From the NCBI RefSeq assembly GCF_013409065.1, contig NZ_JACBZP010000001.1:2862518-2926517 (forward strand): a stretch of DNA of 64,000 nt, read 5' to 3'. The position numbers were made by a program, and so were the translations under genes. Numbering within the stretch: the first letter of the stretch is position 1; the number at the start of each line of letters is the position of its first letter. This document shows positions 1-64,000 of the stretch, piece by piece. This DNA comes from Spelaeicoccus albus (GTDB lineage: Bacteria; Actinomycetota; Actinomycetes; Actinomycetales; Brevibacteriaceae). A model generated the notes under the pieces. That model was not told the origin of the DNA. It saw only the letters and a program-made list of their open reading frames with translations, and did no database searches.

Positions 1-2591
1 AACACGTACGTGGACAGGCTCATCCGCAAATCGTTCCCGGTGCGGCCGCGAGCGAGCTCGGACAGCCGGTACGTCAAGTTGTAATGGTCCAGCACGGAGT
101 CTGCCGACACTGTCGCGTCGTCGAATTCGGCTTTGATCGACGTGACGGCGTTCAACGCCTTGTCGACAACTGCGCGACGTTCGATGGCCGCCCGGTGTGA
201 TGCATCGGCCACAGCCAAGCGTTTTTCGGCCGCCTCGCGTTCGACGTCGGTGGGTGCCGTCGTCCCGTCCAAACGTTCCCGTGCCGCGGCCACCAGGTCC
301 GGTTCGCCTGCGCGCGTGCGAAGTTCGGCTGCTCGCTCGCGCGCATCGTCCTGGCGCGTGCGAGCGTCATCTTCGTCCCGCTCGTTCAGAAGGGCGGCGC
401 GGACGGCGTCCAGTCCGGCGAACTGCGCTGCGTCGGCGGCTTCCTCGGCCTTCCTGCGCGCGCTCTCGGCTCGCTCCCTGTCGGCACGCACCGCGGCCGC
501 GGCGGATTGGAGCGCTTCCAGCGCCTCAACGCGCGTCGTCGCGGTTTGGATGGCTTCATCGACCGGTGTCTCGCCGACGATGGAGTTCCGCTTGTCTTCG
601 AAGCGCTGGTTTTGACGATCCAGGTCGTGTCGCTCCCGGCCGGTCTCGGCAATCGCGTCGTTCCGGGTGCGGATCGCCTCGGCAAGCCGCTCGAGTTCGG
701 TATCGGCGGCAGTGATCTCATCGGTCAGCTGTCGCAGACGAGCCTGCGCGTCCGTGCTTGCTTGCTGTCGCTGCACCGCCTCGTCGCGATGGTGCAGTGC
801 GGCGTCCGTATCGGCGTCGCCGGCGCGGGCCATGGCTTCGCTCAGGCGCTCACGAGTGTTGCTCACCGCATCGGAGGCCCGTCGGCGCGCTTCGTCGGCG
901 GCGGCCGCGACCGCTTCGGCCTCCTTCTCGGCCGAGGAGTCGATCGCATCGGCCGAACGGACGGCCGGCGCCGGATGACTTGTCGACCCGCAGACCGGAC
1001 AGGGACGGTCGTCCTCGAGATCGGCGGACAGCTCGCTGGCCATACTGGAAAGCCGCCGCTCCCGGACGTCCAGATATTCGTCACGGCGACGCTGGGCGTC
1101 GTCCGTGGCGGACCGCAATGCTTGTTCCGCTTCTTGAAGGTCCGCGCGCAACGTGTCGGCCGTGCGCGCGGCCGCGAGGGCGGATTCTGCTCGCCGGGCC
1201 TCAGCGTCAAGCGCTGCGGCTCCCGCCGCGAGATCGCGTAACCCGTCGCGGGACGCCGTCAGTTCGGAGCGCCGCGTCGACAGCTCGTCGTGCGAGGCGC
1301 TGTCGTCGTCCCGGAGCTTCGTCTGATCGGCCATTCGCTTGGCGGAGGCGTCGGCCAGGGAGCGCCGTTCGGTGTAGTTCTTTTCCTCGGCGCGCAGATC
1401 GGCAAGACGGACCAGTTCGGCGCGAACGGCGTCGATATCGGACGAAAGCGTCTCATCGGCCGTGCGTCCGGCGGCGTCTTCGGCGGCCTTGAGAGCGCGA
1501 CGGCTCTCATCGAGACCGGCCTTGGCAGTATCGAATAAATCCAGGCGGGAGCGCGCTCCGACGGCGCGCCGATGCTTTGCCAGGGCATCCCGATCGGCGT
1601 CGCGCTCGGCCCGCGCGTCGTCGAATTGCTGCTGATCGCGTTCGAGTTCGTCGAGGCGGGCGTGCCGGGCGACGCGCGCTTCCAAATCGTCCCGCGCGCG
1701 CCGGGCCGCGGCGAGGCCGGACGCCGTCTCGTCGGCGGCCGGCCGTGCGCGAGAAAGGATACCGGCGAGTTGCTCGCGCACCGTGCCGATATAAGTCCGT
1801 GCGGCGCCCAGGTCGCCGCGCTTCGGGAGCTCGGTCGGGTCGCCGGGCCCCGGGTCCGCAGCTTCATCGGCGTGCACGACGCCGTCTGCCGCATTGCCGG
1901 CACCCGGAGCGGTTTCGCCGGCGCCCTCGGCGGCCTGCCTGGTCCGGGCGACGAGTTCGTCGACTGCGTCCCGCAGTCCGGTCACGGCGTCCTCGGCGTC
2001 GGAGTGCCGGTCGGCCAGCTGCGTCTCGATCCGGGAGAACCTGTCGGTGACGAACAATTGTTGCAACAGTTCGGCGCGCTGCCGGGACTCGGCTTTCAAG
2101 AAGTTGGCGAAATCGCCCTGCGGAAGCATGACGACGCGGGTGAACTGCTCAACTTTCATGCCGAGCAGCGCGGTGATTTGAAGCGCGGTCTCCTTGTGAT
2201 CGCGCGTGCCTTCAAGCCATTCCCCGTCGACTTTCTCGCGCAGCATCGACCGGGCCGGTTCGCGTGTCGTACCGGTGCCGCGTTTGACGGGGCGTCGCCA
2301 TTCGGGAGATCTGGTGACTTCGAAGCGTCGGCCCCGGGCAGTGAATTCCAGCGTGACTTCCGGGGCCGCGTTTTCGGCGGCATGGTCGCTGCGCAGCCGT
2401 TTGGCTTCTTGCCGTGCGCCGGGGACGGATGCGTACAACGCGTAGCACACGGCGTCCAGCACGCTCGTTTTACCGGCGCCGGTCGGGCCGTGCAACAAGA
2501 ACAGACCGTTCTCGGTGAGTTCGTCGAAGTCGATCTCGACGGTGTCGGCGAACGGACCGAACGCAGTGATCTGCAGGCGGTGAAGTCTCAT
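1..2591 (-). CDS. sbcC: Nuclease SbcCD ATPase subunit SbcC (C-terminus outside window)
   Basis: SMC-like ATPase of the SbcCD (Mre11-Rad50 type) complex, which processes hairpins and double-strand ends. The ATG at 2591 opens MRLHRLQITAFGPF and is followed by a Walker A GPTGAGKT at residues about 35-42. The frame stays open to the window edge, so at least 863 residues are present and the C-terminal ATPase half is missing. Long Ala/Glu/Arg-rich coiled-coil sequence surrounds a CPVC zinc hook at residues 531-534 (codons at 990-1001), the Rad50-type dimerisation motif. The start overlaps the sbcD stop by 4 bases (ATGA), so translation is probably coupled. Identification is firm. Confidence 0.95.
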   Translation of the reverse strand, partial: MRLHRLQITAFGPFADTVEIDFDELTENGLFLLHGPTGAGKTSVLDAVCYALYASVPGARQEAKRLRSDHAAENAAPEVTLEFTARGRRFEVTRSPEWRRPVKRGTGTTREPARSMLREKVDGEWLEGTRDHKETALQITALLGMKVEQFTRVVMLPQGDFANFLKAESRQRAELLQQLFVTDRFSRIETQLADRHSDAEDAVTGLRDAVDELVARTRQAAEGAGETAPGAGNAADGVVHADEAADPGPGDPTELPKRGDLGAARTYIGTVREQLAGILSRARPAADETASGLAAARRARDDLEARVARHARLDELERDQQQFDDARAERDADRDALAKHRRAVGARSRLDLFDTAKAGLDESRRALKAAEDAAGRTADETLSSDIDAVRAELVRLADLRAEEKNYTERRSLADASAKRMADQTKLRDDDSASHDELSTRRSELTASRDGLRDLAAGAAALDAEARRAESALAAARTADTLRADLQEAEQALRSATDDAQRRRDEYLDVRERRLSSMASELSADLEDDRPCPVCGSTSHPAPAVRSADAIDSSAEKEAEAVAAAADEARRRASDAVSNTRERLSEAMARAGDADTDAALHHRDEAVQRQQASTDAQARLRQLTDEITAADTELERLAEAIRTRNDAIAETGRERHDLDRQNQRFEDKRNSIVGETPVDEAIQTATTRVEALEALQSAAAAVRADRERAESARRKAEEAADAAQFAGLDAVRAALLNERDEDDARTRQDDARERAAELRTRAGEPDLVAAARERLDGTTAPTDVEREAAEKRLAVADASHRAAIERRAVVDKALNAVTSIKAEFDDATVSADSVLDHYNLTYRLSELARGRTGNDLRMSLSTYV

Positions 2592-3739
2592 AGGTCGGCG
2601 TCCGCCGTCCGCGCTTCTTCGACGGCCGTGCGCAATTCGTCGAGCTCTTGCTCGGTCGCCTCCTCGCCGGACACGTGCGCGATGAATCCTGCGCACACGT
2701 CCACATCAGTCGTCGCAGCGGCCAGCCGTTTGGCATAGCTGACCGTGCGACCCGAGTCGACACGCTCGGCAAACGCCAACTGGACGATATGAGGGAAACG
2801 CTCGCGCAGTCGTTCCAGGGCGCCGTGCGTGCGTGTCGTGTCCGTGAGAGTGACCGACACGAACGCGTCCTCGGCCCACGCGTAGCTGTCGCTTTCGAGC
2901 AGGTCGGCCAATTCGCCGGTCAGCACGGCCAGCCGACGGTACTCGGGTGCGTCAACGGCCGCGACGGCCGCGACGCCGCCGGCGTCCAAATCAATGAGCC
3001 AACCGCCCTTGCCCTGGGCTGCCTCGGAAAACGAATACGGCAGCGGCGACCCGGAATACCGGACAGTCTCGCTAATCCTCTGTCGGCCGTGCAAATGGCC
3101 GAGCGCGGCGTAGTCGAAGCCGTCGAACAACGCGGACGAAACCGAGCATACGCCGCCGACGCCGATATCGCGTTCGGAATCGCTCGGCTCGCCGCCCGTG
3201 ACGAACGCGTGCGCGATCACGATCGACCGGCCGACGTCCGGTCTGTCGCTGAGGTCCGCCCGAATTCGGTCGAGCGCGGCCGTGAGCACTGCATGGTGGG
3301 ACCGCTCATCGGCGTCAAGAAGCTCCCACGTCAGAGCGGGCTCGAGGTAGGGGATTCCGTAAAAGGCGACGGGACCGTCCTCGTCCGAAACGATGAGGGG
3401 CCGCTCGATATCGGCCAGCCGCGTGCGCAGGGAAACGCCGGAATTCTCGATGAGACGGCCGGCGAATCCAAGTCGCCTCGCCGAGTCGTGGTTGCCGCTG
3501 GTGACTATCGCGGTAGCACCGGCCCCGGTGATCCGCCCGAGCGCGTCGTCGAGCAGGTCGACCATATCGGGCGGCGGGAGTGCCCTGTCGTACACATCGC
3601 CCGCGACGATGACGACGTCAACGTGCTCCCGTGTGATCGTGTCGACGAGGAAGTCGATGAATGCGCGCTGCGCATCGGCGAGGCCGACGCCGTGAAACGA
3701 CCGGCCCAGGTGCCAATCGGACGTGTGCAGAATGCGCAT
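2588..3739 (-). CDS. sbcD: Nuclease SbcCD exonuclease subunit SbcD
   Basis: Mre11-family calcineurin-like metallophosphoesterase and nuclease partner of SbcC; 383 residues, a normal length. Metal-binding motifs are visible in order: DWH at residues 8-10, GDVYD around 47-51, GNHD at 82-85, then a His in IAHAFVTGG and the closing GHLHGRQ. It lies 9 bases downstream of the GNAT gene and overlaps sbcC by 4 bases, so the three probably form one minus-strand transcript. The C-terminal region, about residues 260-383, would be the capping and SbcC-interacting part. Confidence 0.96.
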   Translation of the reverse strand: MRILHTSDWHLGRSFHGVGLADAQRAFIDFLVDTITREHVDVVIVAGDVYDRALPPPDMVDLLDDALGRITGAGATAIVTSGNHDSARRLGFAGRLIENSGVSLRTRLADIERPLIVSDEDGPVAFYGIPYLEPALTWELLDADERSHHAVLTAALDRIRADLSDRPDVGRSIVIAHAFVTGGEPSDSERDIGVGGVCSVSSALFDGFDYAALGHLHGRQRISETVRYSGSPLPYSFSEAAQGKGGWLIDLDAGGVAAVAAVDAPEYRRLAVLTGELADLLESDSYAWAEDAFVSVTLTDTTRTHGALERLRERFPHIVQLAFAERVDSGRTVSYAKRLAAATTDVDVCAGFIAHVSGEEATEQELDELRTAVEEARTADADL

Positions 3740-3748
3740 AATCCGACC

Positions 3749-4405
3749 CTAGCGGCCCGTACCGACACCGTTCACGGGAAGGCCGAGCAGCAGGGTCTCC
3801 GGATCCTCCCGGAGCGTGCGGAACCCCAGGTGGCGGTAAAACCCGACGGCATGCGGATTCGCAGCCGAGACACCGAGATGGACTCCGGCAACGCCGCGTG
3901 AGGCGAGTTCGCCCGTGAACGCGTCAATGAGCCGGCGTCCGGCCCCCGAGCCTTGAGCCCGGGGAAGCAAATCGATGTGCAGATGCGCCGGGTAGTCGCC
4001 CGTTTGCTGCGGATCCGCGGTGGGCGGTGCGTGGAGGAGCCGGATCAGCCGGGCGTCGTGTGCTTCGGCGGTCGATGCCGCCGTGTCGGAACCGGTTCCC
4101 GTTCGCGCGTCGCGTGCCGGGCTCGGATACCGATTGCGCAGGTCCGGCCACCAGGCGCGTTCGGCCCATCGTTCGAAACTCGGCGAGTCGGCGGCCCCGA
4201 GAATGTAGCCGGCGACACCGTCGTCGTCCGCCGCAACGAAGCCGAATGCCGTGTCGCCGGTGAGATAGGGGCCGGCAAAGACGTGCCCGACGAGGTCGGG
4301 ATCGGCGTAGTACTCGCTGGCATCGGCGCCGTTCAACGCCGTCCGGAGGCAGATCCGGTACAGCGCCGGCATGTCGTGGATGGTTGCCGGGCGAATTTTC
4401 AACAC
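3749..4405 (-). CDS. GNAT family N-acetyltransferase
   Basis: Predicted acyl-CoA-dependent N-acetyltransferase of 218 residues; substrate unknown. The N-terminus (KIRPATIHDMPALYRICL) is the usual first strand and helix of the fold. The acetyl-CoA loop is seen as RAQGSGAGRRLIDAF, followed by GVAGVHLGVSAANPHAVGFY and HLGFR. A longer in-frame extension exists upstream, but the GTG at 4405 is preferred: a -10-like TAGACT lies 7 bases before it, and the extension would run into the divergent SDR gene. It is first in a likely operon with sbcD and sbcC. Nothing in the sequence ties it to DNA repair. Confidence 0.85.
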   Translation of the reverse strand: MLKIRPATIHDMPALYRICLRTALNGADASEYYADPDLVGHVFAGPYLTGDTAFGFVAADDDGVAGYILGAADSPSFERWAERAWWPDLRNRYPSPARDARTGTGSDTAASTAEAHDARLIRLLHAPPTADPQQTGDYPAHLHIDLLPRAQGSGAGRRLIDAFTGELASRGVAGVHLGVSAANPHAVGFYRHLGFRTLREDPETLLLGLPVNGVGTGR

Positions 4406-4412
4406 GGTTACG

Positions 4413-4418
4413 AGTCTA
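4413..4418 (-). promoter_or_regulatory. -10 element of a leaderless GNAT mRNA
   Basis: On the minus strand TAGACT is followed by 7 bases and then GTG at 4405. No Shine-Dalgarno sequence precedes that start, so transcription probably begins at or within a base of the start codon. Confidence 0.45.
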
Positions 4419-4460
4419 AGGGTGTGGAAAAAGCGGTGGCGGCGCGGCGGGGGCGGCCGA

Positions 4461-4466
4461 TAGCGT
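4461..4466 (+). promoter_or_regulatory. -10 element of a leaderless SDR mRNA
   Basis: TAGCGT, six bases, then ATG at 4473. It faces the GNAT promoter in a 67-base divergent intergenic region. Confidence 0.5.
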
Positions 4467-4472
4467 GGCCGG

Positions 4473-5255
4473 ATGACTTCTTTACGGCCGGTGGCGCTCA
4501 TCACCGGTGTCGGCCGCACCGTCGGAATCGGCGCGGGAATCGCCGAGCGGCTGGCGAGCGCCGGGTGGGACATTGCCACGACTCACCTCGAAGCGTACGA
4601 CGACAGGATGCCGTGGGGCCGAAAGCCCGGGGACGTCGAGGCCGTTCACGCACGATTGCGAGACGCCGGTGCGGCAAGCGTGGCAATCGAGGCCGACCTT
4701 TCCGATATCGCAGCGCCGGCACGCGTCATTGACGAGGCGACGTCCAGGCTGGGCCGGGTGTCGGCATTGATTTTGAGTCACTGCGAGAGCGTTGATTCTT
4801 CGCTGATGGATACCTCGGTGGAGTCGTTCGACAGACATTTCGCCGTGAACGTCCGTGCATCGATGCTGCTCATCCAGGAGTTCAGCAGGCGTTTGGGGCG
4901 ACCGGCCGCCAATGCGGATCCGGCCGGCCGGATCGTGGCGTTGACCAGTGACCACGTGGTGAACAATCTGCCGTACGGGGCCAGCAAGGGCGCCTTGGAC
5001 CGGTTGGTCATCGGGGCCTCCCGCGAGCTTGGCGATCAAGGCGTCACGGCCAATGTCATCAACCCCGGGCCGGTGGATACGGGATGGATGACGACTGAAA
5101 TGGCCGACGCCGTCCGCGCGGAGACGCCGGCGGGGCGGCTGGGCACGCCGTCCGACGTTGCGAACCTTGTCGCGTTCCTGTGCTCGGCCGCCGGCGGATG
5201 GGTGAACGGCCAATTGCTCCATTCCGACGGGGGTTGGAGCGTCAAAGGGGGTTAA
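4473..5255 (+). CDS. Short-chain dehydrogenase/reductase
   Basis: NAD(P)-dependent oxidoreductase of the SDR family, 260 residues. The nucleotide-binding loop is atypical (ALITGVGRTVGIGAGIAERL). The active-site serine is in VALTSDHV and the catalytic Tyr/Lys are in YGASKGALDRL. The PGPVDTGWM loop and the C-terminal LHSDGGW are typical of the 3-oxoacyl-ACP-reductase-like branch. The ITGVGRxxGIG pattern is seen in SDRs annotated as aminoglycoside-modifying or 3-ketoacyl reductases, so the substrate cannot be assigned. It is monocistronic, divergent from GNAT and convergent with zwf across a hairpin repeat. Confidence 0.88.
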   Translation: MTSLRPVALITGVGRTVGIGAGIAERLASAGWDIATTHLEAYDDRMPWGRKPGDVEAVHARLRDAGAASVAIEADLSDIAAPARVIDEATSRLGRVSALILSHCESVDSSLMDTSVESFDRHFAVNVRASMLLIQEFSRRLGRPAANADPAGRIVALTSDHVVNNLPYGASKGALDRLVIGASRELGDQGVTANVINPGPVDTGWMTTEMADAVRAETPAGRLGTPSDVANLVAFLCSAAGGWVNGQLLHSDGGWSVKGG

Positions 5256-5293
5256 CCGGGCAGTCCTTCACGATCCGGCCGGCCTTCCCGCCG

Positions 5294-5414
5294 CCGAGTG
5301 GCCGCGAACGGCTGTTGCGCTTTGCCGAGTGGTGGCGAACGGCTGCGAAATCGCTGATTTCGCAGCCGTTCGCCACCACTCGGCGGGAGAGGGTGACCGT
5401 TCACCGCCACTCGG
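5294..5414. repeat. Nested palindromic element, copy 1
   Basis: The core is a perfect 29-base inverted repeat: left arm 5324-5352, beginning GCCGAGTGGTGGCGAA, and right arm 5356-5384, with a 3-base loop (GCT). A second, degenerate pair flanks it at 5294-5311 (CCGAGTGGCCGCGAACGG) and 5397-5414 (CCGTTCACCGCCACTCGG), complementary at 16 of 18 positions and related in sequence to the core. It lies between the convergent SDR and zwf genes and has a relative at 63400-63460. It could be a REP-like repeat, a bidirectional terminator, or both; there is no T-tract. Confidence 0.9.
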
Positions 5415-5430
5415 AGAGGGCTGGGGTCGG

Positions 5431-6867
5431 CTAACCGAGGTCGTTGTCGATGCGGGAGGTCTGCCAATCGGCCGGCCCCGTCGACCCGGCCGGATATTCT
5501 TGAAGGGGTACCGTGTTCCTCGACCATGCCCGGAGGACCGGCTCGACGATCCTCCAGCACACCTCGGCGGTGTCCCCGCGCACCGACAGCAACGGATCGC
5601 CCGTAATCACGCCTTCGAGGACTTCGCCGTACGGCAGGAGGTCGGTGTCGTTGAGCCGCGTTTGCATGGCGACGCGATCCAAGGAGAAAACATCGCCCGG
5701 GCCGTTCACGTCGATTTCCAGCTGCAAGCTGTCCGGGCCGAAGCCGATCCGCAGCCGAGTCGGCTCGTCCTGACCGGTGAACCCGGTCGGCAAGTGCGGT
5801 ACCGGGCGGAAGGTGATGATCGCTTCCTTCTTCGTTTGGCGCACGGACTTGCCCGACCGGAGGATGAACGGGACACCGGCCCATCGCCAGTTGTTGATCG
5901 AGACCTCGATCTCCGCCAGCGTTTCGGTGTCGCGATCCGGATCCACGCCCGGTTCATCGACGTAATCGGGCACCCGACGACGTCCGATCTTACCGGCCGT
6001 GTACCGGGCGCGTCGGGTTGACGTCGCGTAGTCGGGTTCGACGGTCGCGGCTCGCAACACGCTGCTGATCCGGTCGCGAAGGTCGCGTTCGTCCAAGGTC
6101 GCGGGCGCGTCCATTGCCAAGATGGCCATCACTTCGAGGAGGTGGCTTTGAATCATGTCGCGTAGCGCGCCGGCCTTATCGTAATAGCCGGCACGACCTT
6201 CCAACGTCAGATCCTCGTCGTAAAAGATTTCCACCTTGGCGATATGCGAACTGTTCCACACCGGCTCGAACAGTCGATTGGAAAACCGCAGCCCCAGAAT
6301 GTTGAGCACTGTGCCTTTTCCGAGGAAATGATCCACCCGATGGATATGATCCTCGTCGACCAAAGACCCGAGCGTGTCGTTCAATTTGCGTGCTGACTTC
6401 TCATTCGAGCCGAACGGCTTTTCCAAAACGAGCCGGGTACCGGCCGGCAGCTCGTCGGCAGTCAGCACTTCACACGCCTTTTGGCTGATGGCCGGCGGAA
6501 GCGCAAAGTAAATGGCCACCGGCCCGTCGAGCGACTGCAGCAGCTCGGCGAGTTCGCCCTTCTTCGTGACGTCGATGCGGTGGTAGTGCGAGTCGGAGGA
6601 GACCTTGTCCAACGTCTTTTGCGCGCGGACGCCGGGCGAGTCCGTCCCGTCGGCGAACGACTTCGCTACTCGCTTGCGCCATTTGTCGTCCGACCAGTCG
6701 TCGGCACCGGCGCCTTCGAGTTTGAGCCCGTTGGCCCTCCCGGAGGCGAGCAGTCGGCCGAGGCCGGGCAGCAGCAGGCGACCGGTCAGATCGCCGGAGG
6801 CACCGAGGATCAGCAGGGTGGTGACGCCCGCGGACGTCGTGGAAGCGGTTTTCGTTTTGGTAGCCAC
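5431..6867 (-). CDS. zwf: Glucose-6-phosphate dehydrogenase family protein
   Basis: First oxidative pentose-phosphate step, glucose-6-phosphate to 6-phosphogluconolactone with NAD(P)H formation. With the GTG at 6867 it has 478 residues, the usual size. Visible family features are the nucleotide fold LILGASGDLTGRLLLPGL (about 19-36), LVLEKPFG, the substrate loop RVDHFLGKG, and GYYDKAGALRDMIQSH with the catalytic His. Two conserved positions differ: the second lysine of the usual GDLAKRKL motif is leucine, and the residue after LGK is glycine, so this is a divergent paralog and coenzyme use is uncertain. A longer upstream frame is rejected because it would overlap pyc. It is divergent from pyc; gnd lies far away at 59895. 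Confidence 0.85.
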   Translation of the reverse strand: MATKTKTASTTSAGVTTLLILGASGDLTGRLLLPGLGRLLASGRANGLKLEGAGADDWSDDKWRKRVAKSFADGTDSPGVRAQKTLDKVSSDSHYHRIDVTKKGELAELLQSLDGPVAIYFALPPAISQKACEVLTADELPAGTRLVLEKPFGSNEKSARKLNDTLGSLVDEDHIHRVDHFLGKGTVLNILGLRFSNRLFEPVWNSSHIAKVEIFYDEDLTLEGRAGYYDKAGALRDMIQSHLLEVMAILAMDAPATLDERDLRDRISSVLRAATVEPDYATSTRRARYTAGKIGRRRVPDYVDEPGVDPDRDTETLAEIEVSINNWRWAGVPFILRSGKSVRQTKKEAIITFRPVPHLPTGFTGQDEPTRLRIGFGPDSLQLEIDVNGPGDVFSLDRVAMQTRLNDTDLLPYGEVLEGVITGDPLLSVRGDTAEVCWRIVEPVLRAWSRNTVPLQEYPAGSTGPADWQTSRIDNDLG

Positions 6868-7052
6868 GTCTACAAGGGTGCCACTAATCGTCCGGGAGGG
6901 CAGAGCGTCGGCCGAGCCGGAACGGTTCCCAAAACTCGGACGGAGTGTTAAGGATCGCGCGGTGTCGTATACGGTTCTTCTCGTAGCGTTTGTGGCTCGA
7001 ACGCGCAGGCCGGGATAGAAGTCCAAACGATCTGCAGGAGTTGCTCTTACAC

Positions 7053-10000
7053 ATGTTCTCGAAGATTTTGGTCGCGAATAGGGGCGAGATCGCCGTTCGC
7101 GCGTTCCGTGCCGCTTATGAGGTCGGTGCGCGCACCGTGGCCGTGTTCCCGTATGAGGATCGCAATTCCGAACACCGGATGAAGGCCGACGAGGCTTACC
7201 AGATCGGATCGGAAGGGCATCCCGTTCGCGCCTACCTCAACGTCGACGAGATCCTGCGGGTCGCTGTCGAATGCGGCGCGGACGCCGTGTACCCGGGCTA
7301 CGGGTTCCTGTCCGAAAACCCCGACCTGGCGCGTGCGTGCGAAGCCGCTGGGATCACGTTCATCGGTCCGCCCGCGTCGGTGCTCGAACTGGCCGGCAAC
7401 AAGGTGCAAGCGCTGCGGGCGGCGAAGAACGCCGGAATTCCCGTGCTGGAGTCCACCACGCCGTCCGCCGATCTGGACGAGTTGCTCAGCGCCGCGGAAG
7501 GGATGGAATACCCGTTGTTCGCCAAGGCGGTCGCCGGCGGAGGCGGCCGCGGCATGCGGCGTGTCGCAGCACCGGAGGACCTGCGGGACGCGCTCGAATC
7601 GGCCATGCGCGAGGCCGATAGCGCCTTCGGCGATCCGACCATGTTCATCGAACAAGCGGTGCAGCGGCCGCGGCACATCGAGGTGCAGGTACTCGCCGAT
7701 TCACACAGCAATGCCATCCACTTGTACGAGCGCGACTGCTCGGTGCAGCGTCGGCATCAAAAGGTCGTCGAGATCGCTCCGGCGCCGAACCTGGACGACG
7801 ACGTCCGCGCGGCTTTGCACAGCGACGCCTTGAAATTCGCCGAAGCGCTTGGCTACCAGAACGCGGGCACCGTCGAGTTCCTGCTCGAGACCAAAGGCCC
7901 TCGGGCCGGCAAGCACGTGTTCATCGAGATGAATCCGCGCATCCAGGTCGAGCACACGGTGACCGAGGAAGTCACGAGCATCGACCTCGTGCAGTCGCAA
8001 ATGCGGATCGCGGCAGGGGAGTCCCTCGCGGACCTCGGGTTGACTCAGGACGACGTCCGGGTCGGCGGAGCAGCGCTGCAGTGCCGCATCACGACGGAAG
8101 ATCCGGCCAACGGGTTCCGCCCGGACACCGGCATGATCACCGCCTACCGGTCGGCCGGCGGCGCCGGCGTGCGCCTGGACGGCGGGACCGTGCATGCCGG
8201 TGCCGAGATCAGCGCCCATTTCGATTCGATGCTCGTGAAGCTCACGTGCCGCGGACGCACCTTTGACATTGCGGTCGGACGTGCCAAGCGCGCGCTCGCC
8301 GAGTTCCGCATTCGCGGCGTCAGCACGAACATCAGCTTCCTGCGTGCCGTGCTCGATGATCCGTCGTTCGCGGCCGGTGACTTGTCGACGGCGTTCATCG
8401 AAGAGCGACCCGAACTGCTGAAGGCCCGCGTGAGCGCCGACCGCGGCACGAAACTGCTGACGTGGCTGGCCGATGTGACGGTGAACCAGCCGAACGGCGC
8501 TGCGCCGGTGACACTCAATCCGGCCGACAAGCTCCCGGAGGGCGTCGACTTGTCCAAGCCGGCTCCGGACGGGGCCCGGCAGCGGCTGGCCGAGCTCGGT
8601 CCGCAGAAGTTCGCCGAGGACCTGCGCGCCCGCACGGCGCTGGCCGTCACCGAGACGACTTTTCGCGATGCCCATCAGTCGCTGTTGGCGACCCGCGTAC
8701 GCAGCCGAGATCTGCTGGCAGTGGCGCCGTACGTCTCCCGCCTGACTCCCGAACTGCTGAGCATCGAGTGCTGGGGCGGGGCCACCTACGACGTGGCATT
8801 GCGCTTCCTCGGCGAAGATCCGTGGGAACGGCTTGCCGGACTGCGTGAGAGCGCACCGAATATGGCGTTGCAAATGCTGCTGCGAGGCCGCAACACCGTT
8901 GGCTACACGCCGTACCCGACCGAGGTGACGGACGCGTTCGTCGCGGAAGCCGCATCGACGGGGATCGACATCTTCCGCATCTTCGACGCGCTGAACGACG
9001 TGTCCCAGATGCGTCCGGCCATCGACGCCGTCCGGGCCACCGATTCGGCGGTCGCCGAGGTCGCCCTGTGCTACACGGGCGACTTGGGAAACCCGGGCGA
9101 GAAACTGTACACGCTGGACTACTACCTGCGGCTTGCCGAAGAAATCGTGGACGCCGGCGCACACGTGTTGGCAATCAAGGACATGGCCGGTCTTTTACGC
9201 GCTCCTGCGGCATATACGCTGGTCAGCGCGCTGCGGGAACGCTTCGACCTGCCGGTGCATCTGCACACTCACGACACGGCCGGCGGTCAGCTTGCCACCT
9301 TGGCTGCGGCCGCCCGCGCCGGCGTCGATGCCGTTGACGCCGCGAGCGCCGCCATGTCGGGTACGACAAGCCAGCCGTCGCTGTCGTCGCTCGTGGCCGC
9401 ATTCGAGCACACCGACCGCGATACCGGCCTGTCACTGGACAAGGTCGGCGAGCTCGAACCGTATTGGGAAGCCGTCCGGCGGGTGTACGCCCCGTTCGAA
9501 TCCGGCCTTCCCGGACCGACCGGGCGCGTGTACAACCACGAAATTCCCGGCGGACAGTTGTCGAATCTTCGTCAACAGGCGGTGGCGCTGGGGCTCGGTG
9601 AGAAGTTCGAAGAGATCGAACGCATGTACGAGGCAGCCGATCGGATCCTCGGGCACTTGGTCAAGGTGACTCCGTCGTCCAAGGTCGTCGGCGATCTGGC
9701 CTTGCACCTTGTCGCGGTGGACGCCGATCCGAAGGAGTTCGAGGAGAACCCGGCATCGTTCGACATCCCGGATTCGGTGATCGGATTCTTGTCCGGTGAT
9801 CTCGGCGTGCCCCCGGGCGGGTGGCCCGAGCCGTTCCGCACCAAGGCGTTGGACGGTCGACGGGTCAAGCCCGCCGAAGCTGAGTTGTCCAGCGACGACA
9901 AGACGCTGCTGGCGGAACCCGGACCCGAACGTCGGACGGCGCTGAACCGGCTGCTGTTCCCCGGGCCCGCCAAGGAATTCGAACGGGTGCGCGACACCTT

Positions 10001-10454
10001 CGGCGATACGTCGGTGCTTGAGACCGTGGACTACCTGTACGGCTTGCGGGAAAACTCCGAGCACGTCATCCGGCTCGAAAAGGGCGTCGCTCTGCTTGCC
10101 GGGCTGGAAGCCGTCGGGGCGCCGGACGAACGCGGCATGCGCACCGTCATGTGCACCCTGAACGGGCAGCTGCGTCCATTGAGCGTGCGCGACGACTCCG
10201 TTGCCGTCGACGCCAAGACAGCCGAGCGGGCGAACCCTGCTGTGCCCGGCCATGTTGCGGCGCCGTTCGCGGGCGTCGTCACGCTTGTGGTCGGGGAGGG
10301 CGACACCGTCGAAGCGGGCGGAACCGTGGCAACCATCGAGGCCATGAAGATGGAGGCGTCAATCACGTCGGCGGTGGGCGGAACCGTCTCGCGTCTTGCC
10401 CTGAGCGACGTGTCGCAGGTCGAAGGCGGAGACCTGGTCGTGGTGGTCGAGTAG
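7053..10454 (+). CDS. pyc: Pyruvate carboxylase
   Basis: Biotin-dependent anaplerotic enzyme making oxaloacetate from pyruvate, bicarbonate and ATP; 1133 residues, full length. Domains in order: biotin carboxylase (FSKILVANRGEIAVRAFRAA at the start, ATP-grasp glycine loop AGGGGRGMRRV, EMNPRIQVEHTVTE); the carboxyltransferase TIM barrel beginning TETTFRDAHQSL with metal-ligand HLHTHDTAGGQ; and a biotinyl domain with EAMKMEAS, the biotin-accepting lysine being residue 1099. The ATG at 7053 follows CAGGAG at 7035-7040. def begins one base after its stop, so the pair is likely co-transcribed. Its biotin demand links it functionally to the bioYMN genes at 22794-26922. Confidence 0.97.
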   Translation: MFSKILVANRGEIAVRAFRAAYEVGARTVAVFPYEDRNSEHRMKADEAYQIGSEGHPVRAYLNVDEILRVAVECGADAVYPGYGFLSENPDLARACEAAGITFIGPPASVLELAGNKVQALRAAKNAGIPVLESTTPSADLDELLSAAEGMEYPLFAKAVAGGGGRGMRRVAAPEDLRDALESAMREADSAFGDPTMFIEQAVQRPRHIEVQVLADSHSNAIHLYERDCSVQRRHQKVVEIAPAPNLDDDVRAALHSDALKFAEALGYQNAGTVEFLLETKGPRAGKHVFIEMNPRIQVEHTVTEEVTSIDLVQSQMRIAAGESLADLGLTQDDVRVGGAALQCRITTEDPANGFRPDTGMITAYRSAGGAGVRLDGGTVHAGAEISAHFDSMLVKLTCRGRTFDIAVGRAKRALAEFRIRGVSTNISFLRAVLDDPSFAAGDLSTAFIEERPELLKARVSADRGTKLLTWLADVTVNQPNGAAPVTLNPADKLPEGVDLSKPAPDGARQRLAELGPQKFAEDLRARTALAVTETTFRDAHQSLLATRVRSRDLLAVAPYVSRLTPELLSIECWGGATYDVALRFLGEDPWERLAGLRESAPNMALQMLLRGRNTVGYTPYPTEVTDAFVAEAASTGIDIFRIFDALNDVSQMRPAIDAVRATDSAVAEVALCYTGDLGNPGEKLYTLDYYLRLAEEIVDAGAHVLAIKDMAGLLRAPAAYTLVSALRERFDLPVHLHTHDTAGGQLATLAAAARAGVDAVDAASAAMSGTTSQPSLSSLVAAFEHTDRDTGLSLDKVGELEPYWEAVRRVYAPFESGLPGPTGRVYNHEIPGGQLSNLRQQAVALGLGEKFEEIERMYEAADRILGHLVKVTPSSKVVGDLALHLVAVDADPKEFEENPASFDIPDSVIGFLSGDLGVPPGGWPEPFRTKALDGRRVKPAEAELSSDDKTLLAEPGPERRTALNRLLFPGPAKEFERVRDTFGDTSVLETVDYLYGLRENSEHVIRLEKGVALLAGLEAVGAPDERGMRTVMCTLNGQLRPLSVRDDSVAVDAKTAERANPAVPGHVAAPFAGVVTLVVGEGDTVEAGGTVATIEAMKMEASITSAVGGTVSRLALSDVSQVEGGDLVVVVE

Positions 10455-10455
10455 C

Positions 10456-10947
10456 ATGACCGTCCGCGATATTCGCTATTTCGGCGACCCCGTCCTCAAA
10501 TCGGCTTGCGACCCGGTTACCCGCTTCGACAAAAAGCTCCGTGATTTGGTGCAGGATCTGCTCGACACGACGACCCCATCGGGGCGCGCCGGCGTCGCCG
10601 CGAACCAGATCGGCGTCTCGCTGCGCGTGTTTTCGTACAACGTCGACGATGAGCTCGGCTACGTCATCAATCCCGAAATCGTCGATCTCGGCGCCGAGAT
10701 GGAGCCGATGGAGGAAGGCTGCCTTTCGGTTCCCGGGCTCTGGTATCCGGTGTCCCGGCACACATCGGCGACGGTAAAGGGCGTCGACATGAACAATGAG
10801 CCGATCACGGTTTCCGGCACCGGCACGCTTGCCCAGGCGTTGCAGCACGAGACGGACCATTTGGACGGTCACGTGTATCTGGACAGACTCGACCGACAAG
10901 CTCGCGGCGCTGCGCTGAAGGAAATTCGCGGCTCCGACTGGTTCTGA
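10456..10947 (+). CDS. def: Peptide deformylase
   Basis: Removes the N-formyl group from nascent proteins; 163 residues. All three active-site motifs are present: GVAANQIG, EGCLSVPG with the metal-ligand Cys, and QHETDHLDG with the HExxH zinc/iron site. It starts 2 bases after the pyc stop, suggesting translational coupling. Housekeeping deformylases usually sit with fmt, so this may be the second paralog common in actinobacteria. Confidence 0.95.
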   Translation: MTVRDIRYFGDPVLKSACDPVTRFDKKLRDLVQDLLDTTTPSGRAGVAANQIGVSLRVFSYNVDDELGYVINPEIVDLGAEMEPMEEGCLSVPGLWYPVSRHTSATVKGVDMNNEPITVSGTGTLAQALQHETDHLDGHVYLDRLDRQARGAALKEIRGSDWF

Positions 10948-10982
10948 TTCGACGGCGAGCTTCGCCGGGAAGGCAGGGAAAG

Positions 10983-11837
10983 ATGCAACTCATCGGGGTA
11001 GTCGGCTGCGGTCTGATGGGATCGGGAATCGCCGAAGTGGCGGCCAAGGCCGGCCTCGACGTGATAGTGCGGGATATCAACGAGCAAGCTGTCGATGCGG
11101 GCCGGGCACGGATCGGCAAATCACTGAACCGGGCGGTCGAGCGCGGCAAGCTCACGGCGGAACGCCGGGACGCTGTGCTCAGCTCCCTCCGCTTCACGAC
11201 GGATATCAGCGAGTTGGCCGACCGGGATCTGGTCATCGAGGCTGCCAGCGAGAACGAAGAGATCAAGAAATCGGTGTTCGCCGACCTTGATGCGGTAGTG
11301 ACGAAGCCGGATGCCGTCCTGGCGTCGAACACGTCGTCCATGCCGATCGTGCGGTTCGCCAAGGCCACGAGCCGGCCCGAACGCGTCGTGGGCATGCACT
11401 TCTTCAATCCGGCGCCGGTTCAGCCGCTGGTGGAGATCGTTTCTTCCGTACTGACGGCCCCGGACGTCGTCGACGCCGTCCGAAGCCTGGCCGAGGACGT
11501 ACTGGGCAAGGTGACAATCAGCGCGCAGGACCGGCCCGGCTTCATCGTCAACGCGTTGTTGGTGCCGTATCTGCTGTCGGCGATCCGCATGTACGAATCG
11601 GGGGCGGCGAGCCTTGAGGACATCGACGCCGGAATGGTGAACGGCTGCGCACACCCGATGGGGCCGATGCGGTTGAACGACTTGGTCGGGTTGGACACCA
11701 CGCTGGCCATCGCCAAGTCGGTGCACGCCGAGACCGGCGATCCTGCCTACGCGCCGCCTGTGCTGCTCAGCCGGATGGTGGATGCCGGATTCCACGGCAA
11801 GAAGGCCGGACGAGGGTTCTATAACGATTACAGTTGA
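10983..11837 (+). CDS. 3-hydroxybutyryl-CoA dehydrogenase family protein
   Basis: NAD-dependent L-3-hydroxyacyl-CoA dehydrogenase of 284 residues, the single-domain FadB2/Hbd size. The N-terminal Rossmann loop is VVGCGLMGSGIAEVAAKAG, then ASNTSSMPI and GMHFFNPAPVQPLVEI, which carries the catalytic His, and a C-terminal helical domain starting near DRPGFIVNALL. It probably acts in short-chain acyl-CoA metabolism. It lies 35 bases after def and is followed after 3 bases by the NmrA-like gene. Confidence 0.92.
   Translation: MQLIGVVGCGLMGSGIAEVAAKAGLDVIVRDINEQAVDAGRARIGKSLNRAVERGKLTAERRDAVLSSLRFTTDISELADRDLVIEAASENEEIKKSVFADLDAVVTKPDAVLASNTSSMPIVRFAKATSRPERVVGMHFFNPAPVQPLVEIVSSVLTAPDVVDAVRSLAEDVLGKVTISAQDRPGFIVNALLVPYLLSAIRMYESGAASLEDIDAGMVNGCAHPMGPMRLNDLVGLDTTLAIAKSVHAETGDPAYAPPVLLSRMVDAGFHGKKAGRGFYNDYS
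11829..11834 (+). promoter_or_regulatory. -10 element of a leaderless NmrA-like mRNA
   Basis: TACAGT overlaps the last codons of the dehydrogenase gene and is followed by 6 bases and ATG at 11841. This suggests an internal promoter in addition to read-through. Confidence 0.4.
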
Positions 11838-11840
11838 ACT

Positions 11841-12623
11841 ATGTTCGCTGTTGCAGGAGGCACCGGACTCGTCGGTTCCAAGGTCGTGGCCCAGCTGGCG
11901 GCGGCCGGTGAGCCGGTGCGCGCACTCAGTCGCCGTGTTCCGGACGACGATTCGCCCCGCCGCGTCGAAGGCGCCGAATACGTCTCGACGGACTTGGTGA
12001 CGGGTGTCGGGCTGACCAAAGCGCTGACGGACGTCGAGATGATCATCGATACGACGGGGGACATGCGCCGCGGCAACAAGTCCGTGTTGCTGGCCGGCGC
12101 CGAGCGGCTCGTGCGGGTCGCGCGTGATCGCGGCGTCCGGCACGGAGTGGTCCTGTCGATCGCGGGCACCGACCAGTCGCGAATGGGGTACTACCGGACG
12201 AAGGCCGCGCAGGAACGGCTCTATCTGGATTCCGGTGCGGGTTTCCGGGTGCTGCGCGCCACCCAGTTCCATGAATTTCTGGACATGATTTTTCGTCCGG
12301 CCGCGCGCATCGGCGTGTTGCCGGTGTCGAAGAAGGCAAGTTTTCAGCCCATCGACACCGGCGACGTCGCACGCGAGTTGATCCGGTTTGTCGAGGAAGA
12401 CGACCCGGACATGCCGATCCGAACGGTCGGGGGCCCCGACGTGTTGCCGATGCGCGCCCTGGCCGAGGCGTGGAAGAAGTCCCGGCACAGTCGAGCATCG
12501 ATAGTCGGGGTGCCGGTTCCGGGCCCGTTCGGTGCGTTTCTGGCCGCGGGGTTGAACTTGATCCCCGAACGTGCCGTTGGCACGCGCACCTTCGACGACT
12601 GGTTGAGCGCGACCGCCGAATGA
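11841..12623 (+). CDS. NmrA-like NAD(P)-binding SDR protein
   Basis: Atypical SDR of 260 residues. It opens with the loop FAVAGGTGLVGSKVVAQLAAAG and VRALSRR, the NmrA/YwnB pattern, and lacks the YxxxK pair of a classical SDR, having DQSRMGYYRTKAAQE instead. The middle RATQFHEFLDMIF and the closing FDDWLS are common in the group annotated as NAD(P)H-binding or nucleoside-diphosphate-sugar epimerase proteins. Such proteins may be redox sensors or reductases; no substrate can be assigned. The start is supported by a -10-like hexamer. Confidence 0.83.
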   Translation: MFAVAGGTGLVGSKVVAQLAAAGEPVRALSRRVPDDDSPRRVEGAEYVSTDLVTGVGLTKALTDVEMIIDTTGDMRRGNKSVLLAGAERLVRVARDRGVRHGVVLSIAGTDQSRMGYYRTKAAQERLYLDSGAGFRVLRATQFHEFLDMIFRPAARIGVLPVSKKASFQPIDTGDVARELIRFVEEDDPDMPIRTVGGPDVLPMRALAEAWKKSRHSRASIVGVPVPGPFGAFLAAGLNLIPERAVGTRTFDDWLSATAE

Positions 12624-12662
12624 GAGCCGGGACCCGCCTGCGGCCGTCTCCGTGGGGCCGAC

Positions 12663-12668
12663 CATAAT
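12663..12668 (+). promoter_or_regulatory. -10 element of a leaderless aldo/keto reductase mRNA
   Basis: CATAAT, 5 of 6 matches to TATAAT, lies 7 bases before ATG 12676. The alternative ATG at 12667 overlaps this hexamer, which favours the downstream start. Confidence 0.45.
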
Positions 12669-12675
12669 GGCGGAC

Positions 12676-13638
12676 ATGACGAATTCGACAGCTTCAGTCC
12701 AGTACGGACCGCTCGGTGCATCGGGCCTGATGGTCTCGTCGGTGGGCCTCGGAACCAACTCCTTTGGCGTGAAACTCGATCCTGACGGTGCCCGCGAGGT
12801 CGTCGATGCCTGCTTCGATGCCGGTATCACTCTTTTCGACACGTCCGACACTTACGGCGGCGAGCCGGGCGACAGCGAGCGGATTCTCGGCCGGGCGCTC
12901 GGATCGCGGCGTGAACAAGTGATAGTTGCGACGAAATTCGGAATGGACGCTCGTGGGGCGAACGGCCCCGATTGGGGAGTACGCGGATCACGGAGGTATA
13001 TCCGAGCTGCCGTCGAACACAGTCTGCGCCGCCTGGGCACCGACTACATCGATCTGTACCAGCTGCACGCCCCTGATCCCGTCACGCCGATCGAGGAGAC
13101 GATGGCCGCGCTGCACGAGCTGGTCACCGACGGCAAAGTCCGCTACGTGGGCTCGTCGAACCTCGCCGGCTGGCAGATCGTGGACGCCGATTGGACGGCT
13201 CGCACTGCCGGATACACGCCGTTCATCTCGGCTCAGAACAAGTATTCGCTGCTGGCACGCGACGTGGAAGGCGAAGTAATTCCGGCCGCCGAGAGGGTCG
13301 GTGCCGGCATCTTGCCGTACTTTCCGCTGGCATCGGGTCTCTTGACCGGAAAATATCGGCGCGGACAGGCCGCCCCCGAAGGTACTCGGCTGGCCTCGCG
13401 ACCGGAACGTCTCGAGGCCGCGAATTTCGACGTCATCGAGGGCCTGGAAGCTTTCGCCCGGCAACGCGGCATCACGCTGCTGGACGTGGCAATGGGATGG
13501 CTGCGCTCACGCCCGGCGGTCGGGTCGGTCATCGCCGGGGCGACGAGCCGGGCACAGGTCGAGTCGAACACGTCAGCGGCCGCGTGGGAGCCGTCGGACG
13601 AAGACATTGCCGAGATCGACGGGCTGACCGGCGCCTGA
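12676..13638 (+). CDS. Aldo/keto reductase
   Basis: NADPH-dependent (alpha/beta)8 oxidoreductase, 320 residues from ATG 12676. The catalytic tetrad is recognisable: Asp in ITLFDTSDTYGG, Tyr in the same segment, Lys in VIVATKFG, and His in YIDLYQLHAPD. The phosphate-binding C-terminal region (VIAGATSRAQVESNTSA) is also present. It belongs to the YghZ/GSP69-like voltage-gated-channel beta-subunit branch; the physiological substrate is unknown. It is preceded by the NmrA-like gene (52 bases) and converges on the aminotransferase 17 bases downstream. Confidence 0.9.
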   Translation: MTNSTASVQYGPLGASGLMVSSVGLGTNSFGVKLDPDGAREVVDACFDAGITLFDTSDTYGGEPGDSERILGRALGSRREQVIVATKFGMDARGANGPDWGVRGSRRYIRAAVEHSLRRLGTDYIDLYQLHAPDPVTPIEETMAALHELVTDGKVRYVGSSNLAGWQIVDADWTARTAGYTPFISAQNKYSLLARDVEGEVIPAAERVGAGILPYFPLASGLLTGKYRRGQAAPEGTRLASRPERLEAANFDVIEGLEAFARQRGITLLDVAMGWLRSRPAVGSVIAGATSRAQVESNTSAAAWEPSDEDIAEIDGLTGA

Positions 13639-13655
13639 CGCCGCGCGTCTGCCGG

Positions 13656-14936
13656 TTAGTCGGCGCTGTTCAACAGGGCGGCCGTCGCAGCCAGCAATGC
13701 ACACGTGCACAATCCGTCGATCGCCGCGCGGACGTCCTCGGTGCTCGGGTACGTCGGCGCGATGCGGATGTTCGAGTTCTTCGGATCGACGCCGTACGGG
13801 AACGCAGCGCCGGCCGGCGTCATGGCGATGCCGGCATCCCCTGCAAGTTTGACTACCGTGTCGGCAGTCCCGGGCTGCACGTCCAAGCTGACGAAATATC
13901 CGCCTCGCGGCGTCGTCCACGCGGCGAAGTCATAACCGCCGAGCCGGTCGGCCAACATGTCAACGACGATGCGGAACTTGGGCTCGATCAGTTCGCGGTG
14001 GGCACGCATATGCGCACGCACGCCGTCTGAATTCCGAAAGAATTTGGCATGGCGCAGCTGGTTGATCTTGTCCGGTCCAATGCTTTGCATGGCCAGATGG
14101 CCGGTAAACCAATCGACGTTCGCCGGCGATGATGCCCAGAAAGCGACGCCTGCGCCGGCAAAGGTGATCTTTGACGTGGAGGCGAAGATGAAGACGCGAC
14201 TGGGGTTCCCGGCGGCTTCGGCCAGGCCGAGGATGTCGACAACCGGAGCGGGGGAGTCGGTCAAGTGGTGCAGGCCGTAAGCGTTGTCCCAGAAGATTCG
14301 GAAGTCCGGCGCCGCCGTCGGCATCGACACCAGCTCGCGCGCCACCGGTTCCGGATACACCGAACCGGTCGGATTGGAATATGCCGGTACCGCCCACATG
14401 CCCTTGATCGACGGGTCGTCCGCAACGAGCCGGCGCACTTCGTCCATATCCGGACCGTCGTCTCCCAACGCGACGGGGACGAGCTCGATGCCCAACGATT
14501 GGCACATCGAGAAATGCCTGTCGTAGCCGGGAGTGGGGCACAAGAATTTGACGGGCCCGGCTGACCAGGGCTGATGCTCGCCGTCCACACCGTGGCGGAG
14601 CGCGAAATCAATTGTGTTGTACATCATGGTGAGACTCGAATTCCCACCGGCAAGTAGCTGGGCCGCATCGATGCCGAGAAGCTCGGAAAAGATCGCGCGA
14701 AGTTCGGGCAGACCGGCGAGGCCGCCGTAATTGCGGCAGTCGGTGCCGTCGGCGGCACGGTAGTCGTCGGCGTCGAGCACCGTCAGCAGATCGCTCGACA
14801 GATCGAGTTGTTCCGGTGACGGCTTTCCCCGCGTCAGGTTGAGCTGCAGCGCGCGCGCCTTCAGATCCGCATAGTCTCGCGTGAGCTGCGAGTGCAGGGC
14901 AGTGAGGTCATCGGAAGAAAGCGACGCGAGCTGCAT
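13656..14936 (-). CDS. MocR-related class I aminotransferase (probable aspartate aminotransferase)
   Basis: PLP-dependent fold-type I aminotransferase of 426 residues. The N-terminus (LSSDDLTALHSQLTRDYADL) and LNLTRGKPSPEQLDLS are characteristic of the actinobacterial Aminotran_MocR (PF12897) family, annotated as aspartate aminotransferase. Further marks are NPTGSVYPEPVA, the DNAYGLHHL cofactor contact, and the Schiff-base lysine in FASTSKITFAGAG. There is no helix-turn-helix, so it is an enzyme and not a MocR regulator. A GATATT hexamer 6 bases before the ATG may again indicate a leaderless start. Confidence 0.88.
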   Translation of the reverse strand: MQLASLSSDDLTALHSQLTRDYADLKARALQLNLTRGKPSPEQLDLSSDLLTVLDADDYRAADGTDCRNYGGLAGLPELRAIFSELLGIDAAQLLAGGNSSLTMMYNTIDFALRHGVDGEHQPWSAGPVKFLCPTPGYDRHFSMCQSLGIELVPVALGDDGPDMDEVRRLVADDPSIKGMWAVPAYSNPTGSVYPEPVARELVSMPTAAPDFRIFWDNAYGLHHLTDSPAPVVDILGLAEAAGNPSRVFIFASTSKITFAGAGVAFWASSPANVDWFTGHLAMQSIGPDKINQLRHAKFFRNSDGVRAHMRAHRELIEPKFRIVVDMLADRLGGYDFAAWTTPRGGYFVSLDVQPGTADTVVKLAGDAGIAMTPAGAAFPYGVDPKNSNIRIAPTYPSTEDVRAAIDGLCTCALLAATAALLNSAD

Positions 14937-14997
14937 GAGCGGAATATCCCCGTATCCAAAAGGCGGCAGTTGACGCTACCCAGCATATCCACACGCG

Positions 14998-15036
14998 CCG
15001 AGGGGCGGCGCCGAGACACTCGGCGCCGCCCCTCGG
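14998..15036. terminator. Strong hairpin downstream of the catalase gene
   Basis: Perfect 18-base stem (14998-15015 and 15019-15036) with an ACA loop, 22 bases past the catalase stop on the minus strand. The stem is almost all G+C and there is no T-tract. A transcript-end or mRNA-stabilising role is likely. Confidence 0.7.
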
Positions 15037-15058
15037 GGATTCGGTGGAACGACCCGCG

Positions 15059-16516
15059 TTACGCCTGGCCTTCCCGGACGCCGGCTTCGATACGCTTGCC
15101 GATATCCGGGTCGATGTTCTTCCAGTAATCGAACGCCCGCTGGAGCACCGGCTCGGTCACTCCGTCCAGCAGGTGACCGACGGTATTGCTGACCAAACGG
15201 TCACGTGCAGCGTCGTCGAGCACTTCGCGAACCAGGGTGCCGGGTTGGCCCCAATCGTCGTCCTCGGCGTGCAGCGTGTACGCGGCGCGAACCATTTCTC
15301 CGTCCGCCTCCCAACCGGCGGGCTCACCGTAGCGCTCGACGTCCGCCGCGGGGCCGCCCTTCGAATTGGGCGCGTACACCGGGTCGCCCGGGTTCGAGAA
15401 CCTCATGTGCCCGTCCTTGGAATAGCTGTGCTTCTCCGTGGCATGCGGAGCATTGACGGGCAACTCGTTGTAGTTGGCACCAATCCGGTACCGGTGCGCA
15501 TCTGCGTAGGAGAACATGCGGCCGAGCAGCATCTTGTCGGGGCTCGGACCGATCCCCGGAACCATATTGCTCGGCTCGAACGCGGCCTGCTCGATCTGCG
15601 TGTGATAGTCGGCCGGGTTCTTGTCCAACCGCATCTTGCCGACCTCGATGAGCGGATAGTCCTTGTGCGAGATCGTCTTGGTCAGATCGAAGGGGTTGAA
15701 GCGATAGTCCTTCGCGTCCTCGTACGGCATGATCTGCATCTTGAGCGTCCAGGTGGGATAGTCGCCGTCCTCGATAGCGTTCCACAGATCGCGCGTGTGG
15801 TAATCGCCGTCGGATCCTGTCAACGCATCGCCGTCCTCCTGCGTGAGGAACTTCGAACCTTGATCGGTCATGAAGTGATAGCGCACCCAGAATCTCTTGC
15901 CTTCGGCGTTGACCCACATATAGGTATGGCTGGAGTAGCCGTTCATATGACGCCAAGAGCTCGGCAGACCGCGGTCGCCCATCAGCCAGGTGACCTGGTG
16001 CGCCGACTCGGGGGAGAGGGTCCAGAAATCCCACTGCATGTCGTTTGAGCGCAGGTTGTTGTCCGCACGGCGCTTTTGCGAACGGATAAAGTCCTGGAAC
16101 TTCATCGGGTCGCGCATGAAGAACACCGGCGTGTTGTTGCCCACCATGTCGTAATTGCCCTCGGTGGTGTAGAACTTCACCGCGAAGCCGCGGGGATCGC
16201 GCCAGGTGTCGGGGCTTCCGCGCTCACCCGCGACGGTGGAGAACCTGACGAGGACCTCCGTCTTGACGCCCGGTTGGAATACTGCCGCCTTCGTATACGC
16301 GCTCACATCATTGGTGACCTCGAACGTGCCGAACGCACCGCCGCCCTTGGCGTGCGGCTGCCGCTCGGGAACCCGTTCGCGGTTGAACTGCGCCATCTTC
16401 TCAATGAGGTAATGGTCGTGGAGGAGGATCGGGCCGTCGCGGCCGACCGTCAACGAATGCGCATCGCTCTCGACCGGTATGCCGGCCTCGTTGGTCGTAG
16501 CATTCTGATCCGTCAT
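15059..16516 (-). CDS. katA: Monofunctional heme catalase
   Basis: Decomposes hydrogen peroxide; 485 residues, the small-subunit catalase size. Motifs visible are the distal His in [12 protein letters not shown], the active-site Asn in [14 protein letters not shown], and the proximal heme-ligand Tyr in [14 protein letters not shown]. The start [12 protein letters not shown] at 16516 overlaps the fur stop as TAATG, so the regulator and catalase are translated from one message. This mirrors the furA-katG arrangement of mycobacteria, but with a KatA-type enzyme. Confidence 0.96.
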
Positions 16517-16980
16517 TAATTCCCTCTTTTCACATCGGGTTGAGCATCCGTCTCCAAGCATTCGGGGCACGTGCCTATGAAAAGCACTTGCGCCGTTTCG
16601 ACGCGGAAGCCTTGGTAATCGCTTGGAGTCAGACACGGTTGATGCCCGACGACGCAATCCACATCCGCCACGCGACCGCACCGGGAGCACAGCAAATGAT
16701 GATGATTGTCGCCGGTCCGAGTCTCGTAGCGTGCCGGCGAGCCCGGCGGTTCAATACGTCGGACGAGTCCGGAGGATTCGCACGCCGTGAGAACGTCGTA
16801 CACTGCCTGGGTCGAAATGTGACCGAGACCGGTACGGACGGTTTCAGTCACGGCCTTCGCCGTCGAGTGCGGAAATTCATCCAGCGCGGCAAGCACGGCA
16901 AGCCGCGCCGCCGTGACCCGCAGGCCCGACGTTCGCAGCCGCTGTGTGCGGTCCGTCACACTAAAAGACATCACGGCCAT
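16516..16980 (-). CDS. Fur-family regulator (FurA/PerR type) of the catalase operon
   Basis: Metal-dependent repressor of 154 residues from the ATG at 16980. The winged helix runs through [19 protein letters not shown] and [20 protein letters not shown]. The regulatory metal site is in [18 protein letters not shown], and CPEC near the C-terminus completes a Cys4 structural zinc site. An in-frame ATG 45 bases upstream at 17025 is rejected because the added codons would cover the probable operator and promoter. ATG 16971 (MSFSVTDR) is the other candidate. A peroxide sensor controlling the coupled catalase is the simplest reading; an iron-responsive role is possible. Confidence 0.88.
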
Positions 16981-16981
16981 C

Positions 16982-17019
16982 TCACGCCAATAACTGGATT
17001 GAGTCAACTCTTGGCGTGA
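16982..17019. promoter_or_regulatory. Inverted repeat operator and promoter of the fur-catalase operon
   Basis: TCACGCCAA at 16982-16990 and TTGGCGTGA at 17011-17019 form a perfect 9-base inverted repeat with a 20-base centre. On the minus strand the centre holds a -35-like TTGACT, and TGAGAT follows after 17 bases. A regulator bound here would cover the promoter just before the chosen fur start. The repeat is seen directly; autoregulation is inferred. Confidence 0.6.
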
Positions 17020-17095
17020 TTCCATCTTTCAAAGACGCCGCGTCCGTTGCCGCCGGAGCCGTGTCCAAAACGGAAGAGAATCGTCCCGCCCGTTG

Positions 17096-17734
17096 CTATC
17101 GGCGGGGTTTGAGTGCTGCCGCGGGCTTATACGCCGAGACCGTCGGATCACCGTCCAGCCAAAATCGCCACGGATACTGATCGCCGTCGCCGCCGGGCCC
17201 GCGCAGCCCGACTCGCGGCCCGCTTCGAATGCGCCCGGCGTCGATAGGCTGCGGGGGAAGATCGAAGGACCAATCGTCGTCGAAGACCGACTCACCGTCG
17301 TTGGCCAGGGTGAGTCCAAGCGCCTGGGCGACACACGCCGGCCCTCGGGCCAGGCTCCGGAACGGCGCGGGGGAGCGCCGTCGACCGGACCTGCGAGACG
17401 TGGCGAGGTCTACGCCGTCCACGACCTCGCCGGCGCGCAGCAAGGCCCCGCGCGAGCTGTCGCTGTCGCCGCAGACCAGATTGACGCAATGGTGCATCCC
17501 GTACGTGAAGTAGACGTACAGTGTGCCGGCCGGGCCGAACATGCTCGAGTTCCGGGCGGTTTTGCCGCGGTACGAATGCGAACCGGGGTCCAACTCGCCT
17601 TTGTAGGCTTCGACCTCGGTTAAACGAACTCCCACGTAACCATCGGCGTTTCGGTGGCCGATCACGCAGCCGAGAAGCGTCGGGGCCACATCGACGACGT
17701 CACCGCTCAGTAGAGTCAGCAGGTCCGATCTCAT
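17096..17734 (-). CDS. mpg: DNA-3-methyladenine glycosylase (AAG/MPG family)
   Basis: Excises alkylated purines in base-excision repair; 212 residues from ATG 17734. The family signature is clear: ARNSSMFGPAGTLYVYFTYG, with the active-site Glu in RLTEVEAYKG and the substrate-pocket GMHHCVNLVCG. The C-terminal GPRVGLRG and PWRFWLDG also match. Start codons further upstream, to 17803, are open, but no family-like sequence lies before MRSDLLTLL. The HNH gene stops just upstream on the same strand; no operon evidence is strong. Confidence 0.93.
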   Translation of the reverse strand: MRSDLLTLLSGDVVDVAPTLLGCVIGHRNADGYVGVRLTEVEAYKGELDPGSHSYRGKTARNSSMFGPAGTLYVYFTYGMHHCVNLVCGDSDSSRGALLRAGEVVDGVDLATSRRSGRRRSPAPFRSLARGPACVAQALGLTLANDGESVFDDDWSFDLPPQPIDAGRIRSGPRVGLRGPGGDGDQYPWRFWLDGDPTVSAYKPAAALKPRR

Positions 17735-17771
17735 CACGCTTACCAATGAACCATATGGAACCGAAAAGACT

Positions 17772-19490
17772 CTATCCAGCCCCGGCAACTTGCGACGAGT
17801 CATGATGCGTCACTATTGCGCCGGCCACGTCGGAAGCCTGCTTCAACTTGTCGAAGTAGCTGTTTCTTATCCAGCCGGCAGCGGAGACGACAGTGCCATA
17901 GACGAACGGCGACGACTCGTTACGGTCTCGTCGAAAGTACGGAATTCCATCAAACATTTCAGCTATCCAGGCGCCCGTGTGTATCAGGGAATGATGCGCC
18001 GGACAGAGCAAACACATGTTTGCCAGAGTCGTCGGACCGCCACGTGAGTACCACACCACATGGTGGACATCGCACCAGGTCGGAGGCCTGTCGCAACCCG
18101 GAAAGGCGCATCCGCGGTCGCGCGCCGTGAGAGCTCGGCGCTGGCTGGGTGACGCCAGTCGTACTGATTTGCCCAGGTCGACGATGGCCCCCTTGGCATT
18201 GACGATTACCCGATTGAATACGCCGTCGCACGTAATGCGAGCCGTGCCTCCCGGCGCGAGCGGGCCGAGTTGATCGCAATGTGAGGCCGTCGGGTCGACG
18301 GGGGCGTAACCGGGCCGGCCTTCCGCTAGCGAGCCGTTGCGACGCTTATTGATCGCCGAGATTTGCTCGAGAGTGGTGATCACGGATACTCGAGCTTGGT
18401 GTCGGCCGGGCCGGAGTTTACCGGCACGGCTACCGCAGGCCGGATCGCATCCGGCAGGGTCGGGCCCGGAGCGAAGATCGAACAGCCCCCGTGCGACGGA
18501 TTCCGCTGTCTGCGGTTGTGCCCGGCCCCCGAGCTCGGGTGCCGGAGCGATTCCAAGTGCTCCAGCTGCCGCACGCGCCATCTCGTGCAAGGCGTCGGCG
18601 TTGCGTTGCGCCGGGGACCGCTCGTCACGCGCGATGATGGTGCCGTCCTCGTCACGCTGGTCCGGGCGCGGCGCGGCGAGTGGGTCGAGGCATGCATGAA
18701 GATCCGCCGCAGCGGCGGGGTCGAGCTGCAGGGTGCCGACAGTCATGCCGGTCAGGTCCGTGCCCAGTGTGAAACCACGGCGTTCGTAAGCTTTCGGGTC
18801 GTAATGATCGTCGGTATCCGGGTCGAGACGGCGTAACAGCTGTCGGGCCATCAGATTCAACGTTTGCGGCCGGGTCGTTGGGGCCGACCGGGCGAAGAAC
18901 TTGGCAAGCACGCTCACGGCGAAGGGACGCGCGCCGTCTCCGTCGGTGTCGGTAAGCAAGTGGGTCGGAATCTTCTCCAGCGTGCGGACCGCCGTATCGA
19001 CATGGTCGAGGCGAATTGTGCCGACTGCCAGTTGTTCGCCGAGCTCCGACAACGGGCCGGGCAACGACGGCGTGGTTCCACTGAGTGCGGAGGCCGTTGG
19101 CCGGCCGTAGATCGCTGCTGCGGCGCCGACATCGGCTTTCGCCCGGCCGGGCGAAATGCCGTGCCGGGTCACGAGCAGCTTTGCCGTATCGGCGACGCCG
19201 GTGCGGCCGGCGGGCGCCGCACCGCGCCGGTCTATTTGCGAAACGAAACGAAGATAGGCCGATGCAGCGCGTGAGCGGGCGGAGTCGACGGCGTCGAGCA
19301 CATCGATTAATTGGCGGTCCGTCATGGGGGAGAGGTCCGAGTGCTGAAGCGCTGTCAGGGTGCTGCCGAGCAGGGCAACGAGCTCATCGGAATGCAGACC
19401 GGCCACGAGTTGATCGGCCCCGAATTGATCGGCCCCGAGTTGGGCCCCGGCGTTTGCAGCGTTTGCATGCGATTCGTTCGGCAACGTCAC
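17772..19490 (-). CDS. DUF222 and HNH endonuclease domain protein
   Basis: Actinobacterial protein with an N-terminal DUF222 domain (roughly residues 30-330) and a C-terminal HNH nuclease domain (about 430-530). The nuclease core reads CAFPGCDRPPTWCDVHHVV, with a second metal pair in CLLCPAHHSLIH. This family is multi-copy in many Actinomycetota genomes and often linked to the REP13E12 repeat of mycobacteria; its role is unknown. It is 572 residues from a GTG at 19490, preceded by GAGGGGG. The low-complexity start (GAQLGADQFGADQ) derives from a short tandem DNA repeat. Confidence 0.9.
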   Translation of the reverse strand: MTLPNESHANAANAGAQLGADQFGADQLVAGLHSDELVALLGSTLTALQHSDLSPMTDRQLIDVLDAVDSARSRAASAYLRFVSQIDRRGAAPAGRTGVADTAKLLVTRHGISPGRAKADVGAAAAIYGRPTASALSGTTPSLPGPLSELGEQLAVGTIRLDHVDTAVRTLEKIPTHLLTDTDGDGARPFAVSVLAKFFARSAPTTRPQTLNLMARQLLRRLDPDTDDHYDPKAYERRGFTLGTDLTGMTVGTLQLDPAAAADLHACLDPLAAPRPDQRDEDGTIIARDERSPAQRNADALHEMARAAAGALGIAPAPELGGRAQPQTAESVARGLFDLRSGPDPAGCDPACGSRAGKLRPGRHQARVSVITTLEQISAINKRRNGSLAEGRPGYAPVDPTASHCDQLGPLAPGGTARITCDGVFNRVIVNAKGAIVDLGKSVRLASPSQRRALTARDRGCAFPGCDRPPTWCDVHHVVWYSRGGPTTLANMCLLCPAHHSLIHTGAWIAEMFDGIPYFRRDRNESSPFVYGTVVSAAGWIRNSYFDKLKQASDVAGAIVTHHDSSQVAGAG

Positions 19491-19667
19491 CGAAATCGCC
19501 CCCTCAATCCATTACCTGCATCGTTCCATGCAGCACTGACAACGCGCTCTTTTGGGCTAAAGTTGGGTTAAGAATCGAACACACTTGCCTGAAAATCGGC
19601 GGAAATATTCATTTGGTCGGTATCGTTGTTCATGAGCTACGGCTCATCGATTGAGGAGGACACCATC

Positions 19668-19940
19668 ATGGGGTTCATCGGCTACATCATTCTTGGACTC
19701 ATCGTCGGCGCGATCGTCAAGGCCATCATGCCGGGCCGGGTTGGCGGCGGCTGGTTCACCAGTCTTATTCTCGGCGTGGTCGGGGCTATTCTCGGCGGCT
19801 GGATCTCGGGCCTCTTCGGCGCGGGAAGCAATCATTTCTTTTCCATCGGCACGTGGATCTTCGCCATCATCGGCGGGCTCATCGTGGCCGGCGTCTGGGG
19901 TGCGGTCAAGGGACGCAATCACAAGGCCGTCACGCGGTGA
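19668..19940 (+). CDS. GlsB/YeaQ/YmgE family small membrane protein
   Basis: 90-residue membrane protein with three hydrophobic segments and the glycine-rich family pattern (GYIILGLIVGAIVKAIMPGR, GGWFTSLILGVVGAILGGWI). It is known as a transglycosylase-associated or stress-induced protein family of undefined function. ATG 19668 is chosen because GAGGAGGA lies 7 bases before it. It is divergent from the HNH gene and converges on the DUF3817 gene across a hairpin. Confidence 0.9.
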   Translation: MGFIGYIILGLIVGAIVKAIMPGRVGGGWFTSLILGVVGAILGGWISGLFGAGSNHFFSIGTWIFAIIGGLIVAGVWGAVKGRNHKAVTR

Positions 19941-19948
19941 CGGCCGCT

Positions 19949-19985
19949 GACGTGCGAGCTGCCCGGAGCGGGCGGCCCGCACGTC
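19949..19985. terminator. Bidirectional terminator-like hairpin
   Basis: 17-base arms at 19949-19965 and 19969-19985, paired at 15 of 17 positions, with a 3-base loop (GAG). It lies between the convergent GlsB-like and DUF3817 genes, 8 bases past the first stop. Confidence 0.6.
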
Positions 19986-20023
19986 CGGCGGGGCACACGC
20001 TCATTTGAGCTATGCGACGCCCG

Positions 20024-20485
20024 TTAAGCGAACCACTGGGTCGGCGGACCGAGTGACAACAGCGCGCTGAAGACGACTGCGATCGCAACGACGGCCGTGC
20101 CGACGGCGAGAAGGGGCCGGCGCAATACCCAGGCCTGCACGTGCTCGACCATGCCGCGCGGGCTGTCGCCGCCTGCGGCCAGACGCCATCCGCCGCCGAG
20201 CAGGTCACGCGAGTCGAGGGACTTTTCCATCGGAATGGTGACGTAGGGCAAAATGGCCGTCAGCGCCGTCAAACTGCCGGTCTTGACCGACCAGCGCTGG
20301 TTCACCCAGAGGAAGCAGGTGACGGCGATATAGCACAGAAAGACGAATCCATGGATTCCGCCGCCGATACGCACGCCCAGGTCGGAGGTATTCGTCACGT
20401 ACTTCAAAAACATGCCGATGATCAGAAGAGTCCAGGTGACGGCCTCGGCAAAGGCGACCGACCGGAATAGTGCGCGGGGCGTCAT
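20024..20485 (-). CDS. DUF3817 integral membrane protein
   Basis: 153-residue membrane protein. The start (LFRSVAFAEAVTWTLLIIGM) and the IHGFVFLCYIA helix match the DUF3817 family, whose members are often encoded near guaA or transport genes in actinobacteria. Four hydrophobic segments are visible, the last near the C-terminus (LLAVGTAVVAIAVVFSALL). Function unknown. AAAGG precedes the ATG. Confidence 0.82.
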   Translation of the reverse strand: MTPRALFRSVAFAEAVTWTLLIIGMFLKYVTNTSDLGVRIGGGIHGFVFLCYIAVTCFLWVNQRWSVKTGSLTALTAILPYVTIPMEKSLDSRDLLGGGWRLAAGGDSPRGMVEHVQAWVLRRPLLAVGTAVVAIAVVFSALLSLGPPTQWFA

Positions 20486-20680
20486 AACAGCCTTTGTTTG
20501 GTGGGCAGGCGGATCCGCCCCAGCCTATCGTGATTCGCCGGACGCCGTCTCGTCAGCGGGAAGCCGCACGGATCGGCATGCGGACGTTGACTCCCCGGCG
20601 TCGTCCGAGTAGACACGGAGACAAGGACACAGAAGCGAATCGTCGCGTAGTCGACAAGTCCTTGAGGAGCGAGTTGAACG

Positions 20681-21103
20681 ATGACGGAACCGAACGAGAC
20701 CAACGAATACGTTGCCGAGCCGGATTCGAACCAGCTTCCGGAGGAGGACACGCTGGTGGATCGCGGCCTCGATGACGCTCTCGACGAGGGCGTCTCACCG
20801 CCGGAAAAGCCCTCGGAACCGATGCGCGAGGGATTCACGGCGTCCGAAGAGCGCGAAGGAGAAACGCTTGACGAACGCGTGGAACGGGAACAACCCGACG
20901 ATTGGGCCGATCCGGCATCCGACGACGACTCCGTCGGGGGAGAGGTCGGCGATACGCGAGCCGGCCGCCTCACGGACAACAGTGGAATTGGCGACGAGAC
21001 CGACGACGACGTCATCGCGACGGACGTCGGGATCGACGGTGGCGCGGCAGGGGCAGAAGAAGCGGCGGTGCACGTGGTCAATCCCGACGATGACGCCGAT
21101 TGA
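20681..21103 (+). CDS. DUF5709 acidic protein
   Basis: 140-residue, strongly acidic (Asp/Glu-rich), probably soluble and partly disordered protein. The order of motifs (LPEEDTLVDRGLDDALDEG, SPPEKPSEP, ERVEREQPD, AGRL) matches DUF5709, an actinobacterial family of unknown function. GAGGAGCGAG lies before the ATG. Its stop abuts the stop of the next gene on the other strand with no gap. Confidence 0.85.
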   Translation: MTEPNETNEYVAEPDSNQLPEEDTLVDRGLDDALDEGVSPPEKPSEPMREGFTASEEREGETLDERVEREQPDDWADPASDDDSVGGEVGDTRAGRLTDNSGIGDETDDDVIATDVGIDGGAAGAEEAAVHVVNPDDDAD

Positions 21104-21727
21104 TCAGTCGGCTTTGAAAAAGTTGCGCGGATTCGCCGTGGGCGGTGGCTCGGACTCGAGCCACTTGTGCATTTCGGCGGGATGTCGGCGCTCGAGTTCG
21201 TCCAGGCACGCTTGCCGATAGGACACCACGTACTGGCCGTTGTTCGTGGCTGCTTGGCGTTGCAGCAACGCGTAACTTTCAAACCACGCGCGGCAGAGTT
21301 CGTCGTCGTCGACCCCTGCCAAGATCTTGCCGAACCCCGCCGCGTCGGCTCGATCCGCATCCGGGACGGCAGGCAATCGCATGGGGCGTAATTTGTCGGT
21401 GTATTTCGTCACGATGCCGGTCAGCGCGGGACATGTCAGTACTGCCACAAGGATCACCGGCCACACTAGAGTCCCGCCGAGCCGGCCGCACGCGATCACG
21501 GCAGATGTAAAAATTCCGGTCCGGGCGCCAACACGTGCCGCTCGGCGAATGAGATCGCCGCGGGGGAGTCGTGCGTGGTTCCTCCGGACCACGACGATGA
21601 CGCCGGCCGCGGCGCCGAGCACGAAGAAGACACCGATTTGAATCGTCCACGCAGCAAACGCGAGACCGGCCACCACGCAGGCAAATACGATCCATACTCG
21701 CCACCATGTCCGTGTGTACGCATTCAT
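21104..21727 (-). CDS. Hypothetical membrane protein with a cytosolic C-terminal domain
   Basis: 207 residues from ATG 21727 (MNAYTRTWWRVWIVF). The first half holds about four hydrophobic segments, in two pairs split by the basic linker RRNHARLPRGDLIRR. The second half, from about residue 125, is a soluble helical domain (AGVDDDELCRAWFESYALLQ and YVVSYRQACLDELERRHPAE). The motif DDELCRAWFESYxLL is seen in other actinobacterial hypotheticals, so the gene is probably real, but no function can be given. Confidence 0.7.
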   Translation of the reverse strand: MNAYTRTWWRVWIVFACVVAGLAFAAWTIQIGVFFVLGAAAGVIVVVRRNHARLPRGDLIRRAARVGARTGIFTSAVIACGRLGGTLVWPVILVAVLTCPALTGIVTKYTDKLRPMRLPAVPDADRADAAGFGKILAGVDDDELCRAWFESYALLQRQAATNNGQYVVSYRQACLDELERRHPAEMHKWLESEPPPTANPRNFFKAD

Positions 21728-22155
21728 GGTCAACACCATCGATCAAGCCGTCGGCGCGCTTGGCTCTGATTGCAATGAAGTCCGCCACCGTTCGCGGAGA
21801 TCGGAGGCACATTCTCGGCCTCTCGTTAAAATCATTGTACGACTATCTTCATTGGTCAATACCCGCGGCAGCGGCGATGTATCGGGCGAATTACCGCGTC
21901 GTTGTGGCAACGCGCCAAAGTGGACTTTGCTCAAGCGGCTGGGCAGCGTTCGACCGTGTCAAACCGGATTTGCGCACGTTAAAGGGCGGCAGGCACTGAC
22001 CGGTGAGTGATTCCTCCGATGCAATACGCAGACTGTTTCTGGACGGCCTGCGTATCAAGTTTGTGCGTATTCGTCGCCGGCGACGCGCGCACGCCTGTCC
22101 GACGCGTAAGCGATATTCGAGGTCGTTCCAGCCAAGCGATCAATTGGGGCGCCTC
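21728..22155. other. 428-base gene-poor stretch with a putative minus-strand promoter
   Basis: No convincing gene. Short open frames here lack a Shine-Dalgarno and recognisable sequence. The 21820-21870 part is A+T-richer than its surroundings and contains the promoter listed separately. The rest, up to the nucleotidyltransferase start, shows nothing I can assign. Confidence 0.6.
21831..21859 (-). promoter_or_regulatory. Putative sigma-70 promoter upstream of the membrane protein gene
   Basis: On the minus strand TTGACC (21859-21854), exactly 17 bases, then AATGAT (21836-21831). This would give a leader of about 100 bases before ATG 21727. Confidence 0.35.
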
Positions 22156-22632
22156 ATGGATAATGCTTACGTGAGCGCACGGTTTCGGGCACGCCGACAA
22201 TTGGTCAATCGAGTCGTACGAAATGCTGCTGACTGGGCTGCGGGTGTCCAGGACATTCGCTCAGCGATCGTGGTGGGGTCGTACGCGTACGGACGACCGC
22301 GCATGAGCAGCGATGTCGATTTGGTGTTCCTGACAGATGACGTCGAGAAGCACTTGGAGTCGCTCGACTTCGTATCTGCGATTGTTGCGCCGCGCAGCAC
22401 CCTGGTCCGAAGCGCGCAATGGGGCCCGATGCATGAGCGACGAGTCCGCCAACCCGGCGGCCTCGTGGTCGAGTTCGGAATCACGACGTGCGCGTGGATG
22501 GATCAGCCTGTTGATCCCGGCACCGCTCGTGTCGTCGCCGACGGCTGCAAGATCCTTTACGACCAGGACCTGGTCAGCGCGGCTTTGGTGTCTCTCGGCC
22601 TGGTTGCGGAGCGCTGGACGCCAGTGTCGTGA
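22156..22632 (+). CDS. Stand-alone nucleotidyltransferase-fold protein
   Basis: 158 residues from ATG 22156. The polymerase-beta-like nucleotidyltransferase signature is clear: IVVGSYAYGRPRMSSDVDLV, with the metal-binding Asp pair in SDVDLVF and a third acidic residue likely in VVEFGI. No HEPN partner, substrate-binding extension or antibiotic adenylyltransferase helper domain is visible. The gene stands alone, with long untranslated stretches on both sides and a codon pattern less regular than its neighbours, which hints at an accessory origin. An aminoglycoside-type or toxin-type role cannot be decided. An upstream in-frame extension to 22003 is arginine-rich and unlikely. Confidence 0.75.
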   Translation: MDNAYVSARFRARRQLVNRVVRNAADWAAGVQDIRSAIVVGSYAYGRPRMSSDVDLVFLTDDVEKHLESLDFVSAIVAPRSTLVRSAQWGPMHERRVRQPGGLVVEFGITTCAWMDQPVDPGTARVVADGCKILYDQDLVSAALVSLGLVAERWTPVS

Positions 22633-22793
22633 GCTGCCGTATGGACGCGCTAATTGAGCTCGCTCGACAGAGCCGCCTGAGCTGGTGGTGAAGAGTGGCG
22701 TCGGCCGATGACTGCGTTACTTGACATAATGTACCTTATCGGACTTGTTTAATGGTCAGTGAGCGTACCGGTCCGAGCGGCCGTCACGGACCG

Positions 22794-23405
22794 TCATTGC
22801 ACGCCGCGGGCGGTGAGCGCGTCACCGAGTTCGTCCGCATGCTTCAACGCCATCACGAGGAACGGGACGACAAAGGTGCGCAGATTACCGCGCGCACCCC
22901 GTGCCCGTTGGGCCTCGCGTACGTCGCGAGCGAGCCGTGCCAACACCGGAACAGTGCTCAGCGTCACCGTGAGCAAGAGAGCCACTCGTTGCGGGTCGAC
23001 GCGCAACAGTTCCAGCGGCTTCAGGCCGCGTTCGACGGCATCGAGCAGCGCCGTGACGCGCGTGGTGAGTACCAACAGCCCGGTGAGCACGATCGCTGCC
23101 GCGACCCGTGTGGTGTTGGCGAACGCCGATTCGGCCCCAAGGAAAATCAGCTGACCGGTGACGGTAATCAGGATGATCCAGCGGATGCCGAATACCTGAG
23201 AACCGAGTTCTCGCATCCCGAGCATGCCGTCGTGAAGCCCGGCCACGGCGTATGCCAGGACGCCCGCGACCGTCGCCGCTGCGGCTGCCCACCAGGTGGA
23301 CGGCAAAAGCGAGACGGCCAAGACGGCGGCCAGCACGACCAGCGCCTTCGGTCCCGCGGGGGTGCGATGCAACAGCCCGTCTCCGGGCCGATAGAGCGTC
23401 AGCAT
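22794..23405 (-). CDS. bioN: Biotin ECF transporter T component BioN (EcfT)
   Basis: Transmembrane energy-coupling protein of the BioMNY biotin transporter, 203 residues with four to five membrane helices. The cytosolic coupling motif of EcfT proteins is visible as REAQRARGARG, with a second Ala-Arg-Gly near the C-terminus (DALTARG). It is the last gene of the minus-strand operon bioY-ligase-thiolase-bioM-bioN and overlaps bioM by 7 bases. Confidence 0.9.
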   Translation of the reverse strand: MLTLYRPGDGLLHRTPAGPKALVVLAAVLAVSLLPSTWWAAAAATVAGVLAYAVAGLHDGMLGMRELGSQVFGIRWIILITVTGQLIFLGAESAFANTTRVAAAIVLTGLLVLTTRVTALLDAVERGLKPLELLRVDPQRVALLLTVTLSTVPVLARLARDVREAQRARGARGNLRTFVVPFLVMALKHADELGDALTARGVQ

Positions 23406-24091
23406 TCGAGCATCGCCTCGTATTCGGCCAGAATGCGGGATGTCTCGCCCACCGCCCGCACCCGACCGTCGCCGAACAAGACGGCCGAATCGCAGCGGGC
23501 GGCGAGAGCGAGATCGTGAGTCACGAGCACCAGACGATGCCCGGCGCTTTCGAACAGATGGTCGGCCACGCGGCGCGCGTTGCGTGCATCCAAATATGCG
23601 GTTGGTTCGTCAGCGATGACCAGGTCCGGCCGGCGGACGAAGGCGCCGCACAGTGCGAGGAGCTGCTTCTGACCGCCCGATAAATCGTGGGAGGGCCGCT
23701 CGGCCAGAGCGCCGAGCCCGAAGCGGTCGAGGGCGGCGTCGACTCTCTCCGTGATTTCGTCCCGGCCGAGCCGCTCCGCGCGCAGCGAGAACGCGACATC
23801 TTCGGCGACGGTCGGCATGACGATCTGGGCGTCCGGGTTGCTGAACACCAAGGCAATGCGTCGACGCAGCACGCGGGCATGCTTGGCCGGGTCGAATCTC
23901 AAGATACTCAGGTCGCCGCTGGTCCGGGCGATCAATCCGCCGAGTAGTCGGGCGAAGGTGGACTTGCCGGAGCCGTTCTCCCCGATGACCGCCACCGTGC
24001 GCGTGTCCAGATCGAGCGAGACGTCGTGTAATACGTCCACCTCCCCCAGACGCACCCCGACGGAGTCGAGGTGGATGGCCGCCGCGCTCAT
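23399..24091 (-). CDS. bioM: Biotin ECF transporter ATPase BioM
   Basis: ABC ATPase of the biotin ECF transporter, 230 residues. Motifs in order: Walker A GENGSGKST, the ECF-type Q-loop VFSNPDAQIVMPTV, signature LSGGQKQ, Walker B LVIADEPTAYLD, and switch His in LVTHD. The DAQIV element after the Q-loop is typical of the EcfA/CbiO/BioM group. ATG 24091 overlaps the thiolase stop as ATGA. An open frame further upstream is arginine-rich and is rejected. Confidence 0.93.
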   Translation of the reverse strand: MSAAAIHLDSVGVRLGEVDVLHDVSLDLDTRTVAVIGENGSGKSTFARLLGGLIARTSGDLSILRFDPAKHARVLRRRIALVFSNPDAQIVMPTVAEDVAFSLRAERLGRDEITERVDAALDRFGLGALAERPSHDLSGGQKQLLALCGAFVRRPDLVIADEPTAYLDARNARRVADHLFESAGHRLVLVTHDLALAARCDSAVLFGDGRVRAVGETSRILAEYEAMLEC

Positions 24092-25212
24092 CGGACGACC
24101 TCCAGCACGGCGGCGACGCCCATGCCGCCGCCGACCGATGCGGCGGCGACGCCGAGTGTCCCGGCCGGCGATCCGGTACGCACGAGGCGGCTGAAGAGCC
24201 GCACAAGGGCAATCGCTCCGCTGGCGCCCCAGGGATGCCCGATCGCCAGTGCGCCGCCGTCCGCGCAAATCCGCCGATCATCGTCGGCCAGACCAAGCCG
24301 GTCGAGCACGGCAAGACTCTGCGCCGCGAACGCCTCGACGATTTCGAACGCGCTCACATCCGCCGTCTCTACGCCGGCGCGTCGAAGAACGGTCCGTACG
24401 GCGTGGGCGGCCCCGATACCCGGAAAGGCAGGATCGCAGCCGATTGTGGCGCAAGCCCGTACCGCAAGTCCCGGCGTTGAGCCCGCTCGGGCGAGAACCA
24501 GCGCTGCGGCGCCGTCCCCGAACCGTGTGGCGGTTCCCGCCGTGAGAGTGCCGCCCGGGAAGATCGCCGGCAGCCGCAGCAGCAGCGGTTCGGCGCCACC
24601 GATCGCTTCATCACGGTCGAGCCCGGCCACCGGCACCAGCTCGTCGTTGAACCGACCTGCCTCGGCTGCCGCGCGTGCGCGCGCATGGCTGCGACCGGCG
24701 TGCCTGTCCTGGCGCGAGCGCGAAATGCGGTCACGCCCGGCAAGATCCTCGGCCGCTCGCACCATGTCCGGGTCCGCGAATCCGTCCGGGGCAAACGGCG
24801 CCCGGCTGTACGGGAGTCCGTTCATCGAACGCACCGGCGCGGTGGACGCACTCTCGACGCCGCCGGCTACGCGCACGCTGTCGGTATCAATGCGGGCCGC
24901 GGCGACCGCATCGATCACCGCGGCGAGCCCGCTACCGCACTGCCGGTCAACGGTGCCGCCCGGGACCTCCGCCCCCAACCCGGAGGCAAGTGCGGCAATG
25001 CGCCCGGGGTTTCCGCCCGGGCCCATGCAATTGCCCAGTTGGACGTCGGCCACGGCCGGCAGCGGACCGGTTGCAATCTCGGCGTCGGCCAAGGCGGCAC
25101 GGATAGCCGGGGCGGCGAGTTCTTCCACGCGCAAGCGGGCAAGCGCTCGGCCGCGTATGCCGATTGGTGTACGCCTGGCGGCGATGATGACCGGGTCGTG
25201 GTCAAACGGCAA
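24088..25212 (-). CDS. Thiolase-family protein of the biotin operon (YhfS-like position)
   Basis: 374-residue thiolase-fold protein. The nucleophilic Cys is present (C92 in DRQCGSGL) and so is the His of the GHP loop (H326 in ALAIGHPWGASG). Two other catalytic loops are altered: NEAF reads VEAF (residues 292-295), and the second catalytic Cys is serine (S359 in ASVGGGMG). Ordinary Claisen condensation or thiolysis may therefore be impaired or changed. In Bacillus subtilis the thiolase YhfS is encoded with the ligase YhfT and the BioY homolog YhfU under BirA control; this gene occupies the matching place. It overlaps the ligase by 11 bases and bioM by 4. A role in making or salvaging a pimeloyl-type biotin precursor is inference. 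Confidence 0.85.
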   Translation of the reverse strand: MPFDHDPVIIAARRTPIGIRGRALARLRVEELAAPAIRAALADAEIATGPLPAVADVQLGNCMGPGGNPGRIAALASGLGAEVPGGTVDRQCGSGLAAVIDAVAAARIDTDSVRVAGGVESASTAPVRSMNGLPYSRAPFAPDGFADPDMVRAAEDLAGRDRISRSRQDRHAGRSHARARAAAEAGRFNDELVPVAGLDRDEAIGGAEPLLLRLPAIFPGGTLTAGTATRFGDGAAALVLARAGSTPGLAVRACATIGCDPAFPGIGAAHAVRTVLRRAGVETADVSAFEIVEAFAAQSLAVLDRLGLADDDRRICADGGALAIGHPWGASGAIALVRLFSRLVRTGSPAGTLGVAAASVGGGMGVAAVLEVVR

Positions 25213-26293
25213 GCCGAGTCACCTCTCCGGCCAGTACGCAGCGGACGGCCTCGGCTCGAGCCGGCTTGCCCGACCCCGTGCGGGGAAGCACGCCCGTGAA
25301 CCATTGCCGCGGCCGGTGCGCGGGCGCCAGGTGGACGCCGACCGTGGCGCGGATGGCCTCGGACGCGTCTCCTTCCAGCTCAACGAAAGCCGCGACCAGC
25401 GAGCCCACGAGTCCGTTCGGCAACCCGAACACGATGGCATCGCGGACGCCGGGTATCGAGCGCAACACAGCCTCAACCTCGTCCGGCACGATCGTCGCCG
25501 AGGCGCTCAAAATGGCGTCGTCCGCCCGTCCGAGTAGGCGCATCCCGCCGTTGACGGGCTCCACGCGATCGCCGACCGTCGCCCATGCACCGTCCCGACG
25601 GAGTGGACCGGGCGCGCCGGCATACCCGGTTGCGACGAAGGGCGAACGCACCCACAACTCCCCCGCTCGCCTACTCAGTTCGACCCCCGGAAACGGCCTC
25701 AAACCGTTTCCGTCGTCAACGGCGACAAACGACAGCTCGGCCGCACCGTAATAGGCCCGCACGTCGATTCCGCTCGCCTCGGCCCGCCGGCGAAGCGCCG
25801 GATCGAGCCTGGACCCGCCGATCAACGCAGTGTGCAAGTGCGGGAGCGCACCCGAGTCGAGCACGGCACGCAGCGACTGTGGCGTGCCGTGCAAGCACGT
25901 CGCATCGGTTTGCCGGTCGGTACCGAGAATTGGGTGCGGGCCGCCTGCGAGCGCGTGCGCCATCGAGAACAACGTCAGCGAGGAGACGGGCGGAACCGGG
26001 AGTGCCACGGAGTCGGTGGGCCCGGCATTCAGTAGTGTGGCGACAGCGTCGAACGACTCGGCCCACGACCGTGCACTGCGCAGCACGACGCGCGGCGAAC
26101 CACTGCTCCCGGAGGTCAGGGTCGCCCAGGCGATGTCTTCGGTCACATCCGCGGAAACTGCTGCGGCGACCACGGCATCCCGTTGGGTACGGGACCAGCG
26201 GGGATCCGTGACAAGCGGAACGTCTCCGGACGCACGCACCACGCGGAGACGATCGAGCAGACCGTCCGGGGCGCCGCTCAACGGGACGATCAC
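25202..26293 (-). CDS. Compact AMP-forming acyl-CoA ligase of the biotin operon (YhfT-like position)
   Basis: ANL-superfamily adenylate-forming enzyme of 363 residues from a GTG at 26293. Motifs visible: the P-loop TSGSSGSPR (about 60-68), YYGAAELSFVA, the adenylate-binding GDRVE, hinge GRADDAIL, and the catalytic C-terminal lysine in PRTGSGKPAR. Only about 60 residues precede the P-loop instead of the usual 150 or more, so much of the first N-terminal subdomain is missing, somewhat as in short MenE-like ligases. The start overlaps the bioY stop as GTGA. It probably activates a carboxylic acid for the adjacent thiolase; a longer upstream frame is only the bioY shadow. Confidence 0.85.
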   Translation of the reverse strand: MIVPLSGAPDGLLDRLRVVRASGDVPLVTDPRWSRTQRDAVVAAAVSADVTEDIAWATLTSGSSGSPRVVLRSARSWAESFDAVATLLNAGPTDSVALPVPPVSSLTLFSMAHALAGGPHPILGTDRQTDATCLHGTPQSLRAVLDSGALPHLHTALIGGSRLDPALRRRAEASGIDVRAYYGAAELSFVAVDDGNGLRPFPGVELSRRAGELWVRSPFVATGYAGAPGPLRRDGAWATVGDRVEPVNGGMRLLGRADDAILSASATIVPDEVEAVLRSIPGVRDAIVFGLPNGLVGSLVAAFVELEGDASEAIRATVGVHLAPAHRPRQWFTGVLPRTGSGKPARAEAVRCVLAGEVTRLAV

Positions 26294-26922
26294 GGCACGA
26301 ATTCCGGGTCGTGATCGTCGACCGGCGCAGCAGCCCACGTGCGACGGAAGGCACGCGGATATGCGCGGACTAGGGTCATCACGACAGCGGCGGTGAGAAC
26401 GCATTTGATGAGGTCGCCGGGCACGAACACCAGACTGGTCAGCGCGGTCTCCGCAAGCGGAAGGCGTGTGAGCGCGCTTTGCACCGGGATGCCTACGGCG
26501 TAAATTACCGCAATCCCGCCGGTCACCACGCCAAGGAGAGTTCGCCAGAGCACCGGGCGCCCGCCGGCGTGTACGATCAGGCCAATCACGAAGGCCCCGG
26601 CGATCCAGCCGATGGCGAAGCCGGCGGACGGCCCGAGGAACACGCCGATCCCCCCACGGCCGCCGGCCATCAACGGCAAGCCGATGGCGACCAACGCCAG
26701 GAACACCGACATTGACAGCGCCCCCAGCCATGGTCCGAGGATTGCCCCGGCCAACATCACACCAAGCGTCTGCGCGGTGATCGGCACGGCGCCCAGGACG
26801 GTAAATCCCCCGGGCAGCCCCAGGACCGCGACAATTGCGGCGCACACGGATACTCGGGCCAGATCGGTGGCATCGCACCGCCGGAAACGCGTTCGAGCGG
26901 CCGGCGTGGCAGGTTTTGTCAT
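26290..26922 (-). CDS. bioY: Biotin transporter substrate-binding component BioY
   Basis: S component of the ECF biotin transporter, 210 residues and six hydrophobic segments. Family marks are GAVPITAQTLGVMLAGAILG, LMAGGRGGIGVFLGPSAGF and FVPGDLIKCVLTA. ATG 26922 follows AAAGGA. It is the first gene of a five-gene operon in which every junction overlaps. Two BioQ-type palindromes lie 40-67 bases upstream of its start, so repression at ample biotin is expected. Confidence 0.95.
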   Translation of the reverse strand: MTKPATPAARTRFRRCDATDLARVSVCAAIVAVLGLPGGFTVLGAVPITAQTLGVMLAGAILGPWLGALSMSVFLALVAIGLPLMAGGRGGIGVFLGPSAGFAIGWIAGAFVIGLIVHAGGRPVLWRTLLGVVTGGIAVIYAVGIPVQSALTRLPLAETALTSLVFVPGDLIKCVLTAAVVMTLVRAYPRAFRRTWAAAPVDDHDPEFVP

Positions 26923-26961
26923 CGAGATTCCTTTGCTGGTGACGGTGGAGTGATCCCTACC

Positions 26962-26989
26962 TGAACAGTGTTCACTAGAACGCTGTTCA
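26962..26989. promoter_or_regulatory. Tandem BioQ-type operators
   Basis: Two 13-base palindromes, TGAACAGTGTTCA (26962-26974) and AGAACGCTGTTCA (26977-26989), with centres 15 bases apart, in the 80-base gap between bioY and bioQ. They fit the TGAAC-N3-GTT(C/A)(A/C) pattern described for BioQ in corynebacteria and mycobacteria. The second operator touches the bioQ -10 hexamer, so autorepression is likely. Confidence 0.85.
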
Positions 26990-26990
26990 C

Positions 26991-26996
26991 TATAGT
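26991..26996 (+). promoter_or_regulatory. -10 element of a leaderless bioQ mRNA
   Basis: TATAGT, six bases, then ATG 27003, with no Shine-Dalgarno between. It directly follows the second operator. Confidence 0.6.
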
Positions 26997-27002
26997 AGCG
27001 GT

Positions 27003-27596
27003 ATGACACGAACCGGAAGCGGCCGCGGGCATACGCGCGACGACGTCGTACGCACGGCGCTGCACATTCTCGACGAGTACGGCCTGCCGGACCTCACCAT
27101 GCGCCGTCTGGCGAACGCGCTCGGCGTGCAGCCGAGCGCCCTGTACTGGCACTTCGCCAATAAACAAAATCTGTTGGCCGAACTCGCCGATCGGATAGTG
27201 GCACGAGCCGCGGCCGATGATCCCGATTCGTCGTGGACAACGAGTGTTCGCGCCGAAGCCGTCGCGCTGCGCGATGCGCTACTTGCCTATCGCGACGGCG
27301 CCGAAGTGGTGGCCGGCACGCTTGCGCTCGGCCTGGGCTCTACGATGGCCCGAGATCGGTTCGCGGCCGCTGTCGCCGCCGGAGGTTTCGATCGGGAAAC
27401 GGCGAGGCGAGCCGCGATGGCCTTGTTGCACTTCGTACTCGGGCACGTCTCGTACGAACAGCAGCGGATGCAGTACGACAGCGTCGGCGTGCTCGCCGAC
27501 GCACTGCCCGTCGGCGGCGCGGATCCGACGGCCGAGTTCACTTTCGGCATCGACTTGATAGTGGCCGGGCTGGACAGCAGTCGCGCCCGACGATAA
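27003..27596 (+). CDS. bioQ: TetR-family biotin regulator BioQ
   Basis: TetR/AcrR repressor of 197 residues. The N-terminal helix-turn-helix is LTMRRLANALGVQPSALYWH, followed by F-NKQNLLAELAD; the C-terminal ligand domain is all-helical. It is divergent from the bioY operon, and the shared 80-base region carries two TGAAC-type palindromes, the combination described for BioQ of corynebacteria and mycobacteria. BirA or a biotinylated signal is the likely input. The name rests on context plus operator, not on alignment. Confidence 0.85.
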   Translation: MTRTGSGRGHTRDDVVRTALHILDEYGLPDLTMRRLANALGVQPSALYWHFANKQNLLAELADRIVARAAADDPDSSWTTSVRAEAVALRDALLAYRDGAEVVAGTLALGLGSTMARDRFAAAVAAGGFDRETARRAAMALLHFVLGHVSYEQQRMQYDSVGVLADALPVGGADPTAEFTFGIDLIVAGLDSSRARR

Positions 27597-27621
27597 CCCC
27601 CGATGTAGTAATAAGGATTCC

Positions 27622-28692
27622 ATGACATATCCCGACGAGCCGCACCGGGCGCAACAGACCGGTCCGCTCCCCGCCACGCCCGTGGAGGTGGCCAAACCGA
27701 CGTGGGCGTACGCCCTGAAGCGCACGCTCTACGAGTTCAGACGCGACGGCTGCACCGACCTCGCCGCCGGACTGACATTTTTTGCCGTCTTGTCCGTTTT
27801 CCCGGCTCTTCTGGCGATCGTGTCCACTCTCGGCGTCATCGGCCAAGGCAAACGATCGACGCAGTCGCTGCTGCATATTGCAATGAAACTGGGCGTACCG
27901 GACAATGCGTTGGACCTGCTCAGAGAACCATTGCATCAATTGGCGACGTCCCCGGGGGCCGGGGCCGCTCTCATCGTCGGACTCGCCGGCGCCGTCTGGA
28001 GCGCTTCCGGGTACGTGCGAGGCTTCGGCCGGGCGATGAACAGAATTTACCGAGCCACCGAAGGCCGGCCGTTCTGGAAGCTCTATCCCTTCATGCTGCT
28101 CGTGACTGTCTGCGTGCTCGCGATCGCAATCATCATGATGTTGATCTTGGTGGTATCCGGACCGATCGCCGAGCGGATCGGCAGTCTGATCGGGTTCAGT
28201 TCGCTCACCATCATGGTGTGGAACGTCGCCAAGTGGCCCGTCCTGGTAGCGCTGGTCGTTCTTGTCATCACGGTGCTCTATTACGCCACCCCGAACGTCA
28301 AACAGCAACGACTGCGCTGGTTCAGTATCGGCGCCGTGTTCACCATCATCGTCATGGGTATGGCGACGGCTGGATTCGGCTTCTACATCGCCAACTTCGG
28401 AAGCTATAACGCCACCTACGGTGCGATCGGCGGCGTGATCGTGCTGCTTCTATGGCTGTGGATCATGAACATCGTGCTGCTCTTCGGCGCCGAGTTCAAC
28501 GTGGAGACCGAACGCGCCCGCCAACTGCAGGCCGGCATCGTCGCCGAAGACCGTATCCAGTTGCCGGCCCGGGATACGCGAGGCATTGAAAAGGCCGCGC
28601 GTCAAGAAGACACAATGATCGATGACGGCCGTGAGCTTCGGCGCGAGTTGGCCGAGCCGGATACGACGGCTCATGATCAACTCGGTGACTAA
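27622..28692 (+). CDS. YihY/BrkB family inner membrane protein
   Basis: 356-residue polytopic membrane protein with about six transmembrane segments. Family marks include RDGCTDLAAGLTFFAVLSVF, WSASGYVRGFGRAMNRIYR and the conserved FGSYNATYGAIGGVIVLLLW. The family was once annotated as ribonuclease BN, which is not its function; it may act in envelope transport. The hydrophilic C-terminal tail of about 60 residues is charged. It starts 26 bases after bioQ, with AAGGA before the ATG, so it may be co-transcribed with the regulator. Confidence 0.92.
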   Translation: MTYPDEPHRAQQTGPLPATPVEVAKPTWAYALKRTLYEFRRDGCTDLAAGLTFFAVLSVFPALLAIVSTLGVIGQGKRSTQSLLHIAMKLGVPDNALDLLREPLHQLATSPGAGAALIVGLAGAVWSASGYVRGFGRAMNRIYRATEGRPFWKLYPFMLLVTVCVLAIAIIMMLILVVSGPIAERIGSLIGFSSLTIMVWNVAKWPVLVALVVLVITVLYYATPNVKQQRLRWFSIGAVFTIIVMGMATAGFGFYIANFGSYNATYGAIGGVIVLLLWLWIMNIVLLFGAEFNVETERARQLQAGIVAEDRIQLPARDTRGIEKAARQEDTMIDDGRELRRELAEPDTTAHDQLGD

Positions 28693-28708
28693 AACGCTGA
28701 GCCGGTCG

Positions 28709-31075
28709 CTAGGACTCCAAGTACGCCGCCAAGTATTTGCCGGTCAGCGTCGGGCGGGCCGCAATGAGATCCGACGGCGTGCCGTCGAACACCACTGTGC
28801 CGCCGTCGTGGCCGGCTCCCGGTCCGAGATCGATTATCCAATCGGCGTGCGCCATCACGGCCTGGTGATGTTCGATGACGATCACGGATTTACCGGCATC
28901 GACCAGGCGATCGAGCATGCCGAGCAGCTGCTCGATATCGGCAAGATGTAATCCGCTGGTTGGCTCGTCGAGGACGTACACCCCGCCCTTCTCCCCCAGG
29001 TGCGTGGCCAGCTTCAGTCGTTGGCGCTCCCCTCCCGACAGCGTCGTCAACGGCTGCCCCAAAGTCAGATAGCCAAGCCCGACGTCGGCCAGCCGATCGA
29101 GGATCTTCAATGCTGCCGGGATGCGTGCCTCTCCCCCGCCAAAAAAATCCCGTGCCTCGTCGACAGACATGGACAGGACCTCGCTGATATTTCTGCCCGC
29201 CAGCTCGTAGTCCAGTACGGCAGCCTGGAACCGTTGGCCGTCGCATTCATCGCAAATGCTCGTCACCCCGGCCATGACGCCGAGATCGGTGTAAATGACT
29301 CCCGCGCCCTTGCATCCTGGGCAGGCGCCCTCGGAGTTCGAACTGAACAACGCGGCCTTCACGCCGTTGGCCTTGGCAAACGCCTTGCGGATCGGGTCGA
29401 GCAGCCCCGTATACGTGGCCGGATTGCTGCGACGCGAGCCCTTGATAGCGGTCTGGTCGATCGTCACGACGCCGTCGCGGCCCGCCACGGAACCGTTGAT
29501 GAGCGAACTCTTCCCCGATCCGGCGACTCCGGTGACGACACACAGCACGCCGAGCGGAACGTCGACGTCGACCGACCGGAGATTGTGGGTGTCCGCACCG
29601 CGAATTTCCAGTGCACCGGACGGCGTGCGAACCGATTCCTTCAACGTCGTCCGATCGTTCAAATGACGGCCCGTGATCGTCGTGCCGGCCCGCAAATCGT
29701 CGACCGATCCTTCCAAGCACACGGTGCCGCCGTCCGTACCCGCGCCGGGGCCGAGATCGATCACGTGATCGGCGATCTCGATCGTTTCGGGTTTATGTTC
29801 GACGACGAGCACCGTGTTGCCCTTGTCCCGAAGACGCAGGAGCAGGTCGTTCATCCGTTGAATGTCGTGCGGGTGCATCCCGATGCTCGGCTCGTCGAAG
29901 ACGTATGTGACGTCGGTCAGCGAGGAGCCGAGATGCCGCACCATCTTCGTGCGCTGCGATTCACCGCCGGACAAGGTGCCGGTCGCACGGTTCAGCGACA
30001 GGTAGCCCAGACCGATCTCGACAAACGACTCGAGCAGATCGGCCAAGGCGGTGAGCAGCGGCGCGACCGATTCCTCATGCAGCGTCCGCACCCATTCGGC
30101 AAGGTCCGTGATCTGCATGGCGCAAGCGTCGGCGATGTTGATTCCGGCGACCGTCGACGACCGCGCGCCCTCGTTCAGGCGGGTACCGCCGCACTCCGGG
30201 CACGCCGTAAACGTGACGGCGCGATCGACGAAGGCGCGAATATGCGGCTGCATCGATTCCCGATCCTTTGAGAGCATGGAACGCCGAATGCGCAGAATTA
30301 GCCCGTCGTAGGTCATGTTGATGCCCGCGATCTTCATGCGGACGGGTTCGTGGTACAGAAAATCATCGAGCTCGGTCTGGGTGAATTCGCGAACCGGTTT
30401 GTCCGGGTCGACGAACCCCGACTCGGCGTAGAGACGCACATTCCACCCGCCGGAGCCGTAGCCCGGCACGGTAATGGCCCCGTCACGCAGCGATTTGCCG
30501 TCGTCGATGATTTGGGTCAGGTCGACGTCACTGACGCTTCCCAGGCCTTCGCAGTTCGGGCACATCCCGCCGGTGACTTGGAAGCTGCGCCGTTCCTTGA
30601 CCTTCTTGCCGTCGCGCTCGAAGGTCACGGCTCCGGCGCCGCTGATCGATGCGACATTGAACGAAAAGGCGTTCGGTGAGCCGATATGCGGCCGACCAAG
30701 GCGGCTGAAGACGATGCGCAGCAGCGCATCGGCGTCGGTGGCCGTACCCACTGTCGACCGCGGATTCGACCCCATCCTGTCCTGCCCGACGACGATGGCG
30801 GTTGTCAGCCCTTCGAGCAGATCGACGTCCGGGCGAGACTGAGTCGGCATGAACCCTTGCACGAACGCGCTGTAGGTCTCGTTGATCATCCGCTGCGATT
30901 CGGCAGCGACGGTTCCGAACGCCAACGAGCTTTTGCCCGATCCGGAGACCCCGGTGAACACCGTCAACCTCCGCTTGGGGATTTCGACGTCGATGCCGCG
31001 AAGGTTGTTCACCCGTGCGCCGTGCACGCGGATCAAGTCATGGCTGTCGGCCCGCAGCGCAGCGACCGGGTTCAT
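28709..31075 (-). CDS. UvrA-like ABC-ATPase (drug/damage resistance paralog)
   Basis: Duplicated ABC ATPase of 788 residues, shorter than the roughly 950 of canonical UvrA. The two Walker A motifs are [12 protein letters not shown] and [13 protein letters not shown]; the signatures are [11 protein letters not shown] and [16 protein letters not shown]. Zinc Cys pairs are seen in [25 protein letters not shown] and CDECDGQRF. The missing length points to loss of UvrB-interaction sequence, as in UvrA paralogs such as DrrC that recognise intercalators. It ends a minus-strand operon, DUF2945-AraC-VOC-UvrA-like, overlapping the VOC gene by 4 bases. Housekeeping UvrA is not in this window. Confidence 0.9.
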
Positions 31076-31482
31076 CGGGCGTCCTGGATTCGCAGCAAGT
31101 TTCCGGCCGGGTCACGGAAAGCACAATCGCGGACGCCGTATGGCTGGTCCGTCGGTTCCTGGACGACTTCGGCGCCCGCCGACTGCACGGCGTCGAAGGT
31201 GGCGTCGACGTCGTTCGTGGACAATAGGACGAGACCGTACGTGCCCTTGGCCATCATTTCGGCAAGCGTGCGGCGTTCGTCGTCCGTGACGCCGGGCGAG
31301 GCCTCCGGCGGGTACAAGACGATGGACGTGTCGGGCTGGCCGGACGGCCCGACAGTGATCCAGTGCATGCCGCCGTATCCGACATCGCGTCGGACTTCGA
31401 ACCCGAGGGTGTCTCGGTAAAAAGACAGCGACGCCTCGTGGTCGTGATGCGGCAGGAAACTAGCGGCAATAGTGATATCCAT
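31072..31482 (-). CDS. VOC (glyoxalase/bleomycin-resistance) family protein
   Basis: 136-residue vicinal-oxygen-chelate protein with paired beta-alpha-beta-beta-beta modules. Visible are SFYRDTLGFEVRRDVG, GMHWITVGPSG and the C-terminal VRDCAFRDPAGNLLRIQ. Metal-ligand positions are less obvious than in glyoxalase I. It sits between an AraC-type regulator (10 bases upstream) and the UvrA-like ATPase (4-base overlap), which suggests resistance or detoxification. Confidence 0.88.
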   Translation of the reverse strand: MDITIAASFLPHHDHEASLSFYRDTLGFEVRRDVGYGGMHWITVGPSGQPDTSIVLYPPEASPGVTDDERRTLAEMMAKGTYGLVLLSTNDVDATFDAVQSAGAEVVQEPTDQPYGVRDCAFRDPAGNLLRIQDAR

Positions 31483-31492
31483 GCCGCTTAGT

Positions 31493-31912
31493 CTATTGAC
31501 GGGACCCGGCCGGCGCTTCTCGATTCCTGATCGGTCTCGTCACCTGCTTCGCCACGCACGAAGGAATACCCTCGGTGGCCGCTGTCGCTTGCTTTCGGTA
31601 GATGCTCGGCGGGACGCCGACCAGCTCGGTAAATCGCGTACTGAAGGTGCCCAGCGAGGAACAGCCGACAGTGAAGCAGACGTCCGTGACGCTCAGATCG
31701 CCTTGCCGCAGCAGCGCCATGGCGCGTTCGATCCGCCTCGTCATCAAGTACGAATACGGCGACTCGCCATACGCCCGGCGGAATTGACGGCTGAGATGCC
31801 CGGCCGACATGTGCGCGCCGCGAGCAAGTGCCTCGACGTCGAGCGGCTGCGCGTATTCGCGATCAATTCGGTCGCGTACCCGCCGCAACGATTCGAGATC
31901 ACGCAGCGTCAC
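31493..31912 (-). CDS. Minimal AraC-family transcriptional regulator
   Basis: 139 residues consisting almost only of the two AraC helix-turn-helix units: LDVEALARGAHMSAGHLSRQ with FRRAYGESPYSYLMTRRIERA, and LSVTDVCFTVGCSSLGTFSTRF. No separate ligand-binding domain is present; the last 30 residues are short and polar. It overlaps DUF2945 by 4 bases upstream and precedes the VOC gene, so it probably regulates this operon or a damage response. Confidence 0.9.
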   Translation of the reverse strand: MTLRDLESLRRVRDRIDREYAQPLDVEALARGAHMSAGHLSRQFRRAYGESPYSYLMTRRIERAMALLRQGDLSVTDVCFTVGCSSLGTFSTRFTELVGVPPSIYRKQATAATEGIPSCVAKQVTRPIRNREAPAGSRQ

Positions 31913-32124
31913 GAGTCGATCTTCGTTAAAGCGGCGCCTTTGTGCATGGCGATATGGTCTGTTTTGTCGCTGGCGATTTCGTATTGCGGATCCTCAGGAC
32001 TGCACCGGCGCATATGGCCCTTGTATTCGACGTCTTCGGTGTGCACGCGGACGATGGTCCCTTGAACAGTGCCGGCTTCGGAGTTCCATCGCACATGGTC
32101 GCCGACCGAGAATTGCGGAGCCAC
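31909..32124 (-). CDS. DUF2945 (hypervirulence-associated TUDOR domain) protein
   Basis: 71-residue SH3/Tudor-like small protein: VGDHVRWNSEAGTVQGTIVR, VEYKGHMRRCSPEDPQYEI and the closing DHIAMHKGAALTKI match DUF2945. The GTG at 32124 is preceded by GGAGG. It is the first gene of the AraC-VOC-UvrA-like operon, with ATG overlap to AraC. Function is unknown. Confidence 0.88.
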   Translation of the reverse strand: MAPQFSVGDHVRWNSEAGTVQGTIVRVHTEDVEYKGHMRRCSPEDPQYEIASDKTDHIAMHKGAALTKIDS

Positions 32125-32296
32125 CAGCGCCTCCCCCCGTTTCGTGAGTTTCGGTGTGGATTCTCAGCTTATTCGAAGATGCCCGTTATCTTCGATAAAA
32201 CGCTCCGTCAATTGCGCGAGTGCGAATTGGTCAGCCGCCCCGGCGGCGGTAATATCGATTTTCGTAATGCGCAATATCGAATCGGGGTCCGCAGGG

Positions 32297-33082
32297 ATGG
32301 ACGACGACGCTCCTGCGGCGAAACACGGCGGGGGCCTACCCCGTGTTTCACGAAAACGGACATTATGGCGCACCATCACCACCATTCCGGTGCTGGCCGG
32401 CGTGTTATTGGTGTTTACGTTCCTGGCCGCCGGACCGTTGCAAGGTCTCGACAGGGCACTGAACCGGGACTGGTCGTCATTCATCATGCCGTCGTGGCGG
32501 CCGTTCATTGAAAACGTTCTCGACCCGATCGCCGGGCAAGCGGTCGCCGTGCCGATCCTCGGCATCATCGCCGTCTGCGTTTCGTGGGCGCGACGGTCGT
32601 GGCGGCCGTTCCTGGTCGCCTGCCTCGCCGAGTTCCTGATCGTCGGATTCGTCGGCTGGTTCAAGGTGTTGATGGCCCGCCAGTCCCCCGAACTGGGCGA
32701 CCCGGCGTTTTTTCACGGCGGGATCTTCAAGAACGCCTGGCTGGGCATCAGCTATCCGTCCGGGCACGCGTCCGAAGCCGTCCTGCTGTACGGCGTGATG
32801 GTCTACCTTCTGCTTCGGTACGGATACTTGACCAGACGTGCGTATCGCGTGCTCGTGGGCGTCGTCATCCTGATCACCGTGATGACAGTTGTCGACTCGT
32901 TCTACTTGGGCTGGCACTGGGCCACCGATCTGATCGGCGGGTGTATTGCCGGCGCTCTGGTGCTGCGCGTGACCGAGTGGGCCGACGACGTCATGCCCAC
33001 CAAGATCATCCGCGCCGTCCGGTACTCCAAGCACGACAAGATCAGGAGACTCGCGCGATACACGCGCTACCTCGAGCCGTGA
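32297..33082 (+). CDS. PAP2-superfamily membrane phosphatase, divergent motifs
   Basis: 261-residue membrane protein with five to six helices. The central motif YPSGHASE is intact. Motif 1 reads K-VLMARQ-SP where K-x6-RP is expected, and motif 3 reads DSFYLGWHWATD where SR-x5-H-x3-D is expected, so two phosphate-binding arginines are replaced while both histidines remain. Lipid-phosphate or undecaprenyl-diphosphate phosphatase activity is therefore uncertain. The start is not clear-cut: ATG 32297 and ATG 32267 are both possible and neither has a good Shine-Dalgarno. The lipid acyltransferase gene follows. Confidence 0.82.
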   Translation: MDDDAPAAKHGGGLPRVSRKRTLWRTITTIPVLAGVLLVFTFLAAGPLQGLDRALNRDWSSFIMPSWRPFIENVLDPIAGQAVAVPILGIIAVCVSWARRSWRPFLVACLAEFLIVGFVGWFKVLMARQSPELGDPAFFHGGIFKNAWLGISYPSGHASEAVLLYGVMVYLLLRYGYLTRRAYRVLVGVVILITVMTVVDSFYLGWHWATDLIGGCIAGALVLRVTEWADDVMPTKIIRAVRYSKHDKIRRLARYTRYLEP

Positions 33083-33290
33083 CCCGTTGTAGCTCTTCCT
33101 CGCGGGGCTCGGTGTTCGGCGTGGGCGTACGACGTGCAAGACGCCTACGCGGAAGAGTGACGCCGACGCGAAGCGGGGCGATGCCGATTACGCGATTCGA
33201 TCGGCCCGAATTTATCCTGGAAAGTGCCGATCGACTATTCTGGGCGATGGCCCGGATCGGGCATTGCCGCCGCGACGAAAGAGAGGGCCT

Positions 33291-34040
33291 ATGTGGTTCG
33301 CCCTGGCTCGCGGCATTGCCAGCCCGCTGGCGCGTCTGATCTTCTTTCCGAAGGTCATCGGCCGAAAGAACATCCCGAAGAAGGGCCGCGTCCTCCTGGC
33401 CAGTAACCACCTGGCATTCGTCGACAGCATCGTGATCACGCTGGTGGCGCCGCGCCGGGTGTCGTTCATGGCAAAGGACGAATACTTCACGACGCCCGGA
33501 TTCAAGGGCTGGTGCATGCGCATGTTCTTCACGGCCATCGGTGCCGTGAGCGTCAAGCGCGGAGCCGGCGCCGCCGCCCAGGCGGCTCTCGACAAGGGCT
33601 TGGACATCTTGGAAAGCGACGGCGCCTACGCCGTGTATCCGGAAGGCACGCGGTCCTTGGACGGCAGGCTCTACCGGGGACGCACCGGCGTTGCCTGGCT
33701 GGCGTTGCAAAGCAAAGCGCCGATTGTGCCCGTCGCTTTGAAGGACACGCCGAAACTCCTGCCGAAAGGCGCCAAACTCCCCCGGCTGCATCGCATCACC
33801 GTCCAGTTCGGGGAGATGATCGAGCCGAAGCCCGACGTGAACGCGAAATCGGCGCGGTCGCGCCGCGAGCTGACGGACCGCGTGATGGACGCCATTCACG
33901 AAATGTCCGGCCAAGAACTCGCCGGCCGCTACAACTCCCCCGGCGGCAAATCGCCGCTCATGGACAAGGTGCGCGACAAGTTCCGGCAATTCACCGACCG
34001 CACGCATCCGACGGCGCCCGACGACTCCACCGAGGAATAG
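33291..34040 (+). CDS. plsC: 1-acyl-sn-glycerol-3-phosphate acyltransferase (PlsC family)
   Basis: Membrane-associated acyltransferase of phospholipid synthesis, 249 residues. The catalytic block HLAFVD is in SNHLAFVDS, and the acceptor-binding motif is YPEGTRS; IVPVAL follows. ATG 33291 is preceded by GAGAGGG, so a longer frame with an upstream ATG at 33264 is rejected. The C-terminal 60 residues are polar and basic. It converges on the trans-sulfuration gene after 19 bases. The window's downstream GDPD and upstream PAP2 genes also act on lipids. Confidence 0.92.
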   Translation: MWFALARGIASPLARLIFFPKVIGRKNIPKKGRVLLASNHLAFVDSIVITLVAPRRVSFMAKDEYFTTPGFKGWCMRMFFTAIGAVSVKRGAGAAAQAALDKGLDILESDGAYAVYPEGTRSLDGRLYRGRTGVAWLALQSKAPIVPVALKDTPKLLPKGAKLPRLHRITVQFGEMIEPKPDVNAKSARSRRELTDRVMDAIHEMSGQELAGRYNSPGGKSPLMDKVRDKFRQFTDRTHPTAPDDSTEE

Positions 34041-34059
34041 GGCCGGACGCCGCCTGCGC

Positions 34060-35232
34060 CTAGGCGGTCAGCGCCTTGTCGAGGTCGTCGCTGAGATCGT
34101 CCACGTGCTCGAGCCCGACCGACATCCGCACGATCGCGTCGTCCGGCTTGGCATCGCCGGCGACGGGCCGGTGCGTGATCGACGCCGGCACCTGGACGAG
34201 CGTGTCCACGCCGCCCAATGACACGGCGTGCCCGATGAGAGTGCACGCTTCGGCGAAAGCCGCCGCCCGCGCATGCCCGCCCTCCACTTCGAAGGCGATC
34301 ATGCTGCCGGGGCCGGATTGTTGCGATTCGAGCAGTCCGCGCGGATCCTGCCCGGGCAGACCCGGATACAAGGTACGCGCCACCCGCGGGTGCTCGGAGA
34401 GAAAACGCGCCAGGGACTTCGCGGTTTCCTGCTGTGCGCGTACTCGAACCGGCAGCGTCCGCAGTCCCCGATGCAGCAGGTACGCGGCAAACGGATTCAA
34501 CAGTGCCCCGGTCAGCGCACGGACGCCGCGCAGCCGGACCGCCCACTCGGGACCGCACGCCACGACGCCGCCCATCACGTCGCCGTGCCCGCCCAAGTAC
34601 TTCGTCGCACTGTGCAGTACCAACGCGGCGCCGAGCTCGGCCGGCCGCTGGAGCACCGGGGTGGCGAACGTGTTGTCGACGAGCACCGGGACATCGCCGG
34701 CAGACCGGCAGACGGCGGCGATGTCGACAAGCTCCAGAGTCGGATTCGCCGGCGTCTCGATGACGACGAGTCCGGTATCCGGCCGAATCGCTGCCGAGAC
34801 GTCTTCGTCGTCGGCCCACGTCACCTCGGTGCCGAGCAGTCCGGTGTCGAGCACGTGATCGGTGCCGCCGTACAAGGGACGCATCGCGACGACGTGGCGC
34901 TTGCCCGACTGCACCATTGCCGTCAGGACGGCGCTCATCGCGGCCATCCCGGTGCTGAATGCTACCGACTCGGCCGTGCATTCGAGTCCGGCCAGGCTCT
35001 CTTCGAACCGCGCGACGCCGGGCTGCCACAGGCGCTGATAAACGTGCGACTGGTCCGAGCCGGGCCTTCCGCCGCCGGCCATCTGCTCATAGGCCATTCC
35101 GCCGGTCTCGACTCCGGGCAGCGGATTGGTCGTGGAGAAGTCGATGGGCGGCACATGCGATCCTTGCGCAGTGAGCCCTTCCATCCCGCCATGAACGGCA
35201 AGGGTTTCCAAATGTGAATCATGCGTAGACAT
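34060..35232 (-). CDS. PLP-dependent trans-sulfuration enzyme (cystathionine gamma-lyase/methionine gamma-lyase type)
   Basis: Cys/Met-metabolism PLP enzyme of 390 residues. Marks are the N-terminal ETLAVHGG, the cofactor-binding YQRLWQPG and STGMAAMSAVL, Asp in LVDNTFATP, and the Schiff-base Lys in LVLHSATKYLGGHGDVMGG. Sequence alone does not separate cystathionine lyase or synthase from methionine gamma-lyase. It is divergent from an Lrp/AsnC regulator with an inverted repeat in the shared region, which favours amino-acid-responsive control. Confidence 0.87.
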   Translation of the reverse strand: MSTHDSHLETLAVHGGMEGLTAQGSHVPPIDFSTTNPLPGVETGGMAYEQMAGGGRPGSDQSHVYQRLWQPGVARFEESLAGLECTAESVAFSTGMAAMSAVLTAMVQSGKRHVVAMRPLYGGTDHVLDTGLLGTEVTWADDEDVSAAIRPDTGLVVIETPANPTLELVDIAAVCRSAGDVPVLVDNTFATPVLQRPAELGAALVLHSATKYLGGHGDVMGGVVACGPEWAVRLRGVRALTGALLNPFAAYLLHRGLRTLPVRVRAQQETAKSLARFLSEHPRVARTLYPGLPGQDPRGLLESQQSGPGSMIAFEVEGGHARAAAFAEACTLIGHAVSLGGVDTLVQVPASITHRPVAGDAKPDDAIVRMSVGLEHVDDLSDDLDKALTA

Positions 35233-35238
35233 GCACCG

Positions 35239-35317
35239 ATTACAGCAAGATCGCCTGTCTATCCCAACCAGTCATGGATATGCTTTTGATCACGACTGTA
35301 TTGCCGAACGATCTTGC
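35239..35317. promoter_or_regulatory. Shared regulatory region of the trans-sulfuration and Lrp/AsnC genes
   Basis: For the minus-strand gene: TTGGGA (35267-35262), 17 bases, TGTAAT (35244-35239), 6 bases, ATG 35232. GCAAGATCG (35245-35253) lies in that spacer right beside the -10, and its exact inverse CGATCTTGC is at 35309-35317, 64 bases apart, just before the Lrp gene's Shine-Dalgarno. The spacing, about six helical turns, suits a wrapping Lrp-type protein. Binding is inferred. Confidence 0.5.
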
Positions 35318-35338
35318 GAAATGGAGGGAGAAGCGGCG

Positions 35339-35818
35339 ATGACCGCGAAGAATATTTCCCTGGACGGCGTGGACAGGGCGTTACTGTCGGCGCTCAGCGT
35401 CAACGCCCGAATGTCCGGAAGCGCACTTGCCGAGAAGATCGGCGTCGCGGAATCGACCGTCTCGGTCCGGCTGCGTCGGTTGATCTCCGCGGGCGTGTTG
35501 CGCGGATTCCGGGCCGACATCGACGTGAGTACCTTCCAGACGGCCCTGCAAGCCATGATCGCCGTCCGGCTCCGTGCGCACGACGGTTCGCACGTACACA
35601 GCTTTCAGCAGGCCGCCCCGGGATGGCCCGGCGTCATCACGATGTTCCACACCGGCGGTGCCGACGATTACCTGCTGCACGTGATCGTCAAAGACTCGGC
35701 CGGGCTGCGCGATTTCGTGCTGCAATACCTGATCGGGCATCCGGCGGTTTTGCACACCGAGACCAACGTGATTTTCGACAGGGTCGACGGCGACGGCCTG
35801 GCTGCCGTGATCGGCTAG
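35339..35818 (+). CDS. Lrp/AsnC family transcriptional regulator
   Basis: 159 residues. The N-terminal helix-turn-helix is ISLDGVDRALLSALSVNARM with SGSALAEKIGVAESTVSVR; the C-terminal RAM ligand domain includes VRLRAHDGSHVHSF and GADDYLLHVIVKD. ATG 35339 follows GGAGGGAG, so an upstream in-frame ATG at 35321 is less likely. It is divergent from the trans-sulfuration enzyme and presumably controls it. GDPD begins immediately downstream. Confidence 0.92.
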   Translation: MTAKNISLDGVDRALLSALSVNARMSGSALAEKIGVAESTVSVRLRRLISAGVLRGFRADIDVSTFQTALQAMIAVRLRAHDGSHVHSFQQAAPGWPGVITMFHTGGADDYLLHVIVKDSAGLRDFVLQYLIGHPAVLHTETNVIFDRVDGDGLAAVIG

Positions 35819-35821
35819 GGT
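35816..35821 (+). promoter_or_regulatory. -10 element of a leaderless GDPD mRNA
   Basis: TAGGGT, 7 bases, then ATG 35829. It overlaps the Lrp stop region. Confidence 0.4.
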
Positions 35822-35828
35822 GATGCCG

Positions 35829-36587
35829 ATGCGACAGTTCCGGCCGACCGCTCATCGCGGCGGAGCCGCTCTCGACGCCAATTTAGGCATCGAGAATACG
35901 GTGCGCGCGTTCATGAATGCCCGCAACCTCGGATACACCTATCTGGAGACCGACGTCCGCACCAGCTGCGACGGCGTCCCGTACGTGCTGCACGATGCGG
36001 AGCTGACCCGGATGACCGGCATGCCCGGGCTGCTGTCGGAGACGACGTCGCGTGCGCTGGACGACGTGCTGGTGGCCGGGCGCGAACCCCTCCCCCGTCT
36101 TGAAGCAGTTCTGACCGAGCTGCCGGATTGCCATTTCAACATCGATTTGAAGGACGACGGCGCACCCCGCCGCGTTGCGGACGTGCTGACCCGTACCGGC
36201 GCGGCAAGCCGGGTCACCGTGGCTTCGTTCGACAATCGGCGGCTGCGGTTGTTCCGGCGTCTGATGCCGGACGTCGCCACGTCGGCCTCGACCCGCGAGA
36301 CGGCGCTGTTCGTCCTGGGCACCCTCCCCCGCCTTCGCCGGAGCGCGGTGGACGGCGGCGCGACCCGCCTCCAGCTGCCGCTGGACTACTCGGGCCTCCG
36401 CGTGGTCACTCGCCGGCTCGTTGAGCGGGCTCACCTCGCCGGGCTGGCCGTTGACGTGTGGACAATTGACGACCCGGCAGTCATGAACGAGCTGATTGAC
36501 CTGGGCGTCGACGGCATCGTGTCGGACGCCGTCGATGTTTTACGGGACGTGGCGGCAGCCCGCGAGCTTTGGCCAACCGGAGCCTGA
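35829..36587 (+). CDS. Glycerophosphodiester phosphodiesterase
   Basis: Hydrolyses glycerophosphodiesters to sn-glycerol-3-phosphate and an alcohol; 252 residues. GDPD motifs are visible: AHRGG at the start with ENT, LETDVRTSCDG and VLHDAELTRMTG, plus FNIDLKDD and the closing VDVWTIDDP and GVDGIVSD. The GTG/ATG codons before 35829 are possible alternatives. It ends 107 bases before rbpA. Confidence 0.92.
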   Translation: MRQFRPTAHRGGAALDANLGIENTVRAFMNARNLGYTYLETDVRTSCDGVPYVLHDAELTRMTGMPGLLSETTSRALDDVLVAGREPLPRLEAVLTELPDCHFNIDLKDDGAPRRVADVLTRTGAASRVTVASFDNRRLRLFRRLMPDVATSASTRETALFVLGTLPRLRRSAVDGGATRLQLPLDYSGLRVVTRRLVERAHLAGLAVDVWTIDDPAVMNELIDLGVDGIVSDAVDVLRDVAAARELWPTGA

Positions 36588-36611
36588 ACCGATAGACTGC
36601 CGTGTTGCACC

Positions 36612-36637
36612 GGAACAAACGCCGGGAGTCGCGCGTT
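36612..36637 (+). promoter_or_regulatory. Sigma-R/SigH-type promoter of rbpA
   Basis: GGAAC (36612-36616), exactly 18 bases, then GTT (36635-36637), close to the GGAAT-N18-GTT consensus of the oxidative-stress sigma factor SigR of Streptomyces. rbpA is a known SigR target there. The transcript would have a leader of about 50 bases. Confidence 0.6.
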
Positions 36638-36694
36638 GTCCGAGTGAAGACTTTTCCGCCGCGGATCGCGGCATCATCGATGAGAGGGTAAAGC

Positions 36695-37096
36695 ATGAGC
36701 GAGCGCAGCCTCCGAGGGACACAGCTTGGCTCCAGGAGCTTGGAGTCCGATGCCGGCGTTGAGCCGGCACCACGTCAGATTGCCGAATACGTGTGTGCGG
36801 ACGGCAGCACGTTCACCGTGCCGTTCTCGGTCGAAGCGGATATTCCGCAGACCTGGGAATCGGGCACCAGCGGCCACGGCATCCTCAAGGGGACGCAAGA
36901 GGCCGGCGCCGATGACGAGAAGCACGTGCGCACCCACTGGGACATGCTGCTCGAGCGGCGCAGCCCCGAAGAATTGCAGGCGCTTCTGGACGAGCGGCTG
37001 GAACTCTTGCACGCCGGCCGACTGCACCAGAGCCCGGCTACCGGCGAGAGCAAGGAATCGGCAAAGAAACCCGCCAAGCGCAAGGCCAAGAAGTAG
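36695..37096 (+). CDS. rbpA: RNA polymerase-binding protein RbpA
   Basis: Actinobacterial transcription factor that binds RNA polymerase and group 1/2 sigma factors and supports basal rifampicin tolerance. 133 residues: N-terminal LRGTQLGSRSLESD, APRQIAEYVCADGSTFTVPF, then the sigma-interaction THWDMLLERRSPEELQALL. The first zinc-type Cys pair is reduced to a single Cys (YVCADG), and the C-terminus carries a 25-residue Lys-rich tail. GAGAGGG precedes the ATG. A sigma-R-like promoter lies upstream. Confidence 0.96.
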   Translation: MSERSLRGTQLGSRSLESDAGVEPAPRQIAEYVCADGSTFTVPFSVEADIPQTWESGTSGHGILKGTQEAGADDEKHVRTHWDMLLERRSPEELQALLDERLELLHAGRLHQSPATGESKESAKKPAKRKAKK

Positions 37097-37102
37097 CAGG
37101 TC

Positions 37103-37885
37103 TTAATTCTTCCGGCGTCGGTTTGCCGCACGCCGCAACGGGCTCGTCAGCGATTTCAGCTGGCGGGCCCGTTGTCGTATCGCCCACGCCGTCGTCAAGA
37201 CGAAAGCCTCGCCCACTATGGCGCCGGTCATCTTGGAGGTGCCGTATTCTCGTTCGACGAACGTGATGGGCACCTCGGCGATGGCGAACCCGGCAAGCCT
37301 GCTGAGCCATGCCATGTCCACCTGGAAGCAATAGCCCTGCGACGAGATGGTGTCGAGGTCGAGCGCCTCGAGCACGCTGCGCCGGTAGGCGCGGAAGCCG
37401 GCAGTGGCGTCGTGCAGTCCGATTCCCATGGCCACCCGCACATACGTGTTCGCCGACCGGGACAGCAGCTGGCGACGCCGGGGCCAATTGACGACGCGTC
37501 CGCCCGGCACCCACCGCGACCCCAGTACGACGTCCGCGCCGGCAGTGATCGTGTCCAGCAGCCGCGGGAGATCCTCGCTGCGGTGTGAACCGTCGGCGTC
37601 CATTTCGACGAACACGTCGTAATCGTGCCCGAGCCCCCAGCGGAAGCCGGCGATATAGGCGTTGCCGAGCCCGGACTTGCGATGCCGGTGCAGTACGAAG
37701 ACACGGTCGGAATCCGCGGCGAGTGAATCGGCGATCCGTCCGGTGCCGTCGGGAGAATTGTCGTCGACGATGAGGATGTCGATCTCGCGGTCGCCGTCCA
37801 GGAGTGCGGTCACCGATGTCGGCAGGGAACGGCGTTCGTTATACGTCGGCATGACGACGAGCGTGCGGCTGCCGGGAACGGTCAT
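37103..37885 (-). CDS. ppm1: Polyprenol monophosphomannose synthase (GT2)
   Basis: Transfers mannose from GDP-mannose to polyprenyl phosphate for lipoglycan and protein mannosylation; 260 residues. GT2 motifs: VMPTYNERRSLP, the Asp pair ILIVDDNSPDGT, the metal-binding VEMDADGSH, and GSRWVPGG. The QGYCFQVDMAWL block is typical of dolichol-phosphate-mannose synthases. There is no N-acyltransferase (Lnt) domain fused as in mycobacterial Ppm1. It converges on rbpA, an adjacency also found in mycobacteria. Confidence 0.93.
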   Translation of the reverse strand: MTVPGSRTLVVMPTYNERRSLPTSVTALLDGDREIDILIVDDNSPDGTGRIADSLAADSDRVFVLHRHRKSGLGNAYIAGFRWGLGHDYDVFVEMDADGSHRSEDLPRLLDTITAGADVVLGSRWVPGGRVVNWPRRRQLLSRSANTYVRVAMGIGLHDATAGFRAYRRSVLEALDLDTISSQGYCFQVDMAWLSRLAGFAIAEVPITFVEREYGTSKMTGAIVGEAFVLTTAWAIRQRARQLKSLTSPLRRAANRRRKN

Positions 37886-38171
37886 CGGGCCCGCCTTAGT
37901 GTCACACTGGTCCGATCCGGTGCGGCCTTCGGGCCGAAAAGCTGCTGCAATTCGTTTTCTACTGACCGCCCGGATCGGACCATGTGCGACAAATCGGTCG
38001 TGATGACCAAGTACGAACCTACCTGTTGGTACGGTGGTGTCAATCCCGCTCTGACCAGGGACGATGCACGTTTGCGCTGGTCAGACGCACGCTCTGTCGG
38101 TGAATATTTCGTAAACCTTCGGCGTGTCCCGTGGCGTGTCGCGATTTTCGTGCTAGCGACTGTCGTCGGTC

Positions 38172-39245
38172 TCACGCGCTTCGACCCTGTTCGGACATGT
38201 GGACCCGCCGACCGCGGCGCACCGTCGACAAGCACGTGGGGCGGAACTCCGGATCGGCCAGGTCCGGCAGGCCCGGCGTGCCGGAGCGCGGATCGGTGCT
38301 CCAGGCGGCGATCCGCTCGTCGGCGACCTGTACCAGCAGATCGGTCGGCGCCCAGATCGTGAACGTGGCCTGCGCTCCGGGCACCAGCGCGCCGTCCCCC
38401 GGCCCGCCGGCGACGCGTCGGCCGCCGCGGGTGTGGGCAGTGAACGCGGCACGGGCGGAAATTCGCTCATTCGGGTCGTCGGCGAATACTGCAGCGCGCA
38501 CCGACCCCCACGGATCCGGCGCACCGTCCGTGCCGGCCGCTCCGAACGCAACCGGAATGCCCGCCTTGATCATGCTGCCGATGCGCGCCTCGCCGTCGCC
38601 GGGCCGGACGCCGACCGACAGCCTGCGCGAATTCATCTCGGCGATCATGTCGTCGGAGGCGGCGTGCGCGATATCGACGCGGTGGCCGGCCGCAGCAAGC
38701 CGGGCTCGGCCGGCAGACTCGGCAGCCGCATCGTACCCGGCAAGCACACGGGCCAGCTGTCCATCGTCCGCCGCCGTGAAGCGGGCTTGCAAGCCGGCCG
38801 ACGTGGCGGCCGCGATCTGAGCGGCGATGTCACCGTCGTCTCCGACCTCAGCGGCAAAACCGGTCAGCCACGGCGCGGCGTCCTTCCACTCGTCGGCTTC
38901 GGCGGCGGTAGACACCTGCGCGGCAATATAGACTGCCGTATCGGATTCCTCGTCGGGCGCGAACCGCTCGACGTCGTCCGCGCCGACCGTGATGTGAACC
39001 GCCGCGACGCCGCGGGCGGCACCGGCCGAGGCGGCGTCGGGCGCCGAGCCGTCCGCCAGGGCGTCCACGAACGCCGGCGTCACCAGCGCGCCGTCCAGCT
39101 CCACCACCTCCGCGCTGTCGCCGACGGCGCGCGCCGCCTCGTCCGATCCGACCCACGCCACCGAATCGCCGTCGATGAGCATGGCCGTGGCAAAGGGATC
39201 GGCCGGCGAATACACATCGCCGCCCAGAAAGAGAGTCTTGTGCAT
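38172..39245 (-). CDS. Amidohydrolase-like protein lacking the HxH metal site
   Basis: 357-residue relative of the amidohydrolase_3 (YtcJ) family. The N-terminal beta-sandwich start (TLFLGGDVYSPADPFATAML) and the C-terminal TAHTRGGRRVAGGPGDGALV and GAQATFTIW blocks are recognisable. The metal-binding TPGFxDxHxH is replaced by VTPAFVDALADGS, and the region that follows is rich in Ala/Asp. A later Asp in GTDG remains. Loss of hydrolase activity is likely. ATG 39245 is preceded closely by GGAGG. It lies upstream of ppm1 on the same strand, 286 bases away; that gap shows no convincing gene. Confidence 0.7.
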   Translation of the reverse strand: MHKTLFLGGDVYSPADPFATAMLIDGDSVAWVGSDEAARAVGDSAEVVELDGALVTPAFVDALADGSAPDAASAGAARGVAAVHITVGADDVERFAPDEESDTAVYIAAQVSTAAEADEWKDAAPWLTGFAAEVGDDGDIAAQIAAATSAGLQARFTAADDGQLARVLAGYDAAAESAGRARLAAAGHRVDIAHAASDDMIAEMNSRRLSVGVRPGDGEARIGSMIKAGIPVAFGAAGTDGAPDPWGSVRAAVFADDPNERISARAAFTAHTRGGRRVAGGPGDGALVPGAQATFTIWAPTDLLVQVADERIAAWSTDPRSGTPGLPDLADPEFRPTCLSTVRRGRRVHMSEQGRSA

Positions 39246-39365
39246 GTCCTCCAGTTTGCCGTGCCGCGCCGTCATGCGCTGCACCCGGTGGCCCATCTCA
39301 CGTCCGTGAGTCGTGACGGGGCCGGCGCCGACCGAACGGGGATGAGAAATGTCGGTGCCGCCCGA

Positions 39366-39371
39366 TAGAGT
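39366..39371 (+). promoter_or_regulatory. -10 element of the leaderless exonuclease-secA2 operon
   Basis: TAGAGT, 6 bases, then ATG 39378. It is the only promoter-like signal found for the three-gene operon. Confidence 0.55.
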
Positions 39372-39377
39372 CGACGC

Positions 39378-40352
39378 ATGACCGAAGACCCCGCGGCGCC
39401 GTCGCTACTCGTGCTGGACACCCCGGCGCTTTATTACCGGGCGTTTTATGCGATGCCCTCGTCGATCACGACCGACGACGGGCAGCCGGTGGGCGCCGTG
39501 CGCGGCCTGCTCGACATGATTGCGCACCTCATCGGAACCTACGGCGGGTCACATGTGCTCGCCTGTTGGGACGACGATTGGCGGCCGCAGTTCCGAGTCG
39601 ACCTCGTCCCCTCGTACAAGGCCCACCGGGTCACCGAGGACGGCCAGGAGACGCCGCCGGAGCTGTTGGCGCAGCTGGACTGGATCCGCACGGCGTTGCG
39701 CGCGGCGGACATCCCGGTGGCGGGCGTGCCCGGCTACGAGGCGGACGACGTGATCGCATCGCTTGTCACGGCAGCAGCCGGCGACAAAGTGGTAGTCACC
39801 GGCGATCGCGACTTGTTCCAGCTGGTCGATGACGACGTCAACGTCGTCTATCCGGGCAAATCGATCCGCGAAGCCACCCGCATCGATCCGACGATCTTGC
39901 GCGACGAGTACTCGGTCGCATCCGGCACGGCGTACGCCGTGATGGCGACGTTGCGCGGCGATCCGTCCGACGGATTGCCCGGCGTGGCCGGCGTCGGCGC
40001 CAAAACCGCTGCCAAGCTCGTGGACGCGTTCGGCGATCTCGACGGCATCATCGATGCCGCGGCCGATCCGGTCAAACCGATGACCCCCCGTATCGCTGCG
40101 GCGATCGAGCAATCGGCCGATGACCTGCGCCGGGCGTACCGGGTCGTCACGACCGTCAAAGACCTTCCGGTGTCATCGTGGGTCGACGGCGCCGGCGCGC
40201 CGGTCGCCGGCGCATTCGATACGGCCGCCGACCGGTCGGCGGCGCTGACCTGGGCGAAGCCGCTACGTGTCGATTCGAGCTTGAGTCGGCTTCTTGCCGC
40301 TCGCGACCGCGCTGCCGCCGACGGGGCCGCCGACAACAGGGAGCAATCATGA
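39378..40352 (+). CDS. 5'-3' exonuclease (FEN-like)
   Basis: Flap/5'-nuclease homolog of 324 residues without a polymerase domain, like mycobacterial Rv2090. Acidic metal-site motifs are LLVLDTPALYYRAFYA, GYEADDVIASL and VVTGDRDLFQL; the helix-3-turn-helix is DGLPGVAGVGAKTAAKL. It overlaps the DnaQ-like gene by 4 bases (ATGA). Role: flap or Okazaki-fragment processing, probably secondary to the DNA polymerase I domain. Confidence 0.93.
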   Translation: MTEDPAAPSLLVLDTPALYYRAFYAMPSSITTDDGQPVGAVRGLLDMIAHLIGTYGGSHVLACWDDDWRPQFRVDLVPSYKAHRVTEDGQETPPELLAQLDWIRTALRAADIPVAGVPGYEADDVIASLVTAAAGDKVVVTGDRDLFQLVDDDVNVVYPGKSIREATRIDPTILRDEYSVASGTAYAVMATLRGDPSDGLPGVAGVGAKTAAKLVDAFGDLDGIIDAAADPVKPMTPRIAAAIEQSADDLRRAYRVVTTVKDLPVSSWVDGAGAPVAGAFDTAADRSAALTWAKPLRVDSSLSRLLAARDRAAADGAADNREQS

Positions 40353-41077
40353 TCTCGAACCAGATCAGCTGGACTGCGGGCGCATTGCTGGCCTTCGATT
40401 TGGAGACGACGGGCGTGGACCCCGCCACCGCCCGCATCGTGACGGCGACCGCTGCCGAGCTCGGCCCGGGACCCGATCCGTTGACCCGGGCAATCACCGA
40501 CACCCGTGAATGGCTCGTCGACCCGGGCATCGACATTCCGGAATCTGCCGTGGCCATCCACGGCATCACGTCGGCGCGTGCGCGGGCGGAGGGCATGCCG
40601 GCGGCCGCCGCGCTGCAGCAGATCATTGACCGGATCGGTCAGGCTGCTCGACAGGGAATCCCGGTGGTCGGGCACAATGTCAGTTACGATCTGACGGTGC
40701 TGCACGCCGAAGCGCTTCGCTGGCACCTGGATCCACCGAACCCACAGAAAGGCACCCTAGGGTGGGTGATAGACACCCTAGTGATGGACAAACACATGGA
40801 TCGATTCCGCCGAGGAAAACGTACTCTCGAGGTCACGGCCGCGCATTACGGCGTGCCGTTGACGAACGCCCACGACGCGACGTCGGATGCCGTTGCCGCA
40901 GCCCGTGTCGCCGCCGTCCTGGGCCACCGTTACCCCGATTTGGCCGGACACACCGCCGAACAGCTGCACGCGCTGCAAGCCGACTGGAAACGGGAACAAG
41001 CGGCGAGCCTGCAATCGTATTTGCGTCGGCACAACCCCGACGCCGTCGTCGACGGTGCCTGGCCGGTGACCCTCTGA
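40349..41077 (+). CDS. DnaQ-like 3'-5' exonuclease
   Basis: 242-residue DEDDh exonuclease: AFDLETTG (DxE), then IPVVGHNVSYDL and HDATSDAVAAARV carrying the remaining Asp and His. It is a stand-alone proofreading-type protein, possibly an epsilon-like subunit or repair nuclease. ATG 40349 is preceded by AGGGAG and overlaps the upstream stop; its own stop shares an A with the secA2 start (TGATG). Frames opening at 40178 are rejected as arginine-rich. Confidence 0.92.
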   Translation: MISNQISWTAGALLAFDLETTGVDPATARIVTATAAELGPGPDPLTRAITDTREWLVDPGIDIPESAVAIHGITSARARAEGMPAAAALQQIIDRIGQAARQGIPVVGHNVSYDLTVLHAEALRWHLDPPNPQKGTLGWVIDTLVMDKHMDRFRRGKRTLEVTAAHYGVPLTNAHDATSDAVAAARVAAVLGHRYPDLAGHTAEQLHALQADWKREQAASLQSYLRRHNPDAVVDGAWPVTL

Positions 41078-43362
41078 TGGCCGTCGGCACCTTGTTCTCC
41101 CGATTGCTGAACCGCCCGGGCGCTGCGGCCAGCAGCAGCTTCCGGTGGGCGCACGCCGCATTGAAGCAGATCGGCGACGCGGAGAAAGAGCTGAAGAAAC
41201 TCAGCGACGATGAATTGCGCGACGCTGCCGGCGACGTGTACGGCGACGGCGAACCGACGCGCGCCCAACACATCGAATTCGTCGGCATCGCCCGCGAAGC
41301 CGGGCGGCGCGCGCTCGATGAACGCGCATTCGATACGCAGATCCTCGGCACGCTCGGACTCTTATCGGGCCACGTGGTCGAAATGGCCACCGGCGAAGGC
41401 AAGACTCTTGCCGGCGCGATGGCCGCCGCCGGGTGGGCGTTGGCCGGCCGCAGTGTGCATGTGCTCAGCGTCAACGACTATTTGGCCGGGCGCGACCGCG
41501 AGTGGATGCTGCCGCTGCACGAAATGCTCGGCGTCGCAACCGATTCGATCGATCAGAACACTCCTGCCGATGACAGGCAGCGAGCCTACGCCGCCCCGAT
41601 CTGTTATGCGGCCGTCAATGAGGTCGGCTTCGACCTGCTGCGCGATCGCTTCATCGAACGCGACGCCGACCAACGCATCGAAGAATTCGACGTCGTCCTT
41701 GTCGATGAGGCCGATTCGATCCTCATCGACGAGGCGCGCGTGCCGCTCGTTTTGGCCGGCAGCACGAACACCGAAGCGTTCGACGCCGAACTTCCGCGGA
41801 TCATCGCGGAGCTGGATCCCGACGTGCATTACGAGGTCAGCCCCGACAACCGAGCGGTCAGCTTGACCGGAGCCGGCCTGGACGCCGTCGAAGAACGACT
41901 GGGCGGTATCGACCTTTACGGCGACGATTCCGACCGTCTTTCAGCCGTCAACATAGCGTTGTATGCGCACGCCCTGGTCCACCGCGACGTCGACTATCTG
42001 GTGGTTGACGGGCAGATCCGGCTCGTCAGCGATTCTCGCGGCCGCGTGGCGCAGTTGCAACGTTGGCCGGACGGGCTTCAAGCGGCTGTCGAAGCGAAAG
42101 AAGAAGTCAGCGCGACGGCCAGCGGCGAGATCCTCGACTCGATCACCGTCGAAGAGCTGATCAACTCCTACCGCAGCATTTGCGGCATGACGGGGACGGC
42201 GGTTGCCGTCGGCGAGGACTTGCGCGAGTTCTACGGGCTCGAGATCGCCGTCATCGATCCGAACGTGCCGTGCGTGCGCGACGACGAAGAGGATCGGATC
42301 TACGCCACCACCGCGGCCAAGGACAAGGCGCTCATCTCCGAAGTCCGCAAGCACCACCGACTCGGCAGGCCCGTTCTGATCGGCACGCGCAGCGTGGCCG
42401 ATAGTGAACGGCTTGCCGAACAGTTGACGTCCCGGCGAATCGACGTCGAGGTGCTCAACGCGAAAGACGACAAGCGCGAGGCCGAGATCATCGCCAAAGC
42501 CGGCGCCAAGAGTGCCGTGACCGTGTCGACGCAAATGGCCGGGCGCGGCACGGACATCCGTCTTGGCGGCGACGAAGTCGTCGACTTGGGCGGCCTCGTC
42601 GTGATCGGCGCGGGACGCTACCACAGCTCCCGGCTCGACGATCAGCTGCGCGGCCGGTCCGGTCGGCAAGGCGACCCGGGCAGTTCGGTCTTCTTCACCA
42701 GCCTCGACGACGACTTGTTCCGGCGCGTGCCGGAAGCGTCCAGGCTCGCGGACGCCGCCGACGAGAGCGGCCGTGTCACGCACCGCCGTGCCGCGCCGCT
42801 GTTGGAGCACGCGCAACGGATTCTGGAAGGCGAGAACACGGCAATCCACCGCGACACGTGGCGGTTCAATCAGTTGGTGCAAAAGCAGCGATCGCTTGTG
42901 CTCGATAAGCGCGAGGGCATTCGCCATGACGGGGTTGGCCAAAGCGAAGTGATTGAGGGCGCCCGCGATTCGATAGTCGACGACGCGATCGAGGAATTCG
43001 GCGAAGCGGCAGTGCACGCCGGACTGCGCGACGCGCTACTGTTCCATCTGGACGAGCGGTGGGTCGAGCACTTGGAATTCCTGAACGATCTTCGCGAAGG
43101 CATCCACTTGCGCAGCTTGGCCCGGGAAAAGCCGCACGAGGCGTTCAACATCGAGTCCATCAAGGCGTTTGAAACGTTTTGGCCCGATGTCCTCTCCTCG
43201 ACGATCGACACCGTGAACAACGCGGAATTCAACGAGAACGGCATCGACCTGGTCGGACACGGGATGCGGCGGCCGAGTTCGACGTGGACCTATCTGACCA
43301 CCGAGTCGGTGTCGAGCTCGGACATCGAATCGTTCGTCCGACGGCTCGGCAAGAAGGGCTGA
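41077..43362 (+). CDS. secA2: Accessory Sec translocase ATPase SecA2
   Basis: DEAD-like motor of the accessory Sec pathway, 761 residues against about 900 for SecA1. Walker A is MATGEGKTL, Walker B VDEADSILIDEAR, and the second motor domain has TQMAGRGTDIRLGG and DQLRGRSGRQGD. The C-terminal zinc tail of SecA1 is absent, which is the main basis for the SecA2 call. It is third in an overlapping operon with two DNA exonucleases, an unusual partnership. Substrates are unknown. Confidence 0.93.
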   Translation: MAVGTLFSRLLNRPGAAASSSFRWAHAALKQIGDAEKELKKLSDDELRDAAGDVYGDGEPTRAQHIEFVGIAREAGRRALDERAFDTQILGTLGLLSGHVVEMATGEGKTLAGAMAAAGWALAGRSVHVLSVNDYLAGRDREWMLPLHEMLGVATDSIDQNTPADDRQRAYAAPICYAAVNEVGFDLLRDRFIERDADQRIEEFDVVLVDEADSILIDEARVPLVLAGSTNTEAFDAELPRIIAELDPDVHYEVSPDNRAVSLTGAGLDAVEERLGGIDLYGDDSDRLSAVNIALYAHALVHRDVDYLVVDGQIRLVSDSRGRVAQLQRWPDGLQAAVEAKEEVSATASGEILDSITVEELINSYRSICGMTGTAVAVGEDLREFYGLEIAVIDPNVPCVRDDEEDRIYATTAAKDKALISEVRKHHRLGRPVLIGTRSVADSERLAEQLTSRRIDVEVLNAKDDKREAEIIAKAGAKSAVTVSTQMAGRGTDIRLGGDEVVDLGGLVVIGAGRYHSSRLDDQLRGRSGRQGDPGSSVFFTSLDDDLFRRVPEASRLADAADESGRVTHRRAAPLLEHAQRILEGENTAIHRDTWRFNQLVQKQRSLVLDKREGIRHDGVGQSEVIEGARDSIVDDAIEEFGEAAVHAGLRDALLFHLDERWVEHLEFLNDLREGIHLRSLAREKPHEAFNIESIKAFETFWPDVLSSTIDTVNNAEFNENGIDLVGHGMRRPSSTWTYLTTESVSSSDIESFVRRLGKKG

Positions 43363-43368
43363 GCGGGA

Positions 43369-46092
43369 CTACTCCAGGGCCTGGCCGACGACCCCGCGTC
43401 GCACGACGTCGATTGCTTTTCCGGCGGTGCGGCGCAAGGCCGGGTCGCCGACGCCTCGCAGCTGATCGAGCAGATCGAGAACCTGTTTGGCCCACCGGAC
43501 GAAATCGCCGGCCGCCAGATCGCCGCCGGTGAGGACGGCGTCCAGTGACTTACCCGACGCCCACTTGTACATCGGCCAAATGATCCCCTGATCGGGCTCG
43601 GCCGTGCGCTCGACCCGAAAATCGGACTCGACGGCTTCGAGGGCGGCCCAGGTACCCAGCAGGCCGTCGACGGCCGAGCTCAGGCGCCGGGTCGGGAACC
43701 GTGTCAGCATTCCGGACTCCTCGCGGCGGGCCGAATAGACAAGCGTCGACGCCAAGGCGGCGACCTCCGCCGGTTCGAGATCCTTCCAAAGTCCCGCGCG
43801 CAGCGATTCGGCTGTGAGAAGGTCCCGCTCGCCGTAGATCCGGCACAACGCGTCAGCGTGCCCCGGCAGGTAGCCCAGACGTTCCAGCACCCCGCACACC
43901 CGGTCGAAGACCTTGGCGATCGAATTGGTCCGCCCCTCGATCTGGCGTACCAGCGCATCCGTTTCCCGACGCAACTTCCACCAGCGCTCAGCCCATCGAG
44001 CATGGGTCTCGCGTTCGGAACAGCCATGGCAGGGATGAGAGGCGATCCGCCGGCGCAGCGCTTCGATGGCCTCGTCGTCGGCGGACGACCGCGGCGGCGT
44101 CCGTCGACGGTTTCGAAGATCGTGCGGCGTGCGCCGACCTTCACGGAGCGCGCTGCGCAACGATGAAGCCAGATCGCGCCGTGATTTCGGGCTGCGGACG
44201 TCGAAATGTTTGGAAACCTTGATTCGGCCGACGGGCTCGACCGGATCGACGGCATCCGTCTCGCGGACGACCCGCAGCTGACCGTCGAGCGTCAACACCG
44301 TGGGCATTTGCGCATTGCCGCGCTTACTCACGTGCCCGGGCAGGACGACTACCGAGGGGCCGGCTCTCCGGCCCGTGCCGATGTCGATGATGTCACCGGG
44401 CAACAGGTCGAGCAGTGACCGGCGCAGCCGGTGCTTCATGCCGCTGGCGGCCCCCGAGGACGCGCGCTTTTCCAGGTCCGTCAGCTCACGTCGGAGAGCT
44501 GCGTACTCGGCGAAGTCGCCGTGGTCGCACTGCTGCGCCCTCGCGTAGCCGTCGAGGGCGCTCTCGTTCTCGCGCACCTTCCGCGCCAGGCCCACGACTC
44601 CCTTGTCGGCCTGGAACTGGGCGAACGACGTTTCCAGGATTCCGCGTGCCGCCTCACGGCCCACCTGGGTGACGAGATTGGCGGACATGTTGTAAGTCGG
44701 TCGGAAACTCGACCGCAGATAGTAGCTGCGTGCCGAGGCGAGCCCCGCCACGCTCTTCGGGTTCATTCCCGGGCCCCACAGGACGACCGCGTGTCCCTCG
44801 ACGTCGATGCCCCGGCGTCCGGCGCGCCCGGTCAACTGCGTGAACTCCCCCGGCGTGATGTCGGTATGCGTCTGCCCGTTGAATTTCGAAAGTTTTTCCA
44901 ATACGACGGTGCGCGCGGGCATGTTGATGCCCAGCGACAGAGTCTCGGTGGCGAACACGGCACGCACCAGCCCGGCGACGAACAGCTCTTCGACGAGCTG
45001 TTTGAACGTCGGCAGCATACCGGCGTGGTGCGGGGCCAACCCGGACAGCAGACCGGCCCGGAAGTCGTGGAACCCGAGAACGTCGAGGTCTTCGGCCGGC
45101 AGCTCCGCGCACCGCTCGTCAATGGTGTCTTTGATGACGCGTTGCTCCTCCGGCGTCGTCAATGTCACGTGCGCCCGCAAGCATTGCTGAACCGCCGCGT
45201 CGCAGCCGGTGCGCGAAAAAATGAACGTAATGGCGGGCAACAGCGCCTCGGAGTCCAGTCGCTTGATGACCGCTGAGCGGCTGGGACGGCGCGTGCGGCC
45301 CTGATCGCCGCGCCGCAGGTCATATCGCTCGCGGCGGCTGCGGCGGTGCCCCGGCTGCTGCCTGGGTCTGGTCTCCACGGAAGCCAGCTGCTTCAACTGC
45401 GGGTTGACCGAGCCGTCGACAAAGAGATCGTACAGGCGGCTACCGGCCATGACGTGCTGAAACAGCGGCACCGGACGGGCTTCGGTGACGATGACGTCGG
45501 TCTCCCCCCGGACCTCGCCCAGCCAGTCGCCGAATTCCTCGGCATTGGACACTGTCGCCGACAACGAGACGGTCTGCACGGACGGCGGCAGGTGGATGAT
45601 CACTTCTTCCCACACGGGCCCGCGGAATTTATCCGCCAGATAGTGCACCTCGTCGAGGACGACGAAGCCCAGTCCGGACAAGGTGGCCGACGACGCGTAC
45701 AGTATATTACGCAGCACTTCGGTCGTCATGACGACAATGGGGGCTTCGCCGTTCACGCTCACGTCACCGGTCAGCAGGCCCACGCGGTCGCTGCCGTAGG
45801 CGGCGCACAGTTCGCCGTATTTTTGGTTGCTGAGCGCCTTGATGGGAGTCGTGTAAAACGCTTTCCGGCCCGATCCGATCGCCAGGTGGACCGCGAACTC
45901 GGCAACGACCGTCTTTCCGGCACCGGTGGGCGCGGCGACGAGTACCGACTTGCCGGCTTCGAGGGACCGGCATGCGTCGATTTGAAAATCGTCCGGTTCA
46001 AAGCCGAGCGACCGGCTGAATTTCCCGAACTCCGGTTGCCGTGCGCGGGCCGCCTTCCGTGCGGCGGCGTAGCGCTCCGCGGGAGAACTCAT
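43369..46092 (-). CDS. helY: DEAD/DEAH-box helicase HelY (Ski2/Mtr4-like)
   Basis: 907-residue RNA helicase. Motif I is AAPTGAGKTVVAEFAV, motif Ia TTPIKALSNQK, motif II DEVHYLAD, motif III SLSATVSN, then INMPARTVVLE, and motif VI QLTGRAGRRGID. The C-terminal DSHCT-like domain follows. It corresponds to mycobacterial helY (Rv2092c), which also sits beside tatC. RNA processing or turnover is likely. A run of Arg/Gln around residue 240 is an insertion in the motor domain. Confidence 0.94.
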   Translation of the reverse strand: MSSPAERYAAARKAARARQPEFGKFSRSLGFEPDDFQIDACRSLEAGKSVLVAAPTGAGKTVVAEFAVHLAIGSGRKAFYTTPIKALSNQKYGELCAAYGSDRVGLLTGDVSVNGEAPIVVMTTEVLRNILYASSATLSGLGFVVLDEVHYLADKFRGPVWEEVIIHLPPSVQTVSLSATVSNAEEFGDWLGEVRGETDVIVTEARPVPLFQHVMAGSRLYDLFVDGSVNPQLKQLASVETRPRQQPGHRRSRRERYDLRRGDQGRTRRPSRSAVIKRLDSEALLPAITFIFSRTGCDAAVQQCLRAHVTLTTPEEQRVIKDTIDERCAELPAEDLDVLGFHDFRAGLLSGLAPHHAGMLPTFKQLVEELFVAGLVRAVFATETLSLGINMPARTVVLEKLSKFNGQTHTDITPGEFTQLTGRAGRRGIDVEGHAVVLWGPGMNPKSVAGLASARSYYLRSSFRPTYNMSANLVTQVGREAARGILETSFAQFQADKGVVGLARKVRENESALDGYARAQQCDHGDFAEYAALRRELTDLEKRASSGAASGMKHRLRRSLLDLLPGDIIDIGTGRRAGPSVVVLPGHVSKRGNAQMPTVLTLDGQLRVVRETDAVDPVEPVGRIKVSKHFDVRSPKSRRDLASSLRSALREGRRTPHDLRNRRRTPPRSSADDEAIEALRRRIASHPCHGCSERETHARWAERWWKLRRETDALVRQIEGRTNSIAKVFDRVCGVLERLGYLPGHADALCRIYGERDLLTAESLRAGLWKDLEPAEVAALASTLVYSARREESGMLTRFPTRRLSSAVDGLLGTWAALEAVESDFRVERTAEPDQGIIWPMYKWASGKSLDAVLTGGDLAAGDFVRWAKQVLDLLDQLRGVGDPALRRTAGKAIDVVRRGVVGQALE

Positions 46093-46098
46093 GACTTC

Positions 46099-46104
46099 AG
46101 CCTA
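46099..46104 (-). promoter_or_regulatory. -10 element of a leaderless helY mRNA
   Basis: TAGGCT on the minus strand, 6 bases, then ATG 46092. It lies in the 20 bases between tatC and helY, so helY can be transcribed apart from the tat genes. Confidence 0.5.
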
Positions 46105-46112
46105 GCTGTGGG

Positions 46113-46988
46113 TCACTCCCGTTTTGCATCCGGATCGTTTCGGCCGGCGTCCGCATCGTCGGCGTCGTACTCGTCAAGATCGTCGTCCGCATCCGGATCG
46201 ACCCAGGTGCCCTCGGCGATGGCCTTGCGCTTGCGGCGTCTGTCGTTCGCCGCGCAGATCACCCAGGCGATGACGAACAAGACGAGCATGGGGACGGCCA
46301 GGAAGAACATGGACACGGCGTCCGGCGTCGGCGTCGCGATGGCCGAGAACAGCAGCGTGAGAATGATGATGATGCGCCAGCCCTTGACGAGCGTCTTCGC
46401 GCTGAGGATTCCCACCATGTTCAACGCCACGACAATGACCGGGATGACGAAGGCGATGCCGAACATCAGCACAATCATCATGACGAAGCTCAGGTAGTCC
46501 TGAGCGTTGATGATATTGCTGGCGCCCTTCGGGGTGAAGCTCGTCAGGCCCTTGACGGCGTTCGGCAGGGCAAAGAAGGAAGCGACGGAACCCAGCAGGA
46601 ACAGCGGGATGGCCGCCCCCATGAAGCCGAGCGTGTATCCGCGTTCTTTTTTTGTCAGGCCCGGGGTGACGAACGCCCAGATCTCGTAGATCCACACCGG
46701 CGACGACACGATGGCGCCGATGAACAGCGACACCTTCAACTTCATGTCGAAGGCGGCGCCAACGCTTTGGAAGTTGACGTCGGCCGTGTTTCCGCGTGCG
46801 GCGGCGACTTCTTGGATGGGTTGCTGAAGTATGTAGAAGACCGGATCGTAGAGAAACCAACCGGCAACTGCCCCGAGGACGACGCCTATCGCGGCGATAA
46901 TCAGACGGTTCCGCAGCTCGATGATGTGCGCTTTGAGGGGCATCCGCCCGTCGGCATTACGACCGCGGCGCGTCACAGTTCGCGCCAC
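46113..46988 (-). CDS. tatC: Twin-arginine translocase subunit TatC
   Basis: Receptor subunit of the Tat export system, 291 residues with six transmembrane helices. Family marks: PLKAHIIELRNRLIIAAIGV at the start, the FxxxLKVSLFIGAIVSSPVW helix, WAFVTPGL, and FGIAFVIPVIVVALN. The C-terminal 45 residues are highly acidic (DADDDLDEYDADDADAG). It lies 6 bases after tatA. Confidence 0.96.
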   Translation of the reverse strand: MARTVTRRGRNADGRMPLKAHIIELRNRLIIAAIGVVLGAVAGWFLYDPVFYILQQPIQEVAAARGNTADVNFQSVGAAFDMKLKVSLFIGAIVSSPVWIYEIWAFVTPGLTKKERGYTLGFMGAAIPLFLLGSVASFFALPNAVKGLTSFTPKGASNIINAQDYLSFVMMIVLMFGIAFVIPVIVVALNMVGILSAKTLVKGWRIIIILTLLFSAIATPTPDAVSMFFLAVPMLVLFVIAWVICAANDRRRKRKAIAEGTWVDPDADDDLDEYDADDADAGRNDPDAKRE

Positions 46989-46994
46989 CGCCGG

Positions 46995-47270
46995 TTAACT
47001 GTCCGTGTGGCGAGTTGACGAGGTACTGCCGGAGGACTTCTGGTCCTTGTCGACGATGTTTCCTTCGATGGGCCGTTGCGGCTCCCCCGACTCGGTATCG
47101 GAGTCGGACTCGTTGTCGTCATCGTCGCGAAGGCTCTTGACCTCGCTCTTGAAGATCTTCATCGACTTACCGAGATTCTTGGCAAGTCCGGGAAGCTTCG
47201 GCGCAGCGAAGATCAACACGATGATGAAGATCACGATGAGGATCTGTGGTCCGTCGAACAGTCTGCCCAT
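46995..47270 (-). CDS. tatA: Twin-arginine translocase subunit TatA
   Basis: Pore-forming Tat subunit, 91 residues: one N-terminal membrane helix (GPQILIVIFIIVLIFAAPKL), the hinge, then an amphipathic helix (LAKNLGKSMKIFKSEVKSL) and an acidic/polar tail. GGAG precedes the ATG. It follows pafC on the same strand by 55 bases. TatB is not in the window. Confidence 0.95.
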   Translation of the reverse strand: MGRLFDGPQILIVIFIIVLIFAAPKLPGLAKNLGKSMKIFKSEVKSLRDDDDNESDSDTESGEPQRPIEGNIVDKDQKSSGSTSSTRHTDS

Positions 47271-47325
47271 GGTGTTGTTCTCCTTTAAACGTTAGCTTTC
47301 ATTGTACGCCATATGGACGTCGACA

Positions 47326-48288
47326 TCACCCGAGCTCCCGGTAACGGTTCAGAGCCGAGCGGGCCGCTTCGACGGCGCCGTCCTGGATTTCCGCCGGTTC
47401 GATGACCGTTGCCGCTCCCCCGAGGCGCGGCAGCAGCCGGCGGAGCCATCCCGTGTCGGCAGTGCGCAATACGATGCGACGTCTGCCGTTGCCCAAATCG
47501 ACGTCCTCGTCCGTCGGATAGTATTCGGCAATCCAGCCGGCTTCCGGCTCAAGTTCCATCGTCACTGCCGTGTCGGTCGAAGCCGGCACGAAAATGCCGG
47601 TGCTCAAGTCCTTCGGCTCGGCCCGTTCCGGGGGTGTCCCATCGATGTCGAGAAGCTCTGCCGCCGTGATCCGGTCGGTGCGGAACAGCCGCACATCGGC
47701 TGCGCGATGACACCAGCCCTCGAAATACCAGTGGCCGTCCGTCGACGTGAGAGTCATCGGGTCGACGTCCCGTTCGGTGACCTCGTCGCGTGCCGGCACC
47801 AGGTATGAGATGTGCACGCGCCGGGTCGCGCCCAGCGCCCGCTGCAGCGTGGCAAGGACGTCGGCACTGCCGGCCTCGGCAGCGTCCACGCCAATTGTCC
47901 GAGCTGCCGACAGCCCGCCGGTCGCCTCGACTAGTTTGGCAAGGGCGCTGTCCACGGCGTCCTTGCCGGCCAGGCCGGGCACGTCGGCGAGCATGCGCAG
48001 GCCCACGATAAGCGTGAGCGCCTCGTCCATCGACAATCGCACGGGTTTGGAAAGCTCGTCGGCGTTGCCGAGGTAAACGTGGCCGGATTCCCAATCGGCC
48101 TCGATCAGGTCATCGGGCATGTGCCCGGGTGTGCCGCAAAGGAACAGCAGCTGCAGGTCGTCAACGAGTTCGTCTTCGGTGATGTCGAACCGGGCCGCGG
48201 CATCGGACAGCCCGATGCCCTGATGGTCGAGCAGATACGGCACCATGGCCAGCAGCCTGGACAAATGATCGGTCGCGGGCAGAGTCAT
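47326..48288 (-). CDS. pafC: WYL-domain transcriptional regulator PafC
   Basis: 320-residue regulator that with PafB controls the RecA-independent DNA-damage response in mycobacteria. N-terminal helix-turn-helix region (LSDAAARFDITEDELVDDLQ), a WYL domain (HWYFEGWCHRAADVRLFRTD) and the WCX C-terminal extension. ATG 48288 overlaps the pafB stop as ATGA; open frames beyond it are rejected. Confidence 0.94.
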   Translation of the reverse strand: MTLPATDHLSRLLAMVPYLLDHQGIGLSDAAARFDITEDELVDDLQLLFLCGTPGHMPDDLIEADWESGHVYLGNADELSKPVRLSMDEALTLIVGLRMLADVPGLAGKDAVDSALAKLVEATGGLSAARTIGVDAAEAGSADVLATLQRALGATRRVHISYLVPARDEVTERDVDPMTLTSTDGHWYFEGWCHRAADVRLFRTDRITAAELLDIDGTPPERAEPKDLSTGIFVPASTDTAVTMELEPEAGWIAEYYPTDEDVDLGNGRRRIVLRTADTGWLRRLLPRLGGAATVIEPAEIQDGAVEAARSALNRYRELG

Positions 48289-49271
48289 CGGGCTCCCTCC
48301 TCGCTTCCGGCGACAAATGCTTCGAGCCGTTCGATCACTGCTCGGCGGAGTTCGGGCGGCGACAGCACGACGACGTCCGGTCCGTAGCCGGCCAGTTCGG
48401 CCGCGAACGAGCCGAGGTCGGTGAAGTCGATGTCGATCTGGTCGGCGTCGAACGGGTGATCTCCGCAGGCCCGCATGCGCAAGGACTGTCCGGTGCCGGC
48501 GGCAAGGCCGAGCCGGGCAGGATAGGTGGGGGCCGGATCGTTCGAGAGCACCCGGCGAGCATCGAAGTCGTCGGGGATCTCGTACGCGCCCGAACGTCCG
48601 ACGGCCTTCACCGTTCCGGTGATGCGTGAGAGGCGAAAGACGCGCGGAGCATCCCGGTCGGTGTCGTGGCCGCTGACGTACCAACGGCCGTGCCACGTCA
48701 ACAGTCCCCAGGGTTGGAGGTGGCGCTCGGCCGTGTCGCCGCCGGGCTTGCGGTAGCTGAACGTCACGGAGCGTCGATGTCCGACGGCGCGATACAGCGG
48801 CGCGAACGCCGGCTCGACGGTGCGCACCCGCGGCTCGACGCCAATCAGCGATTCGCTGTCCGGCTCGACGCCGACGGCACGAAGCTTGGTCAAGGCACGC
48901 GCTGCGGGCCCGGCTAGCGAGGCCTGCTGCCAGGTCCGGGACGCGATGCCCAGCACGGTTGCCTCTGCGGCAGTGAAGTCGAGCACCGGCAGCTGGTAGG
49001 CCTCGCGGTCGATCTTGTAACCGGTGGTCGTCGTGTCGTCGTCGAACAACGTCTCATTGGTGCCGGTGACGACCGGAATGCCGAGTTCGCGCAGCTCGTC
49101 CTTGTCGCGTTCGAACATGCGCTCGAACGCCTCAACGGATTTGGCGTTGGCATACGGTTCGATGGCTTGTCGGATTTGGCTCTTCGTCAACCACGTTCGG
49201 GTCCACAGCAAGGCGATCACCAGGTTCAGCAGTCGCTCGGTGCGTCCGACGGGCGTGGAACTGGTAGGCAC
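48285..49271 (-). CDS. pafB: WYL-domain transcriptional regulator PafB
   Basis: 328-residue partner of PafC. The N-terminal winged helix region is RTERLLNLVIALLWTRTWLT with FERDKDELRELGIPV; the WYL domain is GLLTWHGRWYVSGHDTDRD. GTG 49271 has a TAGATT hexamer 6 bases upstream, which supports a leaderless start. In other actinobacteria PafBC senses DNA damage and regulates repair genes; pupylation functions are co-encoded but not controlled directly. Confidence 0.94.
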   Translation of the reverse strand: MPTSSTPVGRTERLLNLVIALLWTRTWLTKSQIRQAIEPYANAKSVEAFERMFERDKDELRELGIPVVTGTNETLFDDDTTTTGYKIDREAYQLPVLDFTAAEATVLGIASRTWQQASLAGPAARALTKLRAVGVEPDSESLIGVEPRVRTVEPAFAPLYRAVGHRRSVTFSYRKPGGDTAERHLQPWGLLTWHGRWYVSGHDTDRDAPRVFRLSRITGTVKAVGRSGAYEIPDDFDARRVLSNDPAPTYPARLGLAAGTGQSLRMRACGDHPFDADQIDIDFTDLGSFAAELAGYGPDVVVLSPPELRRAVIERLEAFVAGSEEGAR

Positions 49272-49277
49272 AGTGCA

Positions 49278-49283
49278 AATCTA
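49278..49283 (-). promoter_or_regulatory. -10 element of a leaderless pafBC mRNA
   Basis: TAGATT, 6 bases, then GTG 49271. Confidence 0.5.
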
Positions 49284-49326
49284 CCTGAGATCGCGCCGGC
49301 GAGTGGTGAACCTGCCGCGCGCCGGG

Positions 49327-49332
49327 TAGCGT
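49327..49332 (+). promoter_or_regulatory. -10 element of a leaderless DUF3866 mRNA
   Basis: TAGCGT, 7 bases, then GTG 49340. It lies back to back with the pafB hexamer, with about 43 bases between. Confidence 0.45.
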
Positions 49333-49339
49333 TTCGAAG

Positions 49340-50440
49340 GTGATTCATTGGCGTAGGGCGCGCGTAGCGTCGATCCTGTCCGACCGGCCGGGAGTGCGTG
49401 AACTCACCGTCACGCCGTCGACGTCGCTCCCGGGAGCGACGACCAGCGACGTCCGGGCCGTGGCGTACACGGACCTCGTGGGGACGCCGGAACGCGGCGA
49501 CGACGTGCTGGTGAACGTGTCGGCGCTGGCCCGAGGTCTCGGCACGGGCGGGTTTGCGCTGGTGGTGGCGTTGCCGGACCGGCTCCCGGCCGATCCGCCG
49601 GACGGGCCCGGACACCTCGTCAAGGCCCGGTACACGCCGATGCAGACCATGGTGCTGGGCGTGGACGATCAGGAATCGCCGCATCATGACGCGTTGGCGG
49701 CGGCGGACTCGCTGGACGGGATGCCGGTCGTGGTGGCCGATCTGCACTCGGCGCTGCCGGCGATAGTGGCGGGGATCCGGCTTGTCGATCCGTCGCTGGT
49801 GGTGGCGTACGTGATGACTGACGGCGGCGCGTTGCCCGCCCGGTTCTCCGCCACGGCTGCCGGCCTGACCGAGTCCGGCTGGATCGCCGGGACCGTCAGC
49901 GTGGGGCAGAGCTTTGGCGGCGATATTGAGGCGGTCAGCCTGCACACGGGACTGCTTGCCGCCAAAAGCGTGCTCCGGGCCGATATCGCTATTGTGGCGC
50001 AGGGCCCGGGCAACCTGGGCACCGGGACGAAATGGGGGTTCTCCGGCGTGTCGGCCGGCGAAGCCGTCAATGCGGCGTCCGTTTTGCACGGGCGTCCCAT
50101 CGGTTCGCTGCGCGTCTCCGAGGCCGATGAGAGGCACCGACATTTCGGCGTCTCGCACCATTCGCTCACCGCCTACGGGCAGGTGGCCCTGGCGCCCGCC
50201 GAGATCGCGGTGCCGGAGCTGCCGGGGAAATTCGGTGCGGACGTGCGCAGGCAAGCGGCCGCGCTCGGAGCGCCGCGCGGCCGGCACGTTCTCGTCAACG
50301 TGCCGGCGGACGGCCTGGACGACGCATTGGCCGGCTGCCCGGTTCCTTTGAGAACCATGGGCAGGGGCCCGGGCGACGACCGGGCGGCCTTCGTCAGCGC
50401 GGCGGCTGCGGGACGGTACGCGGCTAACGCACGCCCATGA
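49340..50440 (+). CDS. DUF3866 family protein
   Basis: 366-residue conserved actinobacterial protein, commonly encoded in the pup-proteasome region. Motifs include RPGVRELTV, LVKARYTPMQTMVLGVDDQE, VVADLHSALPAIV and VAQGPGNLGTGTKWGFSG. It is glycine-rich with a probable Rossmann-like core. Function unknown. Its 3' end overlaps the end of the minus-strand FKBP gene by 17 bases. Confidence 0.9.
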   Translation: MIHWRRARVASILSDRPGVRELTVTPSTSLPGATTSDVRAVAYTDLVGTPERGDDVLVNVSALARGLGTGGFALVVALPDRLPADPPDGPGHLVKARYTPMQTMVLGVDDQESPHHDALAAADSLDGMPVVVADLHSALPAIVAGIRLVDPSLVVAYVMTDGGALPARFSATAAGLTESGWIAGTVSVGQSFGGDIEAVSLHTGLLAAKSVLRADIAIVAQGPGNLGTGTKWGFSGVSAGEAVNAASVLHGRPIGSLRVSEADERHRHFGVSHHSLTAYGQVALAPAEIAVPELPGKFGADVRRQAAALGAPRGRHVLVNVPADGLDDALAGCPVPLRTMGRGPGDDRAAFVSAAAAGRYAANARP

Positions 50441-50804
50441 GGTCGACGACGAAGATGAGAGATTCGCCGGGGGCGATGGCTCCTGCCGCGCCGGCGTCGC
50501 CGTAGGCCAGCTTGGCCGGGATGGTGAGACGACGACGTCCGCCGACTTTCATGCCGGCGATGCCTTGATCCCATCCGGCGATGACCTGTCCGACGCCCAG
50601 CTGGAACTCGAGCGGGCTGCCGCGGTTCCACGAAGCATCGAATTCCTCGCCCGTGGAAAAAGCCACGCCGACGTAGTGAGCGCTGACGACACTTCCCGCC
50701 TTCGCCTCGGCACCGTCGCCGACTACCTCATCGACGACCTCGAGGTCAGCCGGCGGGATCTCGCCGGGAAATTCGATTTGCGGCTTGCTCCGATTAGCGC
50801 TCAT
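50424..50804 (-). CDS. FKBP-type peptidyl-prolyl isomerase
   Basis: 126-residue cytosolic FKBP: VSAHYVGVAFSTGEEFDASW, LGVGQVIAGWDQGIAGMKVG and RRRLTIPAKLAYGDAGA are the active-site segments. A short N-terminal extension replaces a signal. AAGGAC precedes the ATG. It lies 50 bases after the lipoprotein FKBP gene. Confidence 0.95.
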   Translation of the reverse strand: MSANRSKPQIEFPGEIPPADLEVVDEVVGDGAEAKAGSVVSAHYVGVAFSTGEEFDASWNRGSPLEFQLGVGQVIAGWDQGIAGMKVGGRRRLTIPAKLAYGDAGAAGAIAPGESLIFVVDLMGVR

Positions 50805-50854
50805 GGGTGTCCTTGTCTGTTGTTCGGGCGCGTTCCGGACGGGTCACGCGCGAT

Positions 50855-51814
50855 TTACGAGTCGGCCGACAGGATATCGACGACGAAGACCAGCGTCGAG
50901 CCGCCGGGGATCCCGTTGTTGTCGTCCTTGCCGTACCCCATCGACGGCGGCACCACGAGCAAGACCTGGCTGCCGACCGTTTGACCGACAAGCCCCTTGT
51001 TCCAGCCCTTGATGACTCGCGCCTGGCCAATGTTCTGCACCGTGTACGTGCTGGGCGACTTTCCCCAGCTGCTGTCGAACTCCTTGCCGTTCTTCCACAG
51101 CACGCCCGTGTATTTCACGGTGAGGTTGTCGCCGGCCTTGACGACCTTGCCCTTGCCCTTGATGAGCGGCTGGACGGTGAGCTTCGTCGGCGCCTTCGAC
51201 TTCGGCACCGAGATCGACGGCTTGCCGTCCTTGGCCAGCTTGACCTTCGGCAACCCCTTCTTGGGCGGCACCGACGTGCCCTTGGCCCGAGTCGGGATGG
51301 TTTTCGCTCCGGTGACGTCGATGACGTAGACGAGCGTCTGCTGCGGCTGTCCTTGCTGCGCCGATGCGTTGAGCAGCAACAGGATGCGGCTGCCGATGTT
51401 CGCGCCCTTGACGGCCTTGAACAGGGCCGGGCTGATTTGCTTCGAGTCCATCGGGAACTGCGCGGACTTCTTCAGACCGTAGTTGGATTGAAGAGTCTTG
51501 CCGGTATTGCCGCTGACCATCGTCATATTGGCGCTGACCAGCTGGCCCTTCTTCACCGGTTTGCCCTTGCCGCGGTGCACGATTTTTGACGAGTCTTTCG
51601 CCACGAGCGGCGCCTTGAAGTCGACGGTCGGTTCTTTACCGGATTTGCCGGCAACCGTGATGTCGCCTATTCCATGAGACTTCGCGTCCTTGGCCGAGAC
51701 CGCCGAACTGCCGGTGGACGGCGATGGGGACGACGAGGCATCGTCGTTCCCGTTGCTGCAACCGGACACGACGAGCACTGCCGCCAGCAAACCTGCAATG
51801 ACACTTCGACGCAC
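50855..51814 (-). CDS. FKBP-type isomerase lipoprotein, tandem domain
   Basis: 319-residue secreted lipoprotein. The signal VRRSVIAGLLAAVLVVSGCS ends in a lipobox (VSGC). A degenerate N-terminal FKBP-like unit (KGQLVSANMTMVSGNTGKTL, about 75-165) precedes an intact C-terminal FKBP domain (VKYTGVLWKNGKEFDSSW, GLVGQTVGSQVLLVVPPSMG). GTG 51814 is preceded by AAGG; an ATG at 51853 would add an unlikely 13 residues. Role: folding of exported proteins. Confidence 0.92.
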   Translation of the reverse strand: MRRSVIAGLLAAVLVVSGCSNGNDDASSSPSPSTGSSAVSAKDAKSHGIGDITVAGKSGKEPTVDFKAPLVAKDSSKIVHRGKGKPVKKGQLVSANMTMVSGNTGKTLQSNYGLKKSAQFPMDSKQISPALFKAVKGANIGSRILLLLNASAQQGQPQQTLVYVIDVTGAKTIPTRAKGTSVPPKKGLPKVKLAKDGKPSISVPKSKAPTKLTVQPLIKGKGKVVKAGDNLTVKYTGVLWKNGKEFDSSWGKSPSTYTVQNIGQARVIKGWNKGLVGQTVGSQVLLVVPPSMGYGKDDNNGIPGGSTLVFVVDILSADS

Positions 51815-51917
51815 TTGATCAACCTTCAATGTGTAAAAATTATGGGGGCGCACGTGGCGGTGTCAGAGTAGCGCGGCAAGCTGGCAATTTCCTAACCGTG
51901 GCGAGTGCCGGACGGAT

Positions 51918-53288
51918 CTACATGCTCTCGATGAGACGTTCGACCCGGACGTCGACGCTTTGAAACGGATCCTTGCACAAGACCGTCCGCTGCGCTTGGT
52001 CGTTGAGCTTCAAATGTACCCAGTCGACAGTGAAATCGCGGCGGTGCTCTTGAGCAGCGCGCACAAAGTCCCCGCGGAGCCTGGCCCGGGTGGTCTGCGG
52101 CGGCAGAGCCGTCGCCTCGAACGTCTCGACGTCGGTGCAGATCCGTTCGACGAGGCCGCGGTCCGCCAACAGGTTGTACAGGCCGCGATCGCGGGAAATG
52201 TCATGGTAGGCCAGATCCACTCGGGCAACGCGCACGTCGTCCAGCCTTAGATCGTGTTTGGCGCGGTACCGGTCGATCACGCGTTTCTTGATGGCCCAGT
52301 CGATCTCGCGGTCGATCAGCGTATGGTCGCCGCGTCGGATGGCCAGCAGGGTGCGCTGCCACAGGTCGAGTACCTGCTTGGTGCGTTCGGGCGAGCCCAG
52401 GCTCGTCGGGTTCTCGGCCGCGAACGCCTCGGCTTTGGCGTAGAACTCCTCTTGCATATCGAGGGCCGATGCACGCCGACCGTTGGCCAGCGTGACGAGT
52501 TTGGACGCCGTGAGGTCGTGGCTGATGTCGCGGATGGAGCGGATCGGGTTCTCCAGGCTGGAGTCGCGCAGCGGAACCCCGGCTTCGATCATGTCAAGCA
52601 CGAGTGCCGTCGAGCCGACCTTGAGCAAGGTGGTCGTCTCGGACATGTTCGAGTCGCCCACTATCACGTGCAAGCGCCGATACAGCTCGGCGTCTGCGTG
52701 CGGCTCGTCGCGGGTGTTGATGATGGGTCGCGACCGGGTGGTCGCCGAGGACACGCCTTCCCATACGTGATCGGCGCGCTGCGACAAACAGTATTCGGCG
52801 CCCTTGGGCGTGCTGAGCACCTTGCCGGCGCCCACCATGATCTGCCGGGTGACGAGGAACGGCAAGAGCACGTCGGCCAGCCGCGCGAATTCGCCGCGCC
52901 GGGTGATCAGATAGTTCTCGTGGCACCCGTACGAGTTGCCGGCCGAATCGGTGTTGTTCTTGAACAGGTACGCCTGACCGGAAAAGCCTTCGTCGGCCAC
53001 TCGTTCCTGGGCGTCGGCCAGGAGGCCCTCCAAGATCCGCTCCCCCGCCCTGTCGTGGATGACGAGCTGGCGCACGTCGTCGCATTCGGCGGTCGCGTAC
53101 TCGGGATGGGAACCGACGTCGAGGTAGAGCCGCGACCCGTTCCGCAAGAACACGTTCGACGAGCGTCCCCAGGCCACCACCTTGCGGAAGAGATATCGCG
53201 CCACTTCCTCCGCGCTGAGTTGTCGCTCGCCGTCGGCCGAATAGGCGACCCCGTATTCGGTCTCAATGCCGAAGATCCGTTTTTTCAC
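51918..53288 (-). CDS. pafA: Pup-protein ligase PafA
   Basis: Ligates Pup to substrate lysines with ATP; 456 residues. Glutamine-synthetase-like N-terminus [17 protein letters not shown], with [33 protein letters not shown] and [16 protein letters not shown] 53288 overlaps the prcA stop as GTGA; the long upstream frame is only the prcA shadow. It closes the dop-pup-prcB-prcA-pafA run. Confidence 0.97.
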
Positions 53289-53998
53289 GCGTTCTGCGCC
53301 CCGGAATCGGGCTCGGCGGCGACTATCCGGGCCACCTCGGCCGCGCCGATACGCCGGAACGTGCGCCTCCGGGCGCCGCGTTCCATCACCGCGACTTCGA
53401 GCGCGTCGGCCTCCGGGACGGCGTCCGCAGCCCCCTTGCCGAGCGCCGCGACGCCGGTGCGGATCGCCTCGGACAGGTCGGCTTCCGGCCGCCACCGCTC
53501 CTTCAAGGCGGCATTGATCTGTTCGGACTGGCCGCCCATGGCCACGAAGTGCCGTTCATCGACGACCGAGCCGTCGTACGTCAGCCGGTAGATCTGGTCG
53601 TTTCCGGTGTTGGACCCGAGTTCACCCACGACGATCTCCACCTCGTAGGGCTTCTGCTCGGTGGTGAATACGGCACCGAGGGTCTGCGCGTATGCGTTCG
53701 CCAGGCCGCGTGCGCTGACGTCCGACCGGTCGTAGGAATACCCGCGCAGATCGGCGTAACGCACGCCTGCTTGCCGGAGGATTTCGAACTCGTTGTATTT
53801 GCCGACGGCGGCAAAGCCGATCCGGTCGTAGATCTCGGCCACCTTGTGGAGGGCGTTCGACGGATTCTCGGCAATGAACGCCAAACCGTCCAGATAGCTC
53901 AAGACGACTACCGACCGACCACGGGCAATGCCCTTGCGCGCATAGTCGGCGCGATCCTTCATGAGCTGTTCCGGCGAGACGTAGAACGGCATGGACAT
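53285..53998 (-). CDS. prcA: Proteasome alpha subunit PrcA
   Basis: Gate-forming alpha subunit of the 20S core, 237 residues. N-terminal [20 protein letters not shown] is the alpha-type segment, followed by [20 protein letters not shown]. It lacks the catalytic Thr. It follows prcB by 3 bases and overlaps pafA by 4 bases. Confidence 0.97.
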
Positions 53999-54001
53999 GT
54001 C

Positions 54002-54817
54002 TCAGGCCTCCCCTGCTTCGTCGGTGCGGCGGGCGATGACAGCGCGCGACATGGCGCCGAGCTCGTCGGCCGGCGGTGAAGTGACGCCGTCGTCGGTGAT
54101 CACGCACACCGTCGGCCACAGTGAACGCGTCACGTCCGGCCCGCCGGTTGCGCTGTCGTCGTCGGCGGCGTCGTAGAGCGCTTCGATAGCGACCGCCGTG
54201 GCGGCCTCCGACGACAAGCCCGGCTTCCACAGTTTCTTCAGCGCGCCGCGGGCGAACACCGACCCCGAACCGATTGTGTGATGGTCGAATTCCTCGTAGC
54301 GCCCGCCCGTGACGTCGAACGAGAAGATCCGGCCCATTCCGGCGTCGTGGTCGTAGCCGGCGAACAGCGGCACGACCGCCAAGCCCTGCATCGCCAGCCC
54401 CAGGTTCGTCCGGATCATCCCGGCCAGCCGGTTCGCCTTGCCCTCGAGGCTGAGGAGCGCGCCCTCGATCTTTTCGTAGTGTTCGAGCTCGACCTGGTAA
54501 AGCCGTACCAACTCGATCGCCAAGCCCGCGCTGCCGGCAATGCCGACCGCCGAATAGTGGTCGGTCGGGAACACCTTGTCGACATGCCGGCTCGCAATCA
54601 GATTGCCCATGGTGGCCCGTCTGTCCCCGGCGATCAGGACGCCGCCGGAAAACGTCAGCGCCACGATCGTGGTTCCGTGCGGGCTGTCCGGCACGTCGCC
54701 GCCCGGCAGGGAACGCTTCGCCGGGAGCAGATCGGGAGCCGTGGCGGCGAGGAATTCCTGGAACGACGACGTGCCGACGTTCATATATGCGTCATTCAGT
54801 CCGCGCTCCGCGCTCAC
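54002..54817 (-). CDS. prcB: Proteasome beta subunit PrcB
   Basis: Catalytic beta subunit, 271 residues if read from the GTG at 54817. A propeptide of about 48 residues ends at DSPHG before TTIVALTF, so Thr49 is the expected nucleophile; GDRRATMG carries the conserved Lys-region loop. The GTG abuts the pup stop with no gap; an ATG at 54784 ([11 protein letters not shown]) is the alternative start. Autocatalytic removal of the propeptide is expected. Confidence 0.97.
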
Positions 54818-55009
54818 TTACTCACCGCCCTTTTGCACGAAGCTGCGCACGAAGGTCTCCGCATTGGATTCCAGCACGTCATCGATCTCGTCCAGCAGGT
54901 CGTCCACGCCTTCCGTATCGGCCTGGGCCGATGGTGCGGGCGGAGCCTCCGGGGGCTCTTCCGGCTCGTTCTCGCGGCGTTTCGGATTGATTTGCTCTTG
55001 GCCAGCCAT
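54818..55009 (-). CDS. pup: Prokaryotic ubiquitin-like protein Pup
   Basis: 63-residue intrinsically disordered tag. The C-terminal helix region [19 protein letters not shown] and the end SFVQKGGE are diagnostic. It ends in GGE, so no deamidation of Gln is needed before ligation. AAAGGA precedes the ATG. It lies between dop and prcB. Confidence 0.98.
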
Positions 55010-55082
55010 GGTCGATCCTTTCGTTCGATCACCGTGTACTCCGGTTCAACGTCCGTATCCCCGATCCTATGCCGGGGCACCG

Positions 55083-56603
55083 TCAATCCGCGCCGAGCGC
55101 ACTGACGAGTTCCTCCGCGGACGGGTCGTCGTCGAACAATCCGCCCACGTGATCACGGGTTCCGCGCAACGGTTCGAGCATCGGCACTCGTTGCAAAGTC
55201 CGATGGGTGGCAAGGTCGAACACCACCGAATCCCAGCTGGCGGCGGCGATCGAGCTGCCGTACCGGCTGATGCACTGCCCGCGAAAGTAGGCGCGCGTGT
55301 CTTCGGGGGCATTGTCGACGGCGTACGCTATCGCCTCGTCCGACCACAGGCGGCGGAATTTGCCGCGCGCCTGCATCTTGGCGAACAATCCCTTTTCCGG
55401 CCGGACGTCGGAGAACTGCAAGTCGATCAGCGCCAGCTTCGGGGCCGCCCAACTCAACTGCTCACGTTGGCGGAAGCCGTCCAACAGCGTGTACTTGGCG
55501 ACCCAGTCGAGCACGTCGCCGCATTGAAGCGGATCGGCCGCGAGCCGCGTCAGGATCGTCTCCCATTCGGTCAACACGTCCCGGGTGTCGTCGTCATCGA
55601 TGGCTCCGGTCTCGGCCGCGTACTTTTGTGCGGCCTCCAGATAACGCTTCTGCAATTCGATTGCCGTGTACGACTTGCCGTCGGAGCACGGCACGCGGAC
55701 CGTGCAGGTCGGATCGCGGCTGATCGTGTAGAGCGCTTCCAGTGAATGATTCAGCTCGATGTCCGGCGCCCTGTCGTTTTCAATCAGTTCGAGAACGAGC
55801 GACGTGGTGCCCATCTTCAAATAGGTGGCGATTTGCGACTGCGTGGCGTCACCCAGGATGATGTGCAGCCGCCGGTATTTGTCGGCAAGTGCGTGCGGCT
55901 CGTCGCGCGTATTGACGAGCGGACGCTTCAACGTCGTTTCCAGGCCGACCTCGGTTTCAAAGTAGTCGGCCCGCTGGCTGATTTGAAAGCCCTCGGTTTC
56001 GGCCCGCTGGCCCAAACCGACCCGGCCCGCGCCGGTGAAGACCTGCCGAGTGACGAAGAATGGAATGAGGCCGGCGACTATTCGACCGAACGGTGTGGAC
56101 CGCGGCATCAAGTAGTTCTCGTGCGTTCCGTACGACGATCCCTTGTTGTCGATATTGTTCTTATACAGGTTGACGGGGCCGCCGCGCGGCTCACCGGCCA
56201 GCTGACGGCTCGCGGCCAGCATGACCTGCTCCCCGGCCTTGTCCCAGCGGACGGCGTCCTTCGGATTCGTCACCTCCGGCGACGAATATTCGGGATGCGC
56301 ATGATCGACGTACAAACGCGCACCATTGGGCAGGACGACGTTCACCAGGTTCGGCTCGTCGATGATGCCTTCATCGGTCAGCTGGCTGGGGTCGGCGTCC
56401 GCGCGCGGCATCGAGAACCCGCGCGCATCCTGCAACGGCGTCTCGTCGGCGAAATCCCACTGCGATCCGGCCGACCGCAGGCCTCGCGGCGCAGCATAGC
56501 CGTGCACGACGCGGGCGGACATCAGCATCGGGTTGGCACCGGGGTCACCGGGCGCGCTGACACCGTACTCCGTCTCGATTCCCATGACACGACGAACGCT
56601 CAT
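55083..56603 (-). CDS. dop: Depupylase/deamidase Dop
   Basis: 506-residue PafA homolog that removes Pup from substrates. N-terminal [51 protein letters not shown] and [13 protein letters not shown]. The extra loop after residue 40 (dop-loop) is present: QWDFADETPLQDARGF. Because Pup here already ends in Glu, only its depupylase activity should be needed. A TAGGCT hexamer 6 bases before the ATG implies a leaderless start. Confidence 0.97.
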   Translation of the reverse strand: MSVRRVMGIETEYGVSAPGDPGANPMLMSARVVHGYAAPRGLRSAGSQWDFADETPLQDARGFSMPRADADPSQLTDEGIIDEPNLVNVVLPNGARLYVDHAHPEYSSPEVTNPKDAVRWDKAGEQVMLAASRQLAGEPRGGPVNLYKNNIDNKGSSYGTHENYLMPRSTPFGRIVAGLIPFFVTRQVFTGAGRVGLGQRAETEGFQISQRADYFETEVGLETTLKRPLVNTRDEPHALADKYRRLHIILGDATQSQIATYLKMGTTSLVLELIENDRAPDIELNHSLEALYTISRDPTCTVRVPCSDGKSYTAIELQKRYLEAAQKYAAETGAIDDDDTRDVLTEWETILTRLAADPLQCGDVLDWVAKYTLLDGFRQREQLSWAAPKLALIDLQFSDVRPEKGLFAKMQARGKFRRLWSDEAIAYAVDNAPEDTRAYFRGQCISRYGSSIAAASWDSVVFDLATHRTLQRVPMLEPLRGTRDHVGGLFDDDPSAEELVSALGAD

Positions 56604-56609
56604 GACACC

Positions 56610-56615
56610 AGCCTA
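56610..56615 (-). promoter_or_regulatory. -10 element of a leaderless dop-pup-prcBA-pafA mRNA
   Basis: TAGGCT, 6 bases, then ATG 56603; identical hexamer and spacing to helY. Confidence 0.5.
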
Positions 56616-56661
56616 CGTGGCCTCACGATGCGGTGATCGGGCCCGTCGCTGAGGCGCCGTT

Positions 56662-56667
56662 TAGAGT
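56662..56667 (+). promoter_or_regulatory. -10 element of a leaderless DUF3054 mRNA
   Basis: TAGAGT, 6 bases, then GTG 56674. Confidence 0.45.
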
Positions 56668-56673
56668 GGGAGG

Positions 56674-57063
56674 GTGCACTCCAAATCTCTCGTCGCGACT
56701 GCCGCGGTCCTCGACGTCGTCCTCACCCTCGCGTTCGTCGTCATCGGTCGCAGCTCGCACGCCGAAGGCATCACGCTTGCCGGGACGATGACGACCTGGT
56801 GGCCGTTCCTGGCGGGTCTCGCGGTCGGCTGGATCGGCACCGCTGCCTGGCTGCGCCCAATGTCGATCGTGCGCTCCGGTATCGGAATTTGGCTGATCAC
56901 CGTCGGCATCGGCATGGCCCTGCGAGTCGTCAGCGGGCAAGGTACCGCCGTCAGCTTCATTGTGGTGGCGCTTGTCGCCGTCGGCGTGCTGCTGCTCGGC
57001 TGGCGGGCGGCGGCCATCCCAATCCTCCGCCGTTCTCGCCGCAAAACGCCCCGCGGCGTATAG
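56674..57063 (+). CDS. DUF3054 membrane protein
   Basis: 129-residue membrane protein with four hydrophobic helices: AAVLDVVLTLAFVVIGRSSH, WWPFLAGLAVGWIG, GIWLITVGIGMALRV and VSFIVVALVAVGVLLLG match DUF3054. Function unknown. It is inverted relative to the proteasome genes, sitting between dop and mpa. Its last codons form one arm of a terminator-like inverted repeat. Confidence 0.9.
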   Translation: MHSKSLVATAAVLDVVLTLAFVVIGRSSHAEGITLAGTMTTWWPFLAGLAVGWIGTAAWLRPMSIVRSGIGIWLITVGIGMALRVVSGQGTAVSFIVVALVAVGVLLLGWRAAAIPILRRSRRKTPRGV

Positions 57064-57110
57064 CCCGCCCCGTCATAACCGGGCGTTTTGTACGGCGCGG
57101 GGCGTTTTGC
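57041..57110. terminator. Bidirectional inverted repeat between DUF3054 and mpa
   Basis: Arms 57041-57060 and 57091-57110 pair at 19 of 20 positions around a 30-base loop; a small nested GCCCG/CGGGC pair (57063-57067, 57080-57084) lies inside. The left arm covers the last codons of DUF3054. It lies just past the mpa stop on the minus strand. GGGCGTTTTG also occurs as a direct repeat (57081-57090 and in the right arm). Confidence 0.75.
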
Positions 57111-57118
57111 GGTACCGG

Positions 57119-58810
57119 TTACAGGTATTGGCCGGTGTTGTTCAGGGTATCGATCGATTTGCCCGTCACGGTGCCTTCCTTGCTCTGGATGATGGTGCGG
57201 ATGTACACGATCCGCTCACCCTTCTTGCCGGAGATCTTCGCCCAATCGTCCGGGTTCGTCGTATTGGGCAGATCTTCGTGCTCGCGGAACTCGTCGACGC
57301 ATGCGGCCAACAGGTGATCCACTCGCAGTCCTCGGGTTCCGCTGCCCAGGAAGTCCTTGATGGCAGCCTTCTTGGCCCGGTCGACGATATTTTGGATCAT
57401 GGCACCGGACGCGAAGTCCTTGAAGTAGAGTATCTCCTTGTCGCCGTTGGCGTAGGTGACCTCGAGGAACTCGTTCGACTCGTCGTCCGCGTACATCCGT
57501 TCGACGGTGCGCTGAATCATATTGGCCACGGTCCGAGCGGCATCGCCTCCGTGTTCGGCGAGATCGTCCGGATGCAGCGGAAGGTCGGGCGTCAAGTATT
57601 TGCCGAAGATGTCGATCGCCGCATCGGCGTCCGGCCGCTCGATCTTGATCTTCACGTCCAGCCGGCCGGGGCGCAGAATTGCCGGATCGATCATGTCCTC
57701 ACGGTTCGACGCGCCGATCACTATTACGTTGTCGAGGCGTTCCACTCCATCGATCTCGCTGAGCAGTTGCGGCACGATAGTGGTTTCGACGTCCGACGAC
57801 ACACCCGTGCCGCGGGTACGGAACAGCGAATCCATCTCGTCGAAGAACACCACCACCGGCGACCCTTCCGATGCCTTTTCGCGCGCTCGGGCAAAGATCA
57901 GCCGGATATGCCGTTCCGTTTCGCCCACGTACTTGTCGAGAAGTTCCGGGCCCTTGATGTTCAAGAAATAGCTCTTTGCCTCGGTGCGGCGCTCGGACTC
58001 CGTTCCGCGCAGTTCGCCGACGCGTTTGGAAAGCGCGTTGGCAACTGCCTTGGCGATCAGTGTTTTGCCGCAGCCGGGCGGGCCGTACAGCAGGATCCCC
58101 TTCGGGGCGCGCAAATTGTGCTCGCGGTAAAGATCCGAGTGCAGGAAAGGCAGCTCGACGGCGTCCTGAATCTGCTCGATCTGCGCGTTGAGGCCGCCCA
58201 CGTCGCGGTACCCGATGTCGGGAACCTCCTCGAGCACGAGGTTTTGCACCTCGGCGCGGGGAATTTTCTCGTATCCGAGGCCCGATCGCGTGTCCACCGT
58301 CAACGCGTCGCCCACACGCACCGAGCCGTTCCTCAGTTCGCCCGACAGCGTGACGACGCGCTCATCGTCCGCATGCCCGATCACGAGCGCGCGATCGTCG
58401 CCCAAGAACTCCTTGACCGAATAGAGCTCGCCGGTCCGCTCAAAATCGCAGACAGCCACTATGACGAGCGACTCGTTCAACGTCACTTCGCGCCCGACCA
58501 CAAGATCGTCCGGGTTGATGTCGGCCGACACCGACACGCGCATTTTGCGGCCGGCCTGCAACACGTCGACGAGCACGCTGTCGCCGCCGGTCGTCACGGC
58601 AAGCACCGTGCCGAAGCTGTTCGGCGGCTGCGCGAGCTGCTCGGCTTCGGCCTTCAACCGCACGAGTTCTTCGCGGGCGTTCGACAGCGTTTCGACAAGT
58701 CGGGTGTTCCGAAGCGATACATCGTGCAAATCGCGACGCAGGCCCATCACCTCGGCGCGAAGCTCTCGATCCGCCGCAGGGTCACGTTCCGGATGTGTGT
58801 TCTCGGTCAT
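57119..58810 (-). CDS. mpa: Proteasome-associated ATPase Mpa (ARC)
   Basis: AAA+ unfoldase that recruits pupylated proteins; 563 residues. N-terminal coiled coil (about 15-60), OB folds, then Walker [10 protein letters not shown], Walker [10 protein letters not shown] and arginine-finger ILRPGRLD. The C-terminal GQYL contains the penultimate Tyr used to dock on the 20S core. ATG 58810 follows GGAGG; a GTG 3 bases upstream is the alternative. It is separated from dop by the inverted DUF3054 gene. Confidence 0.97.
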
Positions 58811-58872
58811 CACGCCTCCCAGTGCAACGACGGTCCAGTGGAGCTGACCACTACTTACGACTCTAGGTCACA

Positions 58873-59898
58873 TCAGCCGTCGGTATCTCGTAGCACGCGG
58901 CGGATCTTCTTATCTGAGACGGGGCGCACGCCCAACGAGTCGTCCGTGAAGTCCTTGCCCTCGGTCCAGGCGGCTTTGTCCTCGTCCGTGGCCTCGGTGC
59001 CTTGCGGACGGCGGCGGCGTTTGGGCGGCACCGCGCCGTCGGCCAGCCGACGGGCCGAGATCAAGAAACCGGTATGTCCGATCATCCGATGCTCCGGCCG
59101 CACTGCCAAACCGTCCAGGTGCCAGCCGCGAACCATTGATTCCCAGGCGTCCGGCTCCGTAAAGCGTCCATCGGCCCGCAGCGCTTCGGCCGTGCGGGAC
59201 AGTTGGGTGGCGGTTGCCACGTATCCGATGAGCACTCCGCCCGGCGCCAAGGCATGGGCGACGGCGTCCAGGCATTCCCACGGCGCGAGCATGTCGAGCA
59301 CGACGCGGTCGATACTGCCGGCCGGTTCGGCGTCGGGAAGCGTCTCGGCCAGGTCGCCGACCGACACGGTCCAAGCCGGATGATCGCAGCCGAAGAACTC
59401 GCGTGCATTGCCCTGGGCGATCTGCGCGAACTCTCGTCTGCGTTCGAACGAGTGCAGGTACCCGTCGTCCCCGACTGCCCGGAGCAACGACATGGACAAC
59501 GCTCCCGAGCCGACACCGGCCTCGACGACGCGGGCCCCCGGGAAAATATCGGCCATCTGGACGACTTGGCCGGCGTCCTTGGGGTAGACCACGGCGGCTC
59601 CGCGGGGCATGGACAGCACGTAGTCGGACAGCAGCGGGCGCAGAGCCAGGTACTCGGTGGTGCCGGTGCCGCTGATGACGGACCCCTCGGGTGCCCCGAT
59701 CAAATCGTCGTGCTCGAAATGGCCGCGATGCGTGTGGAAGGTCTTGCCGGCGACGAGGGTGATGGTGTTCATCCTGCCCTTGGCGTCGGTCAACTGTACG
59801 CGGTCGCCGGCGCGGAACGGGCCGCGCCAGCGCTGCGAACCGGTCGGGGCGGCCTGGTCCGACGATTCCGGCCGGCCGGACGGATCGGGCTGCGTCAC
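58873..59898 (-). CDS. trmI: tRNA (adenine-58-N1) methyltransferase TrmI
   Basis: Makes m1A58 in tRNA; 341 residues. N-terminal barrel with GPFRAGDRVQLTDAKGR, then SAM-binding VVEAGVGSGALSMSLLRAV and VVLDMLAPWECLDAV. The last 60 residues are Arg/Lys-rich. GTG 59898 overlaps the gnd stop as GTGA. In actinobacteria trmI usually lies between an M50 protease and mpa; here gnd is inserted before it. Confidence 0.95.
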   Translation of the reverse strand: MTQPDPSGRPESSDQAAPTGSQRWRGPFRAGDRVQLTDAKGRMNTITLVAGKTFHTHRGHFEHDDLIGAPEGSVISGTGTTEYLALRPLLSDYVLSMPRGAAVVYPKDAGQVVQMADIFPGARVVEAGVGSGALSMSLLRAVGDDGYLHSFERRREFAQIAQGNAREFFGCDHPAWTVSVGDLAETLPDAEPAGSIDRVVLDMLAPWECLDAVAHALAPGGVLIGYVATATQLSRTAEALRADGRFTEPDAWESMVRGWHLDGLAVRPEHRMIGHTGFLISARRLADGAVPPKRRRRPQGTEATDEDKAAWTEGKDFTDDSLGVRPVSDKKIRRVLRDTDG

Positions 59899-61319
59899 TG
59901 ACGCACCTCGCGTTTGTCCTGCCCCCACATCGTGTGGAACGTGCCCTCGGCGTCCTCACGCTGATAGGTGTGGGCGCCGAAGAGGTCGCGCAGACCCTGC
60001 GTGAGCGCCGCCGGCAGCCGGTCGCGGCGGAGCGCGTCGTAGTACGCGAGCGAAGCCGAGAACGCAGGCACCGGCACGCCGGACTGAACGGCGGCGGCCA
60101 CGACACGCCGCCAGGCCGGCGCAGCCTTGGCTATGGCATCGGCGAACTCGGGGGCGAACAAGAGGTTTGCCGGGCGCTGATCACGGTAGGCTCGCCGAAT
60201 GACGTCGAGCAGATCGGCGCGAATGATGCACCCGCCGCGCCACAACGAGGCGATTTCCGACAGATTGAGATCCCAACCGTATTCGTCGGCGCCGCGCACG
60301 ATGATGTCGAACCCTTGCGCATAGCTGACGAGTTTCGACGCATAGAGCGCTTGCCGGACGTCGTCGACGAACGACTCGTCCGCTTCGCCGGCCGGTTCGG
60401 GCCCGGACAGCACGTTCCTCGCCTCTTCACGCTGGTCGCGCTGCGACGACAGGGCGCGGGCGAACACGGACTCGGCGATGCCGCTGGCCGGTGAGCCGAG
60501 GTCAAGCGCCGAGGCGACGGTCCAGCGGCCGGTGCCCTTTTGCCCGGCGCTGTCCACGACGACGTCGATGAACGGTTTGCCCGTCGCGGCATCGCGGTGC
60601 GCAAGCACTTCGGCCGTGATTTCGATCAGGAACGACGCCAGGTCGCCGGTGTTCCAGTCGGCGAAGATCCCGGACTGTTCTTCCGGCTCGATACCGGCTA
60701 CGGACCGCAACAAGTCGTGCGCTTCGCCGATCAGCTGCATATCGGCGTATTCGATGCCGTTGTGCACCATCTTCACGAAATGTCCCGCGCCGTCGGTGCC
60801 GATCCAGGCACAGCAAGGGTCGTCGCCGACGTGGGCCGAGATCTTTTCAAGCATGGGGCCCAGCGACCGGTACGACTCGGCCGATCCGCCCGGCATGATG
60901 GACGGACCGTTCAAGGCGCCTTCTTCACCGCCGGAGACGCCGATGCCGACGAAATGCAGACCCAGTTCGGACAGCGACGCCTCACGGCGTCGGGTGTCGG
61001 TATATTGCGAATTGCCGCCGTCGATGACGATGTCGCCGGCTTCCAGCAGCGGAGTGATCTCGTCGATCACCGCATCGACGGGGTCGCCGGCCTTCACCAT
61101 GATGAGCACGCGGCGCGGACGCTCCAATGCCGCGACGAACTCCTCGAGCGTTTCGGTCGGCACGAAGTCGCCTTCCGAGCCGTGGTCGGCGACCAGCTGG
61201 TCCGTGCGTGCCTTGGTGCGGTTATGCAGGGCGACGGTGTAGCCGTTGCGGGCAAAATTCCGGGCCAGATTGGCCCCCATCACGGCGAGTCCGGTGACGC
61301 CTATCTGAGCGGTTGTCAT
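59895..61319 (-). CDS. gnd: 6-phosphogluconate dehydrogenase, NADP-dependent
   Basis: Third oxidative pentose-phosphate step giving ribulose-5-phosphate, CO2 and NADPH; 474 residues. Rossmann loop IGVTGLAVMGANLARNFARN, substrate/catalytic GIGVSGGEEGALNGPSIMPG, and KMVHNGIEYADMQLIGEA. ATG 61319 follows AGGAG; the frame upstream is rejected. It overlaps trmI by 4 bases and follows the M50 protease by 46, so it is embedded in the proteasome-linked gene run. Confidence 0.96.
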   Translation of the reverse strand: MTTAQIGVTGLAVMGANLARNFARNGYTVALHNRTKARTDQLVADHGSEGDFVPTETLEEFVAALERPRRVLIMVKAGDPVDAVIDEITPLLEAGDIVIDGGNSQYTDTRRREASLSELGLHFVGIGVSGGEEGALNGPSIMPGGSAESYRSLGPMLEKISAHVGDDPCCAWIGTDGAGHFVKMVHNGIEYADMQLIGEAHDLLRSVAGIEPEEQSGIFADWNTGDLASFLIEITAEVLAHRDAATGKPFIDVVVDSAGQKGTGRWTVASALDLGSPASGIAESVFARALSSQRDQREEARNVLSGPEPAGEADESFVDDVRQALYASKLVSYAQGFDIIVRGADEYGWDLNLSEIASLWRGGCIIRADLLDVIRRAYRDQRPANLLFAPEFADAIAKAAPAWRRVVAAAVQSGVPVPAFSASLAYYDALRRDRLPAALTQGLRDLFGAHTYQREDAEGTFHTMWGQDKREVRQ

Positions 61320-61365
61320 GGTGGCTCCTGTTCGGGTGGGTTGGGAACAGCGTACGGGGTGGAGG

Positions 61366-62529
61366 TCAGCGATCGACGAGTGCGGCGTAAAGATGCTGCA
61401 CATCGAGGTAGCCGGTGATCACCGCGTCGTGAACGAAGAAGACATGCGCAGTGCCCGGTTGCTGGGACAGTGCCGAGATGATGTCGGGCGTGGAAATTCC
61501 GGCGTGCATGACGAGCCAGTGGTCGATGACGTGGCTGCAGCCGGCAATCGGAGTGTCGGCTCGCACGGGCTCGGCGACGGATCGGACGGCCGCCGCGTTC
61601 ACGAGCGCCCACGGCTTCGACGTTTCGTCGAACACCACTGCCGTGGCGCTTCCGGCGGCCACTCGCGGCTCGAGCGACAACACATCGGCTACTGTCGCTT
61701 CGCTCCGAACTGCCACGGCCGGGGCGACCACCCGCTGCAAGTTGAATTTCTCAACCCGCTCGCGCATTTTCGCGCCCTTCAGTTCGGCGTGCGCCGAGGT
61801 GAACAGGAAGTAGCCGATCAAACCGGCCCAGAGCACAGTGAAGACCGACGGGCGCGCGCCGCGGACCATCGACGAGCCGAGGATCACGACCACGGCCAGG
61901 ATCGCGATGACCTGGCCCGCCCAGGCCGCGACGATCGTTGCCTGGTTCCGGCGTTTGGTGGCACCCCAGACGGCCGCCTCGAGTGCTCGACCGCCGTCCA
62001 ACGGCAAGCCCGGAAGCAGATTGACGACGCCGAGAGCCAGGTTGGCGAAGGTAATGGCGAACAAGAGGAGCCACGTGACCGAGCCGAGAGCAGTGCCGTG
62101 CAGGATGAGCCATCCGGCCAGAGCCAGAAACAGATTCGTGAGCGGCCCGACCACGGAGACGACGAGCGAGCGCACGGCAGGCGAGCCGTCGGTCCGTCCC
62201 GAATCCGAGGTGAAGTGCGTGTACCCGCCCCACACGTTCAGCTCGATGCCGATGATGTCGTGGCCGTATACCTTGGCGGCGATTGCGTGGGCAAGCTCGT
62301 GCAGAAAAACCGATACAAAGAGCAGCACGGCGTACGAGAATGCCACGACTATCGACAGCGGCATCGGCACGCCGTAGCCGGACACCCACGGCGTGAAGAT
62401 CACGATGATGATGATTGCCGCAATGAACCATGACCAGGACAGCACTACCGGGGCGCCGAGGATCGTACCGAGTCGAAGCCCGCGGTATTGCTGGGCATCC
62501 TCGACCGCAGGCGTTTCTGAACTCGGCAT
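61366..62529 (-). CDS. Site-2-type M50 zinc metalloprotease with C-terminal CBS-like domain
   Basis: 387 residues. Zinc-site HELAHAI in VFVFLHELAHAIAAKVYGHD-like context and the third ligand in LPLDGGRALEA. Six or more transmembrane helices precede a cytosolic pair of CBS-like motifs (about 240-387), ending GYLDVQHLYAALVD. ATG 62529 has TATGCT 6 bases before it, so a longer frame is rejected. Equivalent genes flank trmI-mpa in many actinobacteria. Confidence 0.93.
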   Translation of the reverse strand: MPSSETPAVEDAQQYRGLRLGTILGAPVVLSWSWFIAAIIIIVIFTPWVSGYGVPMPLSIVVAFSYAVLLFVSVFLHELAHAIAAKVYGHDIIGIELNVWGGYTHFTSDSGRTDGSPAVRSLVVSVVGPLTNLFLALAGWLILHGTALGSVTWLLLFAITFANLALGVVNLLPGLPLDGGRALEAAVWGATKRRNQATIVAAWAGQVIAILAVVVILGSSMVRGARPSVFTVLWAGLIGYFLFTSAHAELKGAKMRERVEKFNLQRVVAPAVAVRSEATVADVLSLEPRVAAGSATAVVFDETSKPWALVNAAAVRSVAEPVRADTPIAGCSHVIDHWLVMHAGISTPDIISALSQQPGTAHVFFVHDAVITGYLDVQHLYAALVDR

Positions 62530-62535
62530 GATTCC

Positions 62536-62541
62536 AGCATA
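62536..62541 (-). promoter_or_regulatory. -10 element of a leaderless M50 protease mRNA
   Basis: TATGCT, 6 bases, then ATG 62529. Confidence 0.5.
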
Positions 62542-62580
62542 TCGGCGGGCGACGACCACCGGACGGTCGGTGGCGCCAGC

Positions 62581-62586
62581 TACAGT
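62581..62586 (+). promoter_or_regulatory. -10 element of a leaderless RecB-like nuclease mRNA
   Basis: TACAGT, 6 bases, then ATG 62593. It is divergent from the M50 promoter in a 63-base gap. Confidence 0.5.
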
Positions 62587-62592
62587 CGGAAC

Positions 62593-63393
62593 ATGGTCGA
62601 ACTTCGTTCGCTGTCGCCGTCCCGCGCCAACGATTTCATGCAATGCCCGCTGCTGTACCGGTTTCGCGTGGTCGACAAACTCCCGGAACCGCCGAGCCTT
62701 GCCGCGTTGAAGGGCAGCCTCGTGCACGCCGTGCTCGAGGACTTGTTCGAGCTGCCGGCCGCCGAGCGCACGCCGTCAGCCGCGCATTCAATGCTGCCGG
62801 TAGCCTGGTCGAACTTGCTGGCCAAGGACCCGACGGTTGAGGAACTGTTTTCCGGGCCGGACGAGCGGGCTGCATGGCTCGAGTCCGCCGCCTCCCTGGT
62901 CGGCGACTATTTCACCCTGGAATTCCCCGGTGGCGTGCAAACGGAAGACCGCGAGCTGTTCGTCGAGACGCGGCTGGACAACGGCGTCACGCTTCGCGGC
63001 TTCATCGACCGCGTGGATGTCGCCCCGACCGGTGAAACTCGGATCGTCGATTACAAGACGGGCAAGGCTCCGCCGCCCGCGTTCGGGGCAAAGGCCGATT
63101 TCCAAATGAAGTTCTACGCACTCGTGGTCTATCGGCTGCGCGGCGTGCTGCCGCATACGCTGCAGTTGATGTACCTCGGCAGCCGGGACGTCGTGCGGTA
63201 CCGCCCCCGGATCGAAGACATGCACGTCACCGAGGGAAAAATCGAAGCCTTGTGGGATGAGATTCGAGCTGCCGCCCGGTCGGGAAATTGGCGCCCGCAG
63301 AAGTCCAAGCTGTGCAATTGGTGTCACCACCGGCCCATTTGCCCGGCCTGGGGCGGCACTCCCCCGGACCCGCCCGACGTCACGGTCATCTGA
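62593..63393 (+). CDS. RecB-family PD-(D/E)XK nuclease with Fe-S cluster motif
   Basis: 266-residue single-domain nuclease. Sequence order: LSPSRANDFMQCPLLYRFR, KGSLVHAVLEDLFELP, then GFIDRVDVAPTG and RIVDYKTGKAP carrying the Asp and catalytic Lys, and KSKLCNWCHHRPICPAW. One Cys near the N-terminus plus three near the C-terminus is the AddB/Cas4-type iron-sulfur arrangement. Conserved next to the M50-trmI-mpa genes in actinobacteria; role unknown, possibly DNA repair. Confidence 0.92.
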   Translation: MVELRSLSPSRANDFMQCPLLYRFRVVDKLPEPPSLAALKGSLVHAVLEDLFELPAAERTPSAAHSMLPVAWSNLLAKDPTVEELFSGPDERAAWLESAASLVGDYFTLEFPGGVQTEDRELFVETRLDNGVTLRGFIDRVDVAPTGETRIVDYKTGKAPPPAFGAKADFQMKFYALVVYRLRGVLPHTLQLMYLGSRDVVRYRPRIEDMHVTEGKIEALWDEIRAAARSGNWRPQKSKLCNWCHHRPICPAWGGTPPDPPDVTVI

Positions 63394-63399
63394 TCCCGC

Positions 63400-63460
63400 G
63401 CCGAGTGGTGGCGAATGGCTGCGAAATCGCAGATTTAGCAGCCATTCACCACCACTCGGC
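63400..63460. repeat. Palindromic element, copy 2
   Basis: Arms 63400-63428 (starts GCCGAGTGGTGGCGAATGG) and 63432-63460 pair at 27 of 29 positions around a 3-base GCA loop. The left arm differs from copy 1 at one base and the loop/arm lengths are identical. As with copy 1, it lies between convergent genes. The flanking outer arms of copy 1 are not seen here. Confidence 0.88.
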
Positions 63461-63522
63461 GGGCGAGCGTGCGGGCGTGCGGGGGCCGGGTCGGATGGTC
63501 GGGTCGGTGACGCTGCGGCCCT

Positions 63523-64000
63523 TCAGACTTTCGATGATCGGGACGCCGCAAAGATGCGGCGCAGGTCGGCCGGCGTGACGCCGTCGAGCGTCGGCAGCAC
63601 GGTGCGCGACGGGGCGTCGTCGATCGGCACCATATGCGGTACCGCGACGGTACAAGCTCCCGCGGCCTCGGCTGCGCCGATGCCGGGCTTGGAGTCCTCC
63701 AACGCCACGCACTGCTCCGGCCGGACGCCGAGCGCCGCGGCGGCCGTGAGATAGGGCTCGGGGTCGGGCTTGCCGCGAGACACTTCGTCGCCCGGGACGA
63801 TGGCGCGGAAGCTGCCGTCCGGTAACGATTCGACGACTGCCTCGGCGAAATTGCGGTAGGACATCGTGACGAGAGCGCACGGGATACCCTCGTCGCGCAG
63901 AGCCAGCAGCAACTCGTAGGCGCCCGGACGATACGGCACGTGCTCGTGGACCTGCTCGATCACCGAGTCCAGGAGCATATCGACTATCCGTTCCGGCGCG
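63523..64000 (-). CDS. HAD-superfamily hydrolase (5' end outside window)
   Basis: C-terminal 158 residues of a beta-phosphoglucomutase-like HAD phosphatase; the frame is open to the edge. Visible are the motif II region CALVTMSYRNF, motif III Lys in GDEVSRGKPDPEPY, and motif IV CVALEDSKPGIGAAEAAG. The nucleophile Asp (motif I) lies beyond the window. Substrate unknown. Conserved beside the RecB-M50-trmI genes in actinobacteria. Confidence 0.9.
   Translation of the reverse strand, partial: APERIVDMLLDSVIEQVHEHVPYRPGAYELLLALRDEGIPCALVTMSYRNFAEAVVESLPDGSFRAIVPGDEVSRGKPDPEPYLTAAAALGVRPEQCVALEDSKPGIGAAEAAGACTVAVPHMVPIDDAPSRTVLPTLDGVTPADLRRIFAASRSSKV

Follow-up and report, generated by a model that had tools for sequence, protein, structure and literature searches.

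The five genes at this locus form one minus-strand run in a 64,000-nucleotide stretch of the Spelaeicoccus albus genome (the window). They comprise bioY (26290..26922), which encodes the S component of an ECF biotin transporter (Pfam BioY, 118 bits); LIG (25202..26293), which encodes a short AMP-forming acyl-CoA ligase of 363 aa with a GTG start (Pfam AMP-binding and AMP-binding_C); THL (24088..25212), which encodes a thiolase-fold protein with a TTG start (Pfam Thiolase_N and Thiolase_C); bioM (23399..24091), which encodes the ECF ATPase, or A component (ABC_tran; best NCBIfam relative, ECF_ATPase_1); and bioN (22794..23405), which encodes the transmembrane, or T, component (Pfam CbiQ). From the ORF coordinates, successive genes overlap by 4, 11, 4, and 7 bases, the first of these being the overlap of the LIG GTG start with the bioY stop; the overlapping five-gene operon described in a sequence-only reading of this DNA is thereby borne out. 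A TetR-family, BioQ-like regulator gene (27003..27596, plus strand; TetR_N) lies divergent from bioY, and the interval between the two holds both BioQ-type boxes, namely TGAACAGTGTTCA (26962..26974), which matches TGAAC-N3-GTTCA perfectly, and AGAACGCTGTTCA (26977..26989), which carries one mismatch and stands 15 bases from the first box.

A BioY-family S component and dedicated A and T components are thus found within a single operon, as in ECF-type transporters, and BioY-BioM-BioN are predicted to import biotin or one of its vitamers. The sole PDB match of the operon's BioY is L. lactis BioY (4dve, E 1e-25), and nearly all ligase-linked BioYs have GGRGG and PGDxxK motifs in common. We also considered a special substrate for the ligase-linked proteins; an Arg occupies the position of L. 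lactis N79 in 94/94 of them, but it does so in 16/46 plain BioYs too, which allows no clear conclusion. The host genome further contains a second bioY with bioM/bioN genes, 71 kb from the operon and without a ligase or thiolase, which the sequence-only reading had overlooked. The two host BioYs are 34% identical, and the second bioYMN locus has no BioQ box at ≤1 mismatch.

The gene arrangement recurs well beyond this host. Scanning the genome_contigs collection (one genome per species, 84,980 species) yielded more than 500 relatives, from Actinomycetota only, and at the best 80 of these >500 relatives' loci LIG adjoins THL in 80/80 and bioY lies in the same locus in 73/80. In a class sample of 247 genomes, where a THL was called at ≥430 bits to the family profile (next thiolases, ≤358 bits), 36 genomes carry THL, with bioY within ~3 kb of it in at least 32 of the 36 carriers and 34 kb off in one, while three could not be placed. 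Co-occurrence of the ligase and thiolase with bioYMN in other genomes, on which the sequence-only reading had made its claim depend, is therefore the rule among the best loci. Because the identical gene order is found in dozens of genera, the five-gene arrangement is not a matter of chance, and the operon of ligase, thiolase, and bioY is a widely conserved unit. The pair also occurs together with bioY on plasmids of Azospirillum, Paracoccus, Marivivens, and Thioclava, and a homology search added a second Paracoccus, Shinella, and Streptantibioticus; in Rhizobium, the pair stands behind a thioesterase gene, with no bioY there. The thiolases from all of these loci form a single clade (100/100 support), separate from the ordinary thiolases included in the tree. 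No Bacillota copies were seen among the plasmid matches listed.

The published BioQ site is TGAAC-N3-GTTCA (PMC3398298), and the BioQ-type switch claimed for this operon is upheld to the extent that a BioQ-type operator, with one perfect box and one single-mismatch box, is present upstream of bioY. Only two perfect copies of the site exist in the 4.03-Mb host genome; the other (C1:3610450), which has an IclR-like gene on one side and an ABC substrate-binding gene on the other, is probably a chance match. The 15-base tandem box spacing is also found in relatives. At least one perfect box was present at 59 of the best 80 loci, and the 103 perfect boxes at these loci all fell within the operon promoter region, with 0 elsewhere in 1.0 Mb. 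Seven of the 80 loci (three in Mycetocola and one each in Subtercola, Microbacterium, Nesterenkonia, and Clavibacter) carry the pair without bioYMN, and at six of these seven a perfect box lies ~50-200 bases upstream of the ligase. Since copies without adjacent bioYMN bear BioQ boxes, the LIG-THL pair is itself a predicted member of the biotin regulon. The best PDB matches of the TetR-family regulator are 5xs9, 5yek, and 5yej (E 2e-39), whose structure records say only TetR family and which we take to be M. smegmatis BioQ; we infer that a BioQ-like repressor would derepress the operon at low biotin. Control of the alphaproteobacterial copies by BioR was considered as well, and no TTATMKATAA box (≤1 mismatch) was found near those operons.

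LIG retains the TSGSSG, YYGAAE, GD, GR, and GSGK motifs, and the ANL P-loop, A5, A7, and A8 motifs as well as the catalytic A10 Lys are all present. Residues Ser61 and Gly62, YYGAxE (181-186), GD (241-242), GR (255-256), and GK (342-343) are invariant or near-invariant in the family. The AlphaFold model (pLDDT 90) has MenE and McbA as its nearest folds, with a short N-terminal part. As judged from these motifs, LIG likely activates an acid to its CoA thioester. The best NCBIfam relative of the window LIG is the short, 362-aa form of MenE (o-succinylbenzoate-CoA ligase), which it resembles in length and in AMP-ligase motifs; however, its 101 bits fall short of the 345 cut-off, which rules out that LIG is itself MenE.

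For THL, residues are numbered after the Zoogloea ramigera thiolase (Cys89, Asn316, His348, and Cys378), where Cys378 is the base in C-C bond making, and Asn316 and His348 form the oxyanion hole for the enolate (PMC3406046). The AlphaFold model of THL (pLDDT 92) has this biosynthetic thiolase as its nearest fold, and the two proteins share the fold, the nucleophilic Cys, and the His of the GHP motif. In the window THL, the nucleophile (Cys92) and His326 are kept, whereas SVGGG replaces CxGGG and the VEAFA motif places a Val at the position of the oxyanion Asn. An active-site census of the family gave the same picture: the nucleophilic Cys89 and the GHP His348 are kept in 103/103 members, whereas the second catalytic cysteine, Cys378, is kept in 0/103, with Ser, Ala, or Gly in its place. 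Cys378 is kept in 6/6 rows of ordinary thiolases in the same set (two rows being the same protein). Further, Asn316 is replaced by Val, Thr, or Met in 94/103 members and kept in nine. Because the Cys and His are kept while the Claisen base is lost, THL is expected to form an acyl-enzyme, and ordinary thiolase activity is not expected of it. The activity implied when the sequence-only reading called this protein a thiolase is accordingly doubtful for the whole family, and the loss of Cys378 in all compared members suggests a wrong name for hundreds of "acetyl-CoA acetyltransferases" in databases.

A trio of bioY, ligase, and thiolase is already known from Bacillota. The yhfU(bioY)-yhfT-yhfS genes of Bacillus and Staphylococcus likewise set a BioY, a ligase, and a thiolase under a biotin repressor, with the differences that the repressor there is BirA and here a BioQ-like regulator, and that the operon here includes a full ECF transporter. 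The long LIG members have PRK07638, which we take to be the YhfT family, as their best NCBIfam match (323 bits versus 250 for the next), so that a common origin of the two trios seems likely, and the label "unrelated" in the sequence-only reading is doubtful. These scores stay below the PRK07638 cut-off of 518, at 323 for the Azospirillum LIG and 98.1 for the window LIG. The window THL scores about 244.5 against PRK06690, below the cut-off of 498; an ordinary thiolase from the host scores 242.5, and the PRK06690 score is therefore not discriminating as proof of YhfS orthology. In S. aureus, yhfS-yhfT is a BirA-repressed operon of its own, annotated as a fatty-acid CoA ligase and an acetyltransferase, and is in this respect like the BioQ-box copies of the pair away from bioYMN (PMC6391492). 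Our literature search found nothing on the function of the ligase/thiolase pair; the role of yhfT-yhfS beside biotin import appears unsettled, with only the putative fatty-acid ligase and acetyltransferase assignments found. Another relative in layout, the bioYMN operon of Corynebacterium glutamicum, is a dedicated bioY, bioM, and bioN importer in a biotin auxotroph, but has no ligase or thiolase in the operon as named; Corynebacterium bio genes have predicted BioQ boxes upstream of them (PMC3398298).

The bioF, bioA, bioD, and bioB genes had been reported as missing from the window. For three of them the absence extends to the whole host genome, where no bioA or bioB scored above curated cut-offs and no bioD match was found; for the fourth, the genome offers only a bioF/KBL-like gene that stays below the cut-off. 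The genome therefore does not contain the bioA, bioB, and bioD set that would accompany an operon for de novo biotin synthesis, and a pimelate-type precursor could not become biotin in this host. This runs counter to the earlier suggestion that the ligase and thiolase convert an acid into a biotin precursor, as does the finding that bioA and bioB are both missing in 29 of the 36 THL carriers (both are present in the other seven). Moreover, bioB is present in 7/36 THL genomes versus 111/211 others (Fisher p 2e-4, not corrected for shared ancestry). A biotin protein ligase is present, which rules out LIG-THL as a substitute for that enzyme.

Some loci carry further genes beside the pair. A reductase gene whose product is related to the human 2-enoyl thioester reductase MECR (first match 3gms, a putative NADPH:quinone reductase) follows THL at one locus (L042), stands beside bioD near bioMNY-LIG-THL in Streptantibioticus (L172), and adjoins the thioesterase-LIG-THL genes of Rhizobium; a thioesterase-like gene is near the pair in both Rhizobium and Shinella. 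Neither the reductase nor the thioesterase is adjacent to the operon in the window, and both are known from only a few loci. A nitroreductase-family gene adjoins the thiolase on three Rhodobacterales plasmids. A CHY zinc-finger gene occurs at 34 family loci, where it follows bioN, lies divergent from bioY or, for three of the pairs lacking bioYMN, comes after the thiolase; the CHY family is rare (5/247 genomes), and the host, which is among the five, has it unlinked to the operon.

We consider it probable that the operon is a biotin-regulated module that does not supply de novo precursors in this host; that it is more specifically a biotin-starvation operon, which imports a biotin-type acid and works it up through LIG and THL, has in our estimate about an even chance. 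From what was computed here (the order and conservation of the genes, their operator sites, the missing bioA, bioB, and bioD, and the active-site loss), we propose the following repressor response, substrate, and reaction for the module. At low biotin, the BioQ-like repressor would leave its boxes, BioY-BioM-BioN would import biotin or a biotin vitamer, and LIG would couple the carboxyl group of the imported acid to CoA at the expense of ATP. THL would then take the acyl group onto Cys92, aided by His326, and, as it has no base for Claisen chemistry, would either hand the group to a non-carbon acceptor or use it in a condensation with malonyl-CoA or another decarboxylating partner. Our leading specific guess, which we hold only tentatively and which is a form of the side-chain salvage raised in the sequence-only reading, is that the acids are norbiotins (bisnorbiotin and tetranorbiotin), whose shortened side chain would be rebuilt to give biotin that the cell can use, general or nearby enzymes carrying out the subsequent reductions. 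This supposes that BioY accepts norbiotins; the enoyl reductase and thioesterase seen in some relatives could help, and other sources would have to supply the ketoreductase and dehydratase steps. The loss of Cys378, together with that of Asn316 in most members, makes the C-C bond chemistry uncertain and weakens the case for chain extension; without the Claisen base, extending the chain would require some unusual condensation, perhaps one coupled to decarboxylation. The fuller version of this idea, namely an undescribed repair pathway wherein a THL without a Claisen base adds two carbons to norbiotin-CoA esters and auxotrophs recycle biotin breakdown products, seems to us unlikely.

The same active site, with the nucleophile and His kept and the base lost in 103/103 members, would fit pure acyl transfer, and the coupling of the pair to bioY would suit a role in trapping, protection, or detoxification, in which LIG makes biotinyl-CoA or an anti-vitamin-CoA, and acyl transfer by THL retains biotin or inactivates antimetabolites brought in through BioY. 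However, no acceptor gene accompanies the pair constantly, the zinc-finger gene that closes the operon being limited to 34 family loci, and the reductase and thioesterase neighbors would be left unexplained; we regard this role, too, as an outside prospect. A shift in lipid metabolism is rather improbable by our reckoning: when acetyl-CoA carboxylase runs short of biotin, the pair would activate fatty acids or malonate and so allow lipids to be made without carboxylase-derived malonyl-CoA. Such sparing of biotin is consistent with the presence of BioQ boxes at the pair where bioYMN is not adjacent, and a decarboxylating condensation of the KAS-enzyme kind needs no Cys378 base; the BirA regulation of S. 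aureus yhfS-yhfT and its annotation as fatty-acid CoA ligase and acetyltransferase point the same way (PMC6391492). Nevertheless, the tight operon with bioY at 73/80 loci points to an imported molecule, and the host already has, for fat metabolism, ordinary thiolases whose active site is complete.

Supply of pimeloyl-CoA, for which LIG would activate glutarate or another short diacid and THL would add two carbons toward pimeloyl-CoA for bioF, can draw on the analogous condensation by BioZ, the seven of 36 carrier genomes with bioA and bioB, and the bioD and enoyl-reductase-like genes near bioMNY-LIG-THL in Streptantibioticus L172. Yet pimeloyl-CoA could not become biotin in the host and the 29/36 carriers without bioA and bioB, and the host has no bioD, so that this reading is already contradicted for the host; as a general account we find it very unlikely, while a role in synthesis may hold for carriers with bioA and bioB (seven in the sample) or a nearby bioD (L172). 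That the two genes are mere passengers which a transporter operon picked up by chance, with no biotin-linked function, appears highly improbable, even though plain bioYMN operons without the pair exist, one of them in the host genome: the pairing is conserved in Actinomycetota and Alphaproteobacteria, BioQ boxes mark copies of the pair away from bioYMN, and the thiolases fall in one clade with 100/100 support.

Relative to the literature searched, the new elements are these: the pair is widespread under BioQ boxes in Actinomycetota; it accompanies bioY on plasmids of Alphaproteobacteria; some copies have BioQ boxes but no bioYMN next to them; Cys378 is missing from all members compared; carriers are concentrated among predicted auxotrophs; and additional genes occur as neighbors. 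Because a pair of this kind turns up under BioQ boxes in auxotrophs, and together with bioY on plasmids of Alphaproteobacteria, precursor synthesis can no longer serve as the general answer to what these two genes do, and with the same pair present in biotin auxotrophs, the question of its function becomes testable in simple organisms.

The host genome carries a second set of bioY, bioM and bioN genes on the same contig as the window (positions 2959900-2962000, corresponding to the plus strand of L007:6908-8969), and the BioY encoded there is 34% identical to the window BioY. The ligase and thiolase genes are absent from this second locus, and no BioQ box (TGAAC-N3-GTTCA) was found near it at ≤1 mismatch. 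Within the window, a one-mismatch BioQ-like site, TGAACTATGTTCG (11835-11847, plus strand), is probably a chance occurrence. The window also encodes pyruvate carboxylase, a biotin-dependent enzyme, ∼12 kb from the biotin operon (7056-10454, plus strand; NCBIfam PRK12999, 1685 bits).

Among loci with relatives of the ligase-thiolase pair, a gene for a ∼105-aa CHY zinc-finger protein (L069:8062-8718, L075:7116-7430, and 32 others) often closes the operon, as it does in many loci from Microbacteriaceae, Promicromonospora, and Paeniglutamicibacter. The host copy (contig position 2773547) is unlinked. In two family-f10 genomes, G102 and G027, bioN is followed by another AMP-ligase gene in the same direction (L057:2936-4537 and L059:1538-3160, both minus strand). 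On three Rhodobacterales plasmids, a nitroreductase-family gene adjoins the pair and bioY (L165:8048-8719, L166:8051-8722, and L167:8009-8686, all minus strand). An MDR reductase, related to the MECR/ETR 2-enoyl thioester reductases, adjoins the pair in L042 (10043-11014, plus strand), L163 (2999-3967, minus strand), and the Streptantibioticus locus L172 (1017-2156, minus strand), where bioD lies next to it.

Follow-up and report, generated by a model that had tools for sequence, protein, structure and literature searches.

In Spelaeicoccus albus, the intergenic gap between bioY and bioQ probably works as one switch, in which the TetR-type regulator BioQ would repress a bidirectional promoter that has a shared -10 element and a leaderless bioQ, giving a self-regulated divergent control of biotin uptake. 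We hold this reading with moderate confidence. Its foundations, namely the BioQ boxes, the identity of BioQ, the symmetry of the core, and the conservation of both the box pair and the register between -10 and box, are seen directly at the sequence level. The window analyzed here is a whole stretch of 64,000 nucleotides, of which the gap occupies exactly positions 26923–27002, i.e. 80 bases. Two 13-bp palindromes are found in it. The bioY-side box, op1 (TGAACAGTGTTCA, 26962–26974), is a perfect TGAACN3GTTCA, the published BioQ motif, and the bioQ-side box, op2 (AGAACGCTGTTCA, 26977–26989, dyad at 26983), deviates from it by one mismatch, an A as first base. Two bases lie between them and their centres are 15 bp apart, so that the positions read directly agree with the two palindromes and the centre distance reported in the initial annotation. 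The second palindrome was also said to abut a TATAGT hexamer; it nearly does, a single base separating op2 from TATAGT (26991–26996, plus strand), and this hexamer, the predicted bioQ -10, does stand 6 bases before the bioQ ATG at 27003. The CTAGAAC junction carrying the A of op2 is also present in the box pairs of G522, G536, G575 and G641, among the matches listed.

The central feature of the gap is the octamer ACTATAGT (26989–26996), which is its own reverse complement and hence presents TATAGT on both strands. The minus-strand copy (26989–26994) is predicted to be the bioY -10; it ends in a T paired with the edge base of op2, and it has TATA in common with the bioQ -10. Within 26989–26996, the predicted -10 elements of the two strands thus overlap, as in a bidirectional promoter. 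With 6 bases between -10 and start, transcription of bioY would begin at 26982 on the minus strand, one base off the op2 dyad. An alternative minus-strand -10, TACTAT (26992–26997), would set the two starts 18 bp apart. The predicted separation of the divergent starts, 21 or 18 bp, falls within the 7–25 bp by which Warman and co-workers define bidirectional promoters (PMC10268837). The -35 elements are poor, with at best 3/6 matches for bioQ and 2/6 for bioY, and a strict sigma-70 scan found no promoter in either direction.

The regulator gene bioQ (27003–27596, plus strand, predicted leaderless) encodes a TetR-type repressor of 197 aa. Its product contains the PF00440 (TetR_N, 44.2 bits) and PF02909 (TetR_C_1, 51.1 bits) domains, both over cut-off. 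Its best sequence matches among solved chains are 5xs9, 5yek and 5yej (E-values from 2.4e-39 to 3e-39), whose titles all name BioQ: 5xs9 is the Mycobacterium smegmatis protein and 5yej is BioQ with operator DNA. A structure model was built from an alignment of 25 sequences including the protein of the window (pLDDT 93.2). When this model was submitted to Foldseek, the solved M. smegmatis BioQ entries took ranks 1–6, and its comparison with solved BioQ gave a Z-score of 23.9 and 1.4 Å over 179 residues. Judged by sequence and modelled fold, the regulator is BioQ. In agreement with the predicted BioQ site TGAAC-N3-GTTCA (PMC3398298), TGAACN3GTTCA boxes precede biotin genes at bioQ loci. The BioQ and BioY proteins of the window are 65% and 69% identical to their Glaciibacter counterparts (L020). 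Among 59 other genomes of the family to which S. albus belongs, the best BioQ match by E-value reached 48% over about 150 residues. From these comparisons, the bioQ-bioY cluster (22794–27596) may have been acquired, or may have been lost in relatives.

On the other side of the gap, an operon transcribed on the minus strand starts with bioY (26290–26922; Pfam BioY, 4.8e-34), which encodes the substrate-binding membrane component in an ECF transporter for biotin. It is followed by genes for an AMP-forming acyl-CoA ligase (25202–26311, Pfam AMP-binding, start codon uncertain), a thiolase (24088–25212, NCBIfam TIGR01930 over cut-off), a bioM-like ECF ATPase (23399–24058, start codon uncertain; ABC_tran, with ECF_ATPase_1 as the best NCBIfam match, below cut-off) and a bioN-like ECF transmembrane protein (22794–23405, Pfam CbiQ). 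No bioB over cut-off was detected in this genome, which is 98.9% complete; the best match reached 37.1 bits, with 225 needed. Because of this result and of the uptake operon as target, BioQ in S. albus seems to regulate the uptake of biotin, not its synthesis. A second BioY is encoded about 34 kb beyond the window (cluster at G000:C1:2958600-2962600, L175), and no BioQ box with at most one mismatch was found within its 4-kb surroundings. At many other loci, BioY, BioM or the ligase is encoded opposite bioQ. In Mycobacterium, the gene divergent from bioQ is presumably bioB, as read from an ORF in L060. Boxes in the family of S. albus are seen before a bioY whose product is 36–37% identical to that of the window (L134, L136, L140, L142 and L143), and in L135 before a gene that resembles bioB. 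Five genomes of family f19 (L217, L219, L222, L223 and L238) have 15-bp pairs of BioQ boxes before an acyl-CoA ligase gene, accompanied in L217, L223 and L238 by a thiolase gene. No BioY or BioQ match was found within 1.5 kb of these five ligase sites, so the ligase and thiolase are tied to biotin control independently of bioY.

A search of the genome for the motif, proposed in the initial annotation, gave a different answer for single boxes and for the pair. With at most one mismatch, three TGAACN3GTTCA sites are present in the window, the mean in shuffled sequences being 1.30 and 19 of 100 shuffles reaching three; the genome has 56 forward matches and 67 matches to the reversed pattern. Single sites therefore mean little, and single palindromes were rejected as evidence. 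The pair with 15-bp spacing and at most three mismatches occurs once in the window and in none of 100 shuffles, and in the 4.03-Mb genome it is found at this one place, with no match for the reversed-pattern control. The only other perfect TGAACN3GTTCA of the genome (C1:3610450-3610462, L002) precedes an ORF that may encode an IclR-type regulator. As read from the ORFs within 3 kb, it presumably lies between this regulator gene and a gene for a transport protein. No biotin gene was seen within 3 kb, and a role of this box as a biotin site is unsupported.

The pair is also conserved outside S. albus. Exact pairs with 0–25 bases between the boxes were present in 40 of 396 genomes sampled from the order (reversed control, 0). 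Sixteen of the 41 order pairs listed have a 2-base gap and two have a 17-base gap that encloses a third, one-mismatch box, thus forming triples at 15-bp steps; the remaining gaps are of 1, 3, 5, 6, 7, 8 and 19–21 bases. In family f19, which is not that of S. albus, the 15-bp pair with at most one mismatch was detected in 70 of 299 sampled genomes, the control giving none. To describe the BioQ loci themselves, 107 were examined (the window plus 80 plus 26). Two without a box (L074 and L089) were dropped, and the 105 others were reduced to 38 representatives below 75% identity, the window included. The boxes are spaced by 15 bp in 19 representatives and form a 15-bp triple in 3, a single box is present in 7, and 9 have another spacing. 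Apart from 15 bp, boxes 14, 16, 18, 19, 20 and 21 bp apart were found, and 32–34 bp occurs elsewhere in the order. A 15-bp spacing fixed everywhere is rejected by these other spacings. Since several occur, no single protein-protein contact is demanded. The commonest spacing, 15 bp, amounts to about 1.43 turns and would place two dimers on near-opposite faces of the helix; the cooperative binding at offset faces suggested in the initial annotation is a possibility at this spacing. Triple boxes at 15-bp steps (L028, L050, L146, L196, L212 and others) have the look of a 15-bp unit duplicated stepwise in the direction of the target gene. A wider layout, with boxes 32–34 bp apart before bioY, is seen in the family of S. 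albus (L134, L136, L140, L142 and L143); L142 has a TANNNT (TACTGT) between its two boxes. A held-out set was assembled from 64 loci among the matches listed, chosen for the 15-bp pair only, plus 5 carried over. Of the 69 loci run, 59 had an adjacent BioQ, and removal of 33 near-duplicates of the first set or of one another left 26; these share a family with some of the first-set loci.

The position of the minus-strand -10 relative to the box is conserved as well. We call register a minus-strand TANNNT that ends on the edge base of the bioQ-side box. It is found in 24/38 representatives and, among the matches listed, in 18/26 held-out loci. Other offsets gave on average 0.39 loci in the first set and 0.27 in the held-out set, the mirror position 3/38 and 0/26, and 17 chance palindromes of the S. 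albus genome showed the register at none of their 34 ends. The symmetry at bioQ loci is partly automatic, because TATANT makes a good -10 in any case and the edge A comes from the box. Therefore, only targets without bioQ test the register independently. At second boxes of mycobacteria and nocardiae, located kilobases from bioQ, it is present in 27 of 29 distinct cases (29 of 31 before removal of L042 and L045, two positive cases that are bioQ loci), the misses being L033 and L068. Ten other bioQ-less sites, of which four are from one genus (g128, three positive) and all but two (L148 and L234) have an identified target, gave 6/10 on the target side and 0/10 on the opposite side. The register is not universal: none of 10 paired sites from the family of S. 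albus shows it, and L174 also lacks it.

As for the shared core, the two -10 elements overlap or lie at most 5 nt apart in 25/38 representatives and 16/26 held-out loci, and no overlapping -10 was found in 13/38 and 10/26. Where the bioQ -10 lies 8–12 bp beyond the box, the register is kept in one of six first-set representatives (L027) and in five of eight held-out loci (L176, L198, L209, L212 and L237). The shared core is therefore the commoner of several layouts. In two groups of loci both flanking bases are exchanged, yet a 12-bp palindrome is retained: TCACTATAGTGA in L056 and L168, TCAGTATACTGA in L053 and L077, with L053, L056 and L077 being Microbacterium. Full pairing of the bases around TATA was considered as a proof of symmetry, and it is only suggestive as other combinations occur.

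That bioQ is leaderless, as annotated initially, is supported by the geometry of the window and of its relatives. A leaderless gene is expected to have its -10 about 6–8 nt before the start codon and no Shine-Dalgarno sequence; here the distance is 6 nt, and op2 and the -10 lie directly upstream of the ATG. In 16 of 30 first-set representatives, the -10 precedes the bioQ start by 6–7 nt; the distance is 9 nt in another 6 and different in 8. The held-out set gave 6–8 nt in 17 of 22, 9 nt in 3 and other distances in 2. The bioQ transcript thus probably starts on the A of its ATG. Leaderless mRNAs are common in mycobacteria, where they were reported for 47.50% of 2,139 M. smegmatis genes (PMC5741613).

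Where bioY transcription could start decides between the shared core and its main rival. With start codons of targets as picked by a script, the target start lies at most 27 nt from the boxes in 27 of 38 representatives, and the Shine-Dalgarno sequence often touches a box. A target-side TANNNT far enough from the Shine-Dalgarno sequence to serve was found in none of the 38. Among the 27 close-start representatives, 16 have a minus-strand TANNNT at most 5 nt from the bioQ -10 and 7 have one elsewhere, and four (L028, L032, L156 and L157) gave no minus-strand TANNNT over the boxes plus the next 45 nt. The window does not belong to these close-start loci: the bioY start codon lies 39 nt from op1, and its Shine-Dalgarno sequence is AAAGGA (26929–26934, minus strand).

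The main rival is a separate bioY promoter beside op1. Two divergent promoters would then be present, with TATAGT near op2 serving bioQ and an outward TAGGGA (26954–26959, minus strand) serving bioY; each box would mainly serve the adjoining promoter and BioQ would still switch both. The 39 nt before bioY and its good Shine-Dalgarno sequence leave room for such a promoter, and TAGGGA lies 2 bases outside op1, exactly where L032, L233 and L235 have a strict TANNNT. In L032 this is TATACT, 7 nt before the target ATG, as expected for a leaderless target, so that the absence of a target-side -10 anywhere was rejected. L192 also has a target-side -10, and L152 shows a strict TANNNT in the corresponding place on the bioQ side. 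Against a separate promoter, TAGGGA itself has no T at its sixth base, and a TANNNT of any kind is rare in the interval from op1 to the target start, with one case in 38 (L032) and three in 26 held-out loci (L192, L233 and L235). The closeness of the target start to the boxes in 27/38 also argues against it, as does the fact that, outside the family of S. albus, most bioQ-less targets have their -10 beyond the box, away from the target gene. In view of L032 and of the position that it shares with TAGGGA, we consider the shared core slightly less probable, and two separate promoters more probable, than we otherwise would; the latter nevertheless seem unlikely.

It could also be that bioY is transcribed from another start, that the pair of boxes serves only to tighten its repression, and that the TATAGT of the minus strand does nothing, arising simply because a strong bioQ -10 adjoins a box whose last base is A. 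TATANT being near-consensus, such symmetry comes almost free at bioQ loci. This explanation fits badly with the register at sites without an adjoining bioQ promoter (27/29 and 6/10 as given above) and with the scarcity of any other target -10, and we judge it improbable. We give as little credence to control by a single BioQ dimer, in which one box would be degenerate or weak and the spacing of 15 bp would have no function: C. glutamicum BioQ binds TGAAC-N3-GTTAC, a single 13-bp box, as one dimer (PMC9210681), mycobacterial bioQ loci show one box and op2 has a mismatch, but exact 15-bp pairs or triples are found in 22/38 representatives and pairs in 70/299 f19 genomes, and op2 is the box in the conserved -10 register that should matter most.

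Returning to the shared core, we infer BioQ binding, the transcript starts, repression and competition as follows. BioQ, a TetR-type dimer, would bind the two boxes 15 bp apart, and the core ACTATAGT beside them would give a TATAGT -10 to each strand. Rightward, the bioQ transcript would begin at the A of ATG; leftward, transcription of bioY, the ligase, the thiolase, bioM and bioN would set out within op2, at about 26982. A dimer sitting on op2 would lie over both the bioY start and the spacer of the bioQ promoter (-26 to -14), and one on op1 (-41 to -29 of bioQ) over the bioQ -35 region and the early transcribed bioY sequence. BioQ would thereby keep both directions closed until its signal lifts it off the DNA. 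The core, once free, could accept one RNA polymerase at a time, and the two directions would compete. That one TetR protein could switch both directions had been proposed in the initial annotation, and comparison supports this well, since the protein is a BioQ, the boxes are BioQ boxes and the layout recurs where bioQ lies beside biotin genes. The likely reason for two-way switching goes beyond that proposal, in that a single symmetric -10 seems to serve both promoters. As a more general and more tentative proposal, which we regard as possible but rather doubtful in its full extent, many actinobacteria may possess a composite element in which a BioQ box begins with the last base of a -10, placing the repressor on the target start. 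At bioQ, this -10 would form part of a symmetric core used by the leaderless bioQ as well, coupling repression with polymerase competition, and in many genomes of the order the box would be repeated at 15-bp steps into the target leader.

The BioQ regulon is known in Corynebacterium and Mycobacterium (Brune 2012, Tang 2014 and Wei 2018, via PMC3398298, PMC9210681 and PMC9302846). The TetR-type BioQ, the TGAACN3GTTCA box and the biotin targets are alike here, as is the divergence of bioQ from a bio gene with respect to the mycobacterial loci examined, whereas the two boxes 15 bp apart and the uptake operon as target differ. The single -10 proposed for both directions is a further difference, although it may hold in Mycobacterium too. 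The box type is thus already known, and the layout of the pair looks like a conserved variant; what is new is the self-complementary core that puts TATAGT on the bioY strand, ending at the operator edge base. A literature search on BioQ operators and regulon and on TetR proteins with bidirectional promoters returned no title or abstract opening that mentions BioQ boxes in tandem or a -10 common to both promoters at bioQ; beyond titles and abstract openings, these features may already be in print, for instance in the main BioQ papers (Brune 2012, Tang 2014 and Wei 2018). Other TetR-type repressors, QacR, CgmR, RolR and EthR, bind as more than one dimer (PMC9210681). Their long operators, like the one described here, have room for two dimers; in contrast, the S. 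albus gap contains two complete and separate 13-bp palindromes, a candidate site for binding as a pair.

Another close parallel is E. coli PacrA/acrR, where the TetR-type AcrR represses both directions and where one polymerase at a time has been argued (PMC12825309). Both systems have the gene of a TetR-family autorepressor divergent from a transporter operon, a -10 that is partly shared, and two-way repression, which for BioQ is predicted from sequence. They differ in regulator and signal, in the predicted leaderless bioQ and in the tandem boxes at the core. Activators tilt the balance at PacrA/acrR, whereas none is known at bioQ. The competition between polymerases that we propose after release of BioQ is by analogy with the argument made for E. 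coli (PMC12825309).

According to the abstract of that same study, nothing is known about the control of bidirectional promoters. The bioQ locus offers a small, conserved and naturally varied actinobacterial case for this question. It involves a single repressor and a single vitamin, its boxes stand in register with the -10, and its regulator gene is probably leaderless. It yields clear predictions for 5' ends and for single-base changes.
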